Shown: piece by piece, positions 1 to 64,000 of the stretch
Layout: each line of letters opens with the position of its first letter
Position numbering within the stretch: the first letter of the stretch is position 1
Source of the DNA: Zhihengliuella salsuginis
GTDB taxonomy: Bacteria; Actinomycetota; Actinomycetes; Actinomycetales; Micrococcaceae
Length of the DNA stretch: 64,000 bases
Assembly (NCBI RefSeq): GCF_014651715.1
Contig: NZ_BMXK01000001.1
Span: forward strand, 62,001 to 126,000
Reading direction: 5' to 3'
The notes under the pieces: generated by a model
Database searches by the model: none
What the model saw: the letters and a program-made list of their open reading frames with translations, nothing else
What the model was told of the DNA's origin: nothing
Position numbers and translations under genes: made by a program

Positions 1-43
1 GTCCCGAGGTCATGCGCTCCAGAGTACCCGGCCCCGAAAACAG

Positions 44-87
44 TTGCGCAGGTCACATTCGCGCGTATGATGTTTACGTAAACATCA
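44..87 (+). promoter_or_regulatory. Promoter with LacI-type operator for the beta-galactoside ABC operon
   Basis: A perfect 20-bp palindrome, TGATGTTTACGTAAACATCA, lies at 68-87. Its core GTTTACGTAAAC has the central CG typical of LacI/GalR-family operators. It overlaps a possible -10 box TATGAT (66-71), which has a possible -35 box TTGCGC (44-49) 16 bases upstream, so a bound repressor would block transcription of the permease gene starting at 145. No LacI gene lies beside it inside the window; the regulator may be just upstream. The operator is seen directly; the promoter boxes are inferred. Confidence 0.65.
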
Positions 88-144
88 GTCGCATCCTTCG
101 AGGCACGCGAAACTCCCCGCTCCAGAAACCGGAGGACCCATGGC

Positions 145-1098
145 ATGAGCGTCACGTCATCGCAGATGCCCGCCGGGGCGGCAGCGCCCGCTACCCCGGA
201 TCCGGAACTCCCCGTCTCCCCACGTGCGGCTTCCACCAGAGGCCGATGGGCCGGCTGGTGGTTCCTGGGGCCCTTCATGCTGGTCTTCGTTCTGGTGTTC
301 ATCGCACCAGTTCTCTATTCGCTCTACCTGAGCCTCTTCCACACGCAGATGGTCGGCGGGACGCAGTTCGTCGGGTTCGACAACTACATCCGCGCGTTCA
401 GCGATGGCGCGTTCTGGGCCGGGCTGCTGCGGGTGAGCGTGTTCCTGGTGATCCAGGTCCCGATCATGCTCGCGATCTCGCTTCTCGTCGCTCTCGCCGT
501 CGACAGCGGCCGCCTCTACGGCCGGGACTTCTTCCGCATCTCGATCTTCATGCCCTACGCCGTCCCGGCCGTCGTCGCCAGCCTGATGTGGGGCTTCATG
601 TACGGGACGCGCTTCGGCCTGGTGGGGAACCTGAACGACTTCTTCGGCTGGAACCTGCCGGACCTGCTGACGCCGGACTTCATCCTGCTGTCCATCGGCA
701 ACATCGTCACCTGGGAGTTCGTCGGCTACAACATGCTGATCTTCTACTCCGCCCTGCGCGTCATCCCGTCCTCGCTCTACGAGGCGGCGGCGATCGACGG
801 CGCCGGCCAGTGGCGGGTCGTCGCCGCCATCAAGATCCCGGCGATCCGCGGCGCGCTGGTGGTCGCGACGATCTTCTCGATCATCGGGAGCTTCCAGCTC
901 TTCAACGAGCCGGCGATCCTCCAGTCCCTGGCGCCGAACGCGATCTCGTCGTCGTTCACGCCCAACCTGTACGCGTACTCGCTCTCCTTCGCGGGACAGC
1001 AGCAGAACTACTCGGCGACCGTGGCCATCATCATGGGCCTGGTCACCATGGTCATCGCCTACGTGGTGCAGCTGCGCGGCATGAAGCAGGAGGCCTAG
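145..1098 (+). CDS. Carbohydrate ABC transporter permease (MalF type)
   Basis: Inner-membrane subunit of a sugar ABC importer, 317 aa. After a proline/alanine-rich cytoplasmic N-terminus it has about six hydrophobic segments, and near residues 210-235 the EAA loop SSLYEAAAIDGAGQWR that contacts the shared ATPase. Start ATG at 145 follows a CCGGAGGA ribosome site. It is the first gene of an operon with a second permease, a solute-binding lipoprotein and a GH42 beta-galactosidase, so the cargo is probably a beta-galactoside or galacto-oligosaccharide. No ATPase gene is present; systems of this class often share an MsiK-type ATPase encoded elsewhere. The family is certain, the substrate inferred. 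Confidence 0.92.
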   Translation: MSVTSSQMPAGAAAPATPDPELPVSPRAASTRGRWAGWWFLGPFMLVFVLVFIAPVLYSLYLSLFHTQMVGGTQFVGFDNYIRAFSDGAFWAGLLRVSVFLVIQVPIMLAISLLVALAVDSGRLYGRDFFRISIFMPYAVPAVVASLMWGFMYGTRFGLVGNLNDFFGWNLPDLLTPDFILLSIGNIVTWEFVGYNMLIFYSALRVIPSSLYEAAAIDGAGQWRVVAAIKIPAIRGALVVATIFSIIGSFQLFNEPAILQSLAPNAISSSFTPNLYAYSLSFAGQQQNYSATVAIIMGLVTMVIAYVVQLRGMKQEA

Positions 1099-1100
1099 CC

Positions 1101-2003
1101 ATGGCGCCCCCCACGCTCCGCGTCCCCGCTCCACGTCGAAGCAGGCTCTCGACGCCGTCGAATCCTCGGCGCAGCCCGCTGCTGACCGTCCTGACCGGAA
1201 TCGTTCTGCTCTACTCACTGATCCCGCTTCTCTGGCTGCTGATCAACTCGACCAAGACCCAGGGCGATCTCTTCTCCACGTTCGGCCTGTGGTTCGGCAG
1301 GGAGTTCTCCCTGGTCGAGAACGTCTGGCGCACCCTGACCTACGACGACGGCATCTTCGTCCGCTGGCTCGGCAACACCCTGCTCTACGTCGTGGCCGGG
1401 GCCGGCGGCGCCACGTTGCTGGCCGTGCTCGGCGGATACGCGCTCGCCAAGTTCGACTTCCCGGGCAAGAAGGCGGTGTTCGCGGTCGTCATCGGCGCCG
1501 TCGCCGTTCCCGGCACCGCGCTGGCCGTCCCGACGTTCTGGATGTTCAGCGCCATGGAGCTGACCGACACCCCGTGGTCCGTCATCATCCCGTCGCTGAT
1601 CTCCCCGTTCGGTCTGTACCTGATGTGGACCTTCGCGAGCCAGGCGATCCCGACAGACCTGATGGAGGCCGCGCGCATCGACGGCGCCGGAGAGTTCCGG
1701 ACCTTCTTGCAGGTGTGCCTGCCGCTGCTGGCGCCGGGCACCGTCACGGTCATGCTCTTCACGATGGTCGCCACGTGGAACAACTACTTCCTGCCGCTGA
1801 TCATGCTGCGCGACCCCGACTGGTACCCGCTCACGCTGGGGCTGAACCAGTGGAACTCGCAGGCCGGCACCGCCGGCGGCGACGCGATCTTCGACCTGGT
1901 GCTGACCGGATCGCTGCTCACGATCGTCCCCCTCATCATCGCGTTCCTCTTCCTGCAGCGCTTCTGGCAGTCCGGCCTGGCGGCCGGCGGCGTCAAGGAA
2001 TAA
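1101..2003 (+). CDS. Carbohydrate ABC transporter permease (MalG type)
   Basis: Second membrane subunit of the same importer, 300 aa. The ATG at 1101 is two bases after the stop of the first permease; the open frame runs much further upstream, but that part reads through the first permease out of frame and is not coding. It has a basic N-terminus, about six membrane segments and the EAA loop TDLMEAARIDGAGEFR around residue 190. It pairs with the MalF-type subunit to form the channel. The tight spacing implies translational coupling. Confidence 0.92.
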   Translation: MAPPTLRVPAPRRSRLSTPSNPRRSPLLTVLTGIVLLYSLIPLLWLLINSTKTQGDLFSTFGLWFGREFSLVENVWRTLTYDDGIFVRWLGNTLLYVVAGAGGATLLAVLGGYALAKFDFPGKKAVFAVVIGAVAVPGTALAVPTFWMFSAMELTDTPWSVIIPSLISPFGLYLMWTFASQAIPTDLMEAARIDGAGEFRTFLQVCLPLLAPGTVTVMLFTMVATWNNYFLPLIMLRDPDWYPLTLGLNQWNSQAGTAGGDAIFDLVLTGSLLTIVPLIIAFLFLQRFWQSGLAAGGVKE

Positions 2004-2052
2004 CACGTCTTCATCCCCGCGAACCACACCCTGTCAACGAGGAGAGAACCCC

Positions 2053-3363
2053 ATGAGCACCAACCGCAGATTCCGCCGTCGTCTGGCCGCGGGCCTGTCC
2101 GTTGCCGCCGTCACGGCACTGGCCCTGAGCGCCTGTTCGTCAGGGGCGGACCCGGAGGCCGCCGCCGAGGAGGGCGGCGAACTGACCGTCTGGGCGTGGG
2201 ACCCGACCATCGAGGACGTCGCCGCGGCCTACGAAGAGGAGAACCCGGCGGTGAGCGTCGAGGTCGTCAACGTGGGCACGGGCAACGACCACTACACCGC
2301 TCTGCAGAACGCGGTCAGTGCCGGCAGCGGCGGACCCGACCTCGCCCAGGTCGAGTACCAGGCCACCACCCAGTTCACTCTGGCCGAGGCCCTCGTCGAC
2401 CTCACGGAATTCGGCGCAGACGAGCTCGACGGCACGTTCGCCCCCGGCCCGTGGGAAGGGGTCCGGTCGGGCGACGGCGTCTACGGCCTGCCGCTCGATT
2501 CCGGTCCCATGGCGCTGTTCTACAACCAGGCGGTGTTCGAGGAGCACGACATCGCGGTCCCGGAGACCTGGGAGGACTATGTGCAGGCCGGGCGCGACCT
2601 CCAGGCCGCCGATCCCGACGTGTACATCACCAACGACACGGGCGACGCCGGTCTGACGACGTCACTCATGTGGCAGGCCGGCGGCCACCCGTTCGACGTG
2701 GAGGAGACCACGGTCGGCGTCGACTTCACGGGCGAGGGCTCGCAGAAGTTCGTCGAGGCCTGGCAGCCGATGCTGGAGGAGGAGCTCATCGCCCCCATCA
2801 GCTCCTGGAGCGACGAGTGGTACCAGGGCCTCGGCGACGGCACGATCGCCTCGCTGGTCATCGGCGCGTGGATGCCCGGGAACCTCGAGGGCGGTGTCCC
2901 CGATGCCGCCGGCGACTGGCGTGTGGCCCCCATGCCGCAGTGGGGCGACTCCGGCTTCCAGACCGCTGAGCAGGGCGGCAGCGGCATGTCGGTCATGGCC
3001 GACAGCGAGCAGCAGGCCCTCGCCTACGACTTCCTGGAGTACGCCGCGGTGAACGGCGGCAAGGAGGTGCGCGTCGACGACGGCGTGTTCCCGGCCACCA
3101 CCGCGGACCTCGAGAGCCCGGAGTTCCTGGAGCGCGAATACGAGTACTTCGGCGGCCAGCAGATCAACCAGGTGCTGTCCGAATCGTCCGCGGCCGTCGT
3201 CGAGGGCTGGGACTACCTGCCGTACCAGGTCTACGCGAACACGATCTTCAACGATTCGGTCGGCCAGGCCTATGTCGGCGGCACCTCCCTCGCCGACGGG
3301 CTCGCCGAGTGGCAGGACGCGCTGCTCGCCTACGGCGAGGACCAGGGCTTCACCCTCGAGTAG
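2053..3363 (+). CDS. Sugar ABC transporter substrate-binding lipoprotein
   Basis: Family-1 extracellular solute-binding protein, 436 aa. The N-terminus has arginines, a hydrophobic stretch and the lipobox ALSAC (Cys about residue 27), so it should be lipid-anchored outside the membrane. The acidic mature part starts with GGELTVWAWDPTIEDVAAAY, a usual opening for this family. It captures the sugar and delivers it to the two permeases just upstream. A strong site, GAGGAGAG, precedes ATG 2053. The downstream GH42 enzyme points to beta-galactosides, but ligand specificity cannot be read from the sequence. Confidence 0.93.
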   Translation: MSTNRRFRRRLAAGLSVAAVTALALSACSSGADPEAAAEEGGELTVWAWDPTIEDVAAAYEEENPAVSVEVVNVGTGNDHYTALQNAVSAGSGGPDLAQVEYQATTQFTLAEALVDLTEFGADELDGTFAPGPWEGVRSGDGVYGLPLDSGPMALFYNQAVFEEHDIAVPETWEDYVQAGRDLQAADPDVYITNDTGDAGLTTSLMWQAGGHPFDVEETTVGVDFTGEGSQKFVEAWQPMLEEELIAPISSWSDEWYQGLGDGTIASLVIGAWMPGNLEGGVPDAAGDWRVAPMPQWGDSGFQTAEQGGSGMSVMADSEQQALAYDFLEYAAVNGGKEVRVDDGVFPATTADLESPEFLEREYEYFGGQQINQVLSESSAAVVEGWDYLPYQVYANTIFNDSVGQAYVGGTSLADGLAEWQDALLAYGEDQGFTLE

Positions 3364-3457
3364 TCCCGCCGCGCCGGCGAGGGATCCCGTCGCCGGCGCG
3401 GCATGTGCGCCCGCCCGGCGGCCCGCGCCCCACCTACGAACACCCCAGGAGACCACC

Positions 3458-5491
3458 ATGACCAGCCGCTGGCTGCGCCGCCCCGAAGGCACCCCCGAGA
3501 GACTGTCCTACGGGGCCGACTACAACCCCGAGCAGTGGCCGCGAGAGGTCTGGGACGAGGACGTGCGCCTCATGCGCGAGGCCGACGTCGACGTCGTGTC
3601 CCTGGCGATCTTCTCCTGGGCCCGCATCCAGCCCGCCGACGGGACCTGGGATTTCGAGTGGCTCGACGAGATCATGGACCTGCTCCACGCCAACGGCATC
3701 GGCGTCGACCTGGCCACCGCCACCGCCTCGCCGCCCCCGTGGCTGGCCGTGAAGCACCCGGAGATCCTGCCCGTGACCGCCGACGGCCGCACGCTCTGGC
3801 AGGGCGGGCGCCAGCACTGGCGCCCCACCTCGCCCGTCTTCCGCCGCTACGCGCTGGAACTCGTGGAGGCCCTCGCCCGCCGCTACCGGGACCACCCCGC
3901 GCTGGTGGCCTGGCACGTCAACAACGAGCTCGGCTGCCACAACGCCTACGACTACTCCGACGACGCCGCAGCCGCCTTCCGCAGGTGGCTGCGGGAGCGC
4001 TACGCCACGGTCGAGGCGCTCAACCACGCGTGGGGCACCGATTTCTGGTCGCAGCGCTACAGCGACTTCGAGCACGTGCTGCCCCCGCGGCTGGCGGCCT
4101 CCTACCCGAATCCCACCCAGCAGCTGGACTTCGCGCGCTTCAGTTCGGACGCGCTCAAAGACCACTTCGTCGCCGAGCGGGACCTGCTGCGCTCCGTGAC
4201 GCCGGACGTGCCCGTGACCACCAACTTCATGGTCGTGGGCGACACCAGCTTCGCGGACTACGCGGACTTCGGCCGGGAGGTGGACTTCGTCTCCAACGAC
4301 CACTACCGGCTGCCGGTGGACCACTCCCGCGACGAGCTCTCCTTCTCGGCGGCGTGGGTCTCCGGCGTCGCCTCCGGGGACCCGTGGTTCCTCATGGAGC
4401 ACTCCACCAGCGCGGTCAACTGGCAGCCCGTCAACCGGCCCAAGCGGCCGGGGGAGCTGGAGCGCGACTCCCTGGCGCACGTGGCCCACGGCGCGGACGC
4501 CGTCTGCTATTTCCAGTGGCGCCAGTCGGCGGCCGGGGCCGAGAAATACCACTCGGCCATGGTTCCCCACGCCGGGCCGGACAGCCGCCTGTTCCGCGAC
4601 GTCGTCGCCCTCGGGAAGCGCCTCGGCGAGCTGTCCGAGGTGGCCGGAAGCCGGCGCGCACCGGCGCGCGTGGCGATCCTCGTGGACTGGACCTCGTGGC
4701 GGGCCAGCGAACTCGATTCGCACCCCTCGGAGAATCTGCGCTACCGCGATGAGGCGTTCGACTGGTGGCTCGCGCTGGTCGACGCCGGCGTGCGCGCCGA
4801 CGTCGTGCACGCCGGACAGGATTTCAGCGGGTACGACGTCGTGATCGCCCCCGTGCTCTACAGCGTTCCGGACGCGCTCGCCGAGGAGCTCGCCGCCTAC
4901 GCGGCCGGCGGCGGGCACCTCGTCACCACCTACTTCTCGGGCATCGTCGACCAGGACGACCGCGTCCGGCTCGGCGGGTACCCGGGCGTGCTGCGCGAGC
5001 TGCTCGGCATCCGCGTGGAGGAGTTCCGCCCGCTGCACCCGCAGGAGACGGTCGACGTCGTCGGCCGCGCGGGTGCCGACGTCTCCGGTGCCGGCGACCT
5101 CTGGAGCGAGGTGGTCGACCTGGTCGACGACGCCACCGGGGTCGTCGCCGCCTTTGCCGGCGACGAAGAGCTCGACGGCCGCCCGGCGGTGACCCGTCGG
5201 GCGGCCGGCGCCGGCAGCGCGAGCTACGTTGCGACCAGACTGGACGCGCCGTCCCGGGCGGGCGTGCTGGCCGAACTGCTGGCACGCGCCGGCGTCGAGC
5301 CGGAGCTGCCCGAGCACCTGCGCGGCGCCGTCGAGGTCGTCGTCCGGCGCGGCGGCGACGCCGAGTACGCGTTCTACATCAACCGTACGGACGAGCCGCT
5401 GGACCTGACCGGAGTCGACGGCGATCCCGTCGGCGCGGGCCGCGGCTCCGTACTGGCAGCACGCGGGGTGGAGGTGCGCCGACGGGCCTAG
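3458..5491 (+). CDS. GH42 beta-galactosidase
   Basis: Cytoplasmic beta-galactosidase of glycoside hydrolase family 42, 677 aa, close to the family's usual length. It has the family opening SYGADYNPEQWP, the acid/base glutamate in NNELG (E157) and the nucleophile glutamate in FLMEHS (E314), followed by the trimerisation and C-terminal beta domains. It has no signal peptide, so it cleaves galactosides after import by the ABC system upstream. ATG 3458 has the site CCAGGAGA; longer upstream starts would run back into the binding-protein gene. Its TAG stop is completed by the first base of the inserted IS-bounded element. Confidence 0.93.
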   Translation: MTSRWLRRPEGTPERLSYGADYNPEQWPREVWDEDVRLMREADVDVVSLAIFSWARIQPADGTWDFEWLDEIMDLLHANGIGVDLATATASPPPWLAVKHPEILPVTADGRTLWQGGRQHWRPTSPVFRRYALELVEALARRYRDHPALVAWHVNNELGCHNAYDYSDDAAAAFRRWLRERYATVEALNHAWGTDFWSQRYSDFEHVLPPRLAASYPNPTQQLDFARFSSDALKDHFVAERDLLRSVTPDVPVTTNFMVVGDTSFADYADFGREVDFVSNDHYRLPVDHSRDELSFSAAWVSGVASGDPWFLMEHSTSAVNWQPVNRPKRPGELERDSLAHVAHGADAVCYFQWRQSAAGAEKYHSAMVPHAGPDSRLFRDVVALGKRLGELSEVAGSRRAPARVAILVDWTSWRASELDSHPSENLRYRDEAFDWWLALVDAGVRADVVHAGQDFSGYDVVIAPVLYSVPDALAEELAAYAAGGGHLVTTYFSGIVDQDDRVRLGGYPGVLRELLGIRVEEFRPLHPQETVDVVGRAGADVSGAGDLWSEVVDLVDDATGVVAAFAGDEELDGRPAVTRRAAGAGSASYVATRLDAPSRAGVLAELLARAGVEPELPEHLRGAVEVVVRRGGDAEYAFYINRTDEPLDLTGVDGDPVGAGRGSVLAARGVEVRRRA

Positions 5492-5537
5492 GGCGTGTCT
5501 GACAAAGGTGCGGTCGTTTGGCTGAGAGCCTGGGATC

Positions 5538-5615
5538 GTGTCGCGTTTTCAGATGCTTTCGGATGCTCAGTGGTCGTTGATTGAGTCGATGTTGCCGCGC
5601 CCAACGGGGCGGCCG
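5538..5615 (+). pseudogene. IS5-family transposase, N-terminal fragment
   Basis: From GTG 5538 the frame reads VSRFQMLSDAQWSLIESMLP and then RPTGRPG, the usual N-terminus of actinobacterial IS5-type transposases. Similarity stops near 5615; the frame then continues into unrelated sequence and ends at about 5702. The helix-turn-helix start of the transposase is kept, but the whole catalytic core is missing, so it cannot be active. Confidence 0.75.
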
Positions 5616-5709
5616 GGGCATCGGCTCGCGCTCGACGCTGATCGTCCGCTACGTGTCGCGCAGCCACGCCTCCGCATGATCACCTCACGTGATGTTGTTT
5701 GATGGGTCG

Positions 5710-6582
5710 ATGAGCATTCTCGACCCGACCCAGGACGTCGTCGTCTGCGGTCCCGCCTCCTGGAACCACCTGATCAGCCTGGGTCGCCTGCCCGAACCGG
5801 TTCCGCACATGCAGTTCGCCGAGCGTTCCTGGCACACCGTCGGCGGCACGTCCGCGGGCAAGGCGGCGCATCTCGCCGGGCTCGGCATTCCCACCATGCT
5901 CCACGCGCCCCTCGGCCGCGACAAAGACGGCGAGCGCATCGCCGCGCGCCTACACGCTGCCGGTGTCGATCTGCGAGCGGTGGCGAGCGACCGCACCGAG
6001 AAGCACGTGAGTCTCATGGCGCGGGACGGGCGGGTCTCGCTGTACGTCGCGACCCCGTCGGCCCCGTCGGCCGATGACGTATCCTCCGCCGTATCCTCCG
6101 CGCTCGCGGCTGACGTCGCCGTGCTGGACTTGTCGGAGCTGGGGCACGCCGTGCTCCGGGACCTCGAGCACTCCCCGCACTGCCCCAGCATTTGGACCGA
6201 CCTGCACGACTACGACGGCTCCGCAGCTTTCCACGAGCCCTTCCTGCGCGCCGCCGAGGTCGTCCTCATGAACGCAGATGCGACTGACGACGCCTGGGCG
6301 CTGCTCGCCTCCTGCGTCGCGCGCGGTCCGCGCCTCGCGGTCTGCACCCTCGGCGCGCAGGGCGCGATCGCCCTCGAGGCCGACGGAACGCGCCACGAGG
6401 TCGCGGCTGTGCCGGCCGAGGTCGTGGACACCAACGGCGCCGGAGACGCCTTCATGGCCGGTCTGCTGGCGGCCACCCTGCAGGGAGCGGACATCGACTC
6501 CGCGCTCTCCGCAGCGGCTGAGCAGGCGCGGGTTGCGATCGAGGGCGAGCACCTGCATCCCGCGCTACGGGCCGGGGGATGA
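5710..6582 (+). CDS. PfkB-family carbohydrate kinase
   Basis: Sugar or nucleoside kinase of the ribokinase/PfkB family, about 290 aa. The N-terminal sugar-binding motif appears as VGGTSAGKAAHLAGLG, and the C-terminal ATP/anion-hole motif as DTNGAGDAFMAGLL with catalytic Asp near residue 246. ATG 5710 gives a normal N-terminus; ATG 5692 or GTG 5689 are also possible, and no strong ribosome site separates them. It is the only intact recognisable gene inside the IS-bounded segment and probably a passenger. Which sugar it phosphorylates cannot be told. Confidence 0.8.
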   Translation: MSILDPTQDVVVCGPASWNHLISLGRLPEPVPHMQFAERSWHTVGGTSAGKAAHLAGLGIPTMLHAPLGRDKDGERIAARLHAAGVDLRAVASDRTEKHVSLMARDGRVSLYVATPSAPSADDVSSAVSSALAADVAVLDLSELGHAVLRDLEHSPHCPSIWTDLHDYDGSAAFHEPFLRAAEVVLMNADATDDAWALLASCVARGPRLAVCTLGAQGAIALEADGTRHEVAAVPAEVVDTNGAGDAFMAGLLAATLQGADIDSALSAAAEQARVAIEGEHLHPALRAGG

Positions 6583-6613
6583 TTTCTCCGCCACATCTGC
6601 AGGTCGCGGGAAT

Positions 6614-6814
6614 ATGACGACGGCGCGCGCCGCGGTCCTCGTGTTGGTCCTGCTCCTGTCCGTGGCGATCGCGTCGTGCTCCGCGGCCGCGCGGGCACTT
6701 GCGACCATGCCCATGGCCCTCCTCACAGCCGCGGTGATGCTTGCGGTTGCGCTCGACGAGCCGTTCCTCGTGCGCGACGCCGAGACACGCGCACAGAAGC
6801 GCAGCGCGCGATGA
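6614..6814 (+). CDS. Small membrane protein, unknown
   Basis: Possible 66-aa protein with two hydrophobic segments (about residues 5-25 and 28-48) and a charged tail RDAETRAQKRSAR. It follows the PfkB gene by 31 bases inside the IS-bounded element. No family is recognised and the ribosome site (GGTCGCGGG) is weak. The alanine-rich composition could arise by chance in high-GC DNA, so it may not be a gene. Confidence 0.35.
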   Translation: MTTARAAVLVLVLLLSVAIASCSAAARALATMPMALLTAAVMLAVALDEPFLVRDAETRAQKRSAR

Positions 6815-6866
6815 ACGTCTGGCGCGTACCGCTACTGGTCGTCACTCAGCAGACGACGGTGACCCG

Positions 6867-7006
6867 TCAATCAGCGTCGACGCGCGTCACGACGGAGCGC
6901 TCGCCCGTCGGCAGAACGCGCACGTCGGTCTGCGGCGCGAGCCGCGCGGCCGCGCGCCGGAAGTTCTCCGGATCGCGGTCCTTCTTCGTGAGGAGTCTGT
7001 CGCCCC
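6867..7006 (-). pseudogene. C-terminal gene fragment cut by the transposase junction
   Basis: Read on the minus strand, this piece codes for about 46 residues starting GDRLLTKKDRDPENF and ending at a TGA, with codon use like a real gene. It has no start of its own and stops matching coding sequence where the 3' transposase fragment begins (about 7007). It looks like the tail of a gene whose front was lost when the element formed. The ending vaguely resembles MBL-fold hydrolases, but I cannot identify it safely. Confidence 0.45.
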
Positions 7007-7213
7007 AGGCGCCGCGGCTCACGCGGCGGCAGACCCGTCGAACTCGACGCCGCCGACTACCGGAACCGGAACGTCATCGAGCGCGGCTACTGCCGCATCA
7101 AGCAATGGCGAGGCCTCGCCACCCGCTACGACAAACACGCCGTGATCTACCGCGCCGCCATCGTCCTCAACACCGTCATCGCCTGGACCAAAACATTGTC
7201 AGACACACCCTAG
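7007..7213 (+). pseudogene. IS5-family transposase, C-terminal fragment
   Basis: The frame reads RRRGSRGGRP, then DYRNRNVIERGYCRIKQWRG, then LATRYDKHAVIYRAAIVL, the well-conserved C-terminal part of IS5-type transposases including the catalytic E of the DDE triad (the E in NVIER). It ends at TAG 7211-7213, whose TA is the duplicated target. The first two acidic residues and the core lie in the missing part. Confidence 0.8.
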
Positions 7214-7659
7214 GCGCCGATGCGGCGGCCGCTCCACTCCGGGACGGCCGCCGGCAGCGCCTCGATCCGCTCCGCGATCGCGGCGGGGAAGGGCGCGGCC
7301 CCGCTCCCGTCCACGTGCAGTGCCATGATCTCCTCGGTGGCCACGAGCTCGCCTCCGACGTGCATCTCGTAGGCCAGGTGCAGCTTCTTCGCACCCGAGG
7401 CGACCACGCGGGGCGTCACCTGCAGCGTCGCTCCGCGCGGCACCTCGCGCAGGTACCGCACATGGGCCTCCACGGTGTAGAGGGAGCAGCCGGTCGCCGC
7501 GCGGTAGTCGGCGTCGAGCCCCAGGTCCACCATGATCCGGTCCGTGGTGAACCCGAAGACCAGGACGTAGTAGGCCTCCGACAGGTGGCCGTTGTAGTCG
7601 ATCCACTCCTCGGCGACCTCGGTCGTGTACGGCCTCAGCGCCGCATCCGCGGCGCTCAC
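7210..7659 (-). CDS. cdhB: Thioesterase, probable betainyl-CoA thioesterase
   Basis: Hotdog-fold acyl-CoA thioesterase, 149 aa. The 4HBT-type active-site region reads WIDYNGHLSEAYYVLVF near residues 18-34. It is last in a three-gene operon with the two other enzymes of aerobic carnitine breakdown, so the expected reaction is betainyl-CoA to glycine betaine plus CoA. GTG 7659 overlaps the preceding stop in GTGA, showing tight coupling. Its TAG stop uses the TA duplicated by the IS-ended element and the element's terminal base. Fold certain, substrate inferred from context. Confidence 0.8.
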   Translation of the reverse strand: MSAADAALRPYTTEVAEEWIDYNGHLSEAYYVLVFGFTTDRIMVDLGLDADYRAATGCSLYTVEAHVRYLREVPRGATLQVTPRVVASGAKKLHLAYEMHVGGELVATEEIMALHVDGSGAAPFPAAIAERIEALPAAVPEWSGRRIGA

Positions 7660-8630
7660 GGCTGCGGCACCGGGGTGGCCGCGCGGAGCCCCGCCGTGAG
7701 CCTGCGCAGCGCCACGATGCCTGCGTCGCGTTCGGCGACCAGGTCGGCGATCGTGTGCTTTCCGGTGGCCTCCTCGCACCCGGCGACGACGGCGTCGCGC
7801 AGCTCGCGGGTGAGCTCCGGCGCGGTCAGCCGGGTCCACGGCGACTTCAGCGACGGGCCGAAGTGGTCCAGCATGTGGCCCATGCCGCCGGGGCCGCCGG
7901 CGAGGTGGAACGTGAGCATCGGCCCCTGGAACGGCCAGCGCAGCCCCGGGCCGTCGGTGATGGAGCGGTCGATCTGCTCGACCGTCGCCTCGCCGTTCTC
8001 GACCATGTGCAGCGCCTCCCGCCACAGGGCCTCCTGCAGGCGGTTCGCGATGAAGCCGGGGACCTCGCGGTCCATGTGGATCACCGACTTGCCGATCCGC
8101 GTGTAGAAGTCGGCGGCCCAGGCCACCGCCGCGGCGGCCGTCCGGTCGCCGCCGACGACCTCGACCAGCGGGATCAGGTACGGCGGGTTGAAGGGGTGCC
8201 CGACGACGAAGCGCTCCGGGTGCCCGGCGACGTCCACCGCCATCTCCGTCATGCTGTACCCCGACGTCGAGGAGCCGATGACGACGCCGGGTGCGCACAC
8301 GGCGTCGAGGTCTGCGAAGAGCCGGCGCTTGAGGGCCAGATCCTCTGGGGCGGACTCCTGGACGAAGTCCACGCCGTCCACCGCCTCGGCCAGGTCCGTG
8401 TGCACGCTCCAGGCTTCCTTGTCGGCGCCGTCGAGCATGTCGAGCTCGGCCAGGGCCGGCCACGCGGCGTCGATCAGCTGCGCGAGGCGGACGCCGGCGT
8501 CTGCGGCCGGGTCCCACACCTTGACGCGGTAGCCGCGGGCGAGGAAGTAGCCGGCCCAGCCCCCGCCGATGGTGCCGGCGCCGATGCAGGCGACGGTGCG
8601 GACGTCGTCGATTGCGGGGTGCTGGTTCAC
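7656..8630 (-). CDS. cdhA: L-carnitine 3-dehydrogenase
   Basis: NAD-dependent dehydrogenase of the 3-hydroxyacyl-CoA dehydrogenase family, 324 aa, the length of known carnitine dehydrogenases. The Rossmann motif [13 protein letters not shown] is near residue 18, the catalytic His lies in [19 protein letters not shown], and the helical C-terminal domain starts near [16 protein letters not shown]. It would oxidise L-carnitine to 3-dehydrocarnitine, the substrate of the enzyme encoded just upstream. GTG 8630 overlaps that gene's stop in GTGA. The neighbours (cleavage enzyme and thioesterase) make the carnitine assignment much stronger than sequence alone. Confidence 0.88.
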
Positions 8631-9535
8631 AGTCGTACTCCTTCGTGCGGCACCTGGACGTCGAGCTTGAGGATCTCGCGCGCCTCGTCGGGGGTGGCGA
8701 CCTCGGCGCCGAGGTCCTCGATGATGGACACGGCCCGCTCGGTCAGGCCCGCGTTCGTGGCCTTGACCCCCTTGGAGAGGTAGAGGTTGTCCTCGAGGCC
8801 CACGCGGGCGTGCCCGCCGGCCAGCACGGACTGCGCGACCCACGGCAGCTGGTTGCGGCCGATCGAGAAGGACGTGAACTCGGCGCCGGCGGGGAGCATG
8901 TTCACCATGGCCTGCAGCAGCGCCGGATCGGCGGGCGCGCCGTAGGGGATGCCCATGCACAGCTGGTAGAGGGGCGGCGGGTCGATCAGGCCCTCCTCGA
9001 CGAGCACGTTCGCGAACCAGAGGTTTCCGGTGTCGAAGATCTCCAGCTCGGGGCGCACCCCGAGGGTCTGGATCCGCTTCGATCCCTCGCGCAGCATGTC
9101 CGGGGTCGAGACGTAGAGGTTGGAGCCGTCGCCGAAGTTGAGCGATCCGCAGTCCAGGGTGCAGATCTCCGGCAGCAGCTCCTCGACGTGGGGCAGGCGG
9201 TCGAGCGCGTTGACCAGGTCGGTGCCCGGCATCTGCGTGGTCGGGTCCTGCGGGTCGATGACCAGGTCGCCGCCCATGCCGGCCGTCAGGTTGATGACCG
9301 GGTCGACGTCGGACTCCCGGATCAGCCGGACTGCCTCGCGGTAGTGGGCGACCTCGCGCGAGGACTGCTTCGTCTCGAGGTCGCGCACGTGGATGTGCAC
9401 GACAGAGGCGCCGGCGCGGGCCGCGGCGATGGCGTCCGCGGCGATCTCCTCCGGGGTGACGGGCACGTGCTCGCTCTTGCCGGCGGTGTCCCCCGCGCCC
9501 GTGAGGGCGCAGGTGAGGATGACTTTGCGATTCAT
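8627..9535 (-). CDS. cdhC: 3-dehydrocarnitine cleavage enzyme (BKACE family)
   Basis: Beta-keto acid cleavage enzyme (DUF849), 302 aa, a zinc-dependent TIM barrel. The metal-binding pair is in VVHIHVRD near residue 47, and the late motif [11 protein letters not shown] is typical. In carnitine operons this enzyme condenses 3-dehydrocarnitine with acetyl-CoA and splits it into betainyl-CoA and acetoacetate. It is the first gene of the operon, followed by the dehydrogenase and thioesterase with 4-base overlaps. The start ATG 9535 follows the site GACAGGGAG. Family certain; dehydrocarnitine as substrate follows from the neighbours. Confidence 0.88.
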
Positions 9536-9576
9536 CTTGACTCCCTGTCAGGTGGTGTCGTGGTCGGTTCCGGGGT

Positions 9577-10434
9577 CTATCCGGCGCGGTTGAGGACCGC
9601 GCGGTCGAGGTAGTCGGAGATCCGCCGGCGCAGTGTCTTCGCGTCGAGGATTCCGGTCATGAGCTTGATGCCGAGGCCGTCGAGCAGGGAGGTCAGCTCG
9701 TCCGTCATCGCGTCCGCGTCGCCCGGCCGGAACCGGCCCTGCTCCTGCCCCTCGGCGATGGTCGAGCGGACCGTGGCCGACCAGCGGCGGTAGCTGCTGA
9801 CGTAGTCCTCGTTGCCCGGCTCCTCGAGGGCCAGGCGGCTCCACGTCTGCAGCCAGATGGACCACTCCAGCCGCGCGGTCCGCCCGATGGGCGACTGCAG
9901 CTCCAGCAGGCGGGTCAGCCGGTCCCGGGGATCGGCGATGTCCGACAGCCACGCGATCTGGCGGTCGAACGCCAGCTTCACCGAGTAGCTCAGCGCCGCC
10001 GAGAACAGCTCCTGTTTGCCCGCGAAGTAGTAGTGCACGCTGGCGCTGGAGACGCCGGCCTCCTCGGCGATGTCGGCGATCCGCACCGCGTCGAAGCCCC
10101 GGCTCGCGAACAGCGTCCAGGCCGCTTCCACGACCATGCGCCGCCGCATCGCCACCTCGCCGGACGCCGGCGGGGCGGCCGCCGCGGCGGGCCGGGGCGG
10201 CGTCGCCGACACGTGGGACTGCTCGCCGAGCAGCCACTTGACGGTCACGCCGGTCGCGGTGGCGAGGGCCAGCAGCTCCTCCGCGTTGAACCTCCGCTGC
10301 CCGGAGAGGGACTTCGACAGCTTCGTCTCGTCGAGGCCCATCTGCGCGGCGACGCTGCGCTGGGAGTGGCCGCCCGAGTGGATGGCCTCCTTGGCGCGTT
10401 CGCCGACGCGCGGTGGTCCGGATATCTCGCTCAT
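9577..10434 (-). CDS. XRE-TetR fusion transcriptional regulator
   Basis: Regulator of 285 aa with two DNA-binding domains. Residues about 8-75 form an XRE/Cro-type helix-turn-helix (QRSVAAQMGLDETKLSKSLS). After a proline/alanine linker comes a full TetR protein: its HTH (IADIAEEAGVSSASVHYYF) and an all-helical ligand domain to the end. It lies just upstream of the carnitine operon on the same strand and is its likely repressor. ATG 10434 is chosen because the longer start at 10470 would put the candidate operator inside the gene. Ordinary TetR proteins are about 200 aa, so the extra domain is real and unusual. Confidence 0.85.
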   Translation of the reverse strand: MSEISGPPRVGERAKEAIHSGGHSQRSVAAQMGLDETKLSKSLSGQRRFNAEELLALATATGVTVKWLLGEQSHVSATPPRPAAAAAPPASGEVAMRRRMVVEAAWTLFASRGFDAVRIADIAEEAGVSSASVHYYFAGKQELFSAALSYSVKLAFDRQIAWLSDIADPRDRLTRLLELQSPIGRTARLEWSIWLQTWSRLALEEPGNEDYVSSYRRWSATVRSTIAEGQEQGRFRPGDADAMTDELTSLLDGLGIKLMTGILDAKTLRRRISDYLDRAVLNRAG

Positions 10435-10454
10435 GCGGGAAACGCTACGCGCAA

Positions 10455-10508
10455 CTTGCGTATACCGCAAGGCGTCCTGATGATGAGTCAGTCAAACTTG
10501 CGCAAGTT
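10455..10508. promoter_or_regulatory. Paired CTTGCG palindromes, candidate operators of the XRE-TetR regulator
   Basis: Two inverted repeats share the half-site CTTGCG: CTTGCG-N5-CGCAAG at 10455-10471 and the perfect 14-bp palindrome AACTTGCGCAAGTT at 10495-10508. Both lie directly upstream of the regulator start at 10434, and no other palindrome of this kind is visible nearby. The two sites differ in half-site spacing, which may fit binding by a two-domain protein. Autoregulation is inferred. Confidence 0.6.
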
Positions 10509-10595
10509 CTGCCGAACGTCCGTAGAGGCCCCGCCGGGGCGGCGGTAGGCTGTGAGAGTCGCACGTGAGGTGCGGCGCAGCACCCGTCGAAAGGC

Positions 10596-11180
10596 ATGGC
10601 AGCCATGGTCTCCGAGCAGATTCCGCAGCAGGGCCCCGGCCCGGGATCCGGCCCGCCGCCTGCCGGCCGGAGCATGCCCGAGCCCCCGGCCCAGGCGCCG
10701 CAGGTTCCGGGCGCCACACACGTCTCCGAGGCCGCCGTCGCGCGCGTCGCCGCCGCGGCCGCGCGCGCGATCGACGGCGTCCACTCCCTCGGCACCGGAG
10801 CCGGGCGCGCGCTCGGTGCGCTGCGCGGGCGGGTCTCTGGAGCGCAGCACGAATCCACGGTCGGTGTCAGCGCGGAAGTCGGGCGCGAGGAGGTCGCCGT
10901 CGACCTCACCCTCATCGCCGACTACGGGCGCCCCCTGCACGCCATCGCCGCCGACGTCCGGACCGCCGTCTTCGCCTCCGTCGAGGAGCTCACCGGCCTG
11001 CGCGTCATCGAGGTCAACATCGAGATCGGCGACATCCACGTCCCCACCGCGAGCGGCTCCAGCCCGGCGACAGGGGCCATCCCGGCCGTGCCCGCAGCGG
11101 CCCGGCCGCCGGCACCCGGAACGCCGCCGGCCGGCGCTGAACCCGCGGACCCGACAACACCAGATGGAGAACGCGCATGA
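10596..11180 (+). CDS. Asp23/Gls24 family envelope stress protein
   Basis: Protein of 194 aa with a proline-rich N-terminal 40 residues, an Asp23/Gls24 domain (about 40-150; VSEAAVARVAAAAARAIDGV, then DLTLIADYGRPLHAIAADVR and TGLRVIEVNIEIGDI) and another proline/alanine-rich tail. Family members coat the inner face of the membrane through membrane-anchored partners, and two such partners are encoded downstream. First of five same-strand genes; ATG 10596 follows GAAAGG, with ATG 10605 as alternative. Its end overlaps the next start in ATGA. Confidence 0.88.
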   Translation: MAAMVSEQIPQQGPGPGSGPPPAGRSMPEPPAQAPQVPGATHVSEAAVARVAAAAARAIDGVHSLGTGAGRALGALRGRVSGAQHESTVGVSAEVGREEVAVDLTLIADYGRPLHAIAADVRTAVFASVEELTGLRVIEVNIEIGDIHVPTASGSSPATGAIPAVPAAARPPAPGTPPAGAEPADPTTPDGERA

Positions 11181-11383
11181 ACTACATGCAACTTTCCCCC
11201 GTCGCCCTGAGCCTGCTCCTCGCGGCCGCCCTCGGCTGGGCGGCCCTCGAGCACGGTGCTGCCGGCTTCATCCTGATGGGCGTCTTCCTCGCCATCGGGC
11301 TGGTCATCGGCCGCATGGTGGACGGGCGGATCGACGCCCGCAAGTTCTGGGATCTGCTGACGGGACGGCGGTCGTCCTCGTGA
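11177..11383 (+). CDS. DUF2273-like small membrane protein
   Basis: Protein of 68 aa with two hydrophobic segments (about 8-25 and 30-47) followed by a basic tail containing DGRIDARKFWDLLTGRR. Small proteins of this shape (DUF2273) are found next to Asp23 genes and are thought to anchor them in the membrane. It overlaps the neighbours on both sides by four bases (ATGA at the start, GTGA at the end), so the operon is translated as a tightly coupled unit. Confidence 0.8.
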   Translation: MNYMQLSPVALSLLLAAALGWAALEHGAAGFILMGVFLAIGLVIGRMVDGRIDARKFWDLLTGRRSSS

Positions 11384-11736
11384 CCGCCCCCTCCGACCTG
11401 CCCGGCCACACGCGCGTCAGCACCCAGGCGCTCGCCAGCGCGGCCCGGGTCATCGCCGCCGACCTCTTCGCCGTGCCCGCGGCCCGCATCCACGTGGACC
11501 TCGACGACGACTACGGGAACCTCTCTATCGCCCTGAGCCTCCCGCTGCCGCTGGCGCCGCCCGCAACGACGCCCGCAGCGAGCGTGTGGGACCGCGCGGT
11601 CACCGTGCGCGACGACGTGCGCCTCCAGTTCGTGCGCCTCACGGGATCGCAGGTCAGCCGGGTCGACGTACGCGTGACCGGCGTCGTCCTGGAGCACTCC
11701 GGTGACGGGCGGCCGGCCGGGCGGAGGGTCGCATGA
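11380..11736 (+). CDS. Divergent Asp23-like protein
   Basis: Protein of 118 aa starting at GTG 11380, within the GTGA overlap. It has no membrane segment. The layout - a helix (RVSTQALASAARVIAADLF), paired strands (IHVDLDDDYGNLSIALSLPL), a second helix (VTVRDDVRLQFVRLTG) and a last strand (VSRVDVRVTGVVLE) - follows the Asp23/Gls24 fold, but the sequence is too diverged to be sure. Its place inside the Asp23 operon supports the call. It may be a second, specialised partner of the first gene. Confidence 0.65.
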   Translation: MTAPSDLPGHTRVSTQALASAARVIAADLFAVPAARIHVDLDDDYGNLSIALSLPLPLAPPATTPAASVWDRAVTVRDDVRLQFVRLTGSQVSRVDVRVTGVVLEHSGDGRPAGRRVA

Positions 11737-12332
11737 GCCGGTTCGAACCCCGCGACGCCGAGCGGGAGCGCTACTTCATCCAGCGGCGGCAGACGCATTC
11801 GGCCCGGTCGTTCGCGTCGATCGTCGCCGCCGTGCTCGTGGCGCTGATCTGCCTCTACTTCATGTTCGAGGCCGCACTGAAGTCGATCGGCCAGGACGTC
11901 TGGCTCAAGTCGCCGGGCCAGTGGTGGTCCTGGATCGCCGCGCTGCCGGGCGATGCCGGCGCCGGGCTGGTCGGCGCCGGGTCCCTGGTCCTGCTGCTGC
12001 TCGGGTTGTTCTTCGTGCTCCAGGGCCTGCTGCCCGGCCGCAAGGCGCGCCGCGCCATCGAGAACGACCGCGCGATCGTCATCATCGACCACGAGGTCCT
12101 CGCCTCGACCCTCGCCCGCCGGGCCCGCACCGAGGCCAACGTCAGCCCCGAACAGGTGATGGTCGCCGTCGCGCACGCCCACGTGGACGTGCAGGTCCGC
12201 CCGACCTCCGGCATCCCGGTCGACGCCGACGCCATCCGCGCCGCCGTCGCCGACGAGCTCGCCGAGAACCTCATTGACCCCGTTCCGCCCGTGACCGTCC
12301 GCGTCGCCGACACCGGCGTCGTCGGGCAGTAG
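11733..12332 (+). CDS. Asp23-operon membrane protein (DUF6286-like)
   Basis: Protein of 199 aa: basic N-terminus, two membrane segments (about 28-50 and 75-100), then a soluble domain of about 95 residues (RAIVIIDHEVLASTLARRAR onward, ending in VTVRVADTG). This matches the actinobacterial membrane proteins found beside Asp23 genes, whose soluble part resembles half an Asp23 fold. ATGA overlap with the previous gene. Likely an anchor or scaffold of the envelope complex; the molecular role is not known. Confidence 0.75.
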   Translation: MSRFEPRDAERERYFIQRRQTHSARSFASIVAAVLVALICLYFMFEAALKSIGQDVWLKSPGQWWSWIAALPGDAGAGLVGAGSLVLLLLGLFFVLQGLLPGRKARRAIENDRAIVIIDHEVLASTLARRARTEANVSPEQVMVAVAHAHVDVQVRPTSGIPVDADAIRAAVADELAENLIDPVPPVTVRVADTGVVGQ

Positions 12333-12344
12333 AAGGAGCGCCGC

Positions 12345-13010
12345 ATGAACCAGACACCCCGCGGACTGAACCGGACCCTGCTGATCCTGATCGGCGTGCT
12401 GTTCGCGCTCACGGGACTGCACGGCCTCCTCCTCGTCGCGCTGCCCGCGTACGCCGGCGGGTGGCACGAGGTCGCACTCGACGTCACGGCCGGCGTCGAG
12501 TCCGTGCTGGCCGCCACCACGCTGCCCGGCCAGCGGGACTCGTGGCTGTGGATCGTCGTCGCCCTCGTCCTGATCGCCGTGGTCCTGCTCCTGGCCGGCT
12601 GGATCTCCGTGCAGGGGCGGGGGCGCACCGGCGTCTTCGCCCGCGGCGAGGACCCCGCCGCCCGGTACGACGGCGTCAGCACGCCCGGCGCGGTCTCCCT
12701 CAGCGCCGCCGTGCCCGAGCAGGTGATGAGGGCCGCGCTGGCCGGCCGCAGCGACCTGGTGTCGGTCTCGGTGTCGACGTGGGAGCCGGTCGCGTTCGGG
12801 CGGGACGACGACGCGGCGTGGCGCGGCGACGGCGCCGGCCTGCAGATCAAGGTCCAGCCGCGGCTCGGGGCGGGCCCGCGGCGCATCGCCGAGGACATCG
12901 CCGAGTCCGTGCGGCAGATGGACCGCGCCCTCGGCCAGCAGGGGCCGGTCGTGATCCACCTGGCCTCCGGCGCGCGCACGCGCATGTCGCGGGCCGAACG
13001 CGTGCGCTGA
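12345..13010 (+). CDS. AmaP-like alkaline shock response membrane anchor
   Basis: Protein of 221 aa with two membrane segments (about 10-32 and 62-86) flanking a short outer loop, then a cytoplasmic domain with alternating strands and helices (AVSLSAAVPEQVMRAALAGR, LQIKVQPRLGAGPRRIAEDI). This is the layout of AmaP, which tethers Asp23 to the membrane in Staphylococcus. It is the last gene of the operon, with site AAGGAG before ATG 12345, and is followed by a strong terminator. Family by architecture and context. Confidence 0.72.
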   Translation: MNQTPRGLNRTLLILIGVLFALTGLHGLLLVALPAYAGGWHEVALDVTAGVESVLAATTLPGQRDSWLWIVVALVLIAVVLLLAGWISVQGRGRTGVFARGEDPAARYDGVSTPGAVSLSAAVPEQVMRAALAGRSDLVSVSVSTWEPVAFGRDDDAAWRGDGAGLQIKVQPRLGAGPRRIAEDIAESVRQMDRALGQQGPVVIHLASGARTRMSRAERVR

Positions 13011-13036
13011 CGCGCGTGGCGGCTGCCGGCCGGAAA

Positions 13037-13078
13037 CGCAGGAGGCCGCCCACCGGAACCGGTGGGCGGCCTCCTGCG
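13037..13078. terminator. Bidirectional terminator
   Basis: A perfect inverted repeat with 20-bp arms (CGCAGGAGGCCGCCCACCGG and its complement) around a two-base centre lies between the end of the Asp23 operon and the end of the convergent alpha-glucosidase gene. It can stop transcripts from both sides. There is no clear U-run on either strand, as is common in high-GC actinobacteria. Confidence 0.8.
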
Positions 13079-13086
13079 CGTCGGGG

Positions 13087-14841
13087 TCAGGCCGTGAGCC
13101 AGACCGCCGCGTTGGGCGCCAGGGTCTCCGCGCCGCCCCTGTTGGAGAGGGCCTGCTCCTCGCTGACGACGAGGACGCCCGCGCCGTCGGGGAGCTCGAA
13201 CGGCTCACCCGACAGGTTGGCGAGGACCTGGACCTTGCCGTTGCGGTAGGCCAGGATGCCGCGGGCGGGGTCGTTCGCCTCCGTCCACTCGATCGATCCG
13301 GAGCCCAGACCGAGCTGGGACCGCAGCGAGATGGCCTGGCGGTAGAGCTCGAAGGTCGAGCCCTCGACGTCCACCTGCTCGTCGGCGGCGTAGCGGGCGA
13401 AGCTCTCCGGCTGCGGCAGCCACGGTTCGCCGTCCGGGTTGTCACCCGAGAAGCCGTAGGCCGGCGCGTCCGCCTCCCACGGGATCGGGACCCGGCAGCC
13501 GTCGCGACCGCGCTCGGCGCCCTCGGTGCGGAAGAAGCTCGGGTCCTGGCGGACCTCGTTCGGCAGCGTGGTGTGCTCCGGCAGGCCCAGCTCGTCGCCC
13601 TGGTAGACGTACGCCGAACCCGGCAGCCCGAACATGATGAGCGACGCCGCGCGGCCGCGGGCCAGCCCGAGCTCCTCGTCCGGCTGCTCGTCGTCCGCGG
13701 AGATGCCCTTCGGGAACGACGTCGGATCGGCGAGCCCGTAGCGGGAGCTGTGGCGGACGGTGTCGTGATTCGAGAGGACCCACGTGGCCGGGGCGTTCAC
13801 GGCCGAGGCCTCGTGCAGGGTCTCGACGACGTTCCCGTGGATTCGGGCCGCGTCCCAGCCGGCCAGCAGGAAGCCGAAGTTGAACGCCTGCTGCATCTCG
13901 TCGTCGCGCACGTAGCGGAAGATGCGGCTCATCGGCTCGACCCAGGCCTCCGCGACCAGCATTCGGTCGCCGTCGTAGCCCTTCAGGACCTTGTGCCAGG
14001 CCCGGTAGATGTCGTGCACGCCCTCCTGGTCGAAATACGGGGGAGCGTTGTCGCCGGACGGGGCCATATTGCCCTCGGCCGCTTCGCCGTCGATCTCGAC
14101 GGATTCGTTGCCGGCGACCATCGCGACCTTCGCCGACCAGTCCGGCAGGCCCTCGGCCTTGACCATGCCGTGGGCGACGTCCACGCGGAAGCCGTCGACG
14201 CCGCGGTCGAGCCAGAAGCGCAGCACGTCCTCCATCTCGGCGCGGACTTCCGCGTTCTCCCAGTTCAGGTCCGGCTGCTTGGTGTCGAAGAGGTGGAGGT
14301 ACCACTGGCCCAGGGCGCCGTCGGTGTTCGGAACGCGGGTCCAGGCCGGCCCGCCGAACAGCGACTGCCAGTTGTTCGGCGGCTCCTCGCCGTTCTCGCC
14401 CTTGCCGTCCCGGAAGATGTAGCGGTCGCGCTCGGACGAGCCCGGGGCGGCCACGAGCGCCGCCTTGAACCACTCGTGCTCGTCGGAGGTGTGGTTGGGG
14501 ACGAGGTCGACGATGATCTTCAGGCCCAGCTCGTGGGCCTCGTTGAGCATCTCGTCGAAGTCGGCGAGCGAGCCGAAGAGCGGGTCGACGTTCCGGTAGT
14601 CGGCGACGTCGTAGCCGGCGTCGGCCTGCGGGGACGTGTAGAAGGGGGAGAGCCAGACGGCGTTCACGCCGAGGTCGGCCAGGTAGTTGAGGCGCTCGGT
14701 GACGCCGACCAGGTCGCCCATGCCGTCGCCGTTCCCGTCGGCGAAGGAGCGGGGGTACACCTGGTAGATGACCGCATCGGCCCACCAGGGGGAGTCGGCG
14801 TTGTCGGCTTCGGCTGGGGTGGATGCGGGCACGGAATTCAT
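13087..14841 (-). CDS. GH13 alpha-glucosidase
   Basis: Cytoplasmic alpha-glucosidase/oligo-1,6-glucosidase of family GH13, 584 aa. The early motif WWADAVIYQVYPRSFAD, the nucleophile Asp in GFRVDVAH (D221), the acid/base Glu in VAEAWVEP and the transition-state Asp in LSNHDTV are all present. It releases glucose from maltose- or isomaltose-type oligosaccharides. It has no signal peptide. The gene stands alone, ending at the bidirectional terminator at 13037. Trehalose- and sucrose-active relatives share these motifs, so exact specificity is open. Confidence 0.9.
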   Translation of the reverse strand: MNSVPASTPAEADNADSPWWADAVIYQVYPRSFADGNGDGMGDLVGVTERLNYLADLGVNAVWLSPFYTSPQADAGYDVADYRNVDPLFGSLADFDEMLNEAHELGLKIIVDLVPNHTSDEHEWFKAALVAAPGSSERDRYIFRDGKGENGEEPPNNWQSLFGGPAWTRVPNTDGALGQWYLHLFDTKQPDLNWENAEVRAEMEDVLRFWLDRGVDGFRVDVAHGMVKAEGLPDWSAKVAMVAGNESVEIDGEAAEGNMAPSGDNAPPYFDQEGVHDIYRAWHKVLKGYDGDRMLVAEAWVEPMSRIFRYVRDDEMQQAFNFGFLLAGWDAARIHGNVVETLHEASAVNAPATWVLSNHDTVRHSSRYGLADPTSFPKGISADDEQPDEELGLARGRAASLIMFGLPGSAYVYQGDELGLPEHTTLPNEVRQDPSFFRTEGAERGRDGCRVPIPWEADAPAYGFSGDNPDGEPWLPQPESFARYAADEQVDVEGSTFELYRQAISLRSQLGLGSGSIEWTEANDPARGILAYRNGKVQVLANLSGEPFELPDGAGVLVVSEEQALSNRGGAETLAPNAAVWLTA

Positions 14842-14899
14842 GGTGTTTCCCCTCGCGTCAAGTATGTGGTCGGCGCAACATGCTGCGGCTGCGGCCAGT

Positions 14900-15766
14900 C
14901 TAGTTGGAGCGGGCGTTCTGGCGCACCCGGACCCAGCGGTTGGTCAGCCGGCGGTAGGATGCCGCGGCGCCCACCATGTCGCCGTCGCCGAGCGAATCGA
15001 TCCCGAGGCGCAGGTCCTGCGGGGAGTCGTCCGGCCAGACGTAGTCCGCCAGGAGGCCGTAGTCGAGCTCCACGATCGAGTCCTCGTGGAAGCTCTTCAG
15101 CCAGTCGCCCAGGGACGTCAGCTCGTCGAGGATGTCGAGCTCGGGGGCGTTGATGGCCAGCGAGGCCGCCGCCACCCGGGTCCGCTCGAGGACCTGGACC
15201 GCGGGCGCCGCCAGCCGGACGCCGAGCAGCGATTGCTCGTCCTCGTCGATCTCCACGTGGTCGTCCTCGCGCAGCGCGACGAACCAGGCCAGCGGGACGC
15301 CCCACACCGAGGTGCGGGTGTGCAGGTGGGCGACCTCGTCCGCGAACCGGTCCGGGTCGGTGCGCTCGGCGTTGGCGGCCCGGGAGGCCTCGGGCATCAC
15401 CAGTGCCAGCACCTGCGGGCGCATCAGGTGGTCGAGCTGCTCTGCGGCGATGGTCGCGCGCGTCTGCACCTGGTCCGGGCAGAAGAACGGCGCGGTCACG
15501 CCGTCGGCCCCGGGGTAGTGCAGCACCCGGTACTGCTCCACGTCGGGGCCGGGGAAGGGGTCCGAGATCTCGCGCAGGATGCGTCGCAGCGACTCGGCGG
15601 CCAGGCGCTCCTCGAGCTCGGCGCGCGGCGTATCCCGCTGCTGGGCGATGACGAGCTGCGATTCGTCGTCGTACGCGCGCAGCGGTTCGAAGACGCGCAG
15701 GTGGGCCGACGGCGGCAGCCGGCGCCGCGCGGACGCCCCCTCGTGCTCCTGGCCCCCGGTCGCCAT
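14900..15766 (-). CDS. Conserved actinobacterial protein, unknown function
   Basis: Soluble protein of 288 aa with no membrane segment or catalytic motif that I recognise. The central part (ALVMPEASRAANAERTDPDR, then WGVPLAWFVALREDDHVEID) and a tryptophan/arginine-rich C-terminus look well structured, so it is a real gene. It lies two bases after the exonuclease III gene on the same strand, so the two are probably cotranscribed and may share a DNA-repair or nucleotide context. No function is assigned. Confidence 0.75.
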   Translation of the reverse strand: MATGGQEHEGASARRRLPPSAHLRVFEPLRAYDDESQLVIAQQRDTPRAELEERLAAESLRRILREISDPFPGPDVEQYRVLHYPGADGVTAPFFCPDQVQTRATIAAEQLDHLMRPQVLALVMPEASRAANAERTDPDRFADEVAHLHTRTSVWGVPLAWFVALREDDHVEIDEDEQSLLGVRLAAPAVQVLERTRVAAASLAINAPELDILDELTSLGDWLKSFHEDSIVELDYGLLADYVWPDDSPQDLRLGIDSLGDGDMVGAAASYRRLTNRWVRVRQNARSN

Positions 15767-15768
15767 GC

Positions 15769-16572
15769 TCAGCCCAGCTCCACCAGCACGGGGGCGTGGT
15801 CCGAGGCGCCCTTGCCCTTGCGCTCCTCGCGGTCGATCGAGGCGCCCGTGACGCGCTCGGCGAGGGCGGGGGAGGCCAGGACGAAGTCGATGCGCATGCC
15901 CTCGCGCTTCGGGAAGCGCAGCTTGGTGTAGTCCCAGTACGTGTAGACGCCCGGACCGGGGGTGTGCGGGCGGACGACGTCGACGAAGCCGGTGTCGAGG
16001 AACGCGTCGAAGGCCGCGCGCTCGGGCTCGGAGACGTGGGTGAGCTCGTTCTCGACGAAGTAGTCGATGTCCCAGACGTCGTCGTCCTGCGGAGCGATGT
16101 TCCAGTCGCCCATCAGCGCGATCTGCGCGTCCGGGTTCTCGGCCAGCCAGCCGGCGGCCTGCCGGTTCAGGGTGTCGAGCCAGGAGAGCTTGTAGGGCAT
16201 GTGCTCGTCCTCGCGGGCGCGGCCGTTGGGGACGTAGAGGCTCCAGACGCGGACGCCGCCGCAGGTCGCGGCGATGGCGCGCGGCTCCTGGATCGGGTCC
16301 TTGCCGCCCTTGCCGAAGGCGGGCTGGTCGGCGAAGGTGCGTTCGACGTCGTCGAGGCCGACGCGCGAGGCGATCGCGACGCCGTTCCACTGGTTCACGC
16401 CGAAGTGCGCGACCTCGTAGCCGTTCATCTCGAACAGCTCCCAGGGGAAGTTGTCGTCCTTGCACTTGGTCTCCTGGATGGCCAGGACGTCGGCATCGGT
16501 GCGGCGCAGCCAGTCTTCGACACGGTCGGCACGGGCGCGCAGCGAGTTCACATTCCAGGTAGCAATCAGCAC
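15769..16572 (-). CDS. xth: Exodeoxyribonuclease III
   Basis: AP endonuclease/3'-5' exonuclease of base excision repair, 267 aa, the family's normal length. All hallmarks are present: NVNSLRAR at the start, metal-binding Glu in QETKC, GDWNIAP, the Asp in RIDFVLAS and the catalytic His in SDHAPVLVEL near the end. It acts on abasic sites in the cytoplasm. ATG 16572 gives the standard N-terminus MLIATWNVNS. The downstream gene of unknown function follows immediately. Confidence 0.95.
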   Translation of the reverse strand: MLIATWNVNSLRARADRVEDWLRRTDADVLAIQETKCKDDNFPWELFEMNGYEVAHFGVNQWNGVAIASRVGLDDVERTFADQPAFGKGGKDPIQEPRAIAATCGGVRVWSLYVPNGRAREDEHMPYKLSWLDTLNRQAAGWLAENPDAQIALMGDWNIAPQDDDVWDIDYFVENELTHVSEPERAAFDAFLDTGFVDVVRPHTPGPGVYTYWDYTKLRFPKREGMRIDFVLASPALAERVTGASIDREERKGKGASDHAPVLVELG

Positions 16573-16904
16573 GGCACCAACCTATCAATTGCGGGCGCGA
16601 GTGGAAGCCGGCCGCGATGAGTGGGCCCTGCCCCTGACCAGCACGCCGACGGTCGGGGTGGGTTCCGGACGGCGGATGTAGGCACCGGCGACCCGTTGAC
16701 CGGGATTGATCGGCCCGGAAACCGGAGGTTCGCCACAGGTAGAGCGCGTGGAACCGGGTTGCTGGTGCGGAAGTGCTGCGGTATCGAGTCGCGGAGGCCG
16801 TTGGAGCGGCCGCGGCTCACGCTTGACGGATCGGTTGGTTGGTGCTTTGGTTAATTACATGAGTAATGAACCTAGCAACCGCGACGGGAAAGGGGCTGGT
16901 ACGC
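16573..16904. other. Intergenic region without a convincing gene
   Basis: These 332 bases between the divergent xth and GntR genes hold open frames on both strands, but none has a ribosome site or recognisable protein. The right end (from about 16823, TTGACG) carries the promoter and operator of the GntR/ABC module; the left end carries the xth promoter. Nothing else is seen. Confidence 0.6.
16823..16871 (+). promoter_or_regulatory. Promoter and YtrA-type GntR operator
   Basis: An imperfect palindrome GTTAATTAC-ATGA-GTAATGAAC (16850-16871) matches at 8 of 9 positions per arm and has the GTAAT...ATTAC form of operators of YtrA-type GntR repressors. A possible -35 box TTGACG is at 16823-16828, so the operator would cover the -10 region or transcript start. 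It lies 33 bases before the GTG start chosen for the GntR gene, fitting autorepression. Confidence 0.65.
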
Positions 16905-17279
16905 GTGGATGACTCCAAGCCGATCTTCCTGCAGGTTGCCGAGCGCATCGAGGCCGGTGTGCTGGACGGGACCTACGCCGAAGAGGAGCAGGTCCCGTCG
17001 ACCAACGAATTCGCCGCGTTCATGCGGATCAACCCGGCGACCGCCGGAAAGGGCATCACCCGGCTGGTCGAGTCGGGCGTCCTCTACAAGAAACGGGGCA
17101 TCGGCATGTTCGTCACGAGCGGCGCACGCGCACAGCTTCTCGCAGCGCGGCGAGAGAGCTTCGCCGAACAGTACATCCACCCTCTGCTGCAGGCAGCCGC
17201 GCACCTCGACCTCGACTCCGACGAGCTGGTCGGCATGATCAGAGAAGCCACACACGAACCCCTGGGGGAACCGCGATGA
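16905..17279 (+). CDS. GntR family regulator, YtrA type
   Basis: Repressor of 124 aa: an N-terminal winged helix (PIFLQVAERIEAGVLDGTY, then VPSTNEFAAFMRINPATAGKG) and a short helical dimerisation tail, the size of the YtrA subfamily. The GTG at 16905 is preferred because it follows the site AAAGGGG and leaves the operator upstream; an ATG at 16866 would begin inside the operator. It is the first gene of a module with an ABC ATPase and membrane protein, which such repressors usually control. Overlaps the next start in ATGA. Confidence 0.88.
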   Translation: MDDSKPIFLQVAERIEAGVLDGTYAEEEQVPSTNEFAAFMRINPATAGKGITRLVESGVLYKKRGIGMFVTSGARAQLLAARRESFAEQYIHPLLQAAAHLDLDSDELVGMIREATHEPLGEPR

Positions 17280-18220
17280 GCACTTCACACGTCGTTCAGG
17301 TCTCGGGCCTGAACAAGAGCTACGGGAAGACCCGGGTCCTGACGGACCTCGACTTCAGCATCGAGGAGAACACGATCACCGGTCTGCTCGGCCGCAACGG
17401 CGCCGGCAAGACCACGATCATGTCGATCCTCGCCGGCCAGGAGCCGAAGTCAGGCGGACGCGTGAGCGTCTTCGGGGCCGAGCCCTTCGAGAACGCCGAC
17501 GTCCTGGCCAACATGTGCTTCGTCCGCGAATCCCAGAAGTACCCGGAGGATTTCAAGACCTCGCACGTGCTCAAGACCGGCCCCTGGTTCTTCGAGAACT
17601 GGGACGCCGCCCTGGCGGACGAGCTCGTCGACGTCTTCCGCCTGCCCGTGAACACGCGCATCAAGAAGCTCTCGCGCGGGCAGCTCTCGGCGGTCGCCAT
17701 CATCGTCGGCATGGCCTCGCGCGCGCCGCTGACGATCTTCGACGAGCCCTACCTGGGCCTCGACGCGACGGCGCGCGGGCTGTTCTACGACTACCTGCTG
17801 CGCGACTTCATGGAGCACCCGCGCACCATCCTCATGTCCACCCACCTCATCGACGAGGTCTCCAACCTCCTCGAGAAGGTCGTCGTGATCGACCGCGGCC
17901 GCAAGGTGCTCGACACCGGGGTCGACGAGGCCCGCGACGCAGCGTTCACCGTGGCCGGGGGCGCCCAGGCGATCGACGCCGTCGTGCAGGACCGCAAGGT
18001 GCTCCGCCGGCAGAGCCTCGGCGGGCTCGCTTCGGTCACGGTCGACGGGTTTGCCGACGAGGCGATCCGCGCCCGCGCCGCCCAACACGGCGCGGAGATC
18101 GGGGCCGTCGGCCTGCAGGACCTCGTCTCCGCGTACGGCCTGATCGACGACCCGGCCGCCGCAGCCATCACGGGTGAACCCCGAACCCGCCAGAACGCCA
18201 CCGAGGAGGTCACGCGATGA
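17276..18220 (+). CDS. ABC transporter ATP-binding protein
   Basis: ATPase of 314 aa. The Walker A motif GRNGAGKTT is near residue 42, the signature is the degenerate LSRGQLSAVAIIVGMASR, Walker B is LTIFDEPYLGLD and the H-loop is STHLIDEV. A C-terminal region of about 90 residues follows, as in exporter-type ATPases. It energises the membrane protein encoded next (ATGA overlap) and is controlled by the YtrA-like repressor. The pair resembles exporters induced by cell-wall-active compounds, but the cargo is unknown. Confidence 0.92.
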   Translation: MSTSHVVQVSGLNKSYGKTRVLTDLDFSIEENTITGLLGRNGAGKTTIMSILAGQEPKSGGRVSVFGAEPFENADVLANMCFVRESQKYPEDFKTSHVLKTGPWFFENWDAALADELVDVFRLPVNTRIKKLSRGQLSAVAIIVGMASRAPLTIFDEPYLGLDATARGLFYDYLLRDFMEHPRTILMSTHLIDEVSNLLEKVVVIDRGRKVLDTGVDEARDAAFTVAGGAQAIDAVVQDRKVLRRQSLGGLASVTVDGFADEAIRARAAQHGAEIGAVGLQDLVSAYGLIDDPAAAAITGEPRTRQNATEEVTR

Positions 18221-18981
18221 GCACCGCCACCACGCACGCCGAACTGCCCGCACGCCACCGTCCGGGCTCGCTGTCCAAGATCGTCCGCCTGCACTTCGTC
18301 GACCGCTCCCGCATGATCGACGCGCCCCTGCTCATCATGGCCGGCGTCGCCGTTCTGATCATCGCGGTCATGCTGGTCCTGCAGTCCTTCACCGACGTCT
18401 CCCGCGCGGATCTCTCGGAGGGCTTCCGCTACAACCAGGCCGCGATCTGGTGCCTGAGCGGCTACATCATGAACGTCGGCGTCATGGCCTACGCGCGCAC
18501 CATGCCGTACGCGATGGGCCTGGGTGCCACCCGCCGCCAATACTTCTGGGGCACCACGGCGGCCCTGGCGCTGGAGGCGCTGATCATCGCCGCCATGATG
18601 ACCGTGTTCCTCTTCCTCGAGAAGGTCACGGGCCACTGGTTCACGGGCGCGCGCATGTTCGACACCTACCTGATCGGCGACGGCGACTACTCGAGCTTGT
18701 TCGTCCTGGGCTTCGGGATCGCGCTCGCGATGCTGTTCCTGGGCAGCCTCTTCGCAGCCGTCTACATGCGCTGGGGTCCGCCCGGCGTGATCGCCTCGAT
18801 CGCGGTGATCGTCCTGGCGGTCCTCGGCGTGGTCTCGATGGTGCTCGGCTTCGACCTCGACGTCATCGCCTGGTTCACGCCGTTCGCATTCTGGAAGGTC
18901 GCCGGCGTGCTCGTGCTGGTCTCCGCGCTCGCCGCGCTCGGCTCCTGGGGCGTGATGCGCCGGGTCCCGGTCGGTCGCTGA
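18217..18981 (+). CDS. ABC transporter membrane protein
   Basis: Integral membrane protein of 254 aa with about six hydrophobic segments and no soluble domain. It is the membrane partner of the ATPase just upstream, which it overlaps by four bases. No residue motif identifies the cargo. Together with the GntR gene this forms a three-gene, self-regulated export or stress-response module, closed by the hairpin at 18998. Confidence 0.85.
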   Translation: MSTATTHAELPARHRPGSLSKIVRLHFVDRSRMIDAPLLIMAGVAVLIIAVMLVLQSFTDVSRADLSEGFRYNQAAIWCLSGYIMNVGVMAYARTMPYAMGLGATRRQYFWGTTAALALEALIIAAMMTVFLFLEKVTGHWFTGARMFDTYLIGDGDYSSLFVLGFGIALAMLFLGSLFAAVYMRWGPPGVIASIAVIVLAVLGVVSMVLGFDLDVIAWFTPFAFWKVAGVLVLVSALAALGSWGVMRRVPVGR

Positions 18982-18997
18982 GCCGGCACAGTGAAGA

Positions 18998-19036
18998 GGT
19001 ACGACGACGGAGCCCGCCGAGCGCCGTCGTCGTACC
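18998..19036. terminator. Hairpin terminator with a recurrent stem
   Basis: An inverted repeat with 13-bp arms, GGTACGACGACGG and its complement, around a 13-base loop lies between the convergent ABC membrane gene and nadE. The same 13-bp stem recurs at 63821-63852 after the lipase gene. It is likely a bidirectional terminator made from a dispersed repeat. Confidence 0.7.
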
Positions 19037-19160
19037 ACTGCGTGCGGGGACACCCTGCCGCGCCGAACGCGGAGCCGATCCGACACACTCGAAACGCTCG
19101 GTACCACGGCTTTTCGGCTCCGCGTTGGAGCGGTCGTCCTCTGCTATGCCGGAGTGCTCG

Positions 19161-19982
19161 TCAGCGCCACCAGGAATCGAGGATCGTGACCGGGACCGTG
19201 CGTTTGTGGCGGGTGATCAGGTAGCGCCGCTCCAGCTTCTCGGCCGTGGCCTCGTCGATCTCGCGGCCCTCGAGGAAGTCGTCGATGGCGTCGTAGGTCA
19301 TGCCGAGCTCGTCCTCGTCTGAGCGGCCCGGCTGGTCGTCCAGCAGGTCGGCGGTCGGCACCTTCGACCACACCTGCTCCGGGGCGCCGAGGTGCTCGGT
19401 GAGCTGGCGGATCTGGCGCTTGTTCAGGCCGAAGAGCGGCAGGATGTCCGCGCCGCCGTCGCCGAACTTGGTGAAGAAGCCCGTCACGGATTCGGCGCCG
19501 TGGTCGGTGCCGACGACCAGCAGGTTGCGCTCGCCGGCCAGTGCGTACTGTGCCGCCATGCGCATGCGGGCCTTGGAGTTGCCCTTGTTGAAGTCGGAGA
19601 TCTCGCGGTCCGTGGTCTGTGCGAACTCGGCCTCGAGCCCGTCGACGGCGAGTTTCACGTTGAACGTCCAAGTGGTGGACGGCCGGATGAATTCGAGGGC
19701 CCGCTGGGCGTCGTCCTCGTCGGCCTGCACGCCGTACGGCAGGCGGACCGCCACGAAGTCCGCCTCGTGCCCGTCGGACTGCAGGTCCTCGGCCGCCAGC
19801 TGGGCGAGCCGGCCGGCCAGCGAGGAGTCCACGCCGCCGGAGATGCCGAGCACGAACCCGGCGGTGCCGGTCGCGAGCGCGTACTCCCTGAGGAACTGGA
19901 CGCGCCTCGCCACCTCCTCGGCAGGATCGATCTCGGGCGAAACGCCCATTTCTTCAACGATTCTCGCCTGCAGTTCGCGCAT
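19161..19982 (-). CDS. nadE: Ammonia-dependent NAD+ synthetase
   Basis: Last enzyme of NAD synthesis: amidates deamido-NAD with ATP and ammonia. 273 aa, the length of the ammonia-dependent form, with no glutaminase domain. The PP-loop motif [10 protein letters not shown] is near residue 45, and the substrate-binding stretches [28 protein letters not shown] and [14 protein letters not shown] are intact. ATG 19982 gives the usual start MRELQARIV; the frame's upstream extension is not conserved. Single gene, convergent with the ABC module. Confidence 0.96.
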
Positions 19983-20138
19983 GCAGCCAGCATACCGGCG
20001 CGGTGCCGAACCGAGCTGAGGCGGAGGGGTGCGAAACAAGAAATTCACGCGCAGTCCTTGGCACGTTCTCAATGAACTGCTTGGATTGAATCAAGACCCG
20101 GCCCTCGGCAGCAGGGCACGTTGTAAGGACAGGCCGCC

Positions 20139-21110
20139 ATGACCACTTCACGGTCCACCCCGCGCACCCCCGAACACCCTGCCCCGGAGCACTTCCTCCT
20201 CCACCTCAGCGACACCCACCTGCGGGGCGGCGACGCCGCGCTCGGCGGCACGATCGACGCCGAGGCCCGCCTGCAGATGATCTTCGCGGACCTCGAGGCC
20301 GCGGGATGCCGCCCGGAGGCCCTCCTGTTCACCGGGGACCTCGCCGACAAGGGCGAACCCGACGCCTACGCGAAGCTCCGGGCGATCGTCGAGCCCGCCG
20401 CCCGGCGGATGGGAGCCGACGTCGTCTGGGCGATGGGCAACCACGACGACCGCGGCGCCCTGCGCGCCGGCCTCCTGGACGAGGCGCCCAGCGCCGACCC
20501 GCTGGATACGGTGCACTGGCTGGGCGGGCTGCGCATCGTCGTCCTCGACACGTCGGTCCCCGGGGCCCACCACGGGGAGCTGACCGGCGGGCAGCTGGAC
20601 TGGCTCGCGGCCGAGCTCGCGACCGACGCCCCGGAAGGCACCCTCCTGGCGCTGCACCACCCGCCGGTCCCGAGCGTCCAGCCGCTCGCGGTCCTCGTGG
20701 AGCTCCGCGGGCAGGCGGAGCTGGCCGAGGTGCTCCACGGCACGGACGTGCGCGCGATCCTCGGCGGGCACCTGCACTACTCGACGGCGGCGACTTTCGA
20801 CGGCATCCCCGTCTCCGTCGCCTCGGCCACCTGCTACACGCAGGACCTCGCCGCCACCGTGGACGCCGAGACCGGCATCCGCGGCACCCGCGGCCGCGAC
20901 TCCGCCCAGTCCTACAACCTGGTCCACGTCTTCCCGGACACGGTGGTGCACTCCGTGGTCCCGGCCGCCGGGGGAGAGGATTTCGGCGAGATCATGACCC
21001 CGCTCCAGGTCCAGCGGGTCCTGGAGGAGCACGGCATCCGGTACGACGGCGGGGCGGAGTCCGCGTCGGCCTGGCACCGGGGCGCCGTGCGCCAGGGCGC
21101 GCGGGGCTAG
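20139..21110 (+). CDS. cpdA: Metallophosphoesterase, CpdA-like cAMP phosphodiesterase
   Basis: Calcineurin-like phosphoesterase of 323 aa. The two-metal site motifs occur in order: [30 protein letters not shown] and GGHLHYS. This set and the length match class III cyclic-nucleotide phosphodiesterases (CpdA/Rv0805 type), which cleave cAMP and related esters. The symbol is by family only. The N-terminal 20 residues and C-terminal 40 residues are outside the core. Site AAGGACAGG precedes ATG 20139. Confidence 0.85.
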
Positions 21111-21238
21111 GAACTGGGCCGCCGACGGTCGCTGATTGCGCGTTTCGGAGCCCGGCTCCCGGCCCCCGGCCGCCGAATGGAGGTGTGATACCTCAGTTGG
21201 TTGAATAGGGTGGTTCCCACCTCCGGAGAAGGGCCGAG

Positions 21239-22255
21239 ATGAAAACCCCGATCGCAAGTTCCGACTACCACACCGCCGGCGAGCCGTTCCGGATCGTCGA
21301 GTCGATCCCCTTCGAATTCGAGGGCGACACCGTGGCCGAGCGCCGTGCGAACGCCATGCGCGGCGGCGACATCGATTGGCTGCGCCAGGTGCTGTGCCTC
21401 GAGCCGCGCGGCCACGCCGACATGTACGGAGGGTTCATCACCCCGCCCGACGACGATGGCGCGGACTTCGGTGTGCTGTTCTGGCACAAGGACGGCTTCT
21501 CGACGGCATGCGGGCACGGGACGATCGCGCTCGGCGTCTGGGCCCTGCAGCGCGGCCTCGTGGCCCCGGATCCGTCAGGCTCCACCGACGTGACGGTCGA
21601 CGTCCCCTCCGGCCGCGTCACGGCCCGCGTGCACACCGAGGGCGAGCGGGTGACCGCCGTCGACTTCATCAACGTACCGAGCTACGTTCTGGCCACGGAC
21701 GTTCCACTCGCGACGTCCCGCGGTGAGGTCTCCGTGGATGTCAGCTTCGGCGGAGCCGCCTACGCCCAGGTCGACGCCGCGACGCTCGGACTGGAGGTGG
21801 CTCCGGAGAACGTCACCGAGCTGATCGCGATCGGCCGCGAGATCAAGTGGGCGCTGAACGATTCCGAGCACGCCCGCCACCCCTCGGACGACCGTCTGAG
21901 CGGCATCTACGGGACCATCATCCACGAGCGGCTCCCGCCCGGGGCCGACGGCGAAGTCCGTTACCGCAACATCACCGTGTTCGCGGACGGCCAGGTGGAC
22001 CGCTCGCCGACCGGTTCGGGGACGGCCGCCCGCGTCGCCACGCTCGTCGCCAGCGGTGAGCTGGGCGACGGCGGTACGTTCGTCAACGAGTCCGTCGTCG
22101 GCTCGGCGTTCACGGCGCGCATTGCGGAACGACTTGAGGTTGAGGGTCGCGCCGCCGTCGTTGCCGAGGTGCGGGGCACGGCCTACAAGACGGGCGAGCA
22201 CCGCTTCGAGGTGGATCCGCACGACCCGCTGGTCCCCGGGTTCGTGCTCCGCTGA
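21239..22255 (+). CDS. Proline racemase-like trans-3-hydroxy-L-proline dehydratase
   Basis: Member of the proline racemase fold, 338 aa. The first catalytic position is Cys in ACGHGT (about residue 90), but the second is Thr in DRSPTGSGT (about residue 256) where racemases and 4-hydroxyproline epimerases have Cys. The Cys/Thr pair is the mark of trans-3-hydroxy-L-proline dehydratases, which give delta1-pyrroline-2-carboxylate. The partner reductase is not next to it. ATG 21239 follows CGGAGAAGGG. The fold is certain; the activity is deduced from the residue pair. Confidence 0.82.
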   Translation: MKTPIASSDYHTAGEPFRIVESIPFEFEGDTVAERRANAMRGGDIDWLRQVLCLEPRGHADMYGGFITPPDDDGADFGVLFWHKDGFSTACGHGTIALGVWALQRGLVAPDPSGSTDVTVDVPSGRVTARVHTEGERVTAVDFINVPSYVLATDVPLATSRGEVSVDVSFGGAAYAQVDAATLGLEVAPENVTELIAIGREIKWALNDSEHARHPSDDRLSGIYGTIIHERLPPGADGEVRYRNITVFADGQVDRSPTGSGTAARVATLVASGELGDGGTFVNESVVGSAFTARIAERLEVEGRAAVVAEVRGTAYKTGEHRFEVDPHDPLVPGFVLR

Positions 22256-22404
22256 CCGGGTGATGCGGCTCCTGCGCCGCAAAGAACCTGCCGCCCCGCG
22301 CCGAGTAGTCACGAAATGCTGAGATTTCCACGGATCACAGCTCTCAGCGACGACTGGCTGGTGCCGGATCGCAGTCAGTGACGACTCGACCCGGGGCTGC
22401 AGGA

Positions 22405-24036
22405 CTACGGCGTCTCGCGCTCCCACGGTGCCACGATCGGGAAGTACTTCTCGAGGAAGTCGGTCACGACCTCCTGCCGCTCCTTGGCGGAGACCTCGGG
22501 GAACGAACCGTCGTTGAGGCAGAAGAAGTCCTGGTTGCGCTTGCGCACCAGCTTCGACAGGCTGTCCAATCCGGAGAACATCGTGGTGTCGACGTACTTC
22601 ACCTTCGCCCCCACCTTGGTCACGGCGCGCCCGGTGAGCAGCGCGTAGTAGTGGTAGAGCGAGTTCGTCACGGAGATGTTGTCCTTCGCGCGGAACCGGC
22701 TCGCGGCCGTGGACGCGAACTCCTCGGAGAACGTCTCCTCCATCTCGTGCAGGACGCTGCGGCGCAGCGGGGCCGCCGTGTGCTCCAGATGGCGCGTCGT
22801 GATGCGGCCGAACCGGTCGTGCAGCAGGCGGCGGTTCACGCGGGCCGCGTTCTCGAATCCCGAGCGGTCCAGGTGGTTGTCGCCGAGCCCGATCCGGGTC
22901 TCCGCCTCGATGAACTTGGTGATGCCGCCCGGGGAGAAGAACATGTCCGGTCCGAGCGGGCGCCCGAAGAACATGTCGTCGTTCGAGTACAGGAAGTGCT
23001 CGGAGAGGCCCTCGATGTGCTGCAGCTGCGCCTCGATGGCCTGCGAGTTGAACACGGGCAGCACGTCCGCGTCGCGGAAGTGGTCCTCGGCCCGAACGAT
23101 CGTGACGTCCGGGTGCTCCGCGTCCAGCCACGCCGGGATCGGCGAGTCCGTGCAGATGTAGACGTGGCGGACCCACGGGGCGAACATGTGGATGGAGCGC
23201 AGCGCGTACTTCAGCTCGTCGATCTGCCGGTAGCGCGCCTCGTCGTCGTCCCCTTCGCCGACCACGACGTTCTCCATGAAGGAGGCCCGGTAGCGCTGGA
23301 AGTCCAGGTTGTTCCCGTCAACCCAGGAGAAGACGATGTCGATGGGGAAGTCGATGTCCGTCGCGTGGTCGGAGAACATGTTCTCGATCGTGGACCAGAC
23401 GCGCCCGTACCGCTGGACGGTCCCGCGCACGGCCTCGTCGGCGGGGATCGTGCGGCGGGTCAGGGAGTTCTCGATGGGCAGCTTGACGGTGCCGTCGTCG
23501 TCGAACTTCCACAACTCCACCTGCACACCCGTGCCCTGGCCGTAGCCGAGGCCGCCGATCGGCTCGACGCGCGGGCGGTAGAGCCGGAACATGCGGGCCT
23601 TGGAGCTCAGGCTCAGCTTCCCGTCGGCGACCAGCAGCGCCTTGTCCCGGCGGGTGTCGACGCTCAGCGAGTAGAACGGCTCGTCCGCACAGGCCGTGAC
23701 GAGGGCCGCGCGCAGGCGCTTGCGCTGCTTCCAGTCGACGGCCACGACGGGGCGCGCGTCGCTGCCGCGGACGAGCAGGTGCTCGATCCCGGCCGCGTCC
23801 AGGGCGTCGCGGACGAACAGCAGGTCGATCACCATCGCGTCGCTGGGCGTGATGGTCCGGTTGGCGAGGGCGTAGCGACCCTTGTGCCGTACGACGTCGT
23901 CGCGTCCGGAGAAGCGCGCGCTCGCCTCGGCGCTGGTCACCTCCGTGATCTCGCCGGTTCTCGATTCCGGCTCGGGCGCGGCGTGGTAGATCTCCGACGG
24001 GAATGCCGCGTTCTGGGGGTGACCGTGTGGGGTCAT
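22405..24036 (-). CDS. Stealth family phosphotransferase (surface polysaccharide)
   Basis: Hexose-1-phosphoryltransferase of the Stealth family, 543 aa, which builds phosphate-linked surface polysaccharides from nucleotide sugars. The conserved blocks are present: FPIDIVFSWVDGNN (CR1), DELKYALRSIHMFAPWVRHV (CR2), HFLYSNDDMFFGRPL (CR3) and a C-terminal KDNISVTNSLYHYYA region (CR4). An N-terminal domain of about 230 residues precedes CR1. The gene starts right after the stop of a MarR-like gene, so they form an operon. Close relatives make cell-wall glycopolymers of Gram-positives. Confidence 0.88.
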   Translation of the reverse strand: MTPHGHPQNAAFPSEIYHAAPEPESRTGEITEVTSAEASARFSGRDDVVRHKGRYALANRTITPSDAMVIDLLFVRDALDAAGIEHLLVRGSDARPVVAVDWKQRKRLRAALVTACADEPFYSLSVDTRRDKALLVADGKLSLSSKARMFRLYRPRVEPIGGLGYGQGTGVQVELWKFDDDGTVKLPIENSLTRRTIPADEAVRGTVQRYGRVWSTIENMFSDHATDIDFPIDIVFSWVDGNNLDFQRYRASFMENVVVGEGDDDEARYRQIDELKYALRSIHMFAPWVRHVYICTDSPIPAWLDAEHPDVTIVRAEDHFRDADVLPVFNSQAIEAQLQHIEGLSEHFLYSNDDMFFGRPLGPDMFFSPGGITKFIEAETRIGLGDNHLDRSGFENAARVNRRLLHDRFGRITTRHLEHTAAPLRRSVLHEMEETFSEEFASTAASRFRAKDNISVTNSLYHYYALLTGRAVTKVGAKVKYVDTTMFSGLDSLSKLVRKRNQDFFCLNDGSFPEVSAKERQEVVTDFLEKYFPIVAPWERETP

Positions 24037-24495
24037 CTACTGACTCTCTCCTTCCGGGCCGGAACCGTCCCAGCCCAAGTTCTCCGCCATGCGCTGCAGG
24101 GAGCCCACGGTCGTCGCGTACTGCTCGGCTGTGATGCCGGCGCTGGAGGCCTCGCGCATGTTGGTGACGACCTCATTGAGCTTCTCCCAGCCCGTGCCGC
24201 CCTGGCCGCTGAGCGAGAGGACTCCGCCGTCGCTGACGATCCACCCGGACTCGATGAGCTCGGCCAGATGCTCGTCGAGCGTGTCCGGCTCGTCGGCGGG
24301 CGTCGGCGCCAGGTAGGGGCCGAGCGCGTGTGTGAGCTCGTCGTGGGTGGCGGGCTTCTTGGCGAGCGTGTTCAGCAGCTGCCACTGCAGCCGTGTGACT
24401 CCGTGCTCCTCGAGCACGACCGCGAACTGCTTCGCGATCAGGGAGTCCACGAGCTTCAGCCAGAAGCCGAGCGGGCGATCATGATTCTCGGTCAC
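24037..24495 (-). CDS. MarR-like winged-helix protein
   Basis: Protein of 152 aa with a MarR-type winged helix: helix LQWQLLNTLAKKP, recognition helix THDELTHALGPYL, and a wing around SGWIVSDGGVLSLSGQG, between helical ends. It starts at GTG 24495 behind a near-perfect site AAGGAGG. Its stop abuts the ATG of the Stealth gene, so it may regulate surface polysaccharide synthesis. Family call from pattern; the target is an inference. Confidence 0.72.
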   Translation of the reverse strand: MTENHDRPLGFWLKLVDSLIAKQFAVVLEEHGVTRLQWQLLNTLAKKPATHDELTHALGPYLAPTPADEPDTLDEHLAELIESGWIVSDGGVLSLSGQGGTGWEKLNEVVTNMREASSAGITAEQYATTVGSLQRMAENLGWDGSGPEGESQ

Positions 24496-24599
24496 CTTGA
24501 CCTCCTTCTGCGCGGGTCCTCGATAGGCCCAGCGTAGACCCTGGAACCCGTTCTGTCTTGGGCGGGCGTCGCGGCGCGCGAGACACTAGAATCGTGAAC

Positions 24600-25160
24600 A
24601 TGACTTCCCACGCTGACGCCCGCGCCCGCCTGCTCGAACTCATCAAGGAACTCGCCGTCGTGCGCGGCAAGGTGACACTGTCCTCCGGCAAGGAGGCCGA
24701 CTACTACATCGATCTGCGCCGCATCACCCTGCACCATGAGGCCTCCCGTCTGGTCGGCGAGGTCATGCTGGGGCTGCTCGACGACGCCGGCATCGACTTC
24801 GAGACGGCCGGCGGCCTGACGATGGGCGCCGACCCGGTCGGCACCGCCCTGATGCACGCAGCGGGCGACCAGGACCGGGCGATCGACGCGTTCGTGGTCC
24901 GCAAGGCCCAGAAGTCCTACGGCATGGGCCGCCAGGTCGAGGGGCCCGGCGTGGACGGACGTGACGTCGTCGTACTGGAGGACACGTCCACTACTGGAGG
25001 GTCCGCACTGACGGCCGTCGAGGGCGTGCGCAAGGCGGGCGGAAACGTGAAGGCGGTGGCCGTGATCGTGGACCGCGACACGGGCGCCAAGGAGCGCATC
25101 GAGGCCGAGGCCGAGGTGCCCTACCTGTTCGCGTTCGGACTCGACGAGCTGGGCCTCTAG
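24600..25160 (+). CDS. pyrE: Orotate phosphoribosyltransferase
   Basis: Transfers phosphoribose from PRPP to orotate in pyrimidine synthesis. 186 aa. The PRPP-binding motif VVVLEDTSTTGGSALTA is near residue 125, and the N-terminal KVTLSSGKEADYYIDLR stretch is typical. ATG 24600 gives the standard N-terminus; the longer frame to 24558 has no support. Not next to other pyr genes, as is usual in actinobacteria. Confidence 0.95.
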   Translation: MTSHADARARLLELIKELAVVRGKVTLSSGKEADYYIDLRRITLHHEASRLVGEVMLGLLDDAGIDFETAGGLTMGADPVGTALMHAAGDQDRAIDAFVVRKAQKSYGMGRQVEGPGVDGRDVVVLEDTSTTGGSALTAVEGVRKAGGNVKAVAVIVDRDTGAKERIEAEAEVPYLFAFGLDELGL

Positions 25161-25164
25161 ACCC

Positions 25165-25680
25165 ATGACGGTGCGGGTCCGCGATTTCGGCCAAGACGAC
25201 GCCGCGTTCCTGGGCGCCCTCGCCCGGGATCCACGGGTGGTCCGGTTCGTCGGCGACGGGACCGTCTGGTCCGATGCCTACATCGCCGAGCGCACGGCGC
25301 AGGCCCTGACGCCGGGAGCGTGGGGCGAGGTCGGGGCCACGCGCTGGGTCACGCTCTGGTGCGACGAGGCGGGCGAGGAGCCCGGCGAGCACCGCATCGG
25401 GCTCGCGCTGGCCATGTTCAAGGACCTGGGCGGAGATATCGGGGAGTGCACTGAGATCGGCTACTGGCTGGACCCGGACTTCTGGGGCTGCGGCCTGGCC
25501 AAGCCCATGGTCGCCGCGGTCGCCGACTGGGTCGAGGCCAACGCGGCGGAGCCCGGCGGACCGCACCTGGTGGCCAGGATCGCGCCGGACAACGCCGCCA
25601 GCGCGGCGACGGTCCGTGGGCTCGGCTTCGAGTACACGGGCGCGAGCGAGGGGCTCGACGTCTACACGCGCTCCCGCTAA
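25165..25680 (+). CDS. GNAT family acetyltransferase
   Basis: N-acetyltransferase of the RimJ/RimL type, 171 aa. The core reads EIGYWLDPDFWGCGLAKPMV (acetyl-CoA-binding strand and loop), then LVARIAPDNAASAATVRGLG and FEYTGASEGLDVY, the usual end of this subfamily. It begins four bases after pyrE and may be cotranscribed. The acceptor (protein N-terminus, amino acid or antibiotic) cannot be told. It is the last typical high-GC gene before the A/T-richer segment. Confidence 0.85.
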   Translation: MTVRVRDFGQDDAAFLGALARDPRVVRFVGDGTVWSDAYIAERTAQALTPGAWGEVGATRWVTLWCDEAGEEPGEHRIGLALAMFKDLGGDIGECTEIGYWLDPDFWGCGLAKPMVAAVADWVEANAAEPGGPHLVARIAPDNAASAATVRGLGFEYTGASEGLDVYTRSR

Positions 25681-25824
25681 TGAATTCAGGTCTACTCGCC
25701 GTCGTCGGTGCCTAGCTCTGGAGGCCCAGTGCGAAGTAAGCCCAGTCTGTTGATGGCTGGTGCACTACGGACGCGCCCGATCTACACGAGTTGGTCTTGA
25801 TGGAGAGCAGGCCAACGCCTGAAC

Positions 25825-26688
25825 CTACGGGGTGGCCACTTCCACGTCCGCCCGGTCAATAGCCGCCAGCCAGGCCTCAAAGGCGTCGCGGACCTTGTTG
25901 TAGCTGGCAGTGTTTGATTTGCCGGACATGTCGACTCCTATAATAAGAAGAGATGCGTCGAATGCCAGGTCAGCGAGTTCAGTTCGTCCCAAACAGCTAG
26001 GGGAAGAATTCTCAGACAAGTTGGAAACTGTGTCATAAAATACCTCGACGGTTTCATGGTGATCGGTAGCACCGATACTCAGGATGACCATCTCCCATGA
26101 TGACGCGACGAGTGCAATGGACGAGTCTGCGACGCACACGGATGGCGCCGTGTCCTGCCCTCCATATTCAGGGGGCAGCTTCTTAACCCGGGTTGCTAGG
26201 GCGGTCGCATAGTCGTCCAGAGTGCTGCCGGCGAGGCATGTCTCTCCGGCCTGAAGGGCGGCTAGCATCATCTCCTGAGCCGGAATGTCGAGCGATGCGT
26301 CCCCCTTCTCAACAACATCCACGACGGTCTGCGGTCCGGACGAAAGGTCATTGATTGCGTCGACGTAGAGCGGGTTTGCGATGTCCGCGAGTTCATCGAG
26401 CTCCTCTGCTAAATCCTTCGCAGCCTGATAGGCGCTGTTATCGATCTCCGCGGTGTTCATAATCTCGACGGTGTAGTCTGCCACTCGTAGTCCGAGCGCA
26501 TTATCGCCGTTCCCGACCAAGCGGTCGCAAGTGGCCTTGCTCGATAGCGACTCAGATTCCGTTGAAAGTGCCGCGTTTGAGGATGAGGGCCCTGGAGTAG
26601 GCGAGGACGATGGTTCGGTCCCAGCAGAACCGCACCCAATTGTTGCCAAAATAAGCGGCAGGATGACATAGGTAGGCCGGTACTTCAT
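25825..26688 (-). CDS. Lipoprotein of unknown function
   Basis: Secreted lipoprotein of 287 aa. A hydrophobic leader ends in the lipobox ATIGC (Cys about residue 19), followed by a serine/proline-rich linker (about 20-50) and a mostly helical, acidic domain with four cysteines. No family is recognised. Codon use has far more A/T in third positions than neighbouring genes, indicating recent acquisition. ATG 26688 follows a GAGGAA site. It is on the opposite strand from the AlbA_2 gene, with 453 bases between them. Confidence 0.8.
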   Translation of the reverse strand: MKYRPTYVILPLILATIGCGSAGTEPSSSPTPGPSSSNAALSTESESLSSKATCDRLVGNGDNALGLRVADYTVEIMNTAEIDNSAYQAAKDLAEELDELADIANPLYVDAINDLSSGPQTVVDVVEKGDASLDIPAQEMMLAALQAGETCLAGSTLDDYATALATRVKKLPPEYGGQDTAPSVCVADSSIALVASSWEMVILSIGATDHHETVEVFYDTVSNLSENSSPSCLGRTELADLAFDASLLIIGVDMSGKSNTASYNKVRDAFEAWLAAIDRADVEVATP

Positions 26689-27141
26689 AATTCCTCCCCA
26701 ATATAGTGATTACGCATCTGTTGTATTCCTATCGAAGCCGTTTGGCTACCTCTGTGGCGCTCGACGATAGAGAACCAGTGGGCGGGCGTGACGCACCTTG
26801 CCGGGGGCGAGCTGGGTTCTTGTGGTCAAGGGCCCTGCGATGGCTGTCTTGTTTATGACTAGGGAACCATGGCGCTCTTGGCTGGATCGCAAGTGCCACA
26901 AACTAGTGAAATCGGCAAGACTCCGACAGCCGTGGACGCTCCGCGGTACGTCCTCCAAGAATTTGACTTGCTTGATTAAAGCGAGGATATGGCCGTATTT
27001 GTTTAAATCGAGATAGGAGGCCTCCTATCAGTAGATGCGGTGGACGAAATGATGAGCATACCGATGCGCTGGTCTGCCGTTTGTCGCTGAACTTTGAACT
27101 AGGAGCCGAACGTAGCCCTCGTCTGGCAGTATGCTGCCACC
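26689..27141. other. A/T-richer intergenic region
   Basis: 453 bases between the divergent lipoprotein and AlbA_2 genes. Besides promoters it holds a possible 36-aa ORF at 26869-26979 (starts MALLAGSQV, ends VLQEFDLLD) with a passable site AGGGAA, which could be the start of a broken gene, and a perfect 18-bp palindrome at 27012-27029. Nothing else is recognised. Confidence 0.5.
27012..27029. promoter_or_regulatory. Perfect 18-bp palindrome upstream of the AlbA_2 gene
   Basis: GATAGGAGGCCTCCTATC reads the same on both strands. It lies 113 bases before the AlbA_2 gene, in A/T-rich surroundings that make a chance palindrome of this length unlikely. Possible operator, or a recognition site for the AlbA_2 protein itself. 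No terminator-like U-run follows. Confidence 0.45.
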
Positions 27142-28371
27142 ATGAAGTTCACTGCCCTCCACCGCGCACTCGGGCTGCCCCCTCAATTGCTCACGCTCGA
27201 GATTCTCCAGCAGGCCATGGAGGCTGGGGTGGCAGAGTCCGACGACTTGGACTGGAAATCGCAGCTGCCGGATCGAAAGAATCTCGCCCAGAGCGACGTG
27301 CCTAAGGACGTCGCAGCGATGGCCAACAGCGGCGGGGGGATTATCGTCTATGGAGTAGAGGAGCAGCAGAAGGCCGCCACGGGCCTAAAAGATACCGGCG
27401 AGCTCGACGAGGGCCACGAGCGCGCTCTCCGAAGTGTCGCCGTCACCGCGATATCTCCGCCCGTCTTCGGCCTTAAGATCCAGCGGCTCGGCACCCCCAC
27501 TCAAGTCGTCGTCCTTGAGGTGCCAGCCAGCATCGACGGCCCCCACCTCATCTACCGCGGCGAATACTTCGGGGCTCCCGTCCGCAATGACGCCGACACC
27601 GTCTGGATGAAAGAACGTCAACTAGAAGCCATGTATAGGGCACGCTTCGACGAGCGCCGAAACGCCACAGAAGACCTTGACAACCTCTACGCCGAGCAGG
27701 CTCTGAGTCACGATATTGAAAGCCGAGCCTGGCTCATCGCCGTCGCACAACCCCGTCTTCCGGGACACTCCATCCGCCTGACTCGCGGTAAAGCCCAGAG
27801 CATAAGTCAACGTGCTGAAAAACTCGCGACGAACCACTTCACCCTTGACGGGCTGCGACCCTTCACCGAGTTGGGTATGAATCCACGCCGTGGTCTCCGT
27901 CGATGGAACACAAACAATCTGGGCACGGTCAGCGCCAATAGTGAAGCTTGGATTGCCATCCACGACAACGGGTCCGCTACTCTCGCGGTCGCTGTTGGCG
28001 GTCGCCGGAACCGCGATGACAGCAATGGTCCAGGCCAAGTTGAAGGGCATACGATCGAATACGCCCTCGCCGACTTCGGCGGACTTCTCCGCGCTTTGCA
28101 AGAGGCTTTCAGCCATGATGAGTACGGGGTTCGCATCGGCATAGAATGGGGAGGAGGGCCACTGTGCTTCCTCCTCGCGGACGGATTTGGCAACACTCGC
28201 CCAAACAATGGCCCCTCCATCCGTCGGTACGCCCCAGTGCGGTCGACACTCACGACTGGCGCAACATTGGACGAGTACCATCGCCAGATCTTCGCATTGA
28301 CCGAGGACTGCCTGAATCAGGGAGGCATCACCGAGCTCCAAGTTCTAATCGAACCCACTCCTGATGACTAA
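27142..28371 (+). CDS. Schlafen-type AlbA_2 domain protein
   Basis: Protein of 409 aa. Residues about 30-165 form an AlbA_2 (Schlafen-like) domain: the entry ESDDLDWKSQLPDR, KDVAAMANSGGGIIVYGVEE, and the later VVVLEVPASIDGPHLIY. The C-terminal 240 residues match nothing I know. AlbA_2 domains are nucleic-acid-binding or cleaving modules often found in defence and regulatory proteins. ATG 27142 is preceded by a weak site. Codon use differs from the core genome and the gene sits in an acquired segment, which makes a defence role possible but unproven. Confidence 0.8.
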   Translation: MKFTALHRALGLPPQLLTLEILQQAMEAGVAESDDLDWKSQLPDRKNLAQSDVPKDVAAMANSGGGIIVYGVEEQQKAATGLKDTGELDEGHERALRSVAVTAISPPVFGLKIQRLGTPTQVVVLEVPASIDGPHLIYRGEYFGAPVRNDADTVWMKERQLEAMYRARFDERRNATEDLDNLYAEQALSHDIESRAWLIAVAQPRLPGHSIRLTRGKAQSISQRAEKLATNHFTLDGLRPFTELGMNPRRGLRRWNTNNLGTVSANSEAWIAIHDNGSATLAVAVGGRRNRDDSNGPGQVEGHTIEYALADFGGLLRALQEAFSHDEYGVRIGIEWGGGPLCFLLADGFGNTRPNNGPSIRRYAPVRSTLTTGATLDEYHRQIFALTEDCLNQGGITELQVLIEPTPDD

Positions 28372-28527
28372 GTCCCGAACGACTTCAAGAGGGGCACATC
28401 CCGTTGCCAGATACTGCCTAGAATGCTCCGGCAAAACCCATTTGTACCGCAGCATCGCTCAAACAGAACATGGGGCAATCTTCAATTCGGTCAGCTTGAA
28501 CCCCGTCGAAGAAGATTCAACCGGGAA

Positions 28528-29568
28528 TTACAACCATTTGTTGTGCCGGAAGACGGCCCAGAGGGTCACCCCGACGCCGAGCATGAGCCCGAGCGCCCCG
28601 TAGTAGCCGAACGGCCAGTCCAGTTCCGGCATGTTCTCGAAGTTCATCCCGTAGACGGCGCCGACCAGGCTGGGCGCGAAGATGATCGCCGCCCACGCCG
28701 AGATCTTCTTCATCTGTTCGTTCTGCTCGACTCCCGCCTGCGCGGCGGCCTGGGAGCTGAGCGTCGACGACAGCGACAGCGCGTTGGCCAGCAGGCTGCG
28801 CATCCCGGAGATCCGCTCGTTCAGGTGGACCACGTGGTCCTGCACGTCGGCGAGGTAGCGGTCCAGTTCGGTCGCCTCCGGCTCGTCCACCTCCGCGTCT
28901 TCCGGCGACGGGCCCCAGGCCGAGGCTCCCGTGGTGAGCCGGTTGCGCAGGGTCGTCATGACGCGTTCGAGCGGTGCCACGGCCTTCTGGAATTCGGTGA
29001 CTTCGCGGAACAGCTCGTAGATGCGGCGCGAGACCCCGTAGTTCCCGGAGAACAGGTCCGCCTCGATCTCCTCCACGTCGACCTCGAGTCCGTCGGCGAC
29101 GGGCTCGTACTCGTCGACGACCTGGTCGATGATGGCGTACTGGATCGCCACCGTTCCCATTGCCAGCAGGTCGGGGGAGCTCTCCATGCGGTGGCGCACG
29201 TTGGCCAGATCGGGGACCTCCGCCTGCCGCGCCGTGATCACGAAGTTCGGACCCGTGTAGACGTGCAATTCGCCGAACTCGATGGTCTCGACATCGTCCA
29301 GGTAGCGGGCGGGACGCAGCACCAGCAGGGTGTGGTCCCCGTAGGAGTCCATCTTCGCCCGCTGGTGCGATTCGAGGGTGTCCTCGACGGCGAGCGGGTG
29401 CAGCCCGAACTCCTCGGCGGCCGTGTTGATCTCCTCGATCGTGGGCCGGTACAGCCCGAGCCAGCACGTGCCGCCGCCGGAGCGCAGCTGCTCCAGCGTG
29501 GACTCGAAGTCGGGCGGCGTCTGCGTGCGCTGCCCGTGGACGTAGATGGCGCTGTCGACGATCGGCAT
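28528..29568 (-). CDS. corA: CorA-family magnesium/cobalt transporter
   Basis: Divalent-cation channel of 346 aa. A large cytoplasmic N-terminal domain (about 1-280) is followed by two membrane helices near the C-terminus; the first ends in the signature GMN (AVYGMNFENMPEL), and the short tail after the second helix is basic. All features needed for a pentameric CorA channel are present. The start ATG 29568 gives the natural N-terminus. It marks the return to core-like base composition after the acquired segment. Confidence 0.92.
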   Translation of the reverse strand: MPIVDSAIYVHGQRTQTPPDFESTLEQLRSGGGTCWLGLYRPTIEEINTAAEEFGLHPLAVEDTLESHQRAKMDSYGDHTLLVLRPARYLDDVETIEFGELHVYTGPNFVITARQAEVPDLANVRHRMESSPDLLAMGTVAIQYAIIDQVVDEYEPVADGLEVDVEEIEADLFSGNYGVSRRIYELFREVTEFQKAVAPLERVMTTLRNRLTTGASAWGPSPEDAEVDEPEATELDRYLADVQDHVVHLNERISGMRSLLANALSLSSTLSSQAAAQAGVEQNEQMKKISAWAAIIFAPSLVGAVYGMNFENMPELDWPFGYYGALGLMLGVGVTLWAVFRHNKWL

Positions 29569-29627
29569 GGTCCCAGACTAGGCCCGCCGCCGGCTGCGGA
29601 CCATGAGCGGGCCCGGGCGCCCCCGCG

Positions 29628-30797
29628 CTACGCCTCGAACCGCCGGATCCACTCGGCCGGCGCGTCGAAGACCGGCTGAATGGCCCGCAGCGCCGCGCCC
29701 GCGAGCGAGGGGCGGGCCGCCGCCGTCGTCGTCTCGATGCGCACCCCGCCCGCCTCGACCGCGAGCGCGTGCCGGTCCAGCTGGGCGTTGACCAGCGGGG
29801 CGATGTCGGCCGCGAGGTGCCGGAAGTAGCCGCCGAGGACCACGGTGGGCAGGTCCACGATGTTCAGGACCTGCGACAGCGCGAGCCCCAGCGACGAGCC
29901 GATCCGCTCGATCGCGGCCTCCCGCGCGTCCCCCTCCAGTGACGTGAAGAACTCGGAGATGTAGCCGCTGCCCGTCTGCATCGACTGCTGCGCGATCGCC
30001 CAGTAGCTCGCGTACGCCTCCAGGCAGCCGCGCCGCCCGCACCGGCACTCGGGGCCACGCGGGTCCAGGCACAGGTGCCCGATCTCGCCGCCCCAGCCGT
30101 TGGCGCCGCGCTGGATGTCGCCGTCGACGACCACCGCCCCGCCGATGCCGCTCTCCCCGTACACGAGCACGAATCCCTCGCCGCGCCGGTTCACGATCTC
30201 CGTCTCGGCGACCAGCCGCGCGTCGTTCTCCACGCTCACGTCCAGGTCCTCGAGCCCGGGCGCGGTCTCGAGCAGCTCGGCGAGCGGCGCGTCCTCCCAG
30301 CCGAGGTTCGGCGCCGACTGCACCCGGCGCCCGTCCGGGCTCAGACGTCCGGGGACCGACACGCAGATCCCGCTGGTGCGGGTGTGGGGGTTGGCCGCCA
30401 GCAGCTCGGCGGCGAGGTCGGCGATCAGCACGACGGCGTCGCGCGGCGTGGGTGCCCGCGTCACGGGGGTCTCGGCCACGGCGACGACCTGCCGGCGCAT
30501 GTCGATCATGTTCACCGCCACGTGGTCGGCGCTGACCGAGGCGCCGAGTCCGACGACGGCCGCCTGCGCGATCGAGACGGGTACGGAGGGGCGGCCGCCG
30601 GCGGCGCCTACGGCGCGGGTGGGGGCGTGCTCGATCAGGAACCCGGCGGCGAGCAGCTCGTCGACGAGCCGGGAGACGGTCGGCTTGGTCAGTCCGGTGG
30701 CCTGCGCCAGGGTGGCGCGGGAGAGCGGGGCGTCGGAGGAGGCGAGCGTGTTCAGCACGGTGCCCAGGTTGTGCTCCCGCACGTTCGTCAGCTGCAT
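29628..30797 (-). CDS. xylR: ROK family repressor, probable XylR
   Basis: Regulator of 389 aa: an N-terminal winged helix (LSRATLAQATGLTKPTVSRLV) and a ROK sugar-binding domain with the zinc motif GHLCLDPRGPECRCGRRGCLEAYAS shortened here as CRCGRRGCLE. It is divergent from xylA, the classic arrangement of XylR, and should release its operator when xylose is present. ATG 30797 is chosen because GAGGAG lies nine bases before it; GTG 30803 is too close to that site. Confidence 0.9.
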   Translation of the reverse strand: MQLTNVREHNLGTVLNTLASSDAPLSRATLAQATGLTKPTVSRLVDELLAAGFLIEHAPTRAVGAAGGRPSVPVSIAQAAVVGLGASVSADHVAVNMIDMRRQVVAVAETPVTRAPTPRDAVVLIADLAAELLAANPHTRTSGICVSVPGRLSPDGRRVQSAPNLGWEDAPLAELLETAPGLEDLDVSVENDARLVAETEIVNRRGEGFVLVYGESGIGGAVVVDGDIQRGANGWGGEIGHLCLDPRGPECRCGRRGCLEAYASYWAIAQQSMQTGSGYISEFFTSLEGDAREAAIERIGSSLGLALSQVLNIVDLPTVVLGGYFRHLAADIAPLVNAQLDRHALAVEAGGVRIETTTAAARPSLAGAALRAIQPVFDAPAEWIRRFEA

Positions 30798-30889
30798 GGC
30801 CACCCTCTCCTCGATCGCGGTCTCCCGCCCGGCCGGCGCCCGCTGTCTCTACAAGGGTATTGCGTCGGGAGCCTTCAACGAGCATACTA

Positions 30890-30906
30890 AGTAATTATTC
30901 ATAACT
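30890..30906. promoter_or_regulatory. Candidate XylR operator
   Basis: In the 135-base gap between xylR and xylA, the A/T-rich stretch AGTAATTATTCATAACT forms an imperfect palindrome (11 of 17 positions). It lies 26 bases before the xylA start, overlapping where its promoter should be. No other dyad is visible in the gap. Assignment rests on position. Confidence 0.5.
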
Positions 30907-30932
30907 AATCGTTTTCACGGAAGGACCCCCGA

Positions 30933-32123
30933 ATGATCACGCCTCGTCCCGAACACAAGTTCAGCTTCGGCCTCTGGACCACGGGCTGGGAGGCCCGCGA
31001 CCAGTTCGGCCTCGCGACCCGCCCGGCGATCGACCCGGTCGACTCCCTGCACAAGCTCAAGGAGCTCGGCGCCTGGGGCTTCACCTTCCACGACAACGAC
31101 GTGGTTCCGTTCGGCGCCTCGGCCTCCGAGCGCGACGCCATCCTGTCCCGACTGAAGGGCGCGATCGACGAGACCGGCCTCGTCGTCGAGATGGTCACCA
31201 CCGACACGTTCGCCCACCCGGTCTTCAAGGACGGCGCGTTCACCTCCAACGACCGCGGCGTGCGCCGCTTCGGCCTGCGCAAGGTCCTCGAGAACGTCGA
31301 CCTGGCCGCGGAGCTCGGCGCGAAGACGTTCGTCATGTGGGGCGGCCGCGAGGGCAGCGAGTACGACTCGTCGAAGGACCTGCTGGTCGCCCACGAGCGC
31401 TACGCCGAGGGCATCGACACCGTCGCCGGCTACATCAAGTCCAAGGGCTACGACCTGCGCATCGGCCTCGAGCCGAAGCCGAACGAGCCGCGCGGCAACA
31501 TCTTCCTGCCGAGCATCGGCCACGCCCTCGCGTTCATCGCCGAGCTGGAGAACGGCGACATCGTCGGCGTGAACCCGGAGACCGGCCACGAGCAGATGGC
31601 CACCCTGAACTACAACCACGGCCTCGCCCAGGCCCTGTGGGCGGACAAGCTCTTCCACATCGACCTCAACGGCCAGCACGGCCCCATGTACGACCAGGAC
31701 CTGGTCTTCGGCCACGGCGACCTGATCAGCGCGTTCTTCACGGTGGACCTGCTGGAGAACGGCTTCCCGTCCAAGCCGGGCGCCTACACCGGCGCCCGCC
31801 ACTTCGACTACAAGCCCTCCCGCACGGAGTACACGGCGGGCCAGTGGGACGCCGCCGCGGCGAACATGGAGATGTACCTGATGCTCGCCGAGCGCGCGAA
31901 GTCCTTCCGCGCCGACCCGGAGGTCCAGGAGGCGCTCGAGGCCGCCGGCGTCAACGAGCTGGCGCAGCCGACCATCGCCGCGGGCGAGTCGCTGGCGGAC
32001 CTGCTCGCCGACCGCTCCTCCTACGAGGAGTTCGACGCCGACGCCGCGGGCGAGCGGAACTACGGCTTCGTCCGCCTGCACCAGCTGGCCATGCGCCACC
32101 TGATCGGCTTCGGCGGCAAGTAG
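30933..32123 (+). CDS. xylA: Xylose isomerase
   Basis: Converts D-xylose to D-xylulose. 396 aa, the class I length of actinobacteria. The catalytic His is in [12 protein letters not shown], the metal and substrate residues in [17 protein letters not shown] and [23 protein letters not shown] 30933 follows GGAAGGA. First gene of a xylAB operon, divergent from the ROK repressor and probably repressed by it through the A/T-rich dyad just upstream. Confidence 0.97.
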
Positions 32124-32165
32124 GCTGCCCTTGACCCGCCGACTCCCAGAACCGAGGATTCAACC

Positions 32166-33548
32166 ATGAGCCGCACCCTTGTCGCCGGAATCGATTCGTC
32201 CACCCAGTCCACCAAGGTGCTCCTGGTCGACGCCGACACCGGCGAGGTCGTCGACGAGGGCCGCGCCAAGCACCCCGACGGCACGGAGGTCGACCCGCGG
32301 GCGTGGCTGGACGCGCTCGAGTCCGCCGGCGCCGGCCTGCTGGAGGAGGCCGCCGCGGTCGCCGTCGGCGGCCAGCAGCACGGGCTCGTCGCCCTGGACG
32401 AGAACGACGACGTCGTCCGGGACGCGCTGCTGTGGAACGATACCCGCTCGGCGTCCTCGGCCGAGGCGCTCATCGAGGAGATCGGCGGGCCCGAGGCGTG
32501 CGCGCAGGCGACCGGATCGCTGCTGGTCCCCTCGATCACGTCGACCAAGCTGCGCTGGGTGCGAGACAACGAGCCCGAGAACGCTGCGCGGATCAAGCGC
32601 GTGCTGCTGCCGCACGACTACCTGACCTGGCACCTGCGGTCCGACCGCACGCGCTTCACGACCGACCGCGGCGACGCCTCCGGCACCGGCTACTACTCGA
32701 CCGTGGACGACGCGTGGGACCCGGCGCTCGCCGAGGCCGCGCTCGGGCACGCGTTCGAGCTGCCGGAGGTCGCCGCGCCGGACGCCGTCGTGGGGGAGAC
32801 CGCGTGGGGCGCGAAGATCGCGCCCGGCACCGGCGACAACATGGCCGCCGCGCTCGGTCTGAATCTGAAGCCGGGCGACGTCTCCCTCTCGATCGGCACG
32901 TCCGGCGTGGCCGCCATGGTCTCGCCGACCCCGACGACGGATGCCAGCGGTCTGGTCGCCGGGTTCGCGGACGCGACGGGCCGCTACCTGCCACTGGCCT
33001 GCACGCTCAACGCCGCCCGCGTCCTCGACTTCGGCGCGCGCATGCTCGGCGTCGACCACGACCGCCTGGCGCAGCTCGCGCTCGAGTCGGTGCCGGGGGC
33101 GAACGGCGTCACCCTGCTGCCGTATCTCGACGGCGAGCGGACCCCGAACCGTCCGGACGCCACCGGCACGCTGACCGGCTTCACGAGTTCGACGTCGCAG
33201 GCCGACATCGCCCGGGCCTGCGTCGAGGGGCTGCTGTGCTCGCTGGCCGACGCCGTCGCGAACCTCGAGGAGTCGACCGGGACCAGCGCGGAGCGGATCT
33301 TCCTCATCGGCGGCGGCGCGAAGTCCGCCGCGGTGCGCGAACTGGCGCCGGCGATCCTCGGGCGCGACGTCGTCGTGCCGCCGGAGCGCGAGTACGTGGC
33401 GCTCGGCGCCGCCCGCCAGGCCGCCTGGGCGCTGACGGGCCGGCGGCCCGAGTGGGAGATCGCGGGTGCGAAGGTCTACTCGGCGGAGGCGACCCCGGCC
33501 GTGCTGGAGCAGTACCGCGCGCTGCGGGACAACACGGCCGGCTGGTAG
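32166..33548 (+). CDS. xylB: Xylulokinase
   Basis: Phosphorylates D-xylulose to D-xylulose-5-phosphate. FGGY kinase of 460 aa. The N-terminal ATP-binding loop DSSTQSTKVLLVD, the substrate motif GGQQHGLV, SIGTSGVAAM and the late adenine-binding GGGAKSAAVRELAPAILGR are all in place. It follows xylA by 42 bases and completes the xylose route into the pentose phosphate pathway. Confidence 0.95.
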   Translation: MSRTLVAGIDSSTQSTKVLLVDADTGEVVDEGRAKHPDGTEVDPRAWLDALESAGAGLLEEAAAVAVGGQQHGLVALDENDDVVRDALLWNDTRSASSAEALIEEIGGPEACAQATGSLLVPSITSTKLRWVRDNEPENAARIKRVLLPHDYLTWHLRSDRTRFTTDRGDASGTGYYSTVDDAWDPALAEAALGHAFELPEVAAPDAVVGETAWGAKIAPGTGDNMAAALGLNLKPGDVSLSIGTSGVAAMVSPTPTTDASGLVAGFADATGRYLPLACTLNAARVLDFGARMLGVDHDRLAQLALESVPGANGVTLLPYLDGERTPNRPDATGTLTGFTSSTSQADIARACVEGLLCSLADAVANLEESTGTSAERIFLIGGGAKSAAVRELAPAILGRDVVVPPEREYVALGAARQAAWALTGRRPEWEIAGAKVYSAEATPAVLEQYRALRDNTAGW

Positions 33549-33590
33549 GCCGCTTCGGCCGGCTCCGGAATCACGGCTCAGGCCCGGATC

Positions 33591-34874
33591 TCATGGATAG
33601 TTCCTGTCAAGCAGGGTCAGGGTCGAACCGCAGAGGTTTCTGATGGGGCCGCGAAGCCGTTCTGGGAGCAGGCTGCCGCTGGCTGCTTCAGCCTCTTCCC
33701 GCAGGACTTCGTCCAGCGCGTCGGGAATGAGAAGGGCCAGAGCCCGGACTGTTCCGACGATCCAGTCTTCGTCTATGCCGGAGTCGGCGGCGAATTTGGT
33801 CCAATGTTTGCGCGCCACCCGCCCGAATCTTCGCTCGCCACCGATGGCCATGGCGGATTTTCGCAGGCCGTCCTTCTTGCTCGGTATGCCGTCTTCAAGA
33901 TATTCGTAGGGCAGCCCGGAGGCGATGTCGTAGAAGGGTGCCAAGGCGACCAGGCCGGGCGCAAGAATGATTGAGTAGTTCTTGGCATGCGCATCTGGTG
34001 CCCCCAGCAGGTAATTGCCGATCAGCCCTTCTGCGAACCGGTGGACTTCGGTCTCAGGAGCCCCTGACTCCCGGAGGGTTCGAACGATTTTCAGCGCAGA
34101 CGGCCCCTTGGCGGATTCGTACTTGTATCTCGGGAGGGTCGACGTTGCTTGGCAGAGATCTTCTTGATGGATGCGAATCACGCGTCCGTTGTCGATGAGT
34201 CGGTCGTAGCGTTCGACGACGATGGCGGGAGAATCATCGAACTCCACGTATTCGCTCTGTGCGACGGGGAGCCCGGCCTTGCCGAGTGTTTTCAGGGACA
34301 GGTGCTCGTTGAGGGCCTGGTCCCTGAAGTCGTTGATACCGGGTTTGAGGATGTGCGTTGTGGGCTCGGCTCCAATGGCCTCGTGCCAGCCGTCCGCCCA
34401 TCTGAGCGCGAATTTCGACTGGGCACCTGCCAGGGACCAGCGCTCTTTGTCAACGATCCATGATCCCTTGGGGTCGGAAGCAAGCGATCGCAGCCTGCGG
34501 CCGATGTCTCTCTCGGTGCACGGTATGAGGTCTCCCGTCTCAGCGAGTGCCATGTCAAGCTCGGATGGCCGTACGAATTGGACGGCTCCCGCGCATTCCA
34601 GTCCGATGTGCTCGAGCAGTGCAAAGGGGTTGGCCGGAGAGATGTCGAATGCTTGGGCAAGGGCTTGGCGCACGCCTTCTCCCTCTGGAAGCAGGCCCTC
34701 GATGAATGGGTCTGTTTTCCGCTTGGGATAGGGATCCGCGCGGTAGGGAAGGGCCACGGAAACCTCGTTCACGGGGTCCGCGTCGACCGAATACTGGAAC
34801 GTGCGGTTGCCCTGGGTGCTCTGCTGCAGGACTCCGACGAGCTCTCCGTGGAGCAGAACGAGCAGCTCTTTCAC
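33591..34874 (-). CDS. hipA: HipA-type Ser/Thr kinase toxin
   Basis: Toxin kinase of 427 aa. It has the N-terminal HipA domain (GELVGVLQ...), the gating loop SLAGAQSKFAL, the ATP lysine in THILKPG, the catalytic loop with D294 in GAPDAHAKN, and the metal Asp in FYDIASGLP, so it appears fully active. E. coli HipA phosphorylates glutamyl-tRNA synthetase and stops growth. GTG 34874 overlaps the stop of the antitoxin gene in GTGA. The antitoxin precedes the toxin, the usual order. Confidence 0.9.
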   Translation of the reverse strand: MKELLVLLHGELVGVLQQSTQGNRTFQYSVDADPVNEVSVALPYRADPYPKRKTDPFIEGLLPEGEGVRQALAQAFDISPANPFALLEHIGLECAGAVQFVRPSELDMALAETGDLIPCTERDIGRRLRSLASDPKGSWIVDKERWSLAGAQSKFALRWADGWHEAIGAEPTTHILKPGINDFRDQALNEHLSLKTLGKAGLPVAQSEYVEFDDSPAIVVERYDRLIDNGRVIRIHQEDLCQATSTLPRYKYESAKGPSALKIVRTLRESGAPETEVHRFAEGLIGNYLLGAPDAHAKNYSIILAPGLVALAPFYDIASGLPYEYLEDGIPSKKDGLRKSAMAIGGERRFGRVARKHWTKFAADSGIDEDWIVGTVRALALLIPDALDEVLREEAEAASGSLLPERLRGPIRNLCGSTLTLLDRNYP

Positions 34875-35314
34875 GAGCGCTCTTGATCTGTCGTGTCGAG
34901 TGTGCCGGGGGTCCGGGACGATGATGCGCCTGAGCGTCGGAGGGCATCAAGAGCGTCTGCCGACGGGCTGGCGGATCGCCGTAGTGCTTTCAGTGCTTCT
35001 TCCCTTTGGCTGGTCGTCCGGCCCCCGGAGCGGCCAGGTGAAGAGGCTTCGGCATCCTGGGTGCGGTCACCCGAGAGTGATTTCGCCTGGTCGGGGCGCT
35101 CAGTGAGTTCGAATGAGAGGTCGAGTGCGCGCAGCACATCGAGCACCTTTCCAAGCTCGGCCCCTGTTCGTGCCCCTTGTTCAACCCCGATCAACCACTT
35201 GCGGGAGACGCCGGCTCGCGCGGCCAAGGCCGCCTGCGTCACGCCCGCTCTCACCCGAGCGTCGTGCACGGCGGTGCCCAACTGACGCTGCGTGGAGATG
35301 GCCCGCTTTCTCAT
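34871..35314 (-). CDS. hipB: HipB-type XRE antitoxin with extended tail
   Basis: Antitoxin of 147 aa. Residues about 8-70 form an XRE helix-turn-helix (TQAALAARAGVSRKWLIGVEQG) followed by the short strand LSFELTE typical of HipB. Unlike the usual 70-90 aa HipB, it has a 70-residue serine/arginine-rich tail that holds two copies of an ALxALRRSxxS-like unit (near residues 107-130). It neutralises HipA and represses its own operon; two direct repeats upstream are the likely operators. Confidence 0.85.
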   Translation of the reverse strand: MRKRAISTQRQLGTAVHDARVRAGVTQAALAARAGVSRKWLIGVEQGARTGAELGKVLDVLRALDLSFELTERPDQAKSLSGDRTQDAEASSPGRSGGRTTSQREEALKALRRSASPSADALDALRRSGASSSRTPGTLDTTDQERS

Positions 35315-35765
35315 GGTGTGAACATACCATCACATCGGGCGATGAGTACATACCGTCACGTTGGCGAATGTGTCGAATGTGTCACCAACTCAATTGTGAA
35401 GGTTTTGACACAACCTCGTGTGCGGGCGTCCTTTCTATCGGGCGGCGCCAGGTACGCCGTCGTTGGCGGAGTGTGCCCGGCCTCCTGCGTCGCGGCTCAA
35501 GCTGCGAGCTTCTCGAGCCCGTCGGCCACCGGGTCGGGCAGGCGCGTGCTGCCGCTGTGGCGGCGACTTGCCTCTTCGGTGGGGACGTCGACTGGTCCAT
35601 GCACACGGAGGCGCCGCGTCGCGCGGCCAGATGATCCGCTCCTTTCCGGTCTGACGCGCAGGGCTCTCTCGTCCGCTGGTCGGAGGCGCCCAGTCAACCG
35701 GCTGCCCGGCAGCTCCGGGAGCGTTCGCCGTTCGGGGGCATAGCAGTAACTTCCCACCCGCCGCA
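35315..35765. other. Intergenic region with operators and a possible gene remnant
   Basis: 451 bases between hipB and the GntP gene. The left part holds the hipBA promoter region. On the minus strand about 35499-35610 has a frame with strongly coding-like codons ending in DPVADGLEKLAA and a stop, but no start or family; it looks like the tail of a lost gene. The rest appears non-coding. Confidence 0.45.
35322..35383 (-). promoter_or_regulatory. hipBA promoter region with direct repeats
   Basis: The sequence ACATACC, followed by A/GTCAC, occurs at 35322-35328 and again 26 bases away at 35348-35354, close to the hipB start at 35314. Farther upstream a 9-bp unit GAATGTGTC is repeated in tandem (35366-35374 and 35375-35383). 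The first pair is a good candidate for HipB operators; the second may be part of the promoter. Confidence 0.5.
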
Positions 35766-37187
35766 TCAGGCGACGATGGCGTATAGCACCCAGCAGAGCG
35801 CGAACGCCATGAAGCCCACCGCGGTCGCGATGACCGTCCACGTCGACAGCGCGACCTGCGTGGACAGCCCCAGGAACCGGCTGACCAGCCAGAACCCGGA
35901 GTCGTTGACGTGGGAGAACGTGATCGCGCCGGCGACGATCGCCACGACGATGCACGCGAGCGCCAGCGGCGACTGGTCCCCCGAGGCGGCGACGGCGGGC
36001 GCCATCAGGCCGGCCGCCGTCGTGCCCGCGACCGTGGCGGAGCCCTGGGCGACGCGCATGATCACGGCGATCAGGAATCCGGCCAGGATGAGCGGCATGC
36101 CGACGGCCTGGAGGCTCGAGGCCATGGCGCCGCCGATGCCTGTGGCCGTCAGGACGCCGCCGAAGATGCCGCCGGCGCCGGTGATGAGGATGATCGAGCA
36201 GACGGGGCCGAGCGCGTCGTCGACGACCTTCTCGATCGCGCCGCCGATCGGACCGTCGTGCCGGCGGACCACCAGCAGGTACATCGCCAGCAGGGTGGAG
36301 ATCAGCAGGGCGATCGGGGTGTTGCCGATGAAGACCAGCACCTGCGCCCACGCCGCGTCCTGGGGCACGGACCCGGTGGCCTGCAGGGTCTTCAGGCCCG
36401 TGTTCATGAAGATCAGGACCAGCGGCAGCAGCAGCAGGCCCAGCACGGTCCCGAAGCGCGGCGGGTTCGGGTTGTGCTCCGGCGCGCTGCCGAGCAGTTC
36501 GGGCACGGGCATGCGCGGGGTCCGCGCGGCGAGGACCAGCGAGAGCCGGTAGCCGGCCACGTACCAGGTGGGCAGGCCGACGAGCAGCCCGACCATGAGC
36601 ACCAGACCGACGTCGGCGCCGACGATCCCGGCGGCAGCCACCGGTCCGGGGTGCGGCGGAACGAGCGCGTGCATCACGAGGAACGCGCCCGCGGCCGGCA
36701 GCGCGTACCGCAGCAGGCCGCCGCCGACCCGCCGGGCCACCGTGTAGATGATGGGCAGCATGACGATGAAGCCGGCGTCCAGGAAGATCGGGAAGCCGAA
36801 GAGCAGCGACGCGACGGACAGCGCCAGCGGCGCCCGCTTCTCGCCGAACAGGCCGATCAGCTTGCCGGAGATGACCTGGGCGCCGCCGGAGGTCTCCACG
36901 ATCCGGCCCAGCACGGCGCCGAAACCGACGAGCATCGCGACGTTGCCGAGCGTCTGGCCGAACGGGCCGACGATGGTGTCCAGCAGGTCGGCTGCGCTCA
37001 CCCCGGCGGCGACCGCCGTCAGCAGGCTGACGATGATCAGCGAGAAGAACGCGTGCAGGCGCACCTTCATGATCAGGAACAGCAGCGCGGCGATCGCCAG
37101 GACGGCGATCAGCAGCAGCACGGGCACGGGCAGGGCCGCCTCGGGCGTCGTGGCCGCGGGCAGCGCGAGCGGGGTCAGCGGTGTCAT
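35766..37187 (-). CDS. GntP family sugar-acid:proton symporter
   Basis: Membrane transporter of the gluconate permease family, 473 aa with 12 or more hydrophobic segments covering nearly the whole chain. The stretches GFGAVLGRIVETSGGAQVIS and FGFPIFLDAGFIVMLPI are characteristic of GntP. The family imports gluconate and other sugar acids. It is the last gene of a six-gene operon and overlaps the TIM-like gene by ATGA. Its presence suggests that the operon substrate is an aldonic acid rather than a neutral sugar or polyol. Confidence 0.92.
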   Translation of the reverse strand: MTPLTPLALPAATTPEAALPVPVLLLIAVLAIAALLFLIMKVRLHAFFSLIIVSLLTAVAAGVSAADLLDTIVGPFGQTLGNVAMLVGFGAVLGRIVETSGGAQVISGKLIGLFGEKRAPLALSVASLLFGFPIFLDAGFIVMLPIIYTVARRVGGGLLRYALPAAGAFLVMHALVPPHPGPVAAAGIVGADVGLVLMVGLLVGLPTWYVAGYRLSLVLAARTPRMPVPELLGSAPEHNPNPPRFGTVLGLLLLPLVLIFMNTGLKTLQATGSVPQDAAWAQVLVFIGNTPIALLISTLLAMYLLVVRRHDGPIGGAIEKVVDDALGPVCSIILITGAGGIFGGVLTATGIGGAMASSLQAVGMPLILAGFLIAVIMRVAQGSATVAGTTAAGLMAPAVAASGDQSPLALACIVVAIVAGAITFSHVNDSGFWLVSRFLGLSTQVALSTWTVIATAVGFMAFALCWVLYAIVA

Positions 37188-38020
37188 GTGGTCTCCAAGC
37201 GGGGTCGGCGGGCGCGCGCCTCGTCGAGCACGGCGCCGAAGTTGGCGGGGTCGTGGGCGAAGCGGCCCAGGAAGAGGCCGTCGGCCTCGGGCAGTCGCGG
37301 CAGCAGGCCGGGGCCGGCGCTGCCGCCGTAGATGAGCGTGACCGGGCGGCCCGGTACGGTCAGCCGCTCGCGCACGAGCGCGAGGACGGCGTTGACGTGC
37401 GCGGGGGAGGCGGGCTCGGTGGCGCCGATCGCCCAGACGGGTTCGTAGGCGAACAGCACGGAGGCCGGGTCGGTCCCGGCTTCCGTCCCGGTGCCCAGTG
37501 CGGCGGCGATCTGCCGCAGGCAGTCCGCCGCCGCCTCCCCGGGCCCGCCCCGGCGCAGCTCGCCGACGCAGAGCAGCGGGGTCAGGCCGGCGGCGGTCGC
37601 GGAGCGCACCTTGGCGGCCACCACGGCGTCGTCCTCGCCGAAGTCGGCCCGGCGCTCGGCGTGCCCGATCTCCACGATCCGCACCCCGAGCTCGGCGAGC
37701 ATCCCGGCGCTGACCTCGCCCGTCGCGGCGCCGTCACCGACGGCGCAGTTCTGGGCGGCCAGCCGGCAGCCGGTGCCGTCCAGGATCCGCGCCGCGGATT
37801 CCAGCACGGGGTACGACGGCGCCGCGAACGGGATCGCGTCCATCCCGCCGGACGCCGTCGTGCCGGGTGCGCCGTCCGCCGTCGTGCGGGGGGTGCCCTC
37901 GCCGCGGGCGAGGAGCTCGCGGCGGAGACCCTCCAGCCAGGCGAGGGAGCGCTCGTAGCCCAGGTACATCTTGGTGCTCACGCCGACGTAGACGGCGTCC
38001 GGGCGGTCGATCGTGGCCAC
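37184..38020 (-). CDS. Triosephosphate isomerase-like tetrulose-phosphate isomerase
   Basis: TIM homologue of 278 aa. The lysine in STKMYLG, catalytic His/Glu equivalents in VEIGHAERR and FAYEPVWAIG, and the phosphate loop IYGGSAGPG are present, but it opens with STKMYL instead of the GNWKMN of the glycolytic enzyme. That variant is known in L-erythrulose-1-phosphate isomerases (LerI, EryH/TpiA2). The neighbouring RpiB-like and DhaK-like genes fit that role. A low-complexity insert lies near residues 40-60. Confidence 0.82.
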   Translation of the reverse strand: MATIDRPDAVYVGVSTKMYLGYERSLAWLEGLRRELLARGEGTPRTTADGAPGTTASGGMDAIPFAAPSYPVLESAARILDGTGCRLAAQNCAVGDGAATGEVSAGMLAELGVRIVEIGHAERRADFGEDDAVVAAKVRSATAAGLTPLLCVGELRRGGPGEAAADCLRQIAAALGTGTEAGTDPASVLFAYEPVWAIGATEPASPAHVNAVLALVRERLTVPGRPVTLIYGGSAGPGLLPRLPEADGLFLGRFAHDPANFGAVLDEARARRPRLETT

Positions 38021-38026
38021 GGGGTC

Positions 38027-38992
38027 CTACTCGGCGGCGCCGGGGTCCAGCGGTGCCGGCCCCAGGTCCTTGAGCAGCTGGCCCATCTTGACGTAGGCCT
38101 CGTTGCGGTAGGCGATCAGGTCGGCGAGCTTGTCGGCGGGGACGTCGAGGAAGCCGCCGCCCGACTTGGTGCCGAGCTGGCCGGCCTCGATCTTCTCCGC
38201 GAGGATCGCCGGCGTGGCGAAGCGCTCCGGGAAGTCCGACTGCAGGGACTTGTAGCAGAAGTTGTAGACGTCCAGCCCGGCCATGTCGGCGATCGCGAAC
38301 GGCCCGAAGAACGGCAGGCGGAACCCGAACGTGGTGCGGACCAGGGTGTCGATGTCGTCCGGGGAGGCGACGCCCTCCTCGACCAGCTGCGTGGCCTCGT
38401 GGAACAGCGCGTACTGCAGGCGGTTGAGGACGAACCCGGTGACGTCCTTGACCACCGCGGTCTCCTTGCCGGTCTCCTCGACGTAGCCGACGGCGGTGGC
38501 GACCGCGGCCTCGGACGTGCCCTCGTGGGGGATGATCTCGACGCCCGGGATGAACGGGGACGGGTTGGAGAAGTGGATGCCGAGGAAGCGCTCCGGGTTC
38601 TCGACGGCCACGGCCATGTCCGCGATGGAGATGGTGGAGGTGTTGGAGCCGATGATCGCGTCCGGGCGGGCGGCCGCGGAGATCTGGGCCAGGATGCTGC
38701 GCTTGAGCTCGAGCTTCTCCGGGACGGCCTCCTCGATGAAGGAGGCGTTCGCGACGGCGTCCTCCAGCGACGGCGCCGCGGAGAGGTTCCGCGTCAGCGT
38801 CTCGGTGGCGCCGGCCGGGAAGAGGCCCTGCTCCTCGAACTGCTTCGATTCGGTGAGCAGGCGCTCCAGGTTGGTCTGCGCGGTGGCGGCGTCGGCGTCC
38901 GCGAGGGCCACCTTGGCGCCGGCGAGGGCCAGCACCTGGCCGATGCCGCCGCCCATGTAGCCGGAGCCGATGATCGCTACGTTGATATCCAT
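38027..38992 (-). CDS. NAD-dependent 3-hydroxyacid dehydrogenase (3-hydroxyacyl-CoA dehydrogenase family)
   Basis: Protein of 321 aa with the Rossmann motif IGSGYMGGGIGQVLA, the catalytic His in IHFSNPSPFIPGVEIIPH and the helical dimer domain from VLNRLQYALFHEATQLVEEG. The family also includes L-gulonate 3-dehydrogenase, which oxidises the C3 hydroxyl of sugar acids. In this operon, with a sugar-acid importer and no beta-oxidation genes, oxidation of an imported aldonate at C3 is more likely than acyl-CoA metabolism. Lies 6 bases before the TIM-like gene. Family sure, substrate inferred. Confidence 0.78.
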   Translation of the reverse strand: MDINVAIIGSGYMGGGIGQVLALAGAKVALADADAATAQTNLERLLTESKQFEEQGLFPAGATETLTRNLSAAPSLEDAVANASFIEEAVPEKLELKRSILAQISAAARPDAIIGSNTSTISIADMAVAVENPERFLGIHFSNPSPFIPGVEIIPHEGTSEAAVATAVGYVEETGKETAVVKDVTGFVLNRLQYALFHEATQLVEEGVASPDDIDTLVRTTFGFRLPFFGPFAIADMAGLDVYNFCYKSLQSDFPERFATPAILAEKIEAGQLGTKSGGGFLDVPADKLADLIAYRNEAYVKMGQLLKDLGPAPLDPGAAE

Positions 38993-39028
38993 GTGTTTGT
39001 CCTTTGGTCCGTAGGGGGTGGGCGGCGC

Positions 39029-39493
39029 TTACGCGTCCGGCTCGTAGGAGCAGATGGCGTCCACCTTGGCGGCGGAGGAGCTCTGCGGGTCGAAGGTGTG
39101 GCGCAGCCATTCGTCAGCGAGCTTCTTGGCCAGCTCCAATCCGATCACGCGCTGCCCGAAGGTCAGGACCTGCGCGTTGTTGCTGAGGATCGCGCGCTCC
39201 ACGGAGTAGGCGTCGTGGGCGGTGACGGCGCGGACGCCGGACACCTTGTTGGCGGCGATCGCGACGCCGAGGCCCGTGCCGCAGATCAGCAGGGCCCGGT
39301 CGGCCTCGCCGGCGGCGACCTTGCGGGCCGCGGCCACGGCCACGTGCGGGTAGGCGGTGTCGTCGCCGGAGCCGACGCCGAGGTCGACGACGGACTCGAC
39401 GCGGTCGTCCGCCTCGAGCCGGGCCAGCAGGGCCTGCTTGTACTCGACCCCGGCGGAGTCGTTGCCCATCACAATCCGGAACTTCTCACTCAT
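39029..39493 (-). CDS. RpiB/LacAB-type sugar-phosphate isomerase
   Basis: Isomerase of 154 aa with the family catalytic Cys in [14 protein letters not shown] and the anion-binding NDSAGVEYK near the start (typical RpiB has DHAG). Family members act on ribose-5-phosphate, or on D-erythrulose-4-phosphate giving D-erythrose-4-phosphate (DerI/EryI). The neighbours favour the second reaction. It lies 21 bases after the kinase gene with site GCGAGGA. Confidence 0.85.
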
Positions 39494-39514
39494 GTTCGTC
39501 CTCGCTTCTCTTGG

Positions 39515-41236
39515 TCAGTTGGCGGTGCCGTCGGCAGCGCTTAGGGCTTCGGCCACGCCCGTGGCGATCAGCGCGAAGGAGTACGCCCCCGGGTCCGGGT
39601 GGCCCAGCGACTTCTCCGCTAGGGGGCGGGCGCGGCCCTTCTTCGGCCGCAGGTCCGCGGTGGCGCGGGCGGCCTCCGTCGCGACGCCGGCGGCTTCCGC
39701 CAGCACCTCGGCCACGCTTCGTCCCGCTGCGATCCCCGCGCTGACCGCGTCCGCGTAGGGGTGCAGGGCGTCGACCATCGTCTTGTCGCCGATCTCCGTC
39801 TTGCCGAGGTCGACCACGGCGTCCCGGAACGCCGCCGCCGCGGCAGCCGCGTCGGCGCCGTCGTGCTCCTCCTTGTTGCCGAGCACGCGCCCGACGGCCG
39901 CGATCCCCGCGCCCCACAGGGCGCCCGAGGTGCCGCCGGCCTTCTCGCTCCACGCGTCGCCGGCCGCGGCCAGGACGTCGCATGCGCTGCGCTCGCCGGC
40001 GGCGGAGCGGGCGGCCGCAGCCGCCGCCTCGACCCCGCGGCGCATGCCGATCCCGTGGTCGCCGTCGCCGGCGATCGCGTCCAGGTCGCCGAGCTCGCCC
40101 TCGTGCTGCACGACGACGTCGCGCGCGGTCTCGAGCAGGTCGGCTGCGGTCGTACCGAGGCGGGCGGAGGCCGCGGTCGCGGTTTCGTGCTCGTCGGCCG
40201 CCGCGGCCGCGGCACCGAACTCGCGGCGCGCTCCGGCGTCGACGCTGCCGCGCCGGAACGCCGGGGTGTCGGCGGGCGCGGTCCATAGGCGCTCGAGTTC
40301 GTCGTCGACCCAGAAGAGCGTGAGCGAGGCGCCGGACATGTCGAGGCTCGTGACCAGCTCGCCGCATTCGGGCTCGACGACCTCGTAGCCGGCGTCGGCG
40401 AGGAGCCGGTCCACGTGTCCGAAGAGCACGAACAGCTCCTCGTACTTCACGGTGCCGAGGCCGTTGACGATCGGCACCACGCGCGTCCCGGCCTCGTCGG
40501 GCCGGTCCTGCAGCAGGCGGGTGACGAGCAGCTGGGCGAGCTCGGCGGACGTCGGCAGCTCGTGGTCGGAGATGCCCGGCTCGCCGTGGATGCCAAGGCC
40601 CAGCGACATGGTGTCCGAGGGGACGTGGAAGAGCGGGGCGGCGGCACCGGGGAGGGTGCAGCCGTCGAAGGCCACGCCGAGGCTGCGGGTGCGGTGGTTC
40701 GCCTTCTCGGCCAGGCGCACCACCTCGTCCAGGCCGGCGCCCTCCTCGGAGGCGGCGCCGGCGACCTTGAAGACGGTGAGGTCCCCGGCGATGCCCCGGC
40801 GCTCGCCGAGGCGGTCCTGCGGGGCGCTCGCGATGTCGTCGGTGACGACGACGGTGCGGGTCTCGATGCCCTCGGCGATCAAGCGCTCCTGGGCCTGGCC
40901 GAAGTGCAGGACGTCGCCGGCGTAGTTGCCGTAGCTGAGCAGGACGCCGCCGCCGTTGGCCGCGAGCTTCGCCACCCGGTGGATCTGCCCCGCGGACGGG
41001 GAGGCGAAGAGGTTGCCGCACGCGGAGCCGGCCGCCAGCCCGGGCCCGACCAGGCCCGCGAAGGCCGGGTAGTGGCCGGAGCCGCCGCCGATCACGACGG
41101 CGACCTGCTCGTCCTTCATCTCGCTCGCGCGGACCACACCGCCGTCCACGCGCTCCAGGCGGTTCCGGTGGGCGGCGACGAGGCCGTCGATCGCCGCGTC
41201 GGCGAATCCGGTGGGGTCGTCGAAGATTCGTGTCAT
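39515..41236 (-). CDS. DhaK-DhaL fusion dihydroxyacetone/erythrulose kinase
   Basis: ATP-dependent ketose kinase of 573 aa. The DhaK half (about 1-330) carries the substrate-binding His in GLGIHGEPG and motifs GGGSGHYPAF and SYGNYAGDVLHF; the DhaL half (about 370-573) has the Mg-ATP aspartates in LDAIAGDGDHGIGMRRG and the loop GGTSGALWG. Homologues act on dihydroxyacetone or, in tetritol pathways, on erythrulose (LerK/DerK). The two tetrulose-phosphate isomerase-like neighbours favour erythrulose. ATG 41236 overlaps the upstream stop in ATGA. Confidence 0.87.
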   Translation of the reverse strand: MTRIFDDPTGFADAAIDGLVAAHRNRLERVDGGVVRASEMKDEQVAVVIGGGSGHYPAFAGLVGPGLAAGSACGNLFASPSAGQIHRVAKLAANGGGVLLSYGNYAGDVLHFGQAQERLIAEGIETRTVVVTDDIASAPQDRLGERRGIAGDLTVFKVAGAASEEGAGLDEVVRLAEKANHRTRSLGVAFDGCTLPGAAAPLFHVPSDTMSLGLGIHGEPGISDHELPTSAELAQLLVTRLLQDRPDEAGTRVVPIVNGLGTVKYEELFVLFGHVDRLLADAGYEVVEPECGELVTSLDMSGASLTLFWVDDELERLWTAPADTPAFRRGSVDAGARREFGAAAAAADEHETATAASARLGTTAADLLETARDVVVQHEGELGDLDAIAGDGDHGIGMRRGVEAAAAAARSAAGERSACDVLAAAGDAWSEKAGGTSGALWGAGIAAVGRVLGNKEEHDGADAAAAAAAFRDAVVDLGKTEIGDKTMVDALHPYADAVSAGIAAGRSVAEVLAEAAGVATEAARATADLRPKKGRARPLAEKSLGHPDPGAYSFALIATGVAEALSAADGTAN

Positions 41237-42288
41237 CGTCCCGGGGCACCCGCCTGGTTCGAAACGGAGAGGGAGGCGGCGTCGTCGTGCCCGCCGGCCT
41301 GCGCCGGAAGCGGCTGCTGCCGGCCCTGGGCGACGAGCGGGGTGCCGAGCTCGTAGTCGGCGGTCTTCGGCAGGATCCGGTTGCGCAGGTACTCCTGGTT
41401 GGTCGCGCAGACGCTGAGGCCGTCTCCTCCGTAGTGCTCGGCGCAGATGATGCCCTGGAAGCCGTGGGCGAGGGCGACCTTGAACGCCTCGCGGTAGCTG
41501 ATGACGCCGGTCTCCAGCGGGGCGGGCATCGCCGAGTAGTGCCCGCGGGCGGTGTTCTCGTCGCGCAGGTAGTTCTTCACGTGCCAGTAGTTGGCGTACG
41601 GCATGGTCGTGGCGATGAGCTCGTGGATGTTCTCGATGGGGCGGTGCGGGCGCACCAGGTTGCCGAGGTCCGGGTTCAGGCCGACGTTCGGCAGGTCGAT
41701 GTCCTGCAGGAGCCGCACGGCCGAGTCTCCGGTGCCGACGTAGGTGTCCTCGTACATCTCCAGGGAGAGCAGCAGGCCGAGCTCGGCCGCGTGGCGCCCG
41801 AGCTCGCGGATGCGGGTCACGGCGTTGCCCCAGGCCTCGGCGTCGCCCACGGGGTCTTTGTAGCCCTCGACGGTCCAGAACCACAGTTGCTTGCGCTGCG
41901 CCGCGGTCAGCGCCTGGTGCAGGCCGATCGAGACGACCTCGCTGCCCAGGTGGGCGGCGGCCTCGAGCGTGCGGTGGCTGTAGGCGAGGTTCTCCTCCCA
42001 GTTGGCCGCGTCGATGACGCTGCGGCGGATCGCCGAGATGGCGGGGGTTCCGACGCCGGCCGCGTCTGCGGTGCGCTTGAACTCGTCGAGGCGCTGCGTG
42101 GACAGGTCGCCCGGGCGGACCCACCCGTCGAAGAGGTCGACGTTGGAGAAGCCGGCCTCGCGGACCTCGGTGAAGACGTCCATCCACACGGACGCGTCCG
42201 CGTCCTGGACGGTGCCGCCGCCGGGCAGGTCGTGGGGGAACTGCAGCAGGGCCGCCGTGATGGGCCAGTCGGCCGCGGTGTAGGGCAT
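41233..42288 (-). CDS. Xylose isomerase-like TIM-barrel enzyme (isomerase or decarboxylase)
   Basis: Sugar-phosphate isomerase/epimerase (AP endonuclease 2) family TIM barrel, 351 aa. Metal-binding motifs are visible: LLSLEMYEDTYVG, VGLNPDLGN, YWHVKNYLRD and GIICAEHYGGDG. The family includes EryC-type tetrulose-phosphate racemases and 3-oxo-isoapionate decarboxylase, which makes L-erythrulose. It is the first gene of the operon, behind the GntR operator. As operon context demands a source of erythrulose, decarboxylation of a 3-keto sugar acid is the attractive option, but epimerase or racemase activity is possible. The C-terminal 40 residues are low-complexity. Confidence 0.78.
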   Translation of the reverse strand: MPYTAADWPITAALLQFPHDLPGGGTVQDADASVWMDVFTEVREAGFSNVDLFDGWVRPGDLSTQRLDEFKRTADAAGVGTPAISAIRRSVIDAANWEENLAYSHRTLEAAAHLGSEVVSIGLHQALTAAQRKQLWFWTVEGYKDPVGDAEAWGNAVTRIRELGRHAAELGLLLSLEMYEDTYVGTGDSAVRLLQDIDLPNVGLNPDLGNLVRPHRPIENIHELIATTMPYANYWHVKNYLRDENTARGHYSAMPAPLETGVISYREAFKVALAHGFQGIICAEHYGGDGLSVCATNQEYLRNRILPKTADYELGTPLVAQGRQQPLPAQAGGHDDAASLSVSNQAGAPGR

Positions 42289-42303
42289 GGTGTCTCCGTA
42301 GTC

Positions 42304-42330
42304 GTAGATCCTATTTCCTATAGGATCTAC
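42304..42330. promoter_or_regulatory. GntR operator between sugar-acid operon and its regulator
   Basis: A perfect inverted repeat, GTAGATCCTA and TAGGATCTAC around seven bases, lies between the divergent TIM-barrel gene (start 42288) and GntR gene (start 42375). It is 15 bases from the first operon start. ATCCTA/TAGGAT dyads are common for FadR-type GntR repressors. It could control both directions. Confidence 0.7.
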
Positions 42331-42374
42331 GGAAGTGTGATCCATGTCAACCTTCCGACCCGAGGAGTGCCCCT

Positions 42375-43088
42375 GTGAAACGCCGTCGAACATATGATGA
42401 AGCGATGAGTTCCGTCTTCCCCAGCAGCCCGATGCCCGGGCGCCAGGTCCTGGCCGACCACGTGCACGAGGAGCTGCTCGCCGCCCTGATCGACGGCCGG
42501 TTCGACGCCGGCGCGGCCCTCAGCATCGAGGGGATCGCCCGCGAGCTGGGCGTCTCGCCCACCCCGGTCCGCGAGGCCCTGGCCCGGCTCGAGCACACCG
42601 GCATGGTGCGCCGCGCGGCGCTCAAGGGGTACCGCGTCGCGCCGCTGATGACCGCGGAGGAGCACGGGCAGCTCGTCCAGGCGCGCAAGCTCCTCGAAGC
42701 GGAGAACGCCGAGCTCGCCTGCCGGCGGGCCGGCGGGGAGTTCGTCGAGCAGCTCCGCGAGTCGATCGAGCGGCTGCGAACGGCCCCGACCGGCGGCTCC
42801 TACAGCGAGTTCCGCGACTACTGGAAGGCAGACGAGGACTTCCACCGGCTCATCGCCGAAAACGCCGGCAACCCGTTCCTCCTCACCGCCTACCAGACCC
42901 TCGGCGGGCAGGTGCAGCGGTTCCGCCTCTTCGCCGGTCGCGGCGTGACGGACGCCCACTGCGCCATCGCCGAGCACACGGAGGTCCTCGAGGCCTTCGA
43001 GCGCGGGGACGCCGCGGCCGCCCGCGCCGCCATGGAGAAGCACCTCGACGGCGTCGGGCGGCGCGCGATCGAGGACAGCAGCGACTGA
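42375..43088 (+). CDS. GntR family regulator, FadR subfamily
   Basis: Regulator of 237 aa: N-terminal winged helix (SIEGIARELGVSPTPVREALARLE) and C-terminal helical FCD domain with metal-binding histidines (DEDFHRLIAE and, later, AIAEHTEVLEAF). GTG 42375 is preferred since the strong site GAGGAG lies seven bases upstream; ATG 42405 has none. Divergent from the six-gene sugar-acid operon, with one palindrome in between, so it is the likely repressor responding to a pathway acid. Confidence 0.9.
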   Translation: MKRRRTYDEAMSSVFPSSPMPGRQVLADHVHEELLAALIDGRFDAGAALSIEGIARELGVSPTPVREALARLEHTGMVRRAALKGYRVAPLMTAEEHGQLVQARKLLEAENAELACRRAGGEFVEQLRESIERLRTAPTGGSYSEFRDYWKADEDFHRLIAENAGNPFLLTAYQTLGGQVQRFRLFAGRGVTDAHCAIAEHTEVLEAFERGDAAAARAAMEKHLDGVGRRAIEDSSD

Positions 43089-43128
43089 CGATCGCCTCGT
43101 CTTGCCGCGCCTCGCCCCGCGCCGGCGG

Positions 43129-45540
43129 TCAGGACACGGCCACCGGAGCCTCCGGTGCGCGGCTGCCGGCGACCTCGCGCACGGTCACGGGGGTGTCCAT
43201 GACGCGCCCCTCGGGAACCTCCCGCACCCCGCCGACAACCGCGAACGCTCCGGTCAACGGCAGGTCCTCGCTGCTGGTGCCGACCTCGACGCCGAAGGTG
43301 CCGGGCTCGACGATCCGCCGCCCGTCGAGGCCCGTGAACGACGTCCGGTCCGCGTGTACCGAGAACTCCACCCGCCGCGACTCGCCGGCGGCCAGCCGCA
43401 CCTTCGCGAACCCCGTGAGGAGCCGCCGCGGGCGCACCACGGAGGCGACGTGGTCGTCGATGTACAGCTGCACGACCTCGGCGCCGTCGCGCTCCCCGGT
43501 GTTGGCGACCGTCGCGCCGACGGTGACGACGCCGTCGTTCGCGATCTCCTCCGCCGAGACGGACAGGTCCGAGACCTCGAACCGGGTGTAGGAGAGGCCG
43601 AACCCGAACGGGTACAGCGGCCGCGGGTCCAGGTTGGAGACGCCGTCCGAGTGCCAGCCCAGCGGCGGGGTGAGGTAGGTTCCCGGCTGGCCTCCGACGT
43701 GGTCGGGGATCTGCACCGGCAGCCTGCCGGACGGGTTGACCGCGCCGGTCAGCACGGAGGCCACCGCGGGCCCGCCCTCCTCGCCGGGCATGAACGCCTG
43801 CACGATCCCCGCCGCCCGGTCCGCAAACGCGCCGAGCGAGTACGGCCGGCCGGTGACGATCACCAGGACCGTCGGCGTGCCCGTGGCCAGCACGGCCTCG
43901 ACCAGGTCGGCCTGCTTCCCGGGCAGGGAGAGGTCGACGACGTCGCAGCCCTCGCCCGAGGTGCCGCGGCCGAACAGGCCCGCCAGATCGCCGACCGTGA
44001 CGATCGCGACCTCGGCGTCCTCCGCCGCGGCGACGGCCGCCGCGATGCCGGCGTCGTCCGGGTCAGTGAAGTCGACCCCGCGCTCGTAGGCGATGATCGC
44101 GTCCGCCAGTACCGGGTCCGCGCGCAGGGAGTCGAGGATCGAGGGCAGCTCGATGCCGTGCTCGTTCTCGCCGAAGAACCGGGAGAGCACGTGGTTGGTG
44201 AACGAGTAGCAGCCCAGGTGCGCCCGCGGCTGGGCGGCGGACGGTCCGACGACGGCGATGCGCGCCGGTGCGGCACTGTCGCCGCCGGCGGTGGCGGGCC
44301 GGGCACCCAGCGGCAGGACGCCGTCGTTCTTGAGCAGGATGACCGACTCCTCCGCCATCCGGCGGGCGTGGGCGCGGTTGCCCGGGGAGTCGAAGTCGAC
44401 GACGTCCGCCGCCCAGTCCTGCTCCGGCGACCAGTCGGCGTCCAACAGGCCCAGCTCGGCCTTCTGGGTGAGCACGCGGCGGACGGCGGTGTCGAGGACC
44501 TGCGCGTCCAGGCGTCCGTCGGCGACGGCCGCGGCCAGGTGCCGGAACGCGTTGGTCTCCGGCAGCTCCACGTCCATGCCGGCCGCGATCGAGACGATGC
44601 CGGCGGCGTCCTGACTCTCGGCGATGCGGTGCATGGTCTCGAGGAAGCTCACGGCCCAGTAGTCGGAGACCACGGTGCCGGTGAAGCCCCAGCGGTCGCG
44701 GAGGATCCCGGTCAGCATCCGGTGGCTCGCCGCGGGCGCCTCGCCGTCGACGTCGGCGTAGGAGTTCATCACGGACTTCACGCCGCCCTCGCGGACGGCG
44801 CGCTCGAAGGGCGGCAGGACGACGTCCTCGAACTCGCGGGTGCCCATCGGCACCGGTGCGTGGTTGCGGCCGGCGCGGGAGGCGGCATAGCCGGCGAAGT
44901 GCTTCAGCGTCGCGTGCACGCCCGCGCCCTGCAGGCCCCGCACGTAGGCGGTGGAGAGTTCGGAGACCAGGTGCGGGTCCTCGCCGAGGGTCTCCTCGAC
45001 GCGGCCCCAGCGGTAGTCGCGGACGACGTCGAGCACGGGGGACAGGCCCAGGTGAACGCCGACGTGCTTCATGTCGGAGCCGATGCGGGACGCCATGTCG
45101 CGGACCAGCTCCGGGTCCCAGCTGGCGCCCCACGCGATCGACGCCGGGTAGCAGGTGGCGCCCATCGTGGTGAAGCCGGTCAGGCACTCCTCGTGCGCCA
45201 GGGCCGGGATGCCGAGCCGGTTCGCGGCCACGACCTGCCGTTGCAGGTCCGCAAGCCGGCCCCGGCCCTCGGTCGGGTCGAGCGGTGCCGAGCCGAAGGC
45301 GCGGGTGATCTGGCCCAGGCCGCCGGCGATCTCCTCCTCGAAGCTCGGGTGGCCGGCGGAGAACGTGTCCTCCATGGGCGCGACGTTCCCGTCGCCGTCG
45401 TCGTTGCGCTCCTCGGGGCGGATCCAGGAGGAGCCGAGCTGGGAGACCTTCTCCTCGACGGACATCTCCGCCATCAGCGCCTCCACACGCTCGGCGACGG
45501 GCAGGCCGGCATCGCGCCAGGTGTTCCGGGGGTTGTTCAT
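43129..45540 (-). CDS. bxlA: GH3 beta-xylosidase/beta-glucosidase
   Basis: Glycoside hydrolase family 3 enzyme of 803 aa: N-terminal TIM barrel with the nucleophile Asp in VVSDYWAV (about residue 295), the alpha/beta sandwich starting at ESVILLKNDGVLPL, and a C-terminal fibronectin-III-like domain (about 650-770). No signal peptide, so it works on imported oligosaccharides. It is last in an operon of binding protein and two permeases, matching the BxlEFGA order of Streptomyces, so beta-xylosides are the likely substrate; GH3 enzymes can also act on glucosides or arabinosides. Confidence 0.85.
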   Translation of the reverse strand: MNNPRNTWRDAGLPVAERVEALMAEMSVEEKVSQLGSSWIRPEERNDDGDGNVAPMEDTFSAGHPSFEEEIAGGLGQITRAFGSAPLDPTEGRGRLADLQRQVVAANRLGIPALAHEECLTGFTTMGATCYPASIAWGASWDPELVRDMASRIGSDMKHVGVHLGLSPVLDVVRDYRWGRVEETLGEDPHLVSELSTAYVRGLQGAGVHATLKHFAGYAASRAGRNHAPVPMGTREFEDVVLPPFERAVREGGVKSVMNSYADVDGEAPAASHRMLTGILRDRWGFTGTVVSDYWAVSFLETMHRIAESQDAAGIVSIAAGMDVELPETNAFRHLAAAVADGRLDAQVLDTAVRRVLTQKAELGLLDADWSPEQDWAADVVDFDSPGNRAHARRMAEESVILLKNDGVLPLGARPATAGGDSAAPARIAVVGPSAAQPRAHLGCYSFTNHVLSRFFGENEHGIELPSILDSLRADPVLADAIIAYERGVDFTDPDDAGIAAAVAAAEDAEVAIVTVGDLAGLFGRGTSGEGCDVVDLSLPGKQADLVEAVLATGTPTVLVIVTGRPYSLGAFADRAAGIVQAFMPGEEGGPAVASVLTGAVNPSGRLPVQIPDHVGGQPGTYLTPPLGWHSDGVSNLDPRPLYPFGFGLSYTRFEVSDLSVSAEEIANDGVVTVGATVANTGERDGAEVVQLYIDDHVASVVRPRRLLTGFAKVRLAAGESRRVEFSVHADRTSFTGLDGRRIVEPGTFGVEVGTSSEDLPLTGAFAVVGGVREVPEGRVMDTPVTVREVAGSRAPEAPVAVS

Positions 45541-45568
45541 GGTGTTCCTTTGCGGTTCGTGGGCGTCG

Positions 45569-46405
45569 TTACTTGCTGAAGCCGGCCGTCAGGCCCGCCA
45601 CGAGCTGGCGGCGGCCGATGATGTAGGCGGCGAGGATCGGGAGGCAGGAGAGGACGACGGCGGCGAGCACCGCCGGGATGTCCACCGCGAATTCGCCCTG
45701 GTAGGTCCACAGGGACAGCGGCAGCACCCGCACCTCGGAGCTCTGGGTGAGCACCAGTGGGAACAGGAAGCCGTTCCACACCTGCAGCGCGTCGTAGATG
45801 CCGACCGCCATGATCGCCGGCTTGGACAGCGGCAGCACCAGCTCGCGGAACATCTGCCAGTGGCTGGCGCCGTCGAGCGTCATCGCCTCGTACAGCGAGG
45901 ACGGGATGTCGCGCAGGAAGTTCGTCAGGATCAGCACGCTGATGGGGATGGCGAACGCGATGCCCGGCAGGATCAGCGCCAGCAGGGAGTCGTAGAGTCC
46001 CAGCTGCACGATCAGGTAGTAGACGGGGATGATCGTCGCCTGGATCGGGATGGCGATGCCCAGCAGGAAGAGGCGGTGGCTGAACTTCGCGAATGCCCCG
46101 CGGTTGCGGACGATCACGTAGCTCGCCAGCAGCGAGATCAACAGCACGACGCCGACGGTCACCACCGTGACCAGCGCCGAGTTGAAGAAGTACAGCGCGA
46201 ACTCGTTCTCGAGCACCCGGCCGTACGCGGCGAAGGTCAATTCCCGCGGCCACGCCAGCGGGTTGGCGCCGAAGTACTCCTGCCGCGGCTTCAGGCTGGT
46301 GACCAGGATGTAGTAGATCGGGACGATCGTCACCAGCAGCCAGAAGGTGGCGGCGAGTCCGCCGATGGCGTTGGGGGCCTGCCCGCCCGTTGTACGCAGA
46401 TTCAT
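45569..46405 (-). CDS. bxlG: Xylo-oligosaccharide ABC permease (MalG type)
   Basis: Membrane subunit of 278 aa with six hydrophobic segments and the EAA loop SSLYEAMTLDGASHWQMF near residue 190. ATG 46405 overlaps the stop of the first permease by one base. Open sequence upstream of this ATG belongs to the other permease in another frame. Partners are the upstream permease and binding protein. The symbol follows operon order, not direct identity. Confidence 0.9.
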   Translation of the reverse strand: MNLRTTGGQAPNAIGGLAATFWLLVTIVPIYYILVTSLKPRQEYFGANPLAWPRELTFAAYGRVLENEFALYFFNSALVTVVTVGVVLLISLLASYVIVRNRGAFAKFSHRLFLLGIAIPIQATIIPVYYLIVQLGLYDSLLALILPGIAFAIPISVLILTNFLRDIPSSLYEAMTLDGASHWQMFRELVLPLSKPAIMAVGIYDALQVWNGFLFPLVLTQSSEVRVLPLSLWTYQGEFAVDIPAVLAAVVLSCLPILAAYIIGRRQLVAGLTAGFSK

Positions 46406-47340
46406 CAGGCGCCCTCCTGCTGGCTTTCCATTTTGTCCGCCCCGCCGAGCCGGTTCAGCAGCAGTGAGATCACGAGGCCGACCACCACGAGGATCACGGC
46501 GATCGCGCTCGCCGGGCCCATCTGGTAGCTGCGGAATCCGGTGAGGTACATGTCCAGCGGCAGGATGCGGGTCGCGTTGCCCGGCCCGCCGTTGGTCATG
46601 ACGAACACCAGGTCGAAGTACGTCAGCGAGCCGACGATCATCAGCGTCGAACTGGTGATGACGGTGTACTTGATCTGCGGGAGCGTCACGGAGAAGAAGG
46701 TGCGCACGCGCCCGGCGCCGTCGAGCATGGCGGCCTCGTACATCGACGTCGGGATCTGCTTGACGCCCGCCTGGTAGAGCAGCGAGTGGAAGGGGACGAA
46801 GCACCACGCGATGACGAAGATCAGCACGTAGAAGACCAGATCGGTGCTGCCGAGCCAGTCCTGGCTCAACCACGGGACGTTGAACGCGTTGGACAGGCCG
46901 AAGTTCGGGTCCAGCAGGGCCTTGAACGCGATGCCGACCGCGGCCGCGGAGAACAGCAGCGGCAGGAAGTACAGCACCGAGTACACGGCCCGGTACTTCT
47001 GGCTGCCGGCCATGAAGACGCCGAGCAGGATGGCGATCGGCGCCTGGGTCACGTAGGTCAGCACGGTCATGGCGAGCGTCAGCCACATGGCGTGCAGCGT
47101 CACCGGGTCGGAGAACACGCTCTGCCAGTTCGCGAGGCCGGCGAACGACGGCGTCCCGAGCCCGTCCCAGTTCGTGAGGGACAGTACGGCCACGCCGAGC
47201 AGCGGGATCAGGGCGAAGACCGTGAAGAAGGCCAGCGCGGGGGCCAGCATCCAGTAGCTCGGCCCGTCGGTCGTCGTCCGCCGCTGGCGCCGGCGTGCCG
47301 GAGCGGGCGGGGGGCTCACCGGAGCAGTCAGGGTACTCAT
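46405..47340 (-). CDS. bxlF: Xylo-oligosaccharide ABC permease (MalF type)
   Basis: Membrane subunit of 311 aa (313 if the ATG at 47346 is used). Basic, proline-rich N-terminus, six membrane segments, EAA loop TSMYEAAMLDGAGRVRTF about residue 210. It follows the binding-protein gene by 10 bases. No ATPase gene is in the operon, as in the Streptomyces bxl system, which uses the shared ATPase MsiK. Confidence 0.9.
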   Translation of the reverse strand: MSTLTAPVSPPPAPARRRQRRTTTDGPSYWMLAPALAFFTVFALIPLLGVAVLSLTNWDGLGTPSFAGLANWQSVFSDPVTLHAMWLTLAMTVLTYVTQAPIAILLGVFMAGSQKYRAVYSVLYFLPLLFSAAAVGIAFKALLDPNFGLSNAFNVPWLSQDWLGSTDLVFYVLIFVIAWCFVPFHSLLYQAGVKQIPTSMYEAAMLDGAGRVRTFFSVTLPQIKYTVITSSTLMIVGSLTYFDLVFVMTNGGPGNATRILPLDMYLTGFRSYQMGPASAIAVILVVVGLVISLLLNRLGGADKMESQQEGA

Positions 47341-47350
47341 CGGCATCCGG

Positions 47351-48685
47351 CTACTTGATCGTGGCGTTCATGTTGTCCACGAACTGCTCCGGCGTGACCG
47401 TTCCCTGGAAGATCTGCGAGAGGTTGGTCAGCAGTTCCTGTGCCTGATCCGGAGCCAGCGCCTGGTCCCACGAGAGCTGGAAGTTCGGCGCGTCCTGGAC
47501 CATGCCGTAGGCGTAGTCCAGGAACTCCGCGTCCTCGCTGGCGGCGATGGCTTCCCCGGCGTCGTCGGTCGAGGGGACCAGCCCCAGCTCGATGAACTTG
47601 TCGATGGACTCCTCGTTGAGGGTGTACTCGTTCAGGTAGTCGAACGCGGCCTGCTGCTCCTCCTCGGAGGCATCTGCGGAGACGGCCCAGAAGTTGGCCG
47701 GGTTGCCGACGATGTTCGCCGGGTCGCCTGCGCCGCCGTCGACGGTGGGGAACGGGGCGAATCCCAGGTTGCCCTCCTCGTACCACTCCGGCGCGTCGGC
47801 TTTGAAGCCCGCGTAGACCCAAGACCCCTGCAGCAGCATCGCGGCCTTGTCCGTGTGGACCAGGGCGGCGTCCGCGTTGGCGTCGGCGACCACCGAGCCG
47901 TAGGAGTCGCCGAAACCGCCGGCGTCGACGAGCTCCTGGATCCTGGTGAGGGCCTCGGCCACCGCCGGGTGGCTCCACGCGTCCGGCTCGTTGTTCGCGA
48001 TGGCCTGGAAGACCTCCGGGCCGCCGATGCGGTCGGTGAGGTACTGGATCCACATCAGGTACGGCCACTGGCTCTGGCCGGCGACGGCGAACGGGATGAT
48101 GCCCTCCGCTTTGAAGGCCTCGACGGCGTCGAGCGTCTCCTCCCACGTGGTCGGCGGCTCGACGCCGACCTCGTCGAAGAGTTTCTCGTTGATGTAGAGA
48201 ACCACGGGCTGCGTGCTGTTGTTCGGGACGGCGTACTGCGCCCCGTCCACCTCGCCGGCCTGCTCGATGGACTCGATCGCGCGGTCCTCGAGCGCGTCGA
48301 CCTTGCCGGTCAGGTCGACGACGTTGCCGTTGGCGACGTAATCGGCGAGAGTGCCGCCCGACCAGTTGAAGATGAGGGTCGGGGCGTTGCCTGCGCCGAC
48401 GGCGGTGCGGATCTTCTCTTTGTAGGCGTCGTTGGCGAAGAACTCGGCGGAGATCCCCTGATCGGGATTCGCCTCGTTCCACTGCTCGAAGGAGGCCTCG
48501 AAGGCGTCCTGCTGGGATCCCGTGAGGGTCCAGGCGGAGAAGCCGCCGGCGGTGGCCCCGCCGGGCTGTGCGCCGCCGCAGGCGGAGAGGGCGAGCGGGG
48601 CGATCAGTGCGGCGGACGCCAGGAGGCGGCGACGGGTGCCGCGCTTCTTCGTGGCTGGCGGGGTCGGATTCGCGGAGACGTGCAT
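47351..48685 (-). CDS. bxlE: Xylo-oligosaccharide-binding lipoprotein
   Basis: Solute-binding protein of 444 aa. The leader has a twin-arginine-like cluster (GTRRRLLAS), a hydrophobic core and the lipobox ALSAC (Cys about residue 36). The mature part opens with FSAWTLTGSQQDAFEASFEQ and ends with many acidic residues. ATG 48685 follows the site AGGGAA; the open frame beyond it covers the promoter. It is first in the operon, next to the operator at 48741. Confidence 0.9.
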   Translation of the reverse strand: MHVSANPTPPATKKRGTRRRLLASAALIAPLALSACGGAQPGGATAGGFSAWTLTGSQQDAFEASFEQWNEANPDQGISAEFFANDAYKEKIRTAVGAGNAPTLIFNWSGGTLADYVANGNVVDLTGKVDALEDRAIESIEQAGEVDGAQYAVPNNSTQPVVLYINEKLFDEVGVEPPTTWEETLDAVEAFKAEGIIPFAVAGQSQWPYLMWIQYLTDRIGGPEVFQAIANNEPDAWSHPAVAEALTRIQELVDAGGFGDSYGSVVADANADAALVHTDKAAMLLQGSWVYAGFKADAPEWYEEGNLGFAPFPTVDGGAGDPANIVGNPANFWAVSADASEEEQQAAFDYLNEYTLNEESIDKFIELGLVPSTDDAGEAIAASEDAEFLDYAYGMVQDAPNFQLSWDQALAPDQAQELLTNLSQIFQGTVTPEQFVDNMNATIK

Positions 48686-48740
48686 GGTGGATTCCCTCGA
48701 TTTCTGCGGACGGCGGTGGTGCCTCAGCGACCCGTCGTCA

Positions 48741-48783
48741 CGAAAGTTTCGGAAAGTTACTAATGGCGGACACAAGTTATAGT
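48741..48783. promoter_or_regulatory. LacI/BxlR-type operator and divergent promoter
   Basis: The palindrome CGAAAGTTTCG (48741-48751) is followed by a second GAAAGTT (48752-48758). CGAA-N-TTCG-type sites are known targets of xylan-utilisation repressors such as BxlR in Streptomyces. It lies between the transporter operon and the LacI gene. A possible -10 box TATAGT for the LacI gene is at 48778-48783. Confidence 0.7.
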
Positions 48784-48863
48784 GTGCTGTGAGTCACGTC
48801 AAGTGCATCGCAGGCCAGGTGTTCGTCGGCCCGATCGGCGGCGCGGAGGAAGAGGAGGGATCG

Positions 48864-49877
48864 GTGACAGTTCGGCTTCAGGACGTCGCAGCGGCGGCGG
48901 GGGTGTCGACGGCGACAGCGTCGAAGGCCCTCAACGGGCGCGGCGACGTCAGTGAGACTGTCCGTCGAAAGATCACGAAAGTTGCGGAGGAGATGTCGTA
49001 CGCACCGCGGCCGCGATCGCGGCCCGGCAGTTCGCATCCGCGGCTGACGATGGTCTTCGACCACTTCAGCAGCCCCTATGCCGTGGCGATCCTCAACGGG
49101 GCCATCCACGCGGCCAAGCGGGCCGGCGTCGACCTGGTGACCACCTGCATCGAGGGCGAGTCGGTCGGCCACGACGTCATGTCGATGGCGTGGCTGCGCG
49201 ACCTCGTGAAAGACGGGGTGGCCGGCCTGATCGTCGTCACGACGTCGCTCGACGACGCCACCGTGCGCTGGTGCCGCAGGAACGCGCTGCCGCTCATCGC
49301 CGTCGACCCCGCCTCGCCGAACCGCGAGCACGTGGTGTCGATCGGCTCCACCAACTGGCAGGGCGGCAAGCAGGCCACCGACCACCTGATCGGGCTGGGG
49401 CACCGGCGGATCGGCATGGCGTGCGGCCCCGGCGACTCCGTCCCCGCGGGCGAGCGCCTCCAGGGGTTCCGGTCGGCGATGCAGTTGGCGGGGCTGGCAG
49501 TGGACGAGTCGCTGGTCGCGGGCGACGGGTTCACGCCCGAGGTCGGGCGCGTCGCCGCGCTGCGCATGCTGCACTCGGAGGATCCGCCGACGGCGATCTT
49601 CGCGGTGTCCGACGACGTCGCCCTCGGCGTGCTGCGGGCCGCGGAGGAGCTCGGGATCGGCGTCCCGGGGCGCCTCAGCGTGATCGGCTTCGACGACACG
49701 TCGGCGGCGTCGTGGATGTCGCCGCCGCTGACGACCGTCCGCCAGCCGCTCGGCTCCATGGGCCAGGTCGCGGTGGAGCGCGTGCTGGCGCTGGCGGGGG
49801 ATTCCGAGCGGTTCGCCCACCCCTTCCAGTTGGAGACGCGGCTCGTGGTCCGCGAGTCGACGGCCGCGCCAGCCTGA
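48864..49877 (+). CDS. bxlR: LacI family repressor of the xyloside operon
   Basis: Repressor of 337 aa: helix-turn-helix VRLQDVAAAAGVSTATASKALNG at the extreme N-terminus (shown in part: VAAAAGVSTATASKAL), hinge helix, and a periplasmic-binding-like sensor ending with DDTSAASWMSPPLTTVRQP. GTG 48864 is the start because GAGGAGGGA precedes it and the HTH should begin right away; the upstream extension is not conserved. Divergent from the transporter operon, with the CGAAAGTTTCG operator between them. Confidence 0.9.
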   Translation: MTVRLQDVAAAAGVSTATASKALNGRGDVSETVRRKITKVAEEMSYAPRPRSRPGSSHPRLTMVFDHFSSPYAVAILNGAIHAAKRAGVDLVTTCIEGESVGHDVMSMAWLRDLVKDGVAGLIVVTTSLDDATVRWCRRNALPLIAVDPASPNREHVVSIGSTNWQGGKQATDHLIGLGHRRIGMACGPGDSVPAGERLQGFRSAMQLAGLAVDESLVAGDGFTPEVGRVAALRMLHSEDPPTAIFAVSDDVALGVLRAAEELGIGVPGRLSVIGFDDTSAASWMSPPLTTVRQPLGSMGQVAVERVLALAGDSERFAHPFQLETRLVVRESTAAPA

Positions 49878-49900
49878 AGGAGGGCCGCGGCGGATGCCGT

Positions 49901-50560
49901 CTACCCGGGCAGTTTCTCCTGCGCGGCACGCTGAATCGGGGTGGGCACCCGGTCGCCGAGTCGGTTGAGGAAGTCCTTCACCGCGTCCGGGGCGGCGCCG
50001 CCCGCGTGTTTGAGGGCGGTCCCGACCGGCTTGGCGACGAGCGGATCGGGATCGTGCAGGAGGCGCTCGGCGATTGTCAGGAGATCCGCGATCCCCTCCG
50101 TGTCCGGAGGGCGCGTATACGCCAGGGGCGCCGTGATCGCCGTGCGGCGCCGCAGCGGATCCTCTGATTCCGCGAGGGCGAAGAGTGGGCGCCGCGACCG
50201 ATCGCGGAGGTAGTCGCCGACGACGCGCGGCGCGGCGCGGTCGACCATGTCCCATGCGTCGATCCGATCATGGCGTGCCAGATACAGTTCGTAGCGGTCC
50301 GCGCGCTCCGCCCCGGTCGCCCCGCGGGCGCGCACAGCGAAGTCGAGAATGCAGAAGGCTGCCAGACGCGGTTCGTACGCGGGCTCGTCCAGCAGCTCGT
50401 CCACCTGGGCCAGCGGTAGGCCGGTGAAGCGCTTGGCGATCCCGAAGAGCGTCCCCATGCGGACACCGAGTACCGGGCCGTCGCCGCGGTAGTGACGATT
50501 GGGGTGGGTGCCCGGATCGGCAACGGATTCGAGTTCGGCCAGCAGGTCCGCGGCGTTCAT
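49901..50560 (-). CDS. DNA alkylation repair protein, AlkD-like
   Basis: All-helical HEAT-repeat protein of 219 aa related to AlkD DNA glycosylases, which remove bulky or cationic alkylated bases. The motif RFTGLPLAQVDELL near the start, LDFAVRARG, DAWDMVDRAAPRVVGDYL and the C-terminal PDAVKDFLNRLGDR are typical. It lies 13 bases after a MerR gene, with site GGGAGGAGG before ATG 50560, so they form an operon. Confidence 0.83.
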   Translation of the reverse strand: MNAADLLAELESVADPGTHPNRHYRGDGPVLGVRMGTLFGIAKRFTGLPLAQVDELLDEPAYEPRLAAFCILDFAVRARGATGAERADRYELYLARHDRIDAWDMVDRAAPRVVGDYLRDRSRRPLFALAESEDPLRRRTAITAPLAYTRPPDTEGIADLLTIAERLLHDPDPLVAKPVGTALKHAGGAAPDAVKDFLNRLGDRVPTPIQRAAQEKLPG

Positions 50561-50573
50561 CGGCGCCTCCTCC

Positions 50574-50927
50574 CTAGGCGAGGTCGCGCAACTGGCTGAC
50601 GAGGTTGGTGGCACGCTCGAGGTTGACTGCCATCTGCTCGCGCTTGGCCGCGACCTGCTCGGTGAACCCGCGCAGCCGGTCGCGGGCGGCGTCGTCGTCG
50701 GGGTCCGCCTCGGCGGAGTCGATCGCGTCGAGGATGCCGCGCATCTCCTCCAGCGAGAAACCCAGCGGCTTCAGGGTGCGGATGGCGAGCATGCGCCGCA
50801 GGTCGCTCTCCGAGTAGACCCGGTAGCCGCCCTCGGTGCGCGAGGCGGGGAGGAGGCCGACGTCGTCGTAGTGGCGAATGGTGCGCAGCGAGAGGCCCAC
50901 GGCCTCCGAAAGTTCGCCGATCTGCAT
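50574..50927 (-). CDS. MerR family regulator
   Basis: Small MerR protein of 117 aa: HTH at residues 1-20 (MQIGELSEAVGLSLRTIRHY), the usual DDVGLLPASRTEGGYRVYSE, and a coiled-coil tail with no extended effector domain or cysteine metal site. It is divergent from a SulP transporter with a perfect 21-bp palindrome in between, so it likely controls that gene as well as its own operon with the AlkD-like gene. Confidence 0.9.
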   Translation of the reverse strand: MQIGELSEAVGLSLRTIRHYDDVGLLPASRTEGGYRVYSESDLRRMLAIRTLKPLGFSLEEMRGILDAIDSAEADPDDDAARDRLRGFTEQVAAKREQMAVNLERATNLVSQLRDLA

Positions 50928-50985
50928 ATCTCTCCTCGTCTCGAGTGGAGCGGGGCCGGATGGTGGCGTCCGTCACATTCCTTCA

Positions 50986-51006
50986 ACCCTAACGTTACGT
51001 TAGGGT
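50986..51006. promoter_or_regulatory. MerR operator
   Basis: ACCCTAACGT-T-ACGTTAGGGT is a perfect 21-bp palindrome in the gap between the divergent MerR and SulP genes. On the plus strand possible boxes TTCAAC (50982-50987) and TACGCT (51006-51011) lie 18 bases apart, the long spacing that MerR proteins act on. Confidence 0.7.
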
Positions 51007-51169
51007 ACGCTGGTTTCTGCCTGCCGGTGGCAGCTTCTGCCGTGAACCAGTGAAGCAGGCTCCATTCTACGAACTTCCACCACATCGACGTGGGCGGGCC
51101 GGCCTCGATCGGACCGCCCACGGCTGCGCGCCCTGCGGTCCCCGCCGCACCAGAAGAGGAAAGGCACGA

Positions 51170-52690
51170 ATGTCTACGAAAGCCGCGTCCGCCGAGATGA
51201 CGCCGATCGAGCGGCAGTCGGTCCTGCGCACGCTCCGATCGCCGCGTCTGCTGAAGACCGAGGTGCTGGCCGGCCTCGTCGTCGCCCTGGCCCTGATCCC
51301 GGAGGCGATCGCGTTCTCGATCATCGCCGGCGTCGACCCGCGGCTCGGCCTGTTCGCCTCCTTCACGATGGCTGTCACGATCGCCTTCGTCGGCGGGCGC
51401 CCGGCCATGATCACGGCCGCCACGGGTGCCGTCGCGCTGGTGATCGCGCCGCTGGTGGAGTCGCACGGCATCCAGTACTTCCTGGCCGCCGTCATCCTCG
51501 CCGGCATCCTGCAGATCGTGCTCGCCCTCGTCGGCGTCGCCAAGCTGATGCGTTTCATCCCGCGTTCCGTCATGGTCGGCTTCGTGAACGCGCTCGGCAT
51601 CCTGATCTTCTCCTCGCAGGTTCCCGAGCTGATCGGCGTGCCGTGGCTGGTGTACCCGCTGACGGCGCTCGGGCTGCTGATCGTCTTCGGCCTGCCGAAG
51701 CTCACCAACGTGGTCCCGGCCCCGCTCGTGGCCATCGTCGTCCTGACCCTGATCACCGTGCTCGCCGCCATCACCGTCCCGACCGTCGGCGACAAGGGCG
51801 ACCTGCCCGAGTCCCTTCCGTCCCTGCTGATTCCGGACGTCCCGTTCAACGTCGAGACGCTGCAGATCATCTTCCCGTTCTCGCTGGCGATGGCCTTCGT
51901 TGGCCTGCTCGAGTCCCTCATGACGGCCAAGCTCGTCGACGACATCACGGACACGCACTCGGACAAGACCCGCGAGTCGTGGGGCCAGGGCGTCGCGAAC
52001 GTGGTCGCCGGCCTGTTCGGCGGCATGGGCGGCTGCGCCATGATCGGCCAGACCATGATCAACGTGAAGGCCTCGGGTGCCCGCACCCGCATCTCCACGT
52101 TCCTGGCCGGCTTGTTCCTGCTGATCCTGGTCATCTCGCTGGGTGACCTGGTGGCGGTCATCCCCATGGCGGCGCTCGTCGCCGTCATGATCTTCGTGTC
52201 GATCATGACCTTCGACTGGCACTCCATCATGCCGTCGACGCTCAAGCGGATGCCCAAGTCGGAGACCATAGTCATGCTGGCAACCGTCATCGGCACGGTC
52301 GCCACGCACAACCTGGCGATCGGCGTCGGTATCGGCGTGGTCATGGCGATGATCCTCTTCGCCCGCCGCGTCGCGCACTTCGTGACCGTCAAGCGCTCGG
52401 TCGCCGGCGAGGGCGACGACGCCGTGGCCACCTACGTGGTGGACGGCGAGCTGTTCTTCGCCTCCTCGAACGACCTCTACTACCAGTTCGAGTACGCGAC
52501 CGATCCGGACAAGGTCGTCATCGACATGCACGCCTCGCACCTCTGGGACGCGTCGACGATCGCCGCACTCGACAGCATCCAGGAGAAGTACGAGCACTAC
52601 GGCAAGGACGTCGAGGTCGTCGGCCTCAACGAGGCCAGCGTCGAGATGCGCACGCGCCTGGCCGGAAAGCTCAACGCCGGCGGCCACTGA
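51170..52690 (+). CDS. SulP family anion transporter with STAS domain
   Basis: Transporter of 506 aa: about 12 membrane segments (about 30-410), including the SulP signature region IPEAIAFSIIAGVDPRLGL, then a cytoplasmic STAS domain (VDGELFFASSNDLYYQFEYA, VIDMHASHLWDASTIAALDS). SulP proteins carry sulfate, bicarbonate or other anions. ATG 51170 follows AAGAGGAAAGG. The 160-base leader has a 9-bp-stem hairpin (51089-51122). Divergent from the MerR gene. Confidence 0.9.
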   Translation: MSTKAASAEMTPIERQSVLRTLRSPRLLKTEVLAGLVVALALIPEAIAFSIIAGVDPRLGLFASFTMAVTIAFVGGRPAMITAATGAVALVIAPLVESHGIQYFLAAVILAGILQIVLALVGVAKLMRFIPRSVMVGFVNALGILIFSSQVPELIGVPWLVYPLTALGLLIVFGLPKLTNVVPAPLVAIVVLTLITVLAAITVPTVGDKGDLPESLPSLLIPDVPFNVETLQIIFPFSLAMAFVGLLESLMTAKLVDDITDTHSDKTRESWGQGVANVVAGLFGGMGGCAMIGQTMINVKASGARTRISTFLAGLFLLILVISLGDLVAVIPMAALVAVMIFVSIMTFDWHSIMPSTLKRMPKSETIVMLATVIGTVATHNLAIGVGIGVVMAMILFARRVAHFVTVKRSVAGEGDDAVATYVVDGELFFASSNDLYYQFEYATDPDKVVIDMHASHLWDASTIAALDSIQEKYEHYGKDVEVVGLNEASVEMRTRLAGKLNAGGH

Positions 52691-52715
52691 TCGCGCCGGC
52701 CACCGCCAGCGACGA

Positions 52716-52761
52716 CGCCGAGGGCGCCCGCACCGGAGAACCGGTGCGGGCGCCCTCGGCG
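52716..52761. terminator. Bidirectional terminator
   Basis: Perfect inverted repeat with 21-bp arms, starting CGCCGAGGGCGCCCGCACCG, around the loop AGAA. It lies between the convergent SulP and prfC genes, one base past the prfC stop. Confidence 0.85.
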
Positions 52762-52762
52762 T

Positions 52763-54352
52763 TCAGTCCGCGAACAGTTCGGGCAGCTTCTCGAGGGCGC
52801 GCTCGAACTTCCACTTGTCGCGGAAGACGCCCACCACCTCGCCGTCGGGACGGTAGAGCAGGTCGGTGCCGAAGACCTGCTTGAGCGATTCGACGTTCGG
52901 GCCCTTCAGAGGGCGGGAGAGCTCGTAGGGGAGCAGCTCGTCGTAGGCCGTTTCGACGCCGAATTCGCGTCGCAGGCGCTCCTTGACGACCTCGAACTGC
53001 AAGTCCCCGACGGCACCGAGTACGGGGCCGCGCGGGCTGCCGTCCGGCGTGCGGAACACCTGCACGGTGCCGTCCTCCTCAAGCTGCGCGATGCCCTTGG
53101 CGAAGCGCTTCTGCTGGCTGGAGTCCGTGAGGCGGATGACGCGGAAGCGTTCCGGGTTGAACCGGGGCATCGGCGGGAACTCGACGCGCTTGCCGGAGTG
53201 CATCGTGTCGCCGATCTTCAGGCCGGTCACGTTGACGAATCCGACGATATCGCCCGGCCACGAGAGCGCGGCGGTTTCGCGTCCGCGCCCTACGAGGTGG
53301 TGGGCGTACTTGGAATTCAGGGGTCGCCCGGACTGGGCGTGGCGGATGTCCATGCCGCGCTCGAAGGTCCCGGAGTTCACCCGGACGATCGCGATCTGGT
53401 CCCGGTGGGCCGGGTTCATGCCGGACTGGACCTTGAAGACGTAACCGGAGAAGTCGGCCGTCAGGGCGCGGTCGTCTCCCGTGACGGCGGTGCGCGGCGA
53501 CGGCGCGGGCGCGTGGGCTGCGATAAAGTCCATGACCGCCCGGACGCCCAGGTTGCTCGAGGCCGCGGTGAAGAAGACGGGAGTCTGCTCGCAAGCGGTG
53601 AAGTCCTCGTCGTCGAAGGCGCCGTTGAGTTCGCGGGCGAGAAGGGCGTTCTCGCTGGCGGCCGACCAGGCGCCGGGCTCGAGCCGCTCGTCGCTCGCGC
53701 CCTCGACGACCTCCTCGCGGGCCACGCGCGCCCCCGACTGCGTGGCCTCGTGCCACGTGTAGGTCTCCTCGCCCGGAGTCGTCAGACCCTGGAAGGCGCT
53801 GGGCAGGCCGACCGGCCAGTTCACGGCGACCGGGGTGCGGCCGGTCGCGTCCTGGATCTCGTCGAACAGCTCGAGCGGCTCCTTGCCGGGCCGGTCGCAT
53901 TTGTTGATGACGGTGATGACGGGCAGGTCGAGGCGGCGGCAGGCGTCGAAGAGCTTGCGCGTCTGCGGTTCCATGCCCTTGGCGGCATCGATCAGCATGA
54001 CGGTGAAGTCCACGGCCATCAGCACCCGGTAGGTGTCCTCGGAGAAGTCCGAGTGCCCGGGGGTGTCCAGGAGGTTGATGACCTTGCCCGCGAAGTCGAA
54101 GCGCAGCGCCGAGGAGCTGATGGAGATTCCGCGCTCGCGTTCGACGTCGTTCCAGTCGGACACCGTGGACTGCCGGCTCGCCTTGCCGTGCGTGACACCG
54201 GCTTCGTCGACCACCCGGGCCTGCAGCGCCATCGCCTCGGTCAGGGTGGACTTGCCGGCGTCCGGGTGAGAGATGACGGCGAAGGTTCGGCGCCGCGCGG
54301 TTTCGGTAGCGGGTCCGGCGTCGCCGCCGGCGGGGGAGTCAGTGTTCAGCAC
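52763..54352 (-). CDS. prfC: Peptide chain release factor 3
   Basis: GTPase that recycles RF1 and RF2 from the ribosome, 529 aa, the same length as E. coli RF3. The G motifs are SHPDAGKSTLTEAM (G1), DTPGHSDFSEDTYR (G3) and NKCDRPGK (G4), followed by the beta-barrel domain II and the C-terminal RF3 domain. Single gene, ending at the strong terminator at 52716. Confidence 0.96.
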   Translation of the reverse strand: MLNTDSPAGGDAGPATETARRRTFAVISHPDAGKSTLTEAMALQARVVDEAGVTHGKASRQSTVSDWNDVERERGISISSSALRFDFAGKVINLLDTPGHSDFSEDTYRVLMAVDFTVMLIDAAKGMEPQTRKLFDACRRLDLPVITVINKCDRPGKEPLELFDEIQDATGRTPVAVNWPVGLPSAFQGLTTPGEETYTWHEATQSGARVAREEVVEGASDERLEPGAWSAASENALLARELNGAFDDEDFTACEQTPVFFTAASSNLGVRAVMDFIAAHAPAPSPRTAVTGDDRALTADFSGYVFKVQSGMNPAHRDQIAIVRVNSGTFERGMDIRHAQSGRPLNSKYAHHLVGRGRETAALSWPGDIVGFVNVTGLKIGDTMHSGKRVEFPPMPRFNPERFRVIRLTDSSQQKRFAKGIAQLEEDGTVQVFRTPDGSPRGPVLGAVGDLQFEVVKERLRREFGVETAYDELLPYELSRPLKGPNVESLKQVFGTDLLYRPDGEVVGVFRDKWKFERALEKLPELFAD

Positions 54353-54433
54353 CCTCCAACGCTACCCCTTGCGCCGGGCGGCCGCCGGATCGTGTGGTGG
54401 AATGGCCGTATCCGCAACGCGCGAGGGGGAATC

Positions 54434-54814
54434 GTGGTCAGGCTCTACGGGCACGTGATCGGCGTCTGCTTCGGCGCCGCACTGACGGCCCTCGTCTTCT
54501 CGGTGGCGTTCGGGGTGCTCGTCTCAATCGCGCTCGCCGCACCCTTCCTGCTGGCCGGCACCCTGGCGACGCTCCTCCTCCGCGACCTGCCGGCGCGCCG
54601 GCTCAGCTGGCGTCAACTGAATGTGGTGGTCGGCTTGACGGTCGCCGTCCCCGTCGCGACGTGGCTGCCCGACCCCTGGTGGATGGCGGCGGGCGTGGCG
54701 CTCGGCGTGTCCGGCTATGCGGCCGTGGTGGTCTTCTGGAACCGGCAGGCGGACCAGCCCGAACCCGAGGATCCGCTGGCCGTCTTTGGCCCGCGCACCG
54801 GGCCTCCGGCCTGA
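54434..54814 (+). CDS. Small membrane protein, unknown
   Basis: Protein of 126 aa with four likely membrane segments and a short acidic, proline-rich tail. No family is recognised. GTG 54434 follows the good site GAGGGGGA; the open frame upstream overlaps prfC and is not coding. It lies 37 bases before the next gene and may be cotranscribed with it. The hydrophobic pattern and site make a real gene likely. Confidence 0.65.
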   Translation: MVRLYGHVIGVCFGAALTALVFSVAFGVLVSIALAAPFLLAGTLATLLLRDLPARRLSWRQLNVVVGLTVAVPVATWLPDPWWMAAGVALGVSGYAAVVVFWNRQADQPEPEDPLAVFGPRTGPPA

Positions 54815-54851
54815 GTTTCCCGCTACGGGGGCCGGGTGTAGCGTGCTGTCC

Positions 54852-55256
54852 ATGAGCACTCACGACTGGGCTCCGCTCTGGGAGCAGCTGGAATCCGACC
54901 GCCCGAGCGACGCCGCTCTGCTGCGCGCGCCCACCCTCGAGGTGGGCTCGCCCCGGAAGCTGCCGGAGGAGTACGCGCTTTTCGAGGCCCCGCTGGCGGA
55001 CTACGACGTCGTCGAGCTCACGCTCTTCGACCGCCCCGTCGCCCGCGGACGGGTCGCGTACGGTGACGGCTTCGCCGTCGTCGCGCCAGTTCTTCCCGTG
55101 CACGACGACGACGCGCTGGGGCCTGAGCACATCGGCGCCGTCGTCGAGCGCCTCGCGGACAACGCACACGGCGAGGGCGCCGAGACCGTCTACGCCCTGG
55201 TGGCCGCTGACGCCGTCGAGCACTACCGGGAGTTCGGCTTCGCCGACGCAGATTGA
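54852..55256 (+). CDS. Hypothetical protein, possibly GNAT-related
   Basis: Soluble acidic protein of 134 aa. The end, ETVYALVAADAVEHYREFGF, resembles the last strand and helix of GNAT acetyltransferases, but the acetyl-CoA loop is not seen. Codon use is typical of the genome. ATG 54852 gives the start MSTHDWAPLW. No function is assigned. Confidence 0.65.
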   Translation: MSTHDWAPLWEQLESDRPSDAALLRAPTLEVGSPRKLPEEYALFEAPLADYDVVELTLFDRPVARGRVAYGDGFAVVAPVLPVHDDDALGPEHIGAVVERLADNAHGEGAETVYALVAADAVEHYREFGFADAD

Positions 55257-55334
55257 GGCGGCGCTGACCGACTCGCGGCCCGGGGCGTGGGACCGTCTTG
55301 ACTCTCACACTGTGGCAGATGGGAGAACAGAAGC

Positions 55335-56138
55335 ATGTTGTCCATCGGAGCGTTCGCGCGTATCGGCCAGGTCAGCCACCGCATGCTGCGGCACTGGGAT
55401 GCGGCCGGGCTGCTGGTGCCTGCGCGCGTGGACGAGTTCACGGGGTTCCGCTCCTACGACCCGTCGCAGCTCGAGCGGCTGCACCGGATTGTCGCGCTGA
55501 GGCAGCTCGGGTTCGGTCTGGAGGACGTCGCCGATTTCCTCGAGGAAGGCGTCGACGCCGCCCGGATGGAAGCCCTCCTGCGCGCACGGAGGGCCGACGT
55601 CGAACGCGACTACCGGATCGCCGCGGCCCGGCTCGTGGACGTGGAACACCGGCTCCGCCTCATCGAAAGGGAGAAACACATGTCCACCGTCGAATTCGTC
55701 GAGAAGTCGCTGCCGCCGCTGCGGCTGGCCGCCGGGACCGCCGTCGTTGCGGAGCAGCCGGAGGTCGCCGGCGTCGTCGGGCCGCTGTTCGACCGGGTTG
55801 CGTCCGTCATCGGGTCCACGCCCGGCGCGCTGGAAACCCCGATCGCGCAGTACGACATGAGCGAGGAGGGCCTGCGCATCACCGCAGGGTACGTCTACAC
55901 GGGCGGGCCGCGCGAGGGCGTGGAGATCGTCGAGCTGCCGCGCGTCGACCAGGCCGTGTGCGCGGTGCACCTGGGCGAGATGAGCCGCATCGCCGAATCC
56001 TGGCAGGCGATCCACGCTGAGGCGATCGCCCGCGGGCTCGCCGCGTCGGGGCCGTGCCGGGAGCTCTACCTGCGCGCTGACGGCGAGGACCAGTCCGGCT
56101 GGGTCACCGAGCTCCAGCAGCCCGTGGCCCCGGTCTGA
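55335..56138 (+). CDS. MerR regulator with GyrI-like effector domain (BmrR type)
   Basis: Regulator of 267 aa: MerR HTH (SIGAFARIGQVSHRMLRHWD), a linker coiled coil (about 75-112) and a C-terminal GyrI/AraC-effector-like domain (about 117-265), the layout of BmrR and TipA-like proteins that sense lipophilic or cationic drugs. No transporter is next to it in the same direction; the SLC13 gene is convergent. ATG 55335 follows GGGAGAA. Confidence 0.88.
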   Translation: MLSIGAFARIGQVSHRMLRHWDAAGLLVPARVDEFTGFRSYDPSQLERLHRIVALRQLGFGLEDVADFLEEGVDAARMEALLRARRADVERDYRIAAARLVDVEHRLRLIEREKHMSTVEFVEKSLPPLRLAAGTAVVAEQPEVAGVVGPLFDRVASVIGSTPGALETPIAQYDMSEEGLRITAGYVYTGGPREGVEIVELPRVDQAVCAVHLGEMSRIAESWQAIHAEAIARGLAASGPCRELYLRADGEDQSGWVTELQQPVAPV

Positions 56139-56172
56139 GACACGCCGCCGGAGGAGTCGACCGTCCGGAGGC

Positions 56173-57993
56173 CTACCCCCACATCCACCAGATGGCGGTG
56201 CAGGTGGCCACCATCAGGATGAGGTTGAGTGGGGCCCCCACCTTCGCGAAGTCGGTGAACTTGTAGACGCCGGTGCCGAACACCATCGCGTTGGTCTGGT
56301 AGCCGACCGGCGAGAGGAAGCTGGTCGATGCCGCGAACATCACGGTCAGCGCTACCGCCAGGACCGGGATGTCGAGCGCCGTCGAGAGCGCGACACCGAC
56401 GGGGACCAGAATGACCACGCTCGCATTGTTGCTGACGACCTCGGTGAGCACGGTTGTGACGACGTAGAGCGCCATCAGCACGAGCAGCGGATGCCACCCG
56501 GTCGCAGCCGAGGCGAGCACCTCGCCGATCCACTGCGCGCCACCGGACTTCGTCATGGCGATCCCCAGAGGGATCACGCCGGCCAGCATGAAGATGATCT
56601 CCCACTGCACCCCGCTCGTGAGGTCCTCGGCCGTGATGCAGCGGGAAACGGCCATCAGGACGACGCCGGCCAGCGCCGTCACCACGATGGGCAGCGGCGT
56701 GAGCGCGGCAGAGAGGACGACGGCGAGCATGATGGAGCCGACCAGCCACATTCGGCTGCGGTCGAATTCGTCCTCGAACTCGCTCAGCAGCACGAGGTCC
56801 GGCCGGCTGCGAAGCTGCGGCAGGTCCTTTTCGGCGGCCTCCAGCAGCACGATTTCGCCCACCCGCAGCTTGGTGTCCGCCAAGCGGGTGTCCTGCGTGC
56901 CGGAACCCTCGAGGCCGATGGGCCGGGCACGGTAGCGCCGCCAGAATCCGATGTCGGCAGAGCGGCGGCCGTTGAACAGCCAGCGGTTGCGCACCACCGC
57001 GCGCACAAGGTGCCCCTCCCGCGCGTGCCCGTAGTTGCCGTCCATATCGCTCGCCACGTGTACGTGATCGCTGGCCACGAAGTCGGCCACCTGACGTGTG
57101 GTCGCGTGGACGGTGACGATGTCGCCGTCTTCCAGCGGCATCGTCGCGGCAGGTTCGCTGTCGTGCCGAGTATCGCCTCTGGTGAGGCCCAAGATATCGG
57201 CGCCGATGTAATTGACGTTGTCAGCATCGGCCAGCGTGTTCCCGACGAGTTCACTGCCGTGCGGGATGCGCAGTTCGACGACGAACTGGGCGTCCTCGTC
57301 CGTTTCGCCGCCGCCCAGGTCGCGATTCGGCAGGAGGTGCCGACCGACAGTCACGAAGTACAACAGGCCGATCACGAGAATGAGTAGGCCGACCGGGGCG
57401 AATTCGAACATGCCGAGCGGGCGCCCGAACTGCGGCAGGTCCGCCAGGATGGCCACCGCCAGAATCGACGTCGAGGTGCCGATGACGGTGAGCATCCCGC
57501 CGAGCATGCCGAGGAAGCTGAGCGGGATGAGCGCTTTGGATGCTTTCAGGCCGATGCGTCGAGACAATTCGATGACGAAGGGGATCGCCACCGCCACTGC
57601 GGCAGTGTTGTTGACGAAGCCGGAGATGACGCCGACGAGCCCTGTCACCACCAGCAGGAAGCGGACCTCTGAATCGCCGACGAGGGGGACGATTTTGCGC
57701 CCGAGGACGTGCATCAAGCCGGACCGTTGAATGCCCGCGGAGAGCAGGAACATCGCCATCACCGTCACGGTGGCGGGATTGGAGAGACCGGAGAGCCCTT
57801 CCTCGACCGTCGGGAAGCTGCCGGCGAAGTCGAGCCCGGTGTCGCGCAGCCACGGCAGCTCTCCGATGAACGGGACGCAGATGACCAGCACCATGATGCC
57901 GAGCGAGGTGACGTAGAGCGGGAGCTTCTGACTGGCGAAGAAATACAGCGCGACCGCGATGATGGCGAAAACAACGGAGATCTCGACTGTCAT
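56173..57993 (-). CDS. SLC13-type transporter with RCK_C (TrkA-C) domains
   Basis: Membrane protein of 606 aa. N-terminal membrane block (about 1-210), a cytoplasmic part with two TrkA-C-like repeats (about 225-390; VVELRIPHGSELVGNTLADA and KLRVGEIVLLEAAEKDLPQL) and a second membrane block. The motifs GFVNNTAAVAVAIPFV and VSNNASVVILVPVGVAL are the paired hairpins of the SLC13/citrate-transporter fold. Members carry sulfate or di- and tricarboxylates; which one is not clear. Single gene. Confidence 0.88.
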   Translation of the reverse strand: MTVEISVVFAIIAVALYFFASQKLPLYVTSLGIMVLVICVPFIGELPWLRDTGLDFAGSFPTVEEGLSGLSNPATVTVMAMFLLSAGIQRSGLMHVLGRKIVPLVGDSEVRFLLVVTGLVGVISGFVNNTAAVAVAIPFVIELSRRIGLKASKALIPLSFLGMLGGMLTVIGTSTSILAVAILADLPQFGRPLGMFEFAPVGLLILVIGLLYFVTVGRHLLPNRDLGGGETDEDAQFVVELRIPHGSELVGNTLADADNVNYIGADILGLTRGDTRHDSEPAATMPLEDGDIVTVHATTRQVADFVASDHVHVASDMDGNYGHAREGHLVRAVVRNRWLFNGRRSADIGFWRRYRARPIGLEGSGTQDTRLADTKLRVGEIVLLEAAEKDLPQLRSRPDLVLLSEFEDEFDRSRMWLVGSIMLAVVLSAALTPLPIVVTALAGVVLMAVSRCITAEDLTSGVQWEIIFMLAGVIPLGIAMTKSGGAQWIGEVLASAATGWHPLLVLMALYVVTTVLTEVVSNNASVVILVPVGVALSTALDIPVLAVALTVMFAASTSFLSPVGYQTNAMVFGTGVYKFTDFAKVGAPLNLILMVATCTAIWWMWG

Positions 57994-58102
57994 GAAACCT
58001 GAGAGTAGCAGTGACCCGGCTCGCCCTACTCAGGATGAAGAACTCTCCTGAGCCTCGGCCGGCGCCACTGGACGGTGCCGGACCGGAGCCGAACACAGCG
58101 CA

Positions 58103-58135
58103 GCGGCCGCTCACCCGGAAAGGGTGAGCGGCCGC
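58103..58135. terminator. Terminator hairpin
   Basis: Perfect 14-bp stem GCGGCCGCTCACCC with its complement around the loop GGAAA, 38 bases past the nhaA stop and thus likely its terminator (minus strand), also shielding the SLC13 promoter region. Confidence 0.8.
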
Positions 58136-58173
58136 CGTCGTGAGTTCAACCCAACCCGTTGGCCGGGAGGGGA

Positions 58174-59532
58174 CTACTTCCCGTTGTTCTCGTAAACGTC
58201 CGGGATGCCGTCCTGGTTGGCATCGACGGCCGCCTCGCGCTCGACGCGCTTGTAGTGGCGGTTGCGGGAACCGAGCAGAATCGCGGCCAGGATGGCGGCG
58301 AGCAGCGAGGCGGAGAGGATCGCCACCTTCGCGTGGTCGTTGTGCGGGCTCTCGAGGCCGAAGCTGAGCTCTGCCACCAGCAGGGAGACCGTGAAGCCGA
58401 TGCCTGCCAGCAGGCCGACGCCGAAGAGGTCGATCCACTTGATCGACTTGTCGAGCTCGGCGTTCGTGAACTTCGCCATCAGCCAGGTCGTGACGAGGAT
58501 GCCGAGCGGCTTGCCGAACACCAGGCCGGCGACGACGCCGATCGTGACGGTGTCGGTCAGCGCGGAGACGAAGCCCTCCGCGCCGCCGATCGCGACGCCC
58601 GCTGAGAAGAAGGCGAAGACGGGGACCGCGAAACCGCTCGAGATCGGGCGCAGGTGGTGCTCCAGATCTTCGGCGAGACCGTGGGTCGCGCCCTTGTCCT
58701 TGCCCTTCTGACTGACGAGCACGGGGACGACGAAGCCGAGGACGACGCCGGCGATGGTCGCGTGGATGCCGGAGGCGTGGAGGAGCGCCCAGGCGATGAA
58801 GCCCAGCGGCAGCAGGATGACCCAGGCGGCCCACTTGCTGGTGCCGAAGAAGTGACGGAACTTCTGCGCCAGGAACGCGTAGATGATCACGGGGACCAGG
58901 AAGAGCAGCAGCGGGGCGATCTCGATCTCATCGGTGTAGAAGATCGCGATGATCAGGATGGCGATGAGGTCGTCGACGACGGCGAGCGTCAGCAGGAAGA
59001 TGCGCAGCGGCGACGGCAGGTGCGAGCCGATGATCGCCAGCACGGCGACGGCGAACGCGATGTCGGTCGCCGTCGGGATGGCCCAGCCGTGCAGGGCCGT
59101 GGCTGAGCCCATGTTGATGAGCGCGTAGATCCCGGCCGGGATCACGACGCCGCCGACAGCGGCCATGACGGGGACCATCGCCTTGGATGGTTTGCGCAGG
59201 TCGCCCGCGACGATCTCCTTCTTCAGCTCGAGTCCGACGAGGAAGAAGAAGATGGCCAGCAGGCCGTCCGAGGCCCAGTGGCCCAGGCTCAGGTCCAGGT
59301 GCAGCGACTCGATGCCGACGTGGAAATCGCGCAGCGAGAAGTAGGAGTCCGCGGCCGGTGAATTGGCCCAGATCAGCGCGATGGCGGCGGCGGCGACCAG
59401 CAGCATGCCGCCGACTGTCTCCTTGCGGAGGATCTCGCCGATGCGGCGGGACTCTGAGTACGTGCCCCATCCGATGAGCGGCCGGGAGGTCCCGTCCTCT
59501 TGCGGCGGCGTGGGCTGTGGCGAATTTGCCAT
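58174..59532 (-). CDS. nhaA: NhaA sodium/proton antiporter with acidic calcium-loop-like tail
   Basis: Na+/H+ antiporter of 452 aa. The essential paired aspartates are in [10 protein letters not shown], with the assembly region [18 protein letters not shown]; 11-12 membrane segments are visible. ATG 59532 is the natural start ([10 protein letters not shown]). The C-terminus is extended by [16 protein letters not shown], which has the DxNxDGxxD spacing of dockerin or thrombospondin-type calcium loops, an uncommon addition. It exports sodium and regulates pH. Confidence 0.93.
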
Positions 59533-59643
59533 ATGAGAGTCAGTCCTTTTGGGGTCGATGAAAATTGTGCCGACCAGTCTTCCCGGCTCACCACCATCCA
59601 TTCTAGGGGAGGCAGTGGCGCCGACCTCAATTAAGCTGGGTGG

Positions 59644-60345
59644 GTGAACCCTTCCGAGATCTCCGAGACGCCCGAGGGCGCCGCTGCCGCGGCTGCACCC
59701 GCTTCCACGACGACGCCGGCGCAGCCGCCGGCCCCCGAGGTGGGCGTCGGGCCATGGGAAGGCGAATGGCCCGACGGGGAGCACTGGGACCCCGACCTGC
59801 TGCGTGAGGGCGACCGGCGCAACGTGCTGGACGCGTACCGCTACTGGAATCATGACGCGATCGTCGCCGAGCTGGACACGCGCCGGCACGAGTTCCACGT
59901 CGCCATCGAGAACTGGCAGCACGACCTGAACATCGGCACGGTGGTCCGCACTGCGAACGCGTTCCTGGCCAAGGAGGTCCACATCATCGGACGCCGGCGC
60001 TGGAACCGGCGCGGCGCCATGGTGACGGACAAGTACCAGCACGTCCGCCACCACCCGACGGTCGACGAGTTCGTCGAGTGGGCGCGCGGCGAGGGGCTGG
60101 CCATCATCGGGGTCGACATCTTCCCGGACTCCCAGCAGTTGGAGACGTACGATCTGCCGCGCAATTGCGTGCTCGTCTTCGGGCAGGAGGGCCCCGGACT
60201 GAGCGAGGAGGTCCATGCTGCGGCGGAGACGACGCTCTCGATCGAGCAGTTCGGTTCGACCCGATCGATCAACGCGGCGTCGGCGGCCGGCATCGCGATG
60301 CACGCTTGGATCCGCCGTCACGTGTTCGGGCAGCGCACCAGCTGA
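59644..60345 (+). CDS. SpoU/TrmH family RNA methyltransferase
   Basis: SPOUT-fold 2'-O-ribose methyltransferase of 233 aa. Motif 1 is [12 protein letters not shown], motif 2 [13 protein letters not shown] and motif 3 [20 protein letters not shown], the last forming the knot that binds S-adenosylmethionine. The first 45 residues are a proline/alanine-rich extension. Start GTG 59644, 10 bases after a poor site; divergent from nhaA. Substrate may be tRNA or rRNA. Confidence 0.88.
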
Positions 60346-60381
60346 TTTCCCGGCCGCCCCTGCCGCGGTGCGGGCCCGTCC

Positions 60382-62262
60382 TCAGAACGGGCAGGGACGG
60401 AGGAACTCGACGAGGCGGTGCTCCATGCCCGCGACGAGCCGTGCGAATTCTTCATCCCTGCCGGAGGCCCGGGCTCTGCCGCGGCGGCGGTGCCCGAGGG
60501 AGGTGAGGATGAGGCCCGGCCCGTGCTTGAAGAGGTCCGTGCCCGGTTGGCCGGTGTCGATCTTGAGGGTGCGGGCGCGGATCATCGTGCTCAGCTGGCG
60601 CTTCGCCCGGTCGGGAACAGCGGCCCAGGGGGAGTCGGGCAGGGTGACGCGGCGTGTGCCCCAGAATGTTTCGACTTCGAGGGTGCCGTCTGGTTGCAGG
60701 TCGAAGGTCAGGAGTCCCCAGGACTTCAGCCGGTGGCATCTCTTGCAGAGACTCACGAGGTTCTCCAGCCGGGTCCTCCCGCCGTGCTGGAACTCGATCA
60801 CGTGGTCGGGTTCGCACGCGCTGGCTCTCCGCCCGCAGCCGGGTACCCGGCAGGTCCGGTCCCGGAGCGCGAGGGCTCGGCGCATGGCTGCGGTGGGCCG
60901 GTAGGCGTCGGCGTCGAATCGGGTGATCTCGCCGCTCCAGGGATCCGTGACGACCCGCGTCCAGGTGCTCGACTGGGGTAGGAGCCGCTCCAGTTCGCTG
61001 ATGTCGAAGGCCCCGAACCGCTCGGTCTCGGCCAGCCCGGATGTCGCCGCCGGGTGGTCGGCTGCGGCCCCGTCAAACTCGCCGGCGGCGGGTTCTGGGG
61101 TGGTCCCTGCGGAACCGCCTGCGCCGGAGTGGTCTGCGGCGGTGCGGTCCAGAGTGGCGAGCAGCGTGGCCGGGACGGTGATCGTGACCAGCGGCTTCAC
61201 GTTGGCCAGACCGGCCGCTTCCGGGCCGGAGAGCAGCATGTCGACGAAGGCGTCGGCGCGGACCTGCCGTGCTGTCCGCGGTTCGCCGCCCTCTTCGGCG
61301 TCGTCCTCGAGGCCCCACTCGCCGAGGCCCTGTCCGTTGTCGTTCGCGTCGATCCGCGGAGTGCTCCCGGCGGCGGGGCCGTCCTGGAGGGCTGGGCGCG
61401 TGCGGGTTGCCGGGTTTGTCTGGGCGGCCGCGTACTCGGCCAGCCGGCGATCGATCGCCTCCGCGGCCGCCGTCGGAATGTAGGCGGTCAGGTAGCACAT
61501 GCCGTTCTCGTCGGGTTCGACGGCCACGAACCTGTCTGCCCGCGCGCGGCCGTGCCGGACGCCGAACGGCTCGTCGAGTTCGCGCTCGAGGCGGCGCTTG
61601 CCGTGCCGCTCGAGTTGTCCCGGTGTCTTGCCGGTGGCACGATCCAGCACGTCGGCGCAGAAGCGGCGGCGCTGCGCCCGGCACTCGTCCCGTGCGGACT
61701 GGAGCGTCCGCTGGTGCTCCTCCACTGCCGCCGGATCGCCTTCATCAGGGGCCGCGACGTCGGCAGGCACGATCTTCGCCGCCAAGTCGACCACAGTGCG
61801 CGCGTGCGCCGGTCCGGTTTCCCCTGCTGCCAGCGCCTCGAGGACGGCGGGGACCTCGCCGACCAGCACCCGTGCGCGGGAGAGTTCGCGGGCCGCGCTC
61901 TGCCGGGCGATGCCGCGAACCGAGGCGATCTCCTGTGCCACCGCCTGCTCCGGGGCCGTCGAAGCGAGCCGGCCCGCGTTCACGGACCGGGCCATGCCCT
62001 CCGAGGACGCCGCAACCTCCTCGAGGTCGGCGGCCAGCGCTTCCTGCGCAGAGGTCTCGAGGCGGACGGCCGCTTCATACGACGCCGCCTCGGCGAAGCA
62101 GCGCAGCTGCTCTGCGAAGACGAGGAGGCCCTGCGGTCCCAGGCTCTCCGCCGCGACTTCCAGCGCCTTCCGTCCGGCAGGGGACGGCTCGTCGGGCGCG
62201 GCCGGCTCCAGGTCGAGGACTGCGTCCCCGATCCGGAACCGGAAGCGTTGCGAGTGGGCCAT
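60382..62262 (-). CDS. DUF222 HNH endonuclease-like protein
   Basis: Protein of 626 aa: N-terminal DUF222 domain (about 30-330), low-complexity acidic middle, and a C-terminal HNH motif (ACEPDHVIEFQHGG, then ENLVSLCKRCHRLKSWG) with zinc cysteines and the H-N-H triad. This family (13E12-type repeat proteins) is abundant in actinobacteria, often in many copies per genome, with unknown function. ATG 62262 is chosen since an ideal -10 box lies seven bases before it, suggesting a leaderless mRNA. Confidence 0.9.
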   Translation of the reverse strand: MAHSQRFRFRIGDAVLDLEPAAPDEPSPAGRKALEVAAESLGPQGLLVFAEQLRCFAEAASYEAAVRLETSAQEALAADLEEVAASSEGMARSVNAGRLASTAPEQAVAQEIASVRGIARQSAARELSRARVLVGEVPAVLEALAAGETGPAHARTVVDLAAKIVPADVAAPDEGDPAAVEEHQRTLQSARDECRAQRRRFCADVLDRATGKTPGQLERHGKRRLERELDEPFGVRHGRARADRFVAVEPDENGMCYLTAYIPTAAAEAIDRRLAEYAAAQTNPATRTRPALQDGPAAGSTPRIDANDNGQGLGEWGLEDDAEEGGEPRTARQVRADAFVDMLLSGPEAAGLANVKPLVTITVPATLLATLDRTAADHSGAGGSAGTTPEPAAGEFDGAAADHPAATSGLAETERFGAFDISELERLLPQSSTWTRVVTDPWSGEITRFDADAYRPTAAMRRALALRDRTCRVPGCGRRASACEPDHVIEFQHGGRTRLENLVSLCKRCHRLKSWGLLTFDLQPDGTLEVETFWGTRRVTLPDSPWAAVPDRAKRQLSTMIRARTLKIDTGQPGTDLFKHGPGLILTSLGHRRRGRARASGRDEEFARLVAGMEHRLVEFLRPCPF

Positions 62263-62269
62263 ACCACCC

Positions 62270-62298
62270 ATTATAGAAGATGTGTTCGATCAAGTGAA
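62270..62298 (-). promoter_or_regulatory. Promoter of the DUF222-HNH gene (leaderless)
   Basis: On the minus strand TTCACT (62293-62298) and a consensus TATAAT (62270-62275) are separated by 17 bases. Transcription would start about 62263, right at ATG 62262, so the message would have no leader. The ATG at 62271 overlaps the -10 box and cannot be the start. Confidence 0.65.
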
Positions 62299-62448
62299 GA
62301 GCAGGGAGAGCCGATTGGATCCGTTTTCGAACCTCTTTACGGGGTGCACATCTGGGTCTAGTCTGTGACTCGGCTCACAGGTTACCCGCGAGTATCTTCA
62401 CGGTGGAGCCGCCGGCAACGACGCCGCACCTCGATGACAGGAGTCCGC

Positions 62449-63804
62449 ATGACCCGTTTCGAAACCCGCGCCCCGGACCGTGCACCCGTCCGCAGTGGAG
62501 GCGGCGCGTCCGCCCGCCGCCTCTCCATCAGCCTCACGGCGGTACTCGCCGCGGCGGCTCTCGTGGCCGCCGCAGGTCCCGCCCAGGCCACCGCCGACCC
62601 CGACGACCAGCAAGCCGTGACCGGCGAAGACCTGCAGCGCGAGGCGGCGCTCGAGAAGCTCGCCCGATCGGTCGACGGCGACTTCTACCTTCCTCCCTCC
62701 ACACTTCCCGACGAGGACGGGGCCGTGATCCGCAGCGAGCCGGCCGAGTTCTACCTGGACCCGGTCCGGCTGATCGAGCCGGACGCGACGGTGACGCGCA
62801 TCATGTACGCCTCCACGGACGCCCACGGCGATCCCATGGCCGTGACGGGCACGGTCCTGGTTCCCGAGAAGGCCTGGCGCGGCCCGGGCGATCGGCCGGT
62901 GGTCGGGTACGCGGCCGGCACCCAGGGCGCCGGCGACCACTGCGCCCCGTCCCGGCAGATGGCGATCGGGCAGGAGTACGAGGGCCCCATGGTGACCGCC
63001 CTCCTCGAGGCCGGCTACGCGCTGGCCCTCACCGACTACCAGGGGCTCGGTACCCCTGGCGCGCACAGCTACATGGTCCGCGCAGCGCAGGGACACGCGG
63101 TCCTGGACTCGGTGCGCGCCGCGCAGAACCTGGGCCTGACCGGCATCGACGCCGGAAATCCCGTGGCGCTGGTCGGCTACTCCCAGGGCGGCGGCGCCTC
63201 GGCCGCCGCGGCCGAGCTCGCCCCGGACTACGCCCCGGATCTGAACCTCAAGGGCGCGTACGCCGGCGCGGTCCCGGGCGACCTCCAGCAGGTCGCGGCG
63301 AAGATCGACTCGTCCCTCTACACGGTGTTCCTCCTCTTCGCCCTGTCCGCGCTCGACGCGCAGTACCCCGTCGACCTCGACTCCGTCCTCAACGACGCCG
63401 GCCGTCAGCGCCTCGCCGACGCCTCCGAGGCCTGCGTGGTCGACGGCCTGGCCGGTCACGCGTTCGTCGACACGTCCACCCTGACCTCGACGGGCGAATC
63501 CTTCACGGACCTGGTCGAGCGGGAGCCGTTCGCCCCGGTGCTGGCGGAGCAGCGGATCGGTGCGGGGCGCGCACCCGCAGTCCCGGTTCTGCTCTCCCAC
63601 AGCGTGCTCGACGACGTCATCCCGTACCGCGCCGGGCGCGGAGTCGCCGAGCGCTGGTGCGCCAGCGGCGCCGTCGTCTCCTGGGAGACCACGGTCGCCC
63701 CGACGCACGTGGGCGGCTATGCGGCCGCCGTGCCGCGCGCGATGCTCTTCCTCGAGGCGCGATTCGCCGGCGTCCCGGCGTTCTCGAGCTGCTGGCGCCT
63801 CTGA
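62449..63804 (+). CDS. Secreted lipase/esterase (LIP family)
   Basis: Exported alpha/beta hydrolase of 451 aa. Signal peptide of about 50 residues with an arginine-rich start, hydrophobic core and AQATA cleavage site. The nucleophile elbow is GYSQGG (about residue 245), followed by the Asp (VLDDVIPY) and His (PTHVGG) of the triad, with four cysteines that may form disulfides. Related secretory lipases release fatty acids from triglycerides. ATG 62449 follows ACAGGAG. Hairpin terminator downstream. Confidence 0.88.
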   Translation: MTRFETRAPDRAPVRSGGGASARRLSISLTAVLAAAALVAAAGPAQATADPDDQQAVTGEDLQREAALEKLARSVDGDFYLPPSTLPDEDGAVIRSEPAEFYLDPVRLIEPDATVTRIMYASTDAHGDPMAVTGTVLVPEKAWRGPGDRPVVGYAAGTQGAGDHCAPSRQMAIGQEYEGPMVTALLEAGYALALTDYQGLGTPGAHSYMVRAAQGHAVLDSVRAAQNLGLTGIDAGNPVALVGYSQGGGASAAAAELAPDYAPDLNLKGAYAGAVPGDLQQVAAKIDSSLYTVFLLFALSALDAQYPVDLDSVLNDAGRQRLADASEACVVDGLAGHAFVDTSTLTSTGESFTDLVEREPFAPVLAEQRIGAGRAPAVPVLLSHSVLDDVIPYRAGRGVAERWCASGAVVSWETTVAPTHVGGYAAAVPRAMLFLEARFAGVPAFSSCWRL

Positions 63805-63819
63805 CCCGCGCCCACCGCA

Positions 63820-63853
63820 CGGTACGACGACGGTGCGTTCCGTCGTCGTACCG
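63820..63853. terminator. Hairpin terminator with recurrent stem
   Basis: The stem CGGTACGACGACGG and its complement (14 bp) around TGCGTT lies 16 bases past the lipase stop. Thirteen of its stem bases are identical to the hairpin at 18998-19036, at the end of another operon. The remaining 150 bases to the window edge show no gene. Confidence 0.75.
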
Positions 63854-64000
63854 TCCTGGGCGACGCTGCAACGGGGCGGGCTGCCGGGCGCCCGCGGACC
63901 GGCCGGTCCGTCAAGTAGGCGACCGCGCGCGAAACACGCCCGCCGGTGTGACGTCGCCTGCCCTAGGATGGTCTGCAGACAGTGTTGTCCCGACCTATTG

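Follow-up and report, generated by a model that had tools for sequence, protein, structure and literature searches.

A candidate composite operator for an XRE-TetR fusion regulator of a probable carnitine-to-betaine operon in Zhihengliuella salsuginis

We analyzed a 64,000-nucleotide stretch of the Zhihengliuella salsuginis genome (assembly GCF_014651715.1, contig NZ_BMXK01000001.1, positions 62,001 to 126,000; hereafter the window) that carries a regulator gene with two different DNA-binding domains. The regulator is followed, in order, by genes for a beta-keto acid cleavage enzyme (BKACE), a probable carnitine dehydrogenase (CDH), and a thioesterase, and its promoter is overlaid by two arrangements of repeated half-sites, here termed O1 and O2 (Table 1).

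Table 1 Features of the regulator locus, in window coordinates
Feature	Positions	Strand	Basis
4HBT_2 thioesterase; GTG start overlaps CDH stop (by eye)	7210..7659	-	Domain match, loci
Probable L-carnitine dehydrogenase (CDH); GTG start overlaps BKACE stop (by eye)	7656..8630	-	Pfam, NCBIfam, loci
BKACE (beta-keto acid cleavage enzyme), 41 nt after regulator	8627..9535	-	Pfam; locus comparison
XRE-TetR fusion regulator, 285 aa, ATG start at 10434	9577..10434	-	ORF translation, Pfam, homologues
BetI-type TetR ligand/dimer domain, residues 169-279	9598..9930	-	TetR_C_6 (Pfam); PDB matches
TetR_N DNA-binding domain, residues 102-147	9994..10131	-	Pfam
Linker, residues about 69-95, Ala/Pro-rich	10150..10230	-	Structure model and homologue alignment
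XRE-type HTH domain, residues 19-68	10231..10380	-	HTH_31 / HTH_3 (Pfam)
-10 element TAGCGT, 7 nt before start codon	10442..10447	-	Promoter scoring; transcript start inferred
O2: CTTGCG-N5-CGCAAG, proposed XRE-pair site over -35 and spacer	10455..10471		Pattern searches, promoter comparison
-35 element TTGCGG, 17-bp spacer	10465..10470	-	Promoter scoring
O1, proposed composite operator: CGCAA-N6-CTGA-N7-TCAG-N6-TTGCG	10466..10502		Promoter comparison, pattern searches
CTGATGATGAGTCAG: CTGA-N7-TCAG, proposed TetR site inside O1	10477..10491		Promoter comparison
AACTTGCGCAAGTT: proposed upstream XRE half-site, both orientations overlapped	10495..10508		Letter search, promoter comparison

The original prediction described an XRE domain fused to a complete TetR protein, and the length of the reading frame and its Pfam matches bear this out. 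The XRE part matched HTH_31 (residues 19 to 64, 4e-09) and HTH_3 (residues 21 to 68, 6e-07), and the remainder matched TetR_N (4e-16) and the BetI-type TetR_C_6 (2e-17), all above cut-off, placing the domains in the XRE (HTH_3/HTH_31) and TetR families. A structure model of mediocre quality (mean pLDDT, 72.8; pTM, 0.49) served solely to set domain limits, judge the disorder of the linker, and find PDB matches; a fold search with it, which hardly probed the XRE part, matched TetR structures (Z up to 19.9, 188 aligned, 3.6 Å). Predicted confidence was below 50 at linker residues 72 to 89, and the linker varies from 18 to 37 residues across homologues. The best NCBIfam model was BetI, yet both BetI equivalog models scored below their cut-offs (TIGR03384, 64.8 versus 201.3 bits; NF001978, 53.3 versus 118 bits), and by these scores the protein is BetI-like rather than BetI.

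The neighboring genes agree with the predicted tie to a betaine-forming operon, of the carnitine-to-betaine type. In this pathway, carnitine is converted to dehydrocarnitine, cleavage with acetyl-CoA gives betainyl-CoA, and hydrolysis releases glycine betaine; the operon probably turns carnitine into betaine by this route. The CDH belongs to the 3-hydroxyacyl-CoA-dehydrogenase family, and its best NCBIfam model is L-carnitine dehydrogenase, at 323 bits against a cut-off of 414. Among the loci of named genomes, the regulator is followed by BKACE in all 41, with CDH present in 39 (the two misses, L057 and L059, are short contigs) and the thioesterase in 38 (missing also in L045). Approached from the enzyme, BKACE was found at E ≤ 1e-120 in 8 of 197 genomes of the class, and the regulator adjoins it in all eight. 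On the other side of the regulator in the window, the divergent neighbor (10596 to 11180, + strand) encodes an Asp23-family envelope protein, and beyond it, at 11733, lies a gene for a protein weakly like DUF6286; both are apparently unrelated to carnitine. The divergent neighbor is a BCCT transporter in six genomes of one genus (family f24, loci L078 to L083), and a BCCT gene lies near the regulator in at least 9 of 77 loci, part of which were viewed with about 1.5 kb of flank.

When named genomes were scanned with the regulator, 41 of 85 candidate stretches proved to be relatives, mostly from Brevibacterium, with others from Arthrobacter, Glutamicibacter, Paeniglutamicibacter, Pseudarthrobacter, Tomitella, further Micrococcaceae, and one Propionibacteriales metagenome-assembled genome (MAG). 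Because all 41 match the regulator across both domains and have the same BKACE gene next in the operon, the fusion is real, and the agreement of every locus found over XRE and TetR rules out sequencing error as its source. Splitting of the gene in relatives, the outcome that had been named as counting against the fusion, was seen only at L073 and L027. The break at L073 points to the assembly, since the neighboring BKACE and CDH are broken too; L027 has an internal stop and matches partially.

The description of the fusion as rare holds at the phylum scale. In the phylum sample (up to eight candidates scored per genome), 4 of 296 genomes, among them the own one, matched at E ≤ 1e-30, and one of the other three matched with the TetR part only. 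The fusion is nonetheless widespread within Brevibacterium and also occurs in several families of actinobacteria. In the class sample (up to six candidates scored per genome), 28 of 394 genomes matched at E ≤ 1e-25, and 18 besides the own genome span XRE and TetR; in the family sample, 23 of 149 matched at E ≤ 1e-30, four of them with the TetR part (L028 to L031). One of these four genomes (G142) also has a second XRE-TetR fusion (L032) that is 38% identical to the regulator and is found without the TTGCG promoter architecture described below, which suggests that such fusions have paralogues with other targets. The closest copies of the regulator are in Brevibacterium (about 61 to 66%) and in one same-family genome, G095 (60%); other same-family genomes matching across both domains reach 44 to 52%. 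Since four congeners in the family sample gave no match at E ≤ 1e-30 and the closest copies lie in Brevibacterium and G095, the operon (7210 to 10434) may have been acquired by horizontal transfer.

Promoters were located with a rule that demanded a TA resembling a -10 and favored TTGCGA in scoring the -35. The rule gave a start for 75 of 77 loci (L025 and L073 received none). The -10, of TA type, stands six to eight nt ahead of the start, and the -35, at 17 to 18 bp, resembles TTGCG/TTGCC; this regularity is partly built in. The regulator transcript is probably leaderless. Removal of eight near-duplicates left 67 promoters for comparison, in which those of one genus, or otherwise related, are not independent; the paralogue L032, L027, and the XRE-less L028 to L031 were left out.

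The two CTTGCG sites that had been predicted upstream of the gene, one with five-base and one with zero spacing, are present letter for letter: the first, O2, reads CTTGCG-TATAC-CGCAAG, and the second is AACTTGCGCAAGTT. Comparison of promoters shows that they differ in conservation. In 51 of the 67 promoters, TTGCx is followed at a distance of exactly 5 bp by a CGCAA arm in which at least four of five positions match, whereas nine other offsets yielded such an arm in two promoters at most; the first arm of O2, like the right arm of O1 in the window's family, is partly circular because the -35 was located by a score favoring TTGCGA. Across the own 3.37-Mb genome, YTTGCS-N5-CGCAA was found at O2 (both strands) and in one other place, which sets O2 apart from a chance match. 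By this comparison, O2 is the conserved member of the two CTTGCG sites. In seven genomes of one genus (family f26, L088 to L094), O2 often reads TTGAG-N5-CTCAA, and their regulators have R in place of K at XRE residue 41 and other residues at pocket positions 190 and 196; a changed specificity of both heads is possible in this group.

The zero-spaced palindrome, in contrast, was found in 1 of 49 promoters (window's family, Brevibacterium, Tomitella, and the Propionibacteriales MAG), namely, that of the window, and can be ruled out as a conserved second site. One half of it is kept elsewhere: 47 of the 49 promoters have TTGCG or CGCAA, without mismatch, 40 to 22 bp ahead of the -35, whereas 200 shuffles gave 3.6 on average and 9 at most. 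This upstream arm is TTGCG in L045, L047, L056, L057, and L058 and CGCAA in most others, and such tolerance of either orientation would fit a head on a loose tether.

Between the upstream half-site and the -35 lies CTGA-N7-TCAG, a probable TetR site that the original prediction, with its zero-spaced second site type, had overlooked. It usually ends 5 to 7 bp before the -35 and measures 15 bp in the window's family and Brevibacterium; elsewhere the palindrome is 18 to 20 bp long (CTGACT-N8-AGTCAG), lies 4 to 135 bp from the -35, and is often flanked by TTGCG and CGCA(A). With two or fewer mismatches, the palindrome occurs in 39 of the 67 promoters, versus 0.85 expected from shuffles. In the window, palindrome and half-sites form the symmetrical O1, CGCAA-N6-CTGATGATGAGTCAG-N6-TTGCG, which has one half-site in common with O2; L089 and L092, from other families, read as nested palindromes. 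In all six loci of the f24 genus (L078 to L083), O1 lies between the regulator and the divergent BCCT transporter, and by eye it seems to include the transporter's -35 (TTGATT/TTGATA), 17 bp before a TAG-type -10.

Genome-wide searches returned few composite sites away from the regulator. The pattern CTGA-N7-TCAG-N3..9-TTGCG was found in the own genome at the regulator promoter (both strands) and once more (L114), a match that we rejected as a strong site on account of its position in a coding region, LexA by eye. Among 33 fusion genomes, TTGCG-N2..6-TGACT-N8-AGTCA gave nine matches at seven places, all just upstream of the regulator, and the reversed pattern gave none; this set left out G000, G004, G016, G035, and G142, which also match into the XRE part. 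The 16 members of this set that belong to the own order gave no match to the pattern, in keeping with the 15-bp length of their palindrome. By these searches, the regulon seems to comprise a single operon, together with the transporter gene where the two adjoin.

To assign these elements to the two heads, we compared the fusions with 13 TetR relatives lacking the XRE domain (L115, a match to the TetR part only, is not among them). An exact TTGCG or CGCAA lies within 14 bp of the best palindrome in 56 of 67 fusions versus none of the 13 XRE-less TetRs, a comparison in which the right arm in the window's family is the -35 itself; for the left arm alone, the counts are 53 of 67 versus 0 of 13. 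A palindrome with three or fewer mismatches was present in only eight of the controls, and none of those eight is flanked. Palindromes resembling TGACTGATGCATCAGTCA or CTGACGCGTCAG occur in several XRE-less relatives and are similar to the published BetI box, ATTGACG*CGTCAAT (PMC12442346). Since the XRE-less relatives are without TTGCG flanks, we assign TTGCG to the XRE head and the TGAC palindrome to the TetR head, an assignment that the comparison supports well. The proposal of one spacing per domain fares poorly here, as both arrangements use the TTGCG/CGCAA half-site that tracks XRE.

The probable ligand is suggested by a solved homologue from Saccharomonospora viridis. PDB entry 4ICH matches regulator residues 10 to 283 over chain residues 31 to 309 (E, 4e-69; phmmer), and further entries from this organism present the TetR part of a homologue, by their titles with choline in 4KWA, benzamidine in 4JNN, and N,N-dimethylmethanamine in 4NEL. 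By analogy with these ligands, the regulator would bind a quaternary amine of the pathway. Residues W194, W198, Y215, and W218 are conserved without exception in the 67 fusions and almost without exception in the TetR-only set, and they may form an aromatic cage.

Our preferred reading, to which we assign a probability of roughly 0.6, is that the protein is an autorepressor of the carnitine-to-betaine operon that acts on a composite operator until a quaternary amine of the pathway releases it. A TetR-type dimer carrying two flexibly tethered XRE heads would offer four heads, of two kinds, for DNA binding. Its TetR core would grip CTGA-N7-TCAG while the XRE heads read TTGCG half-sites on both sides of it, and the XRE pair could also close on TTGCG-N5-CGCAA over the -35 and spacer of the probably leaderless promoter. 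We infer repression from the placement of O2 on the -35 and spacer; without ligand, TetR and XRE contacts would jointly block RNA polymerase, and entry of carnitine, dehydrocarnitine, or betaine into the TetR pocket would loosen the TetR grip and allow transcription. Several observations sit poorly with this reading. Sixteen of 67 promoters, most of them from Brevibacterium, have a weak second O2 arm or none; L077 has O2 and no clear O1; in families f24 and f26, O1 lies 31 to 135 bp upstream of the regulator's -35 rather than on it; and one TetR geometry does not explain the difference in palindrome length. A more elaborate version is tentative: one dimer would hold four half-sites of two unrelated sequences, elastic XRE tethers would tolerate flipped or shifted half-sites, and ligand would free only the TetR pair, leaving the XRE heads on the 5-bp-spaced site, so that the protein would switch between two bound states without leaving the DNA.

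It is rather unlikely, in our estimate, that the XRE domain dimerizes or binds a partner instead of DNA; the TTGCG elements would then belong to the promoter or to another factor, and TetR and its palindrome would regulate alone. That one TTGCG is the -35 itself, that XRE-less TetR relatives manage with a palindrome alone, and that some Brevibacterium have lost the second O2 arm would all suit such an arrangement. However, the half-sites track the XRE domain across fusions and controls, and the upstream half-site is kept in nearly all of the 49 promoters despite lying outside the core promoter. Furthermore, none of the 67 fusions varies at XRE residues K38, L39, S40, L43, G45, or R47, and the N5 pattern is confined in the own genome to the regulator promoter and one other place.

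We consider it improbable that the regulator is an activator, or that it is dual, repressing without ligand and activating with it, as Pseudomonas CdhR reportedly does on its own gene: O2 on the -35 and spacer is in a blocking position, BetI-type TetRs are typically repressors, and O1 in the six loci of the f24 genus may, by eye, cover the promoter of the divergent transporter. What speaks for activation is the distant O1 of the f24 and f26 loci, where an activator could sit, and the precedent of CdhR, which PMC5806209 presents as an activator of the AraC type that, when ligand is absent, holds down basal expression as well. Very improbable, finally, is the original division of labor, in which XRE reads the 5-bp-spaced CTTGCG arrangement and TetR the zero-spaced one. 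Both arrangements are indeed present in the window, but the zero-spaced form is private to it, TetR-only relatives have TGAC-type palindromes, without CTTGCG, and the BetI box is ATTGACG*CGTCAAT (PMC12442346).

Proteins that join two unlike DNA-binding heads usually remain annotation curiosities; here, the XRE-less relatives allow each element of the operator to be matched to one head. Whether two heads in one repressor act together can thereby be tested with a single protein and a handful of short DNA probes. The analysis also proposes a target operon and an operator for the solved structures 4ICH and 4KWA, and, judged from the sequences compared, the system is a likely carnitine-responsive switch for actinobacteria.

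Among known systems, the closest is 4ICH, which has XRE and TetR in one chain in the same domain order, with homology across both and a TetR part about 42% identical to that of the regulator by structural alignment. Its sequence has 311 residues and the solved chain covers residues 94 to 286, so that the XRE head is not seen, consistent with a head that is mobile or lost. This entry and 4KWA, 4JNN, and 4NEL come from structural genomics; we found no paper, operator, or target description for them in the open-access literature, nor any description there of the operator or function of an XRE-TetR regulator. BetI, the choline-responsive TetR repressor, resembles the regulator in its TetR_C_6 BetI-type domain and quaternary-amine theme, and the BetI box (PMC12442346) resembles the TGAC-type palindromes of the XRE-less relatives. 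Unlike BetI, the regulator has an extra XRE head, is tied to a carnitine rather than a choline operon, and falls below the NCBIfam BetI cut-off. CdhR of Pseudomonas aeruginosa controls carnitine-to-betaine catabolism (PMC5806209), the pathway type to which the regulator is tied; it is a divergently encoded member of the AraC/GATase-1-like family, unrelated to the regulator as a protein. The Xre-RES toxin-antitoxin regulator of Pseudomonas putida, as outlined in PMC12204516, also places more than one dimeric DNA-binding unit on a higher-order operator, but it does so by repeating the same XRE domain in a complex, whereas the regulator joins two unlike domains in one chain. The domain families and the existence of the fusion in the PDB were already known.
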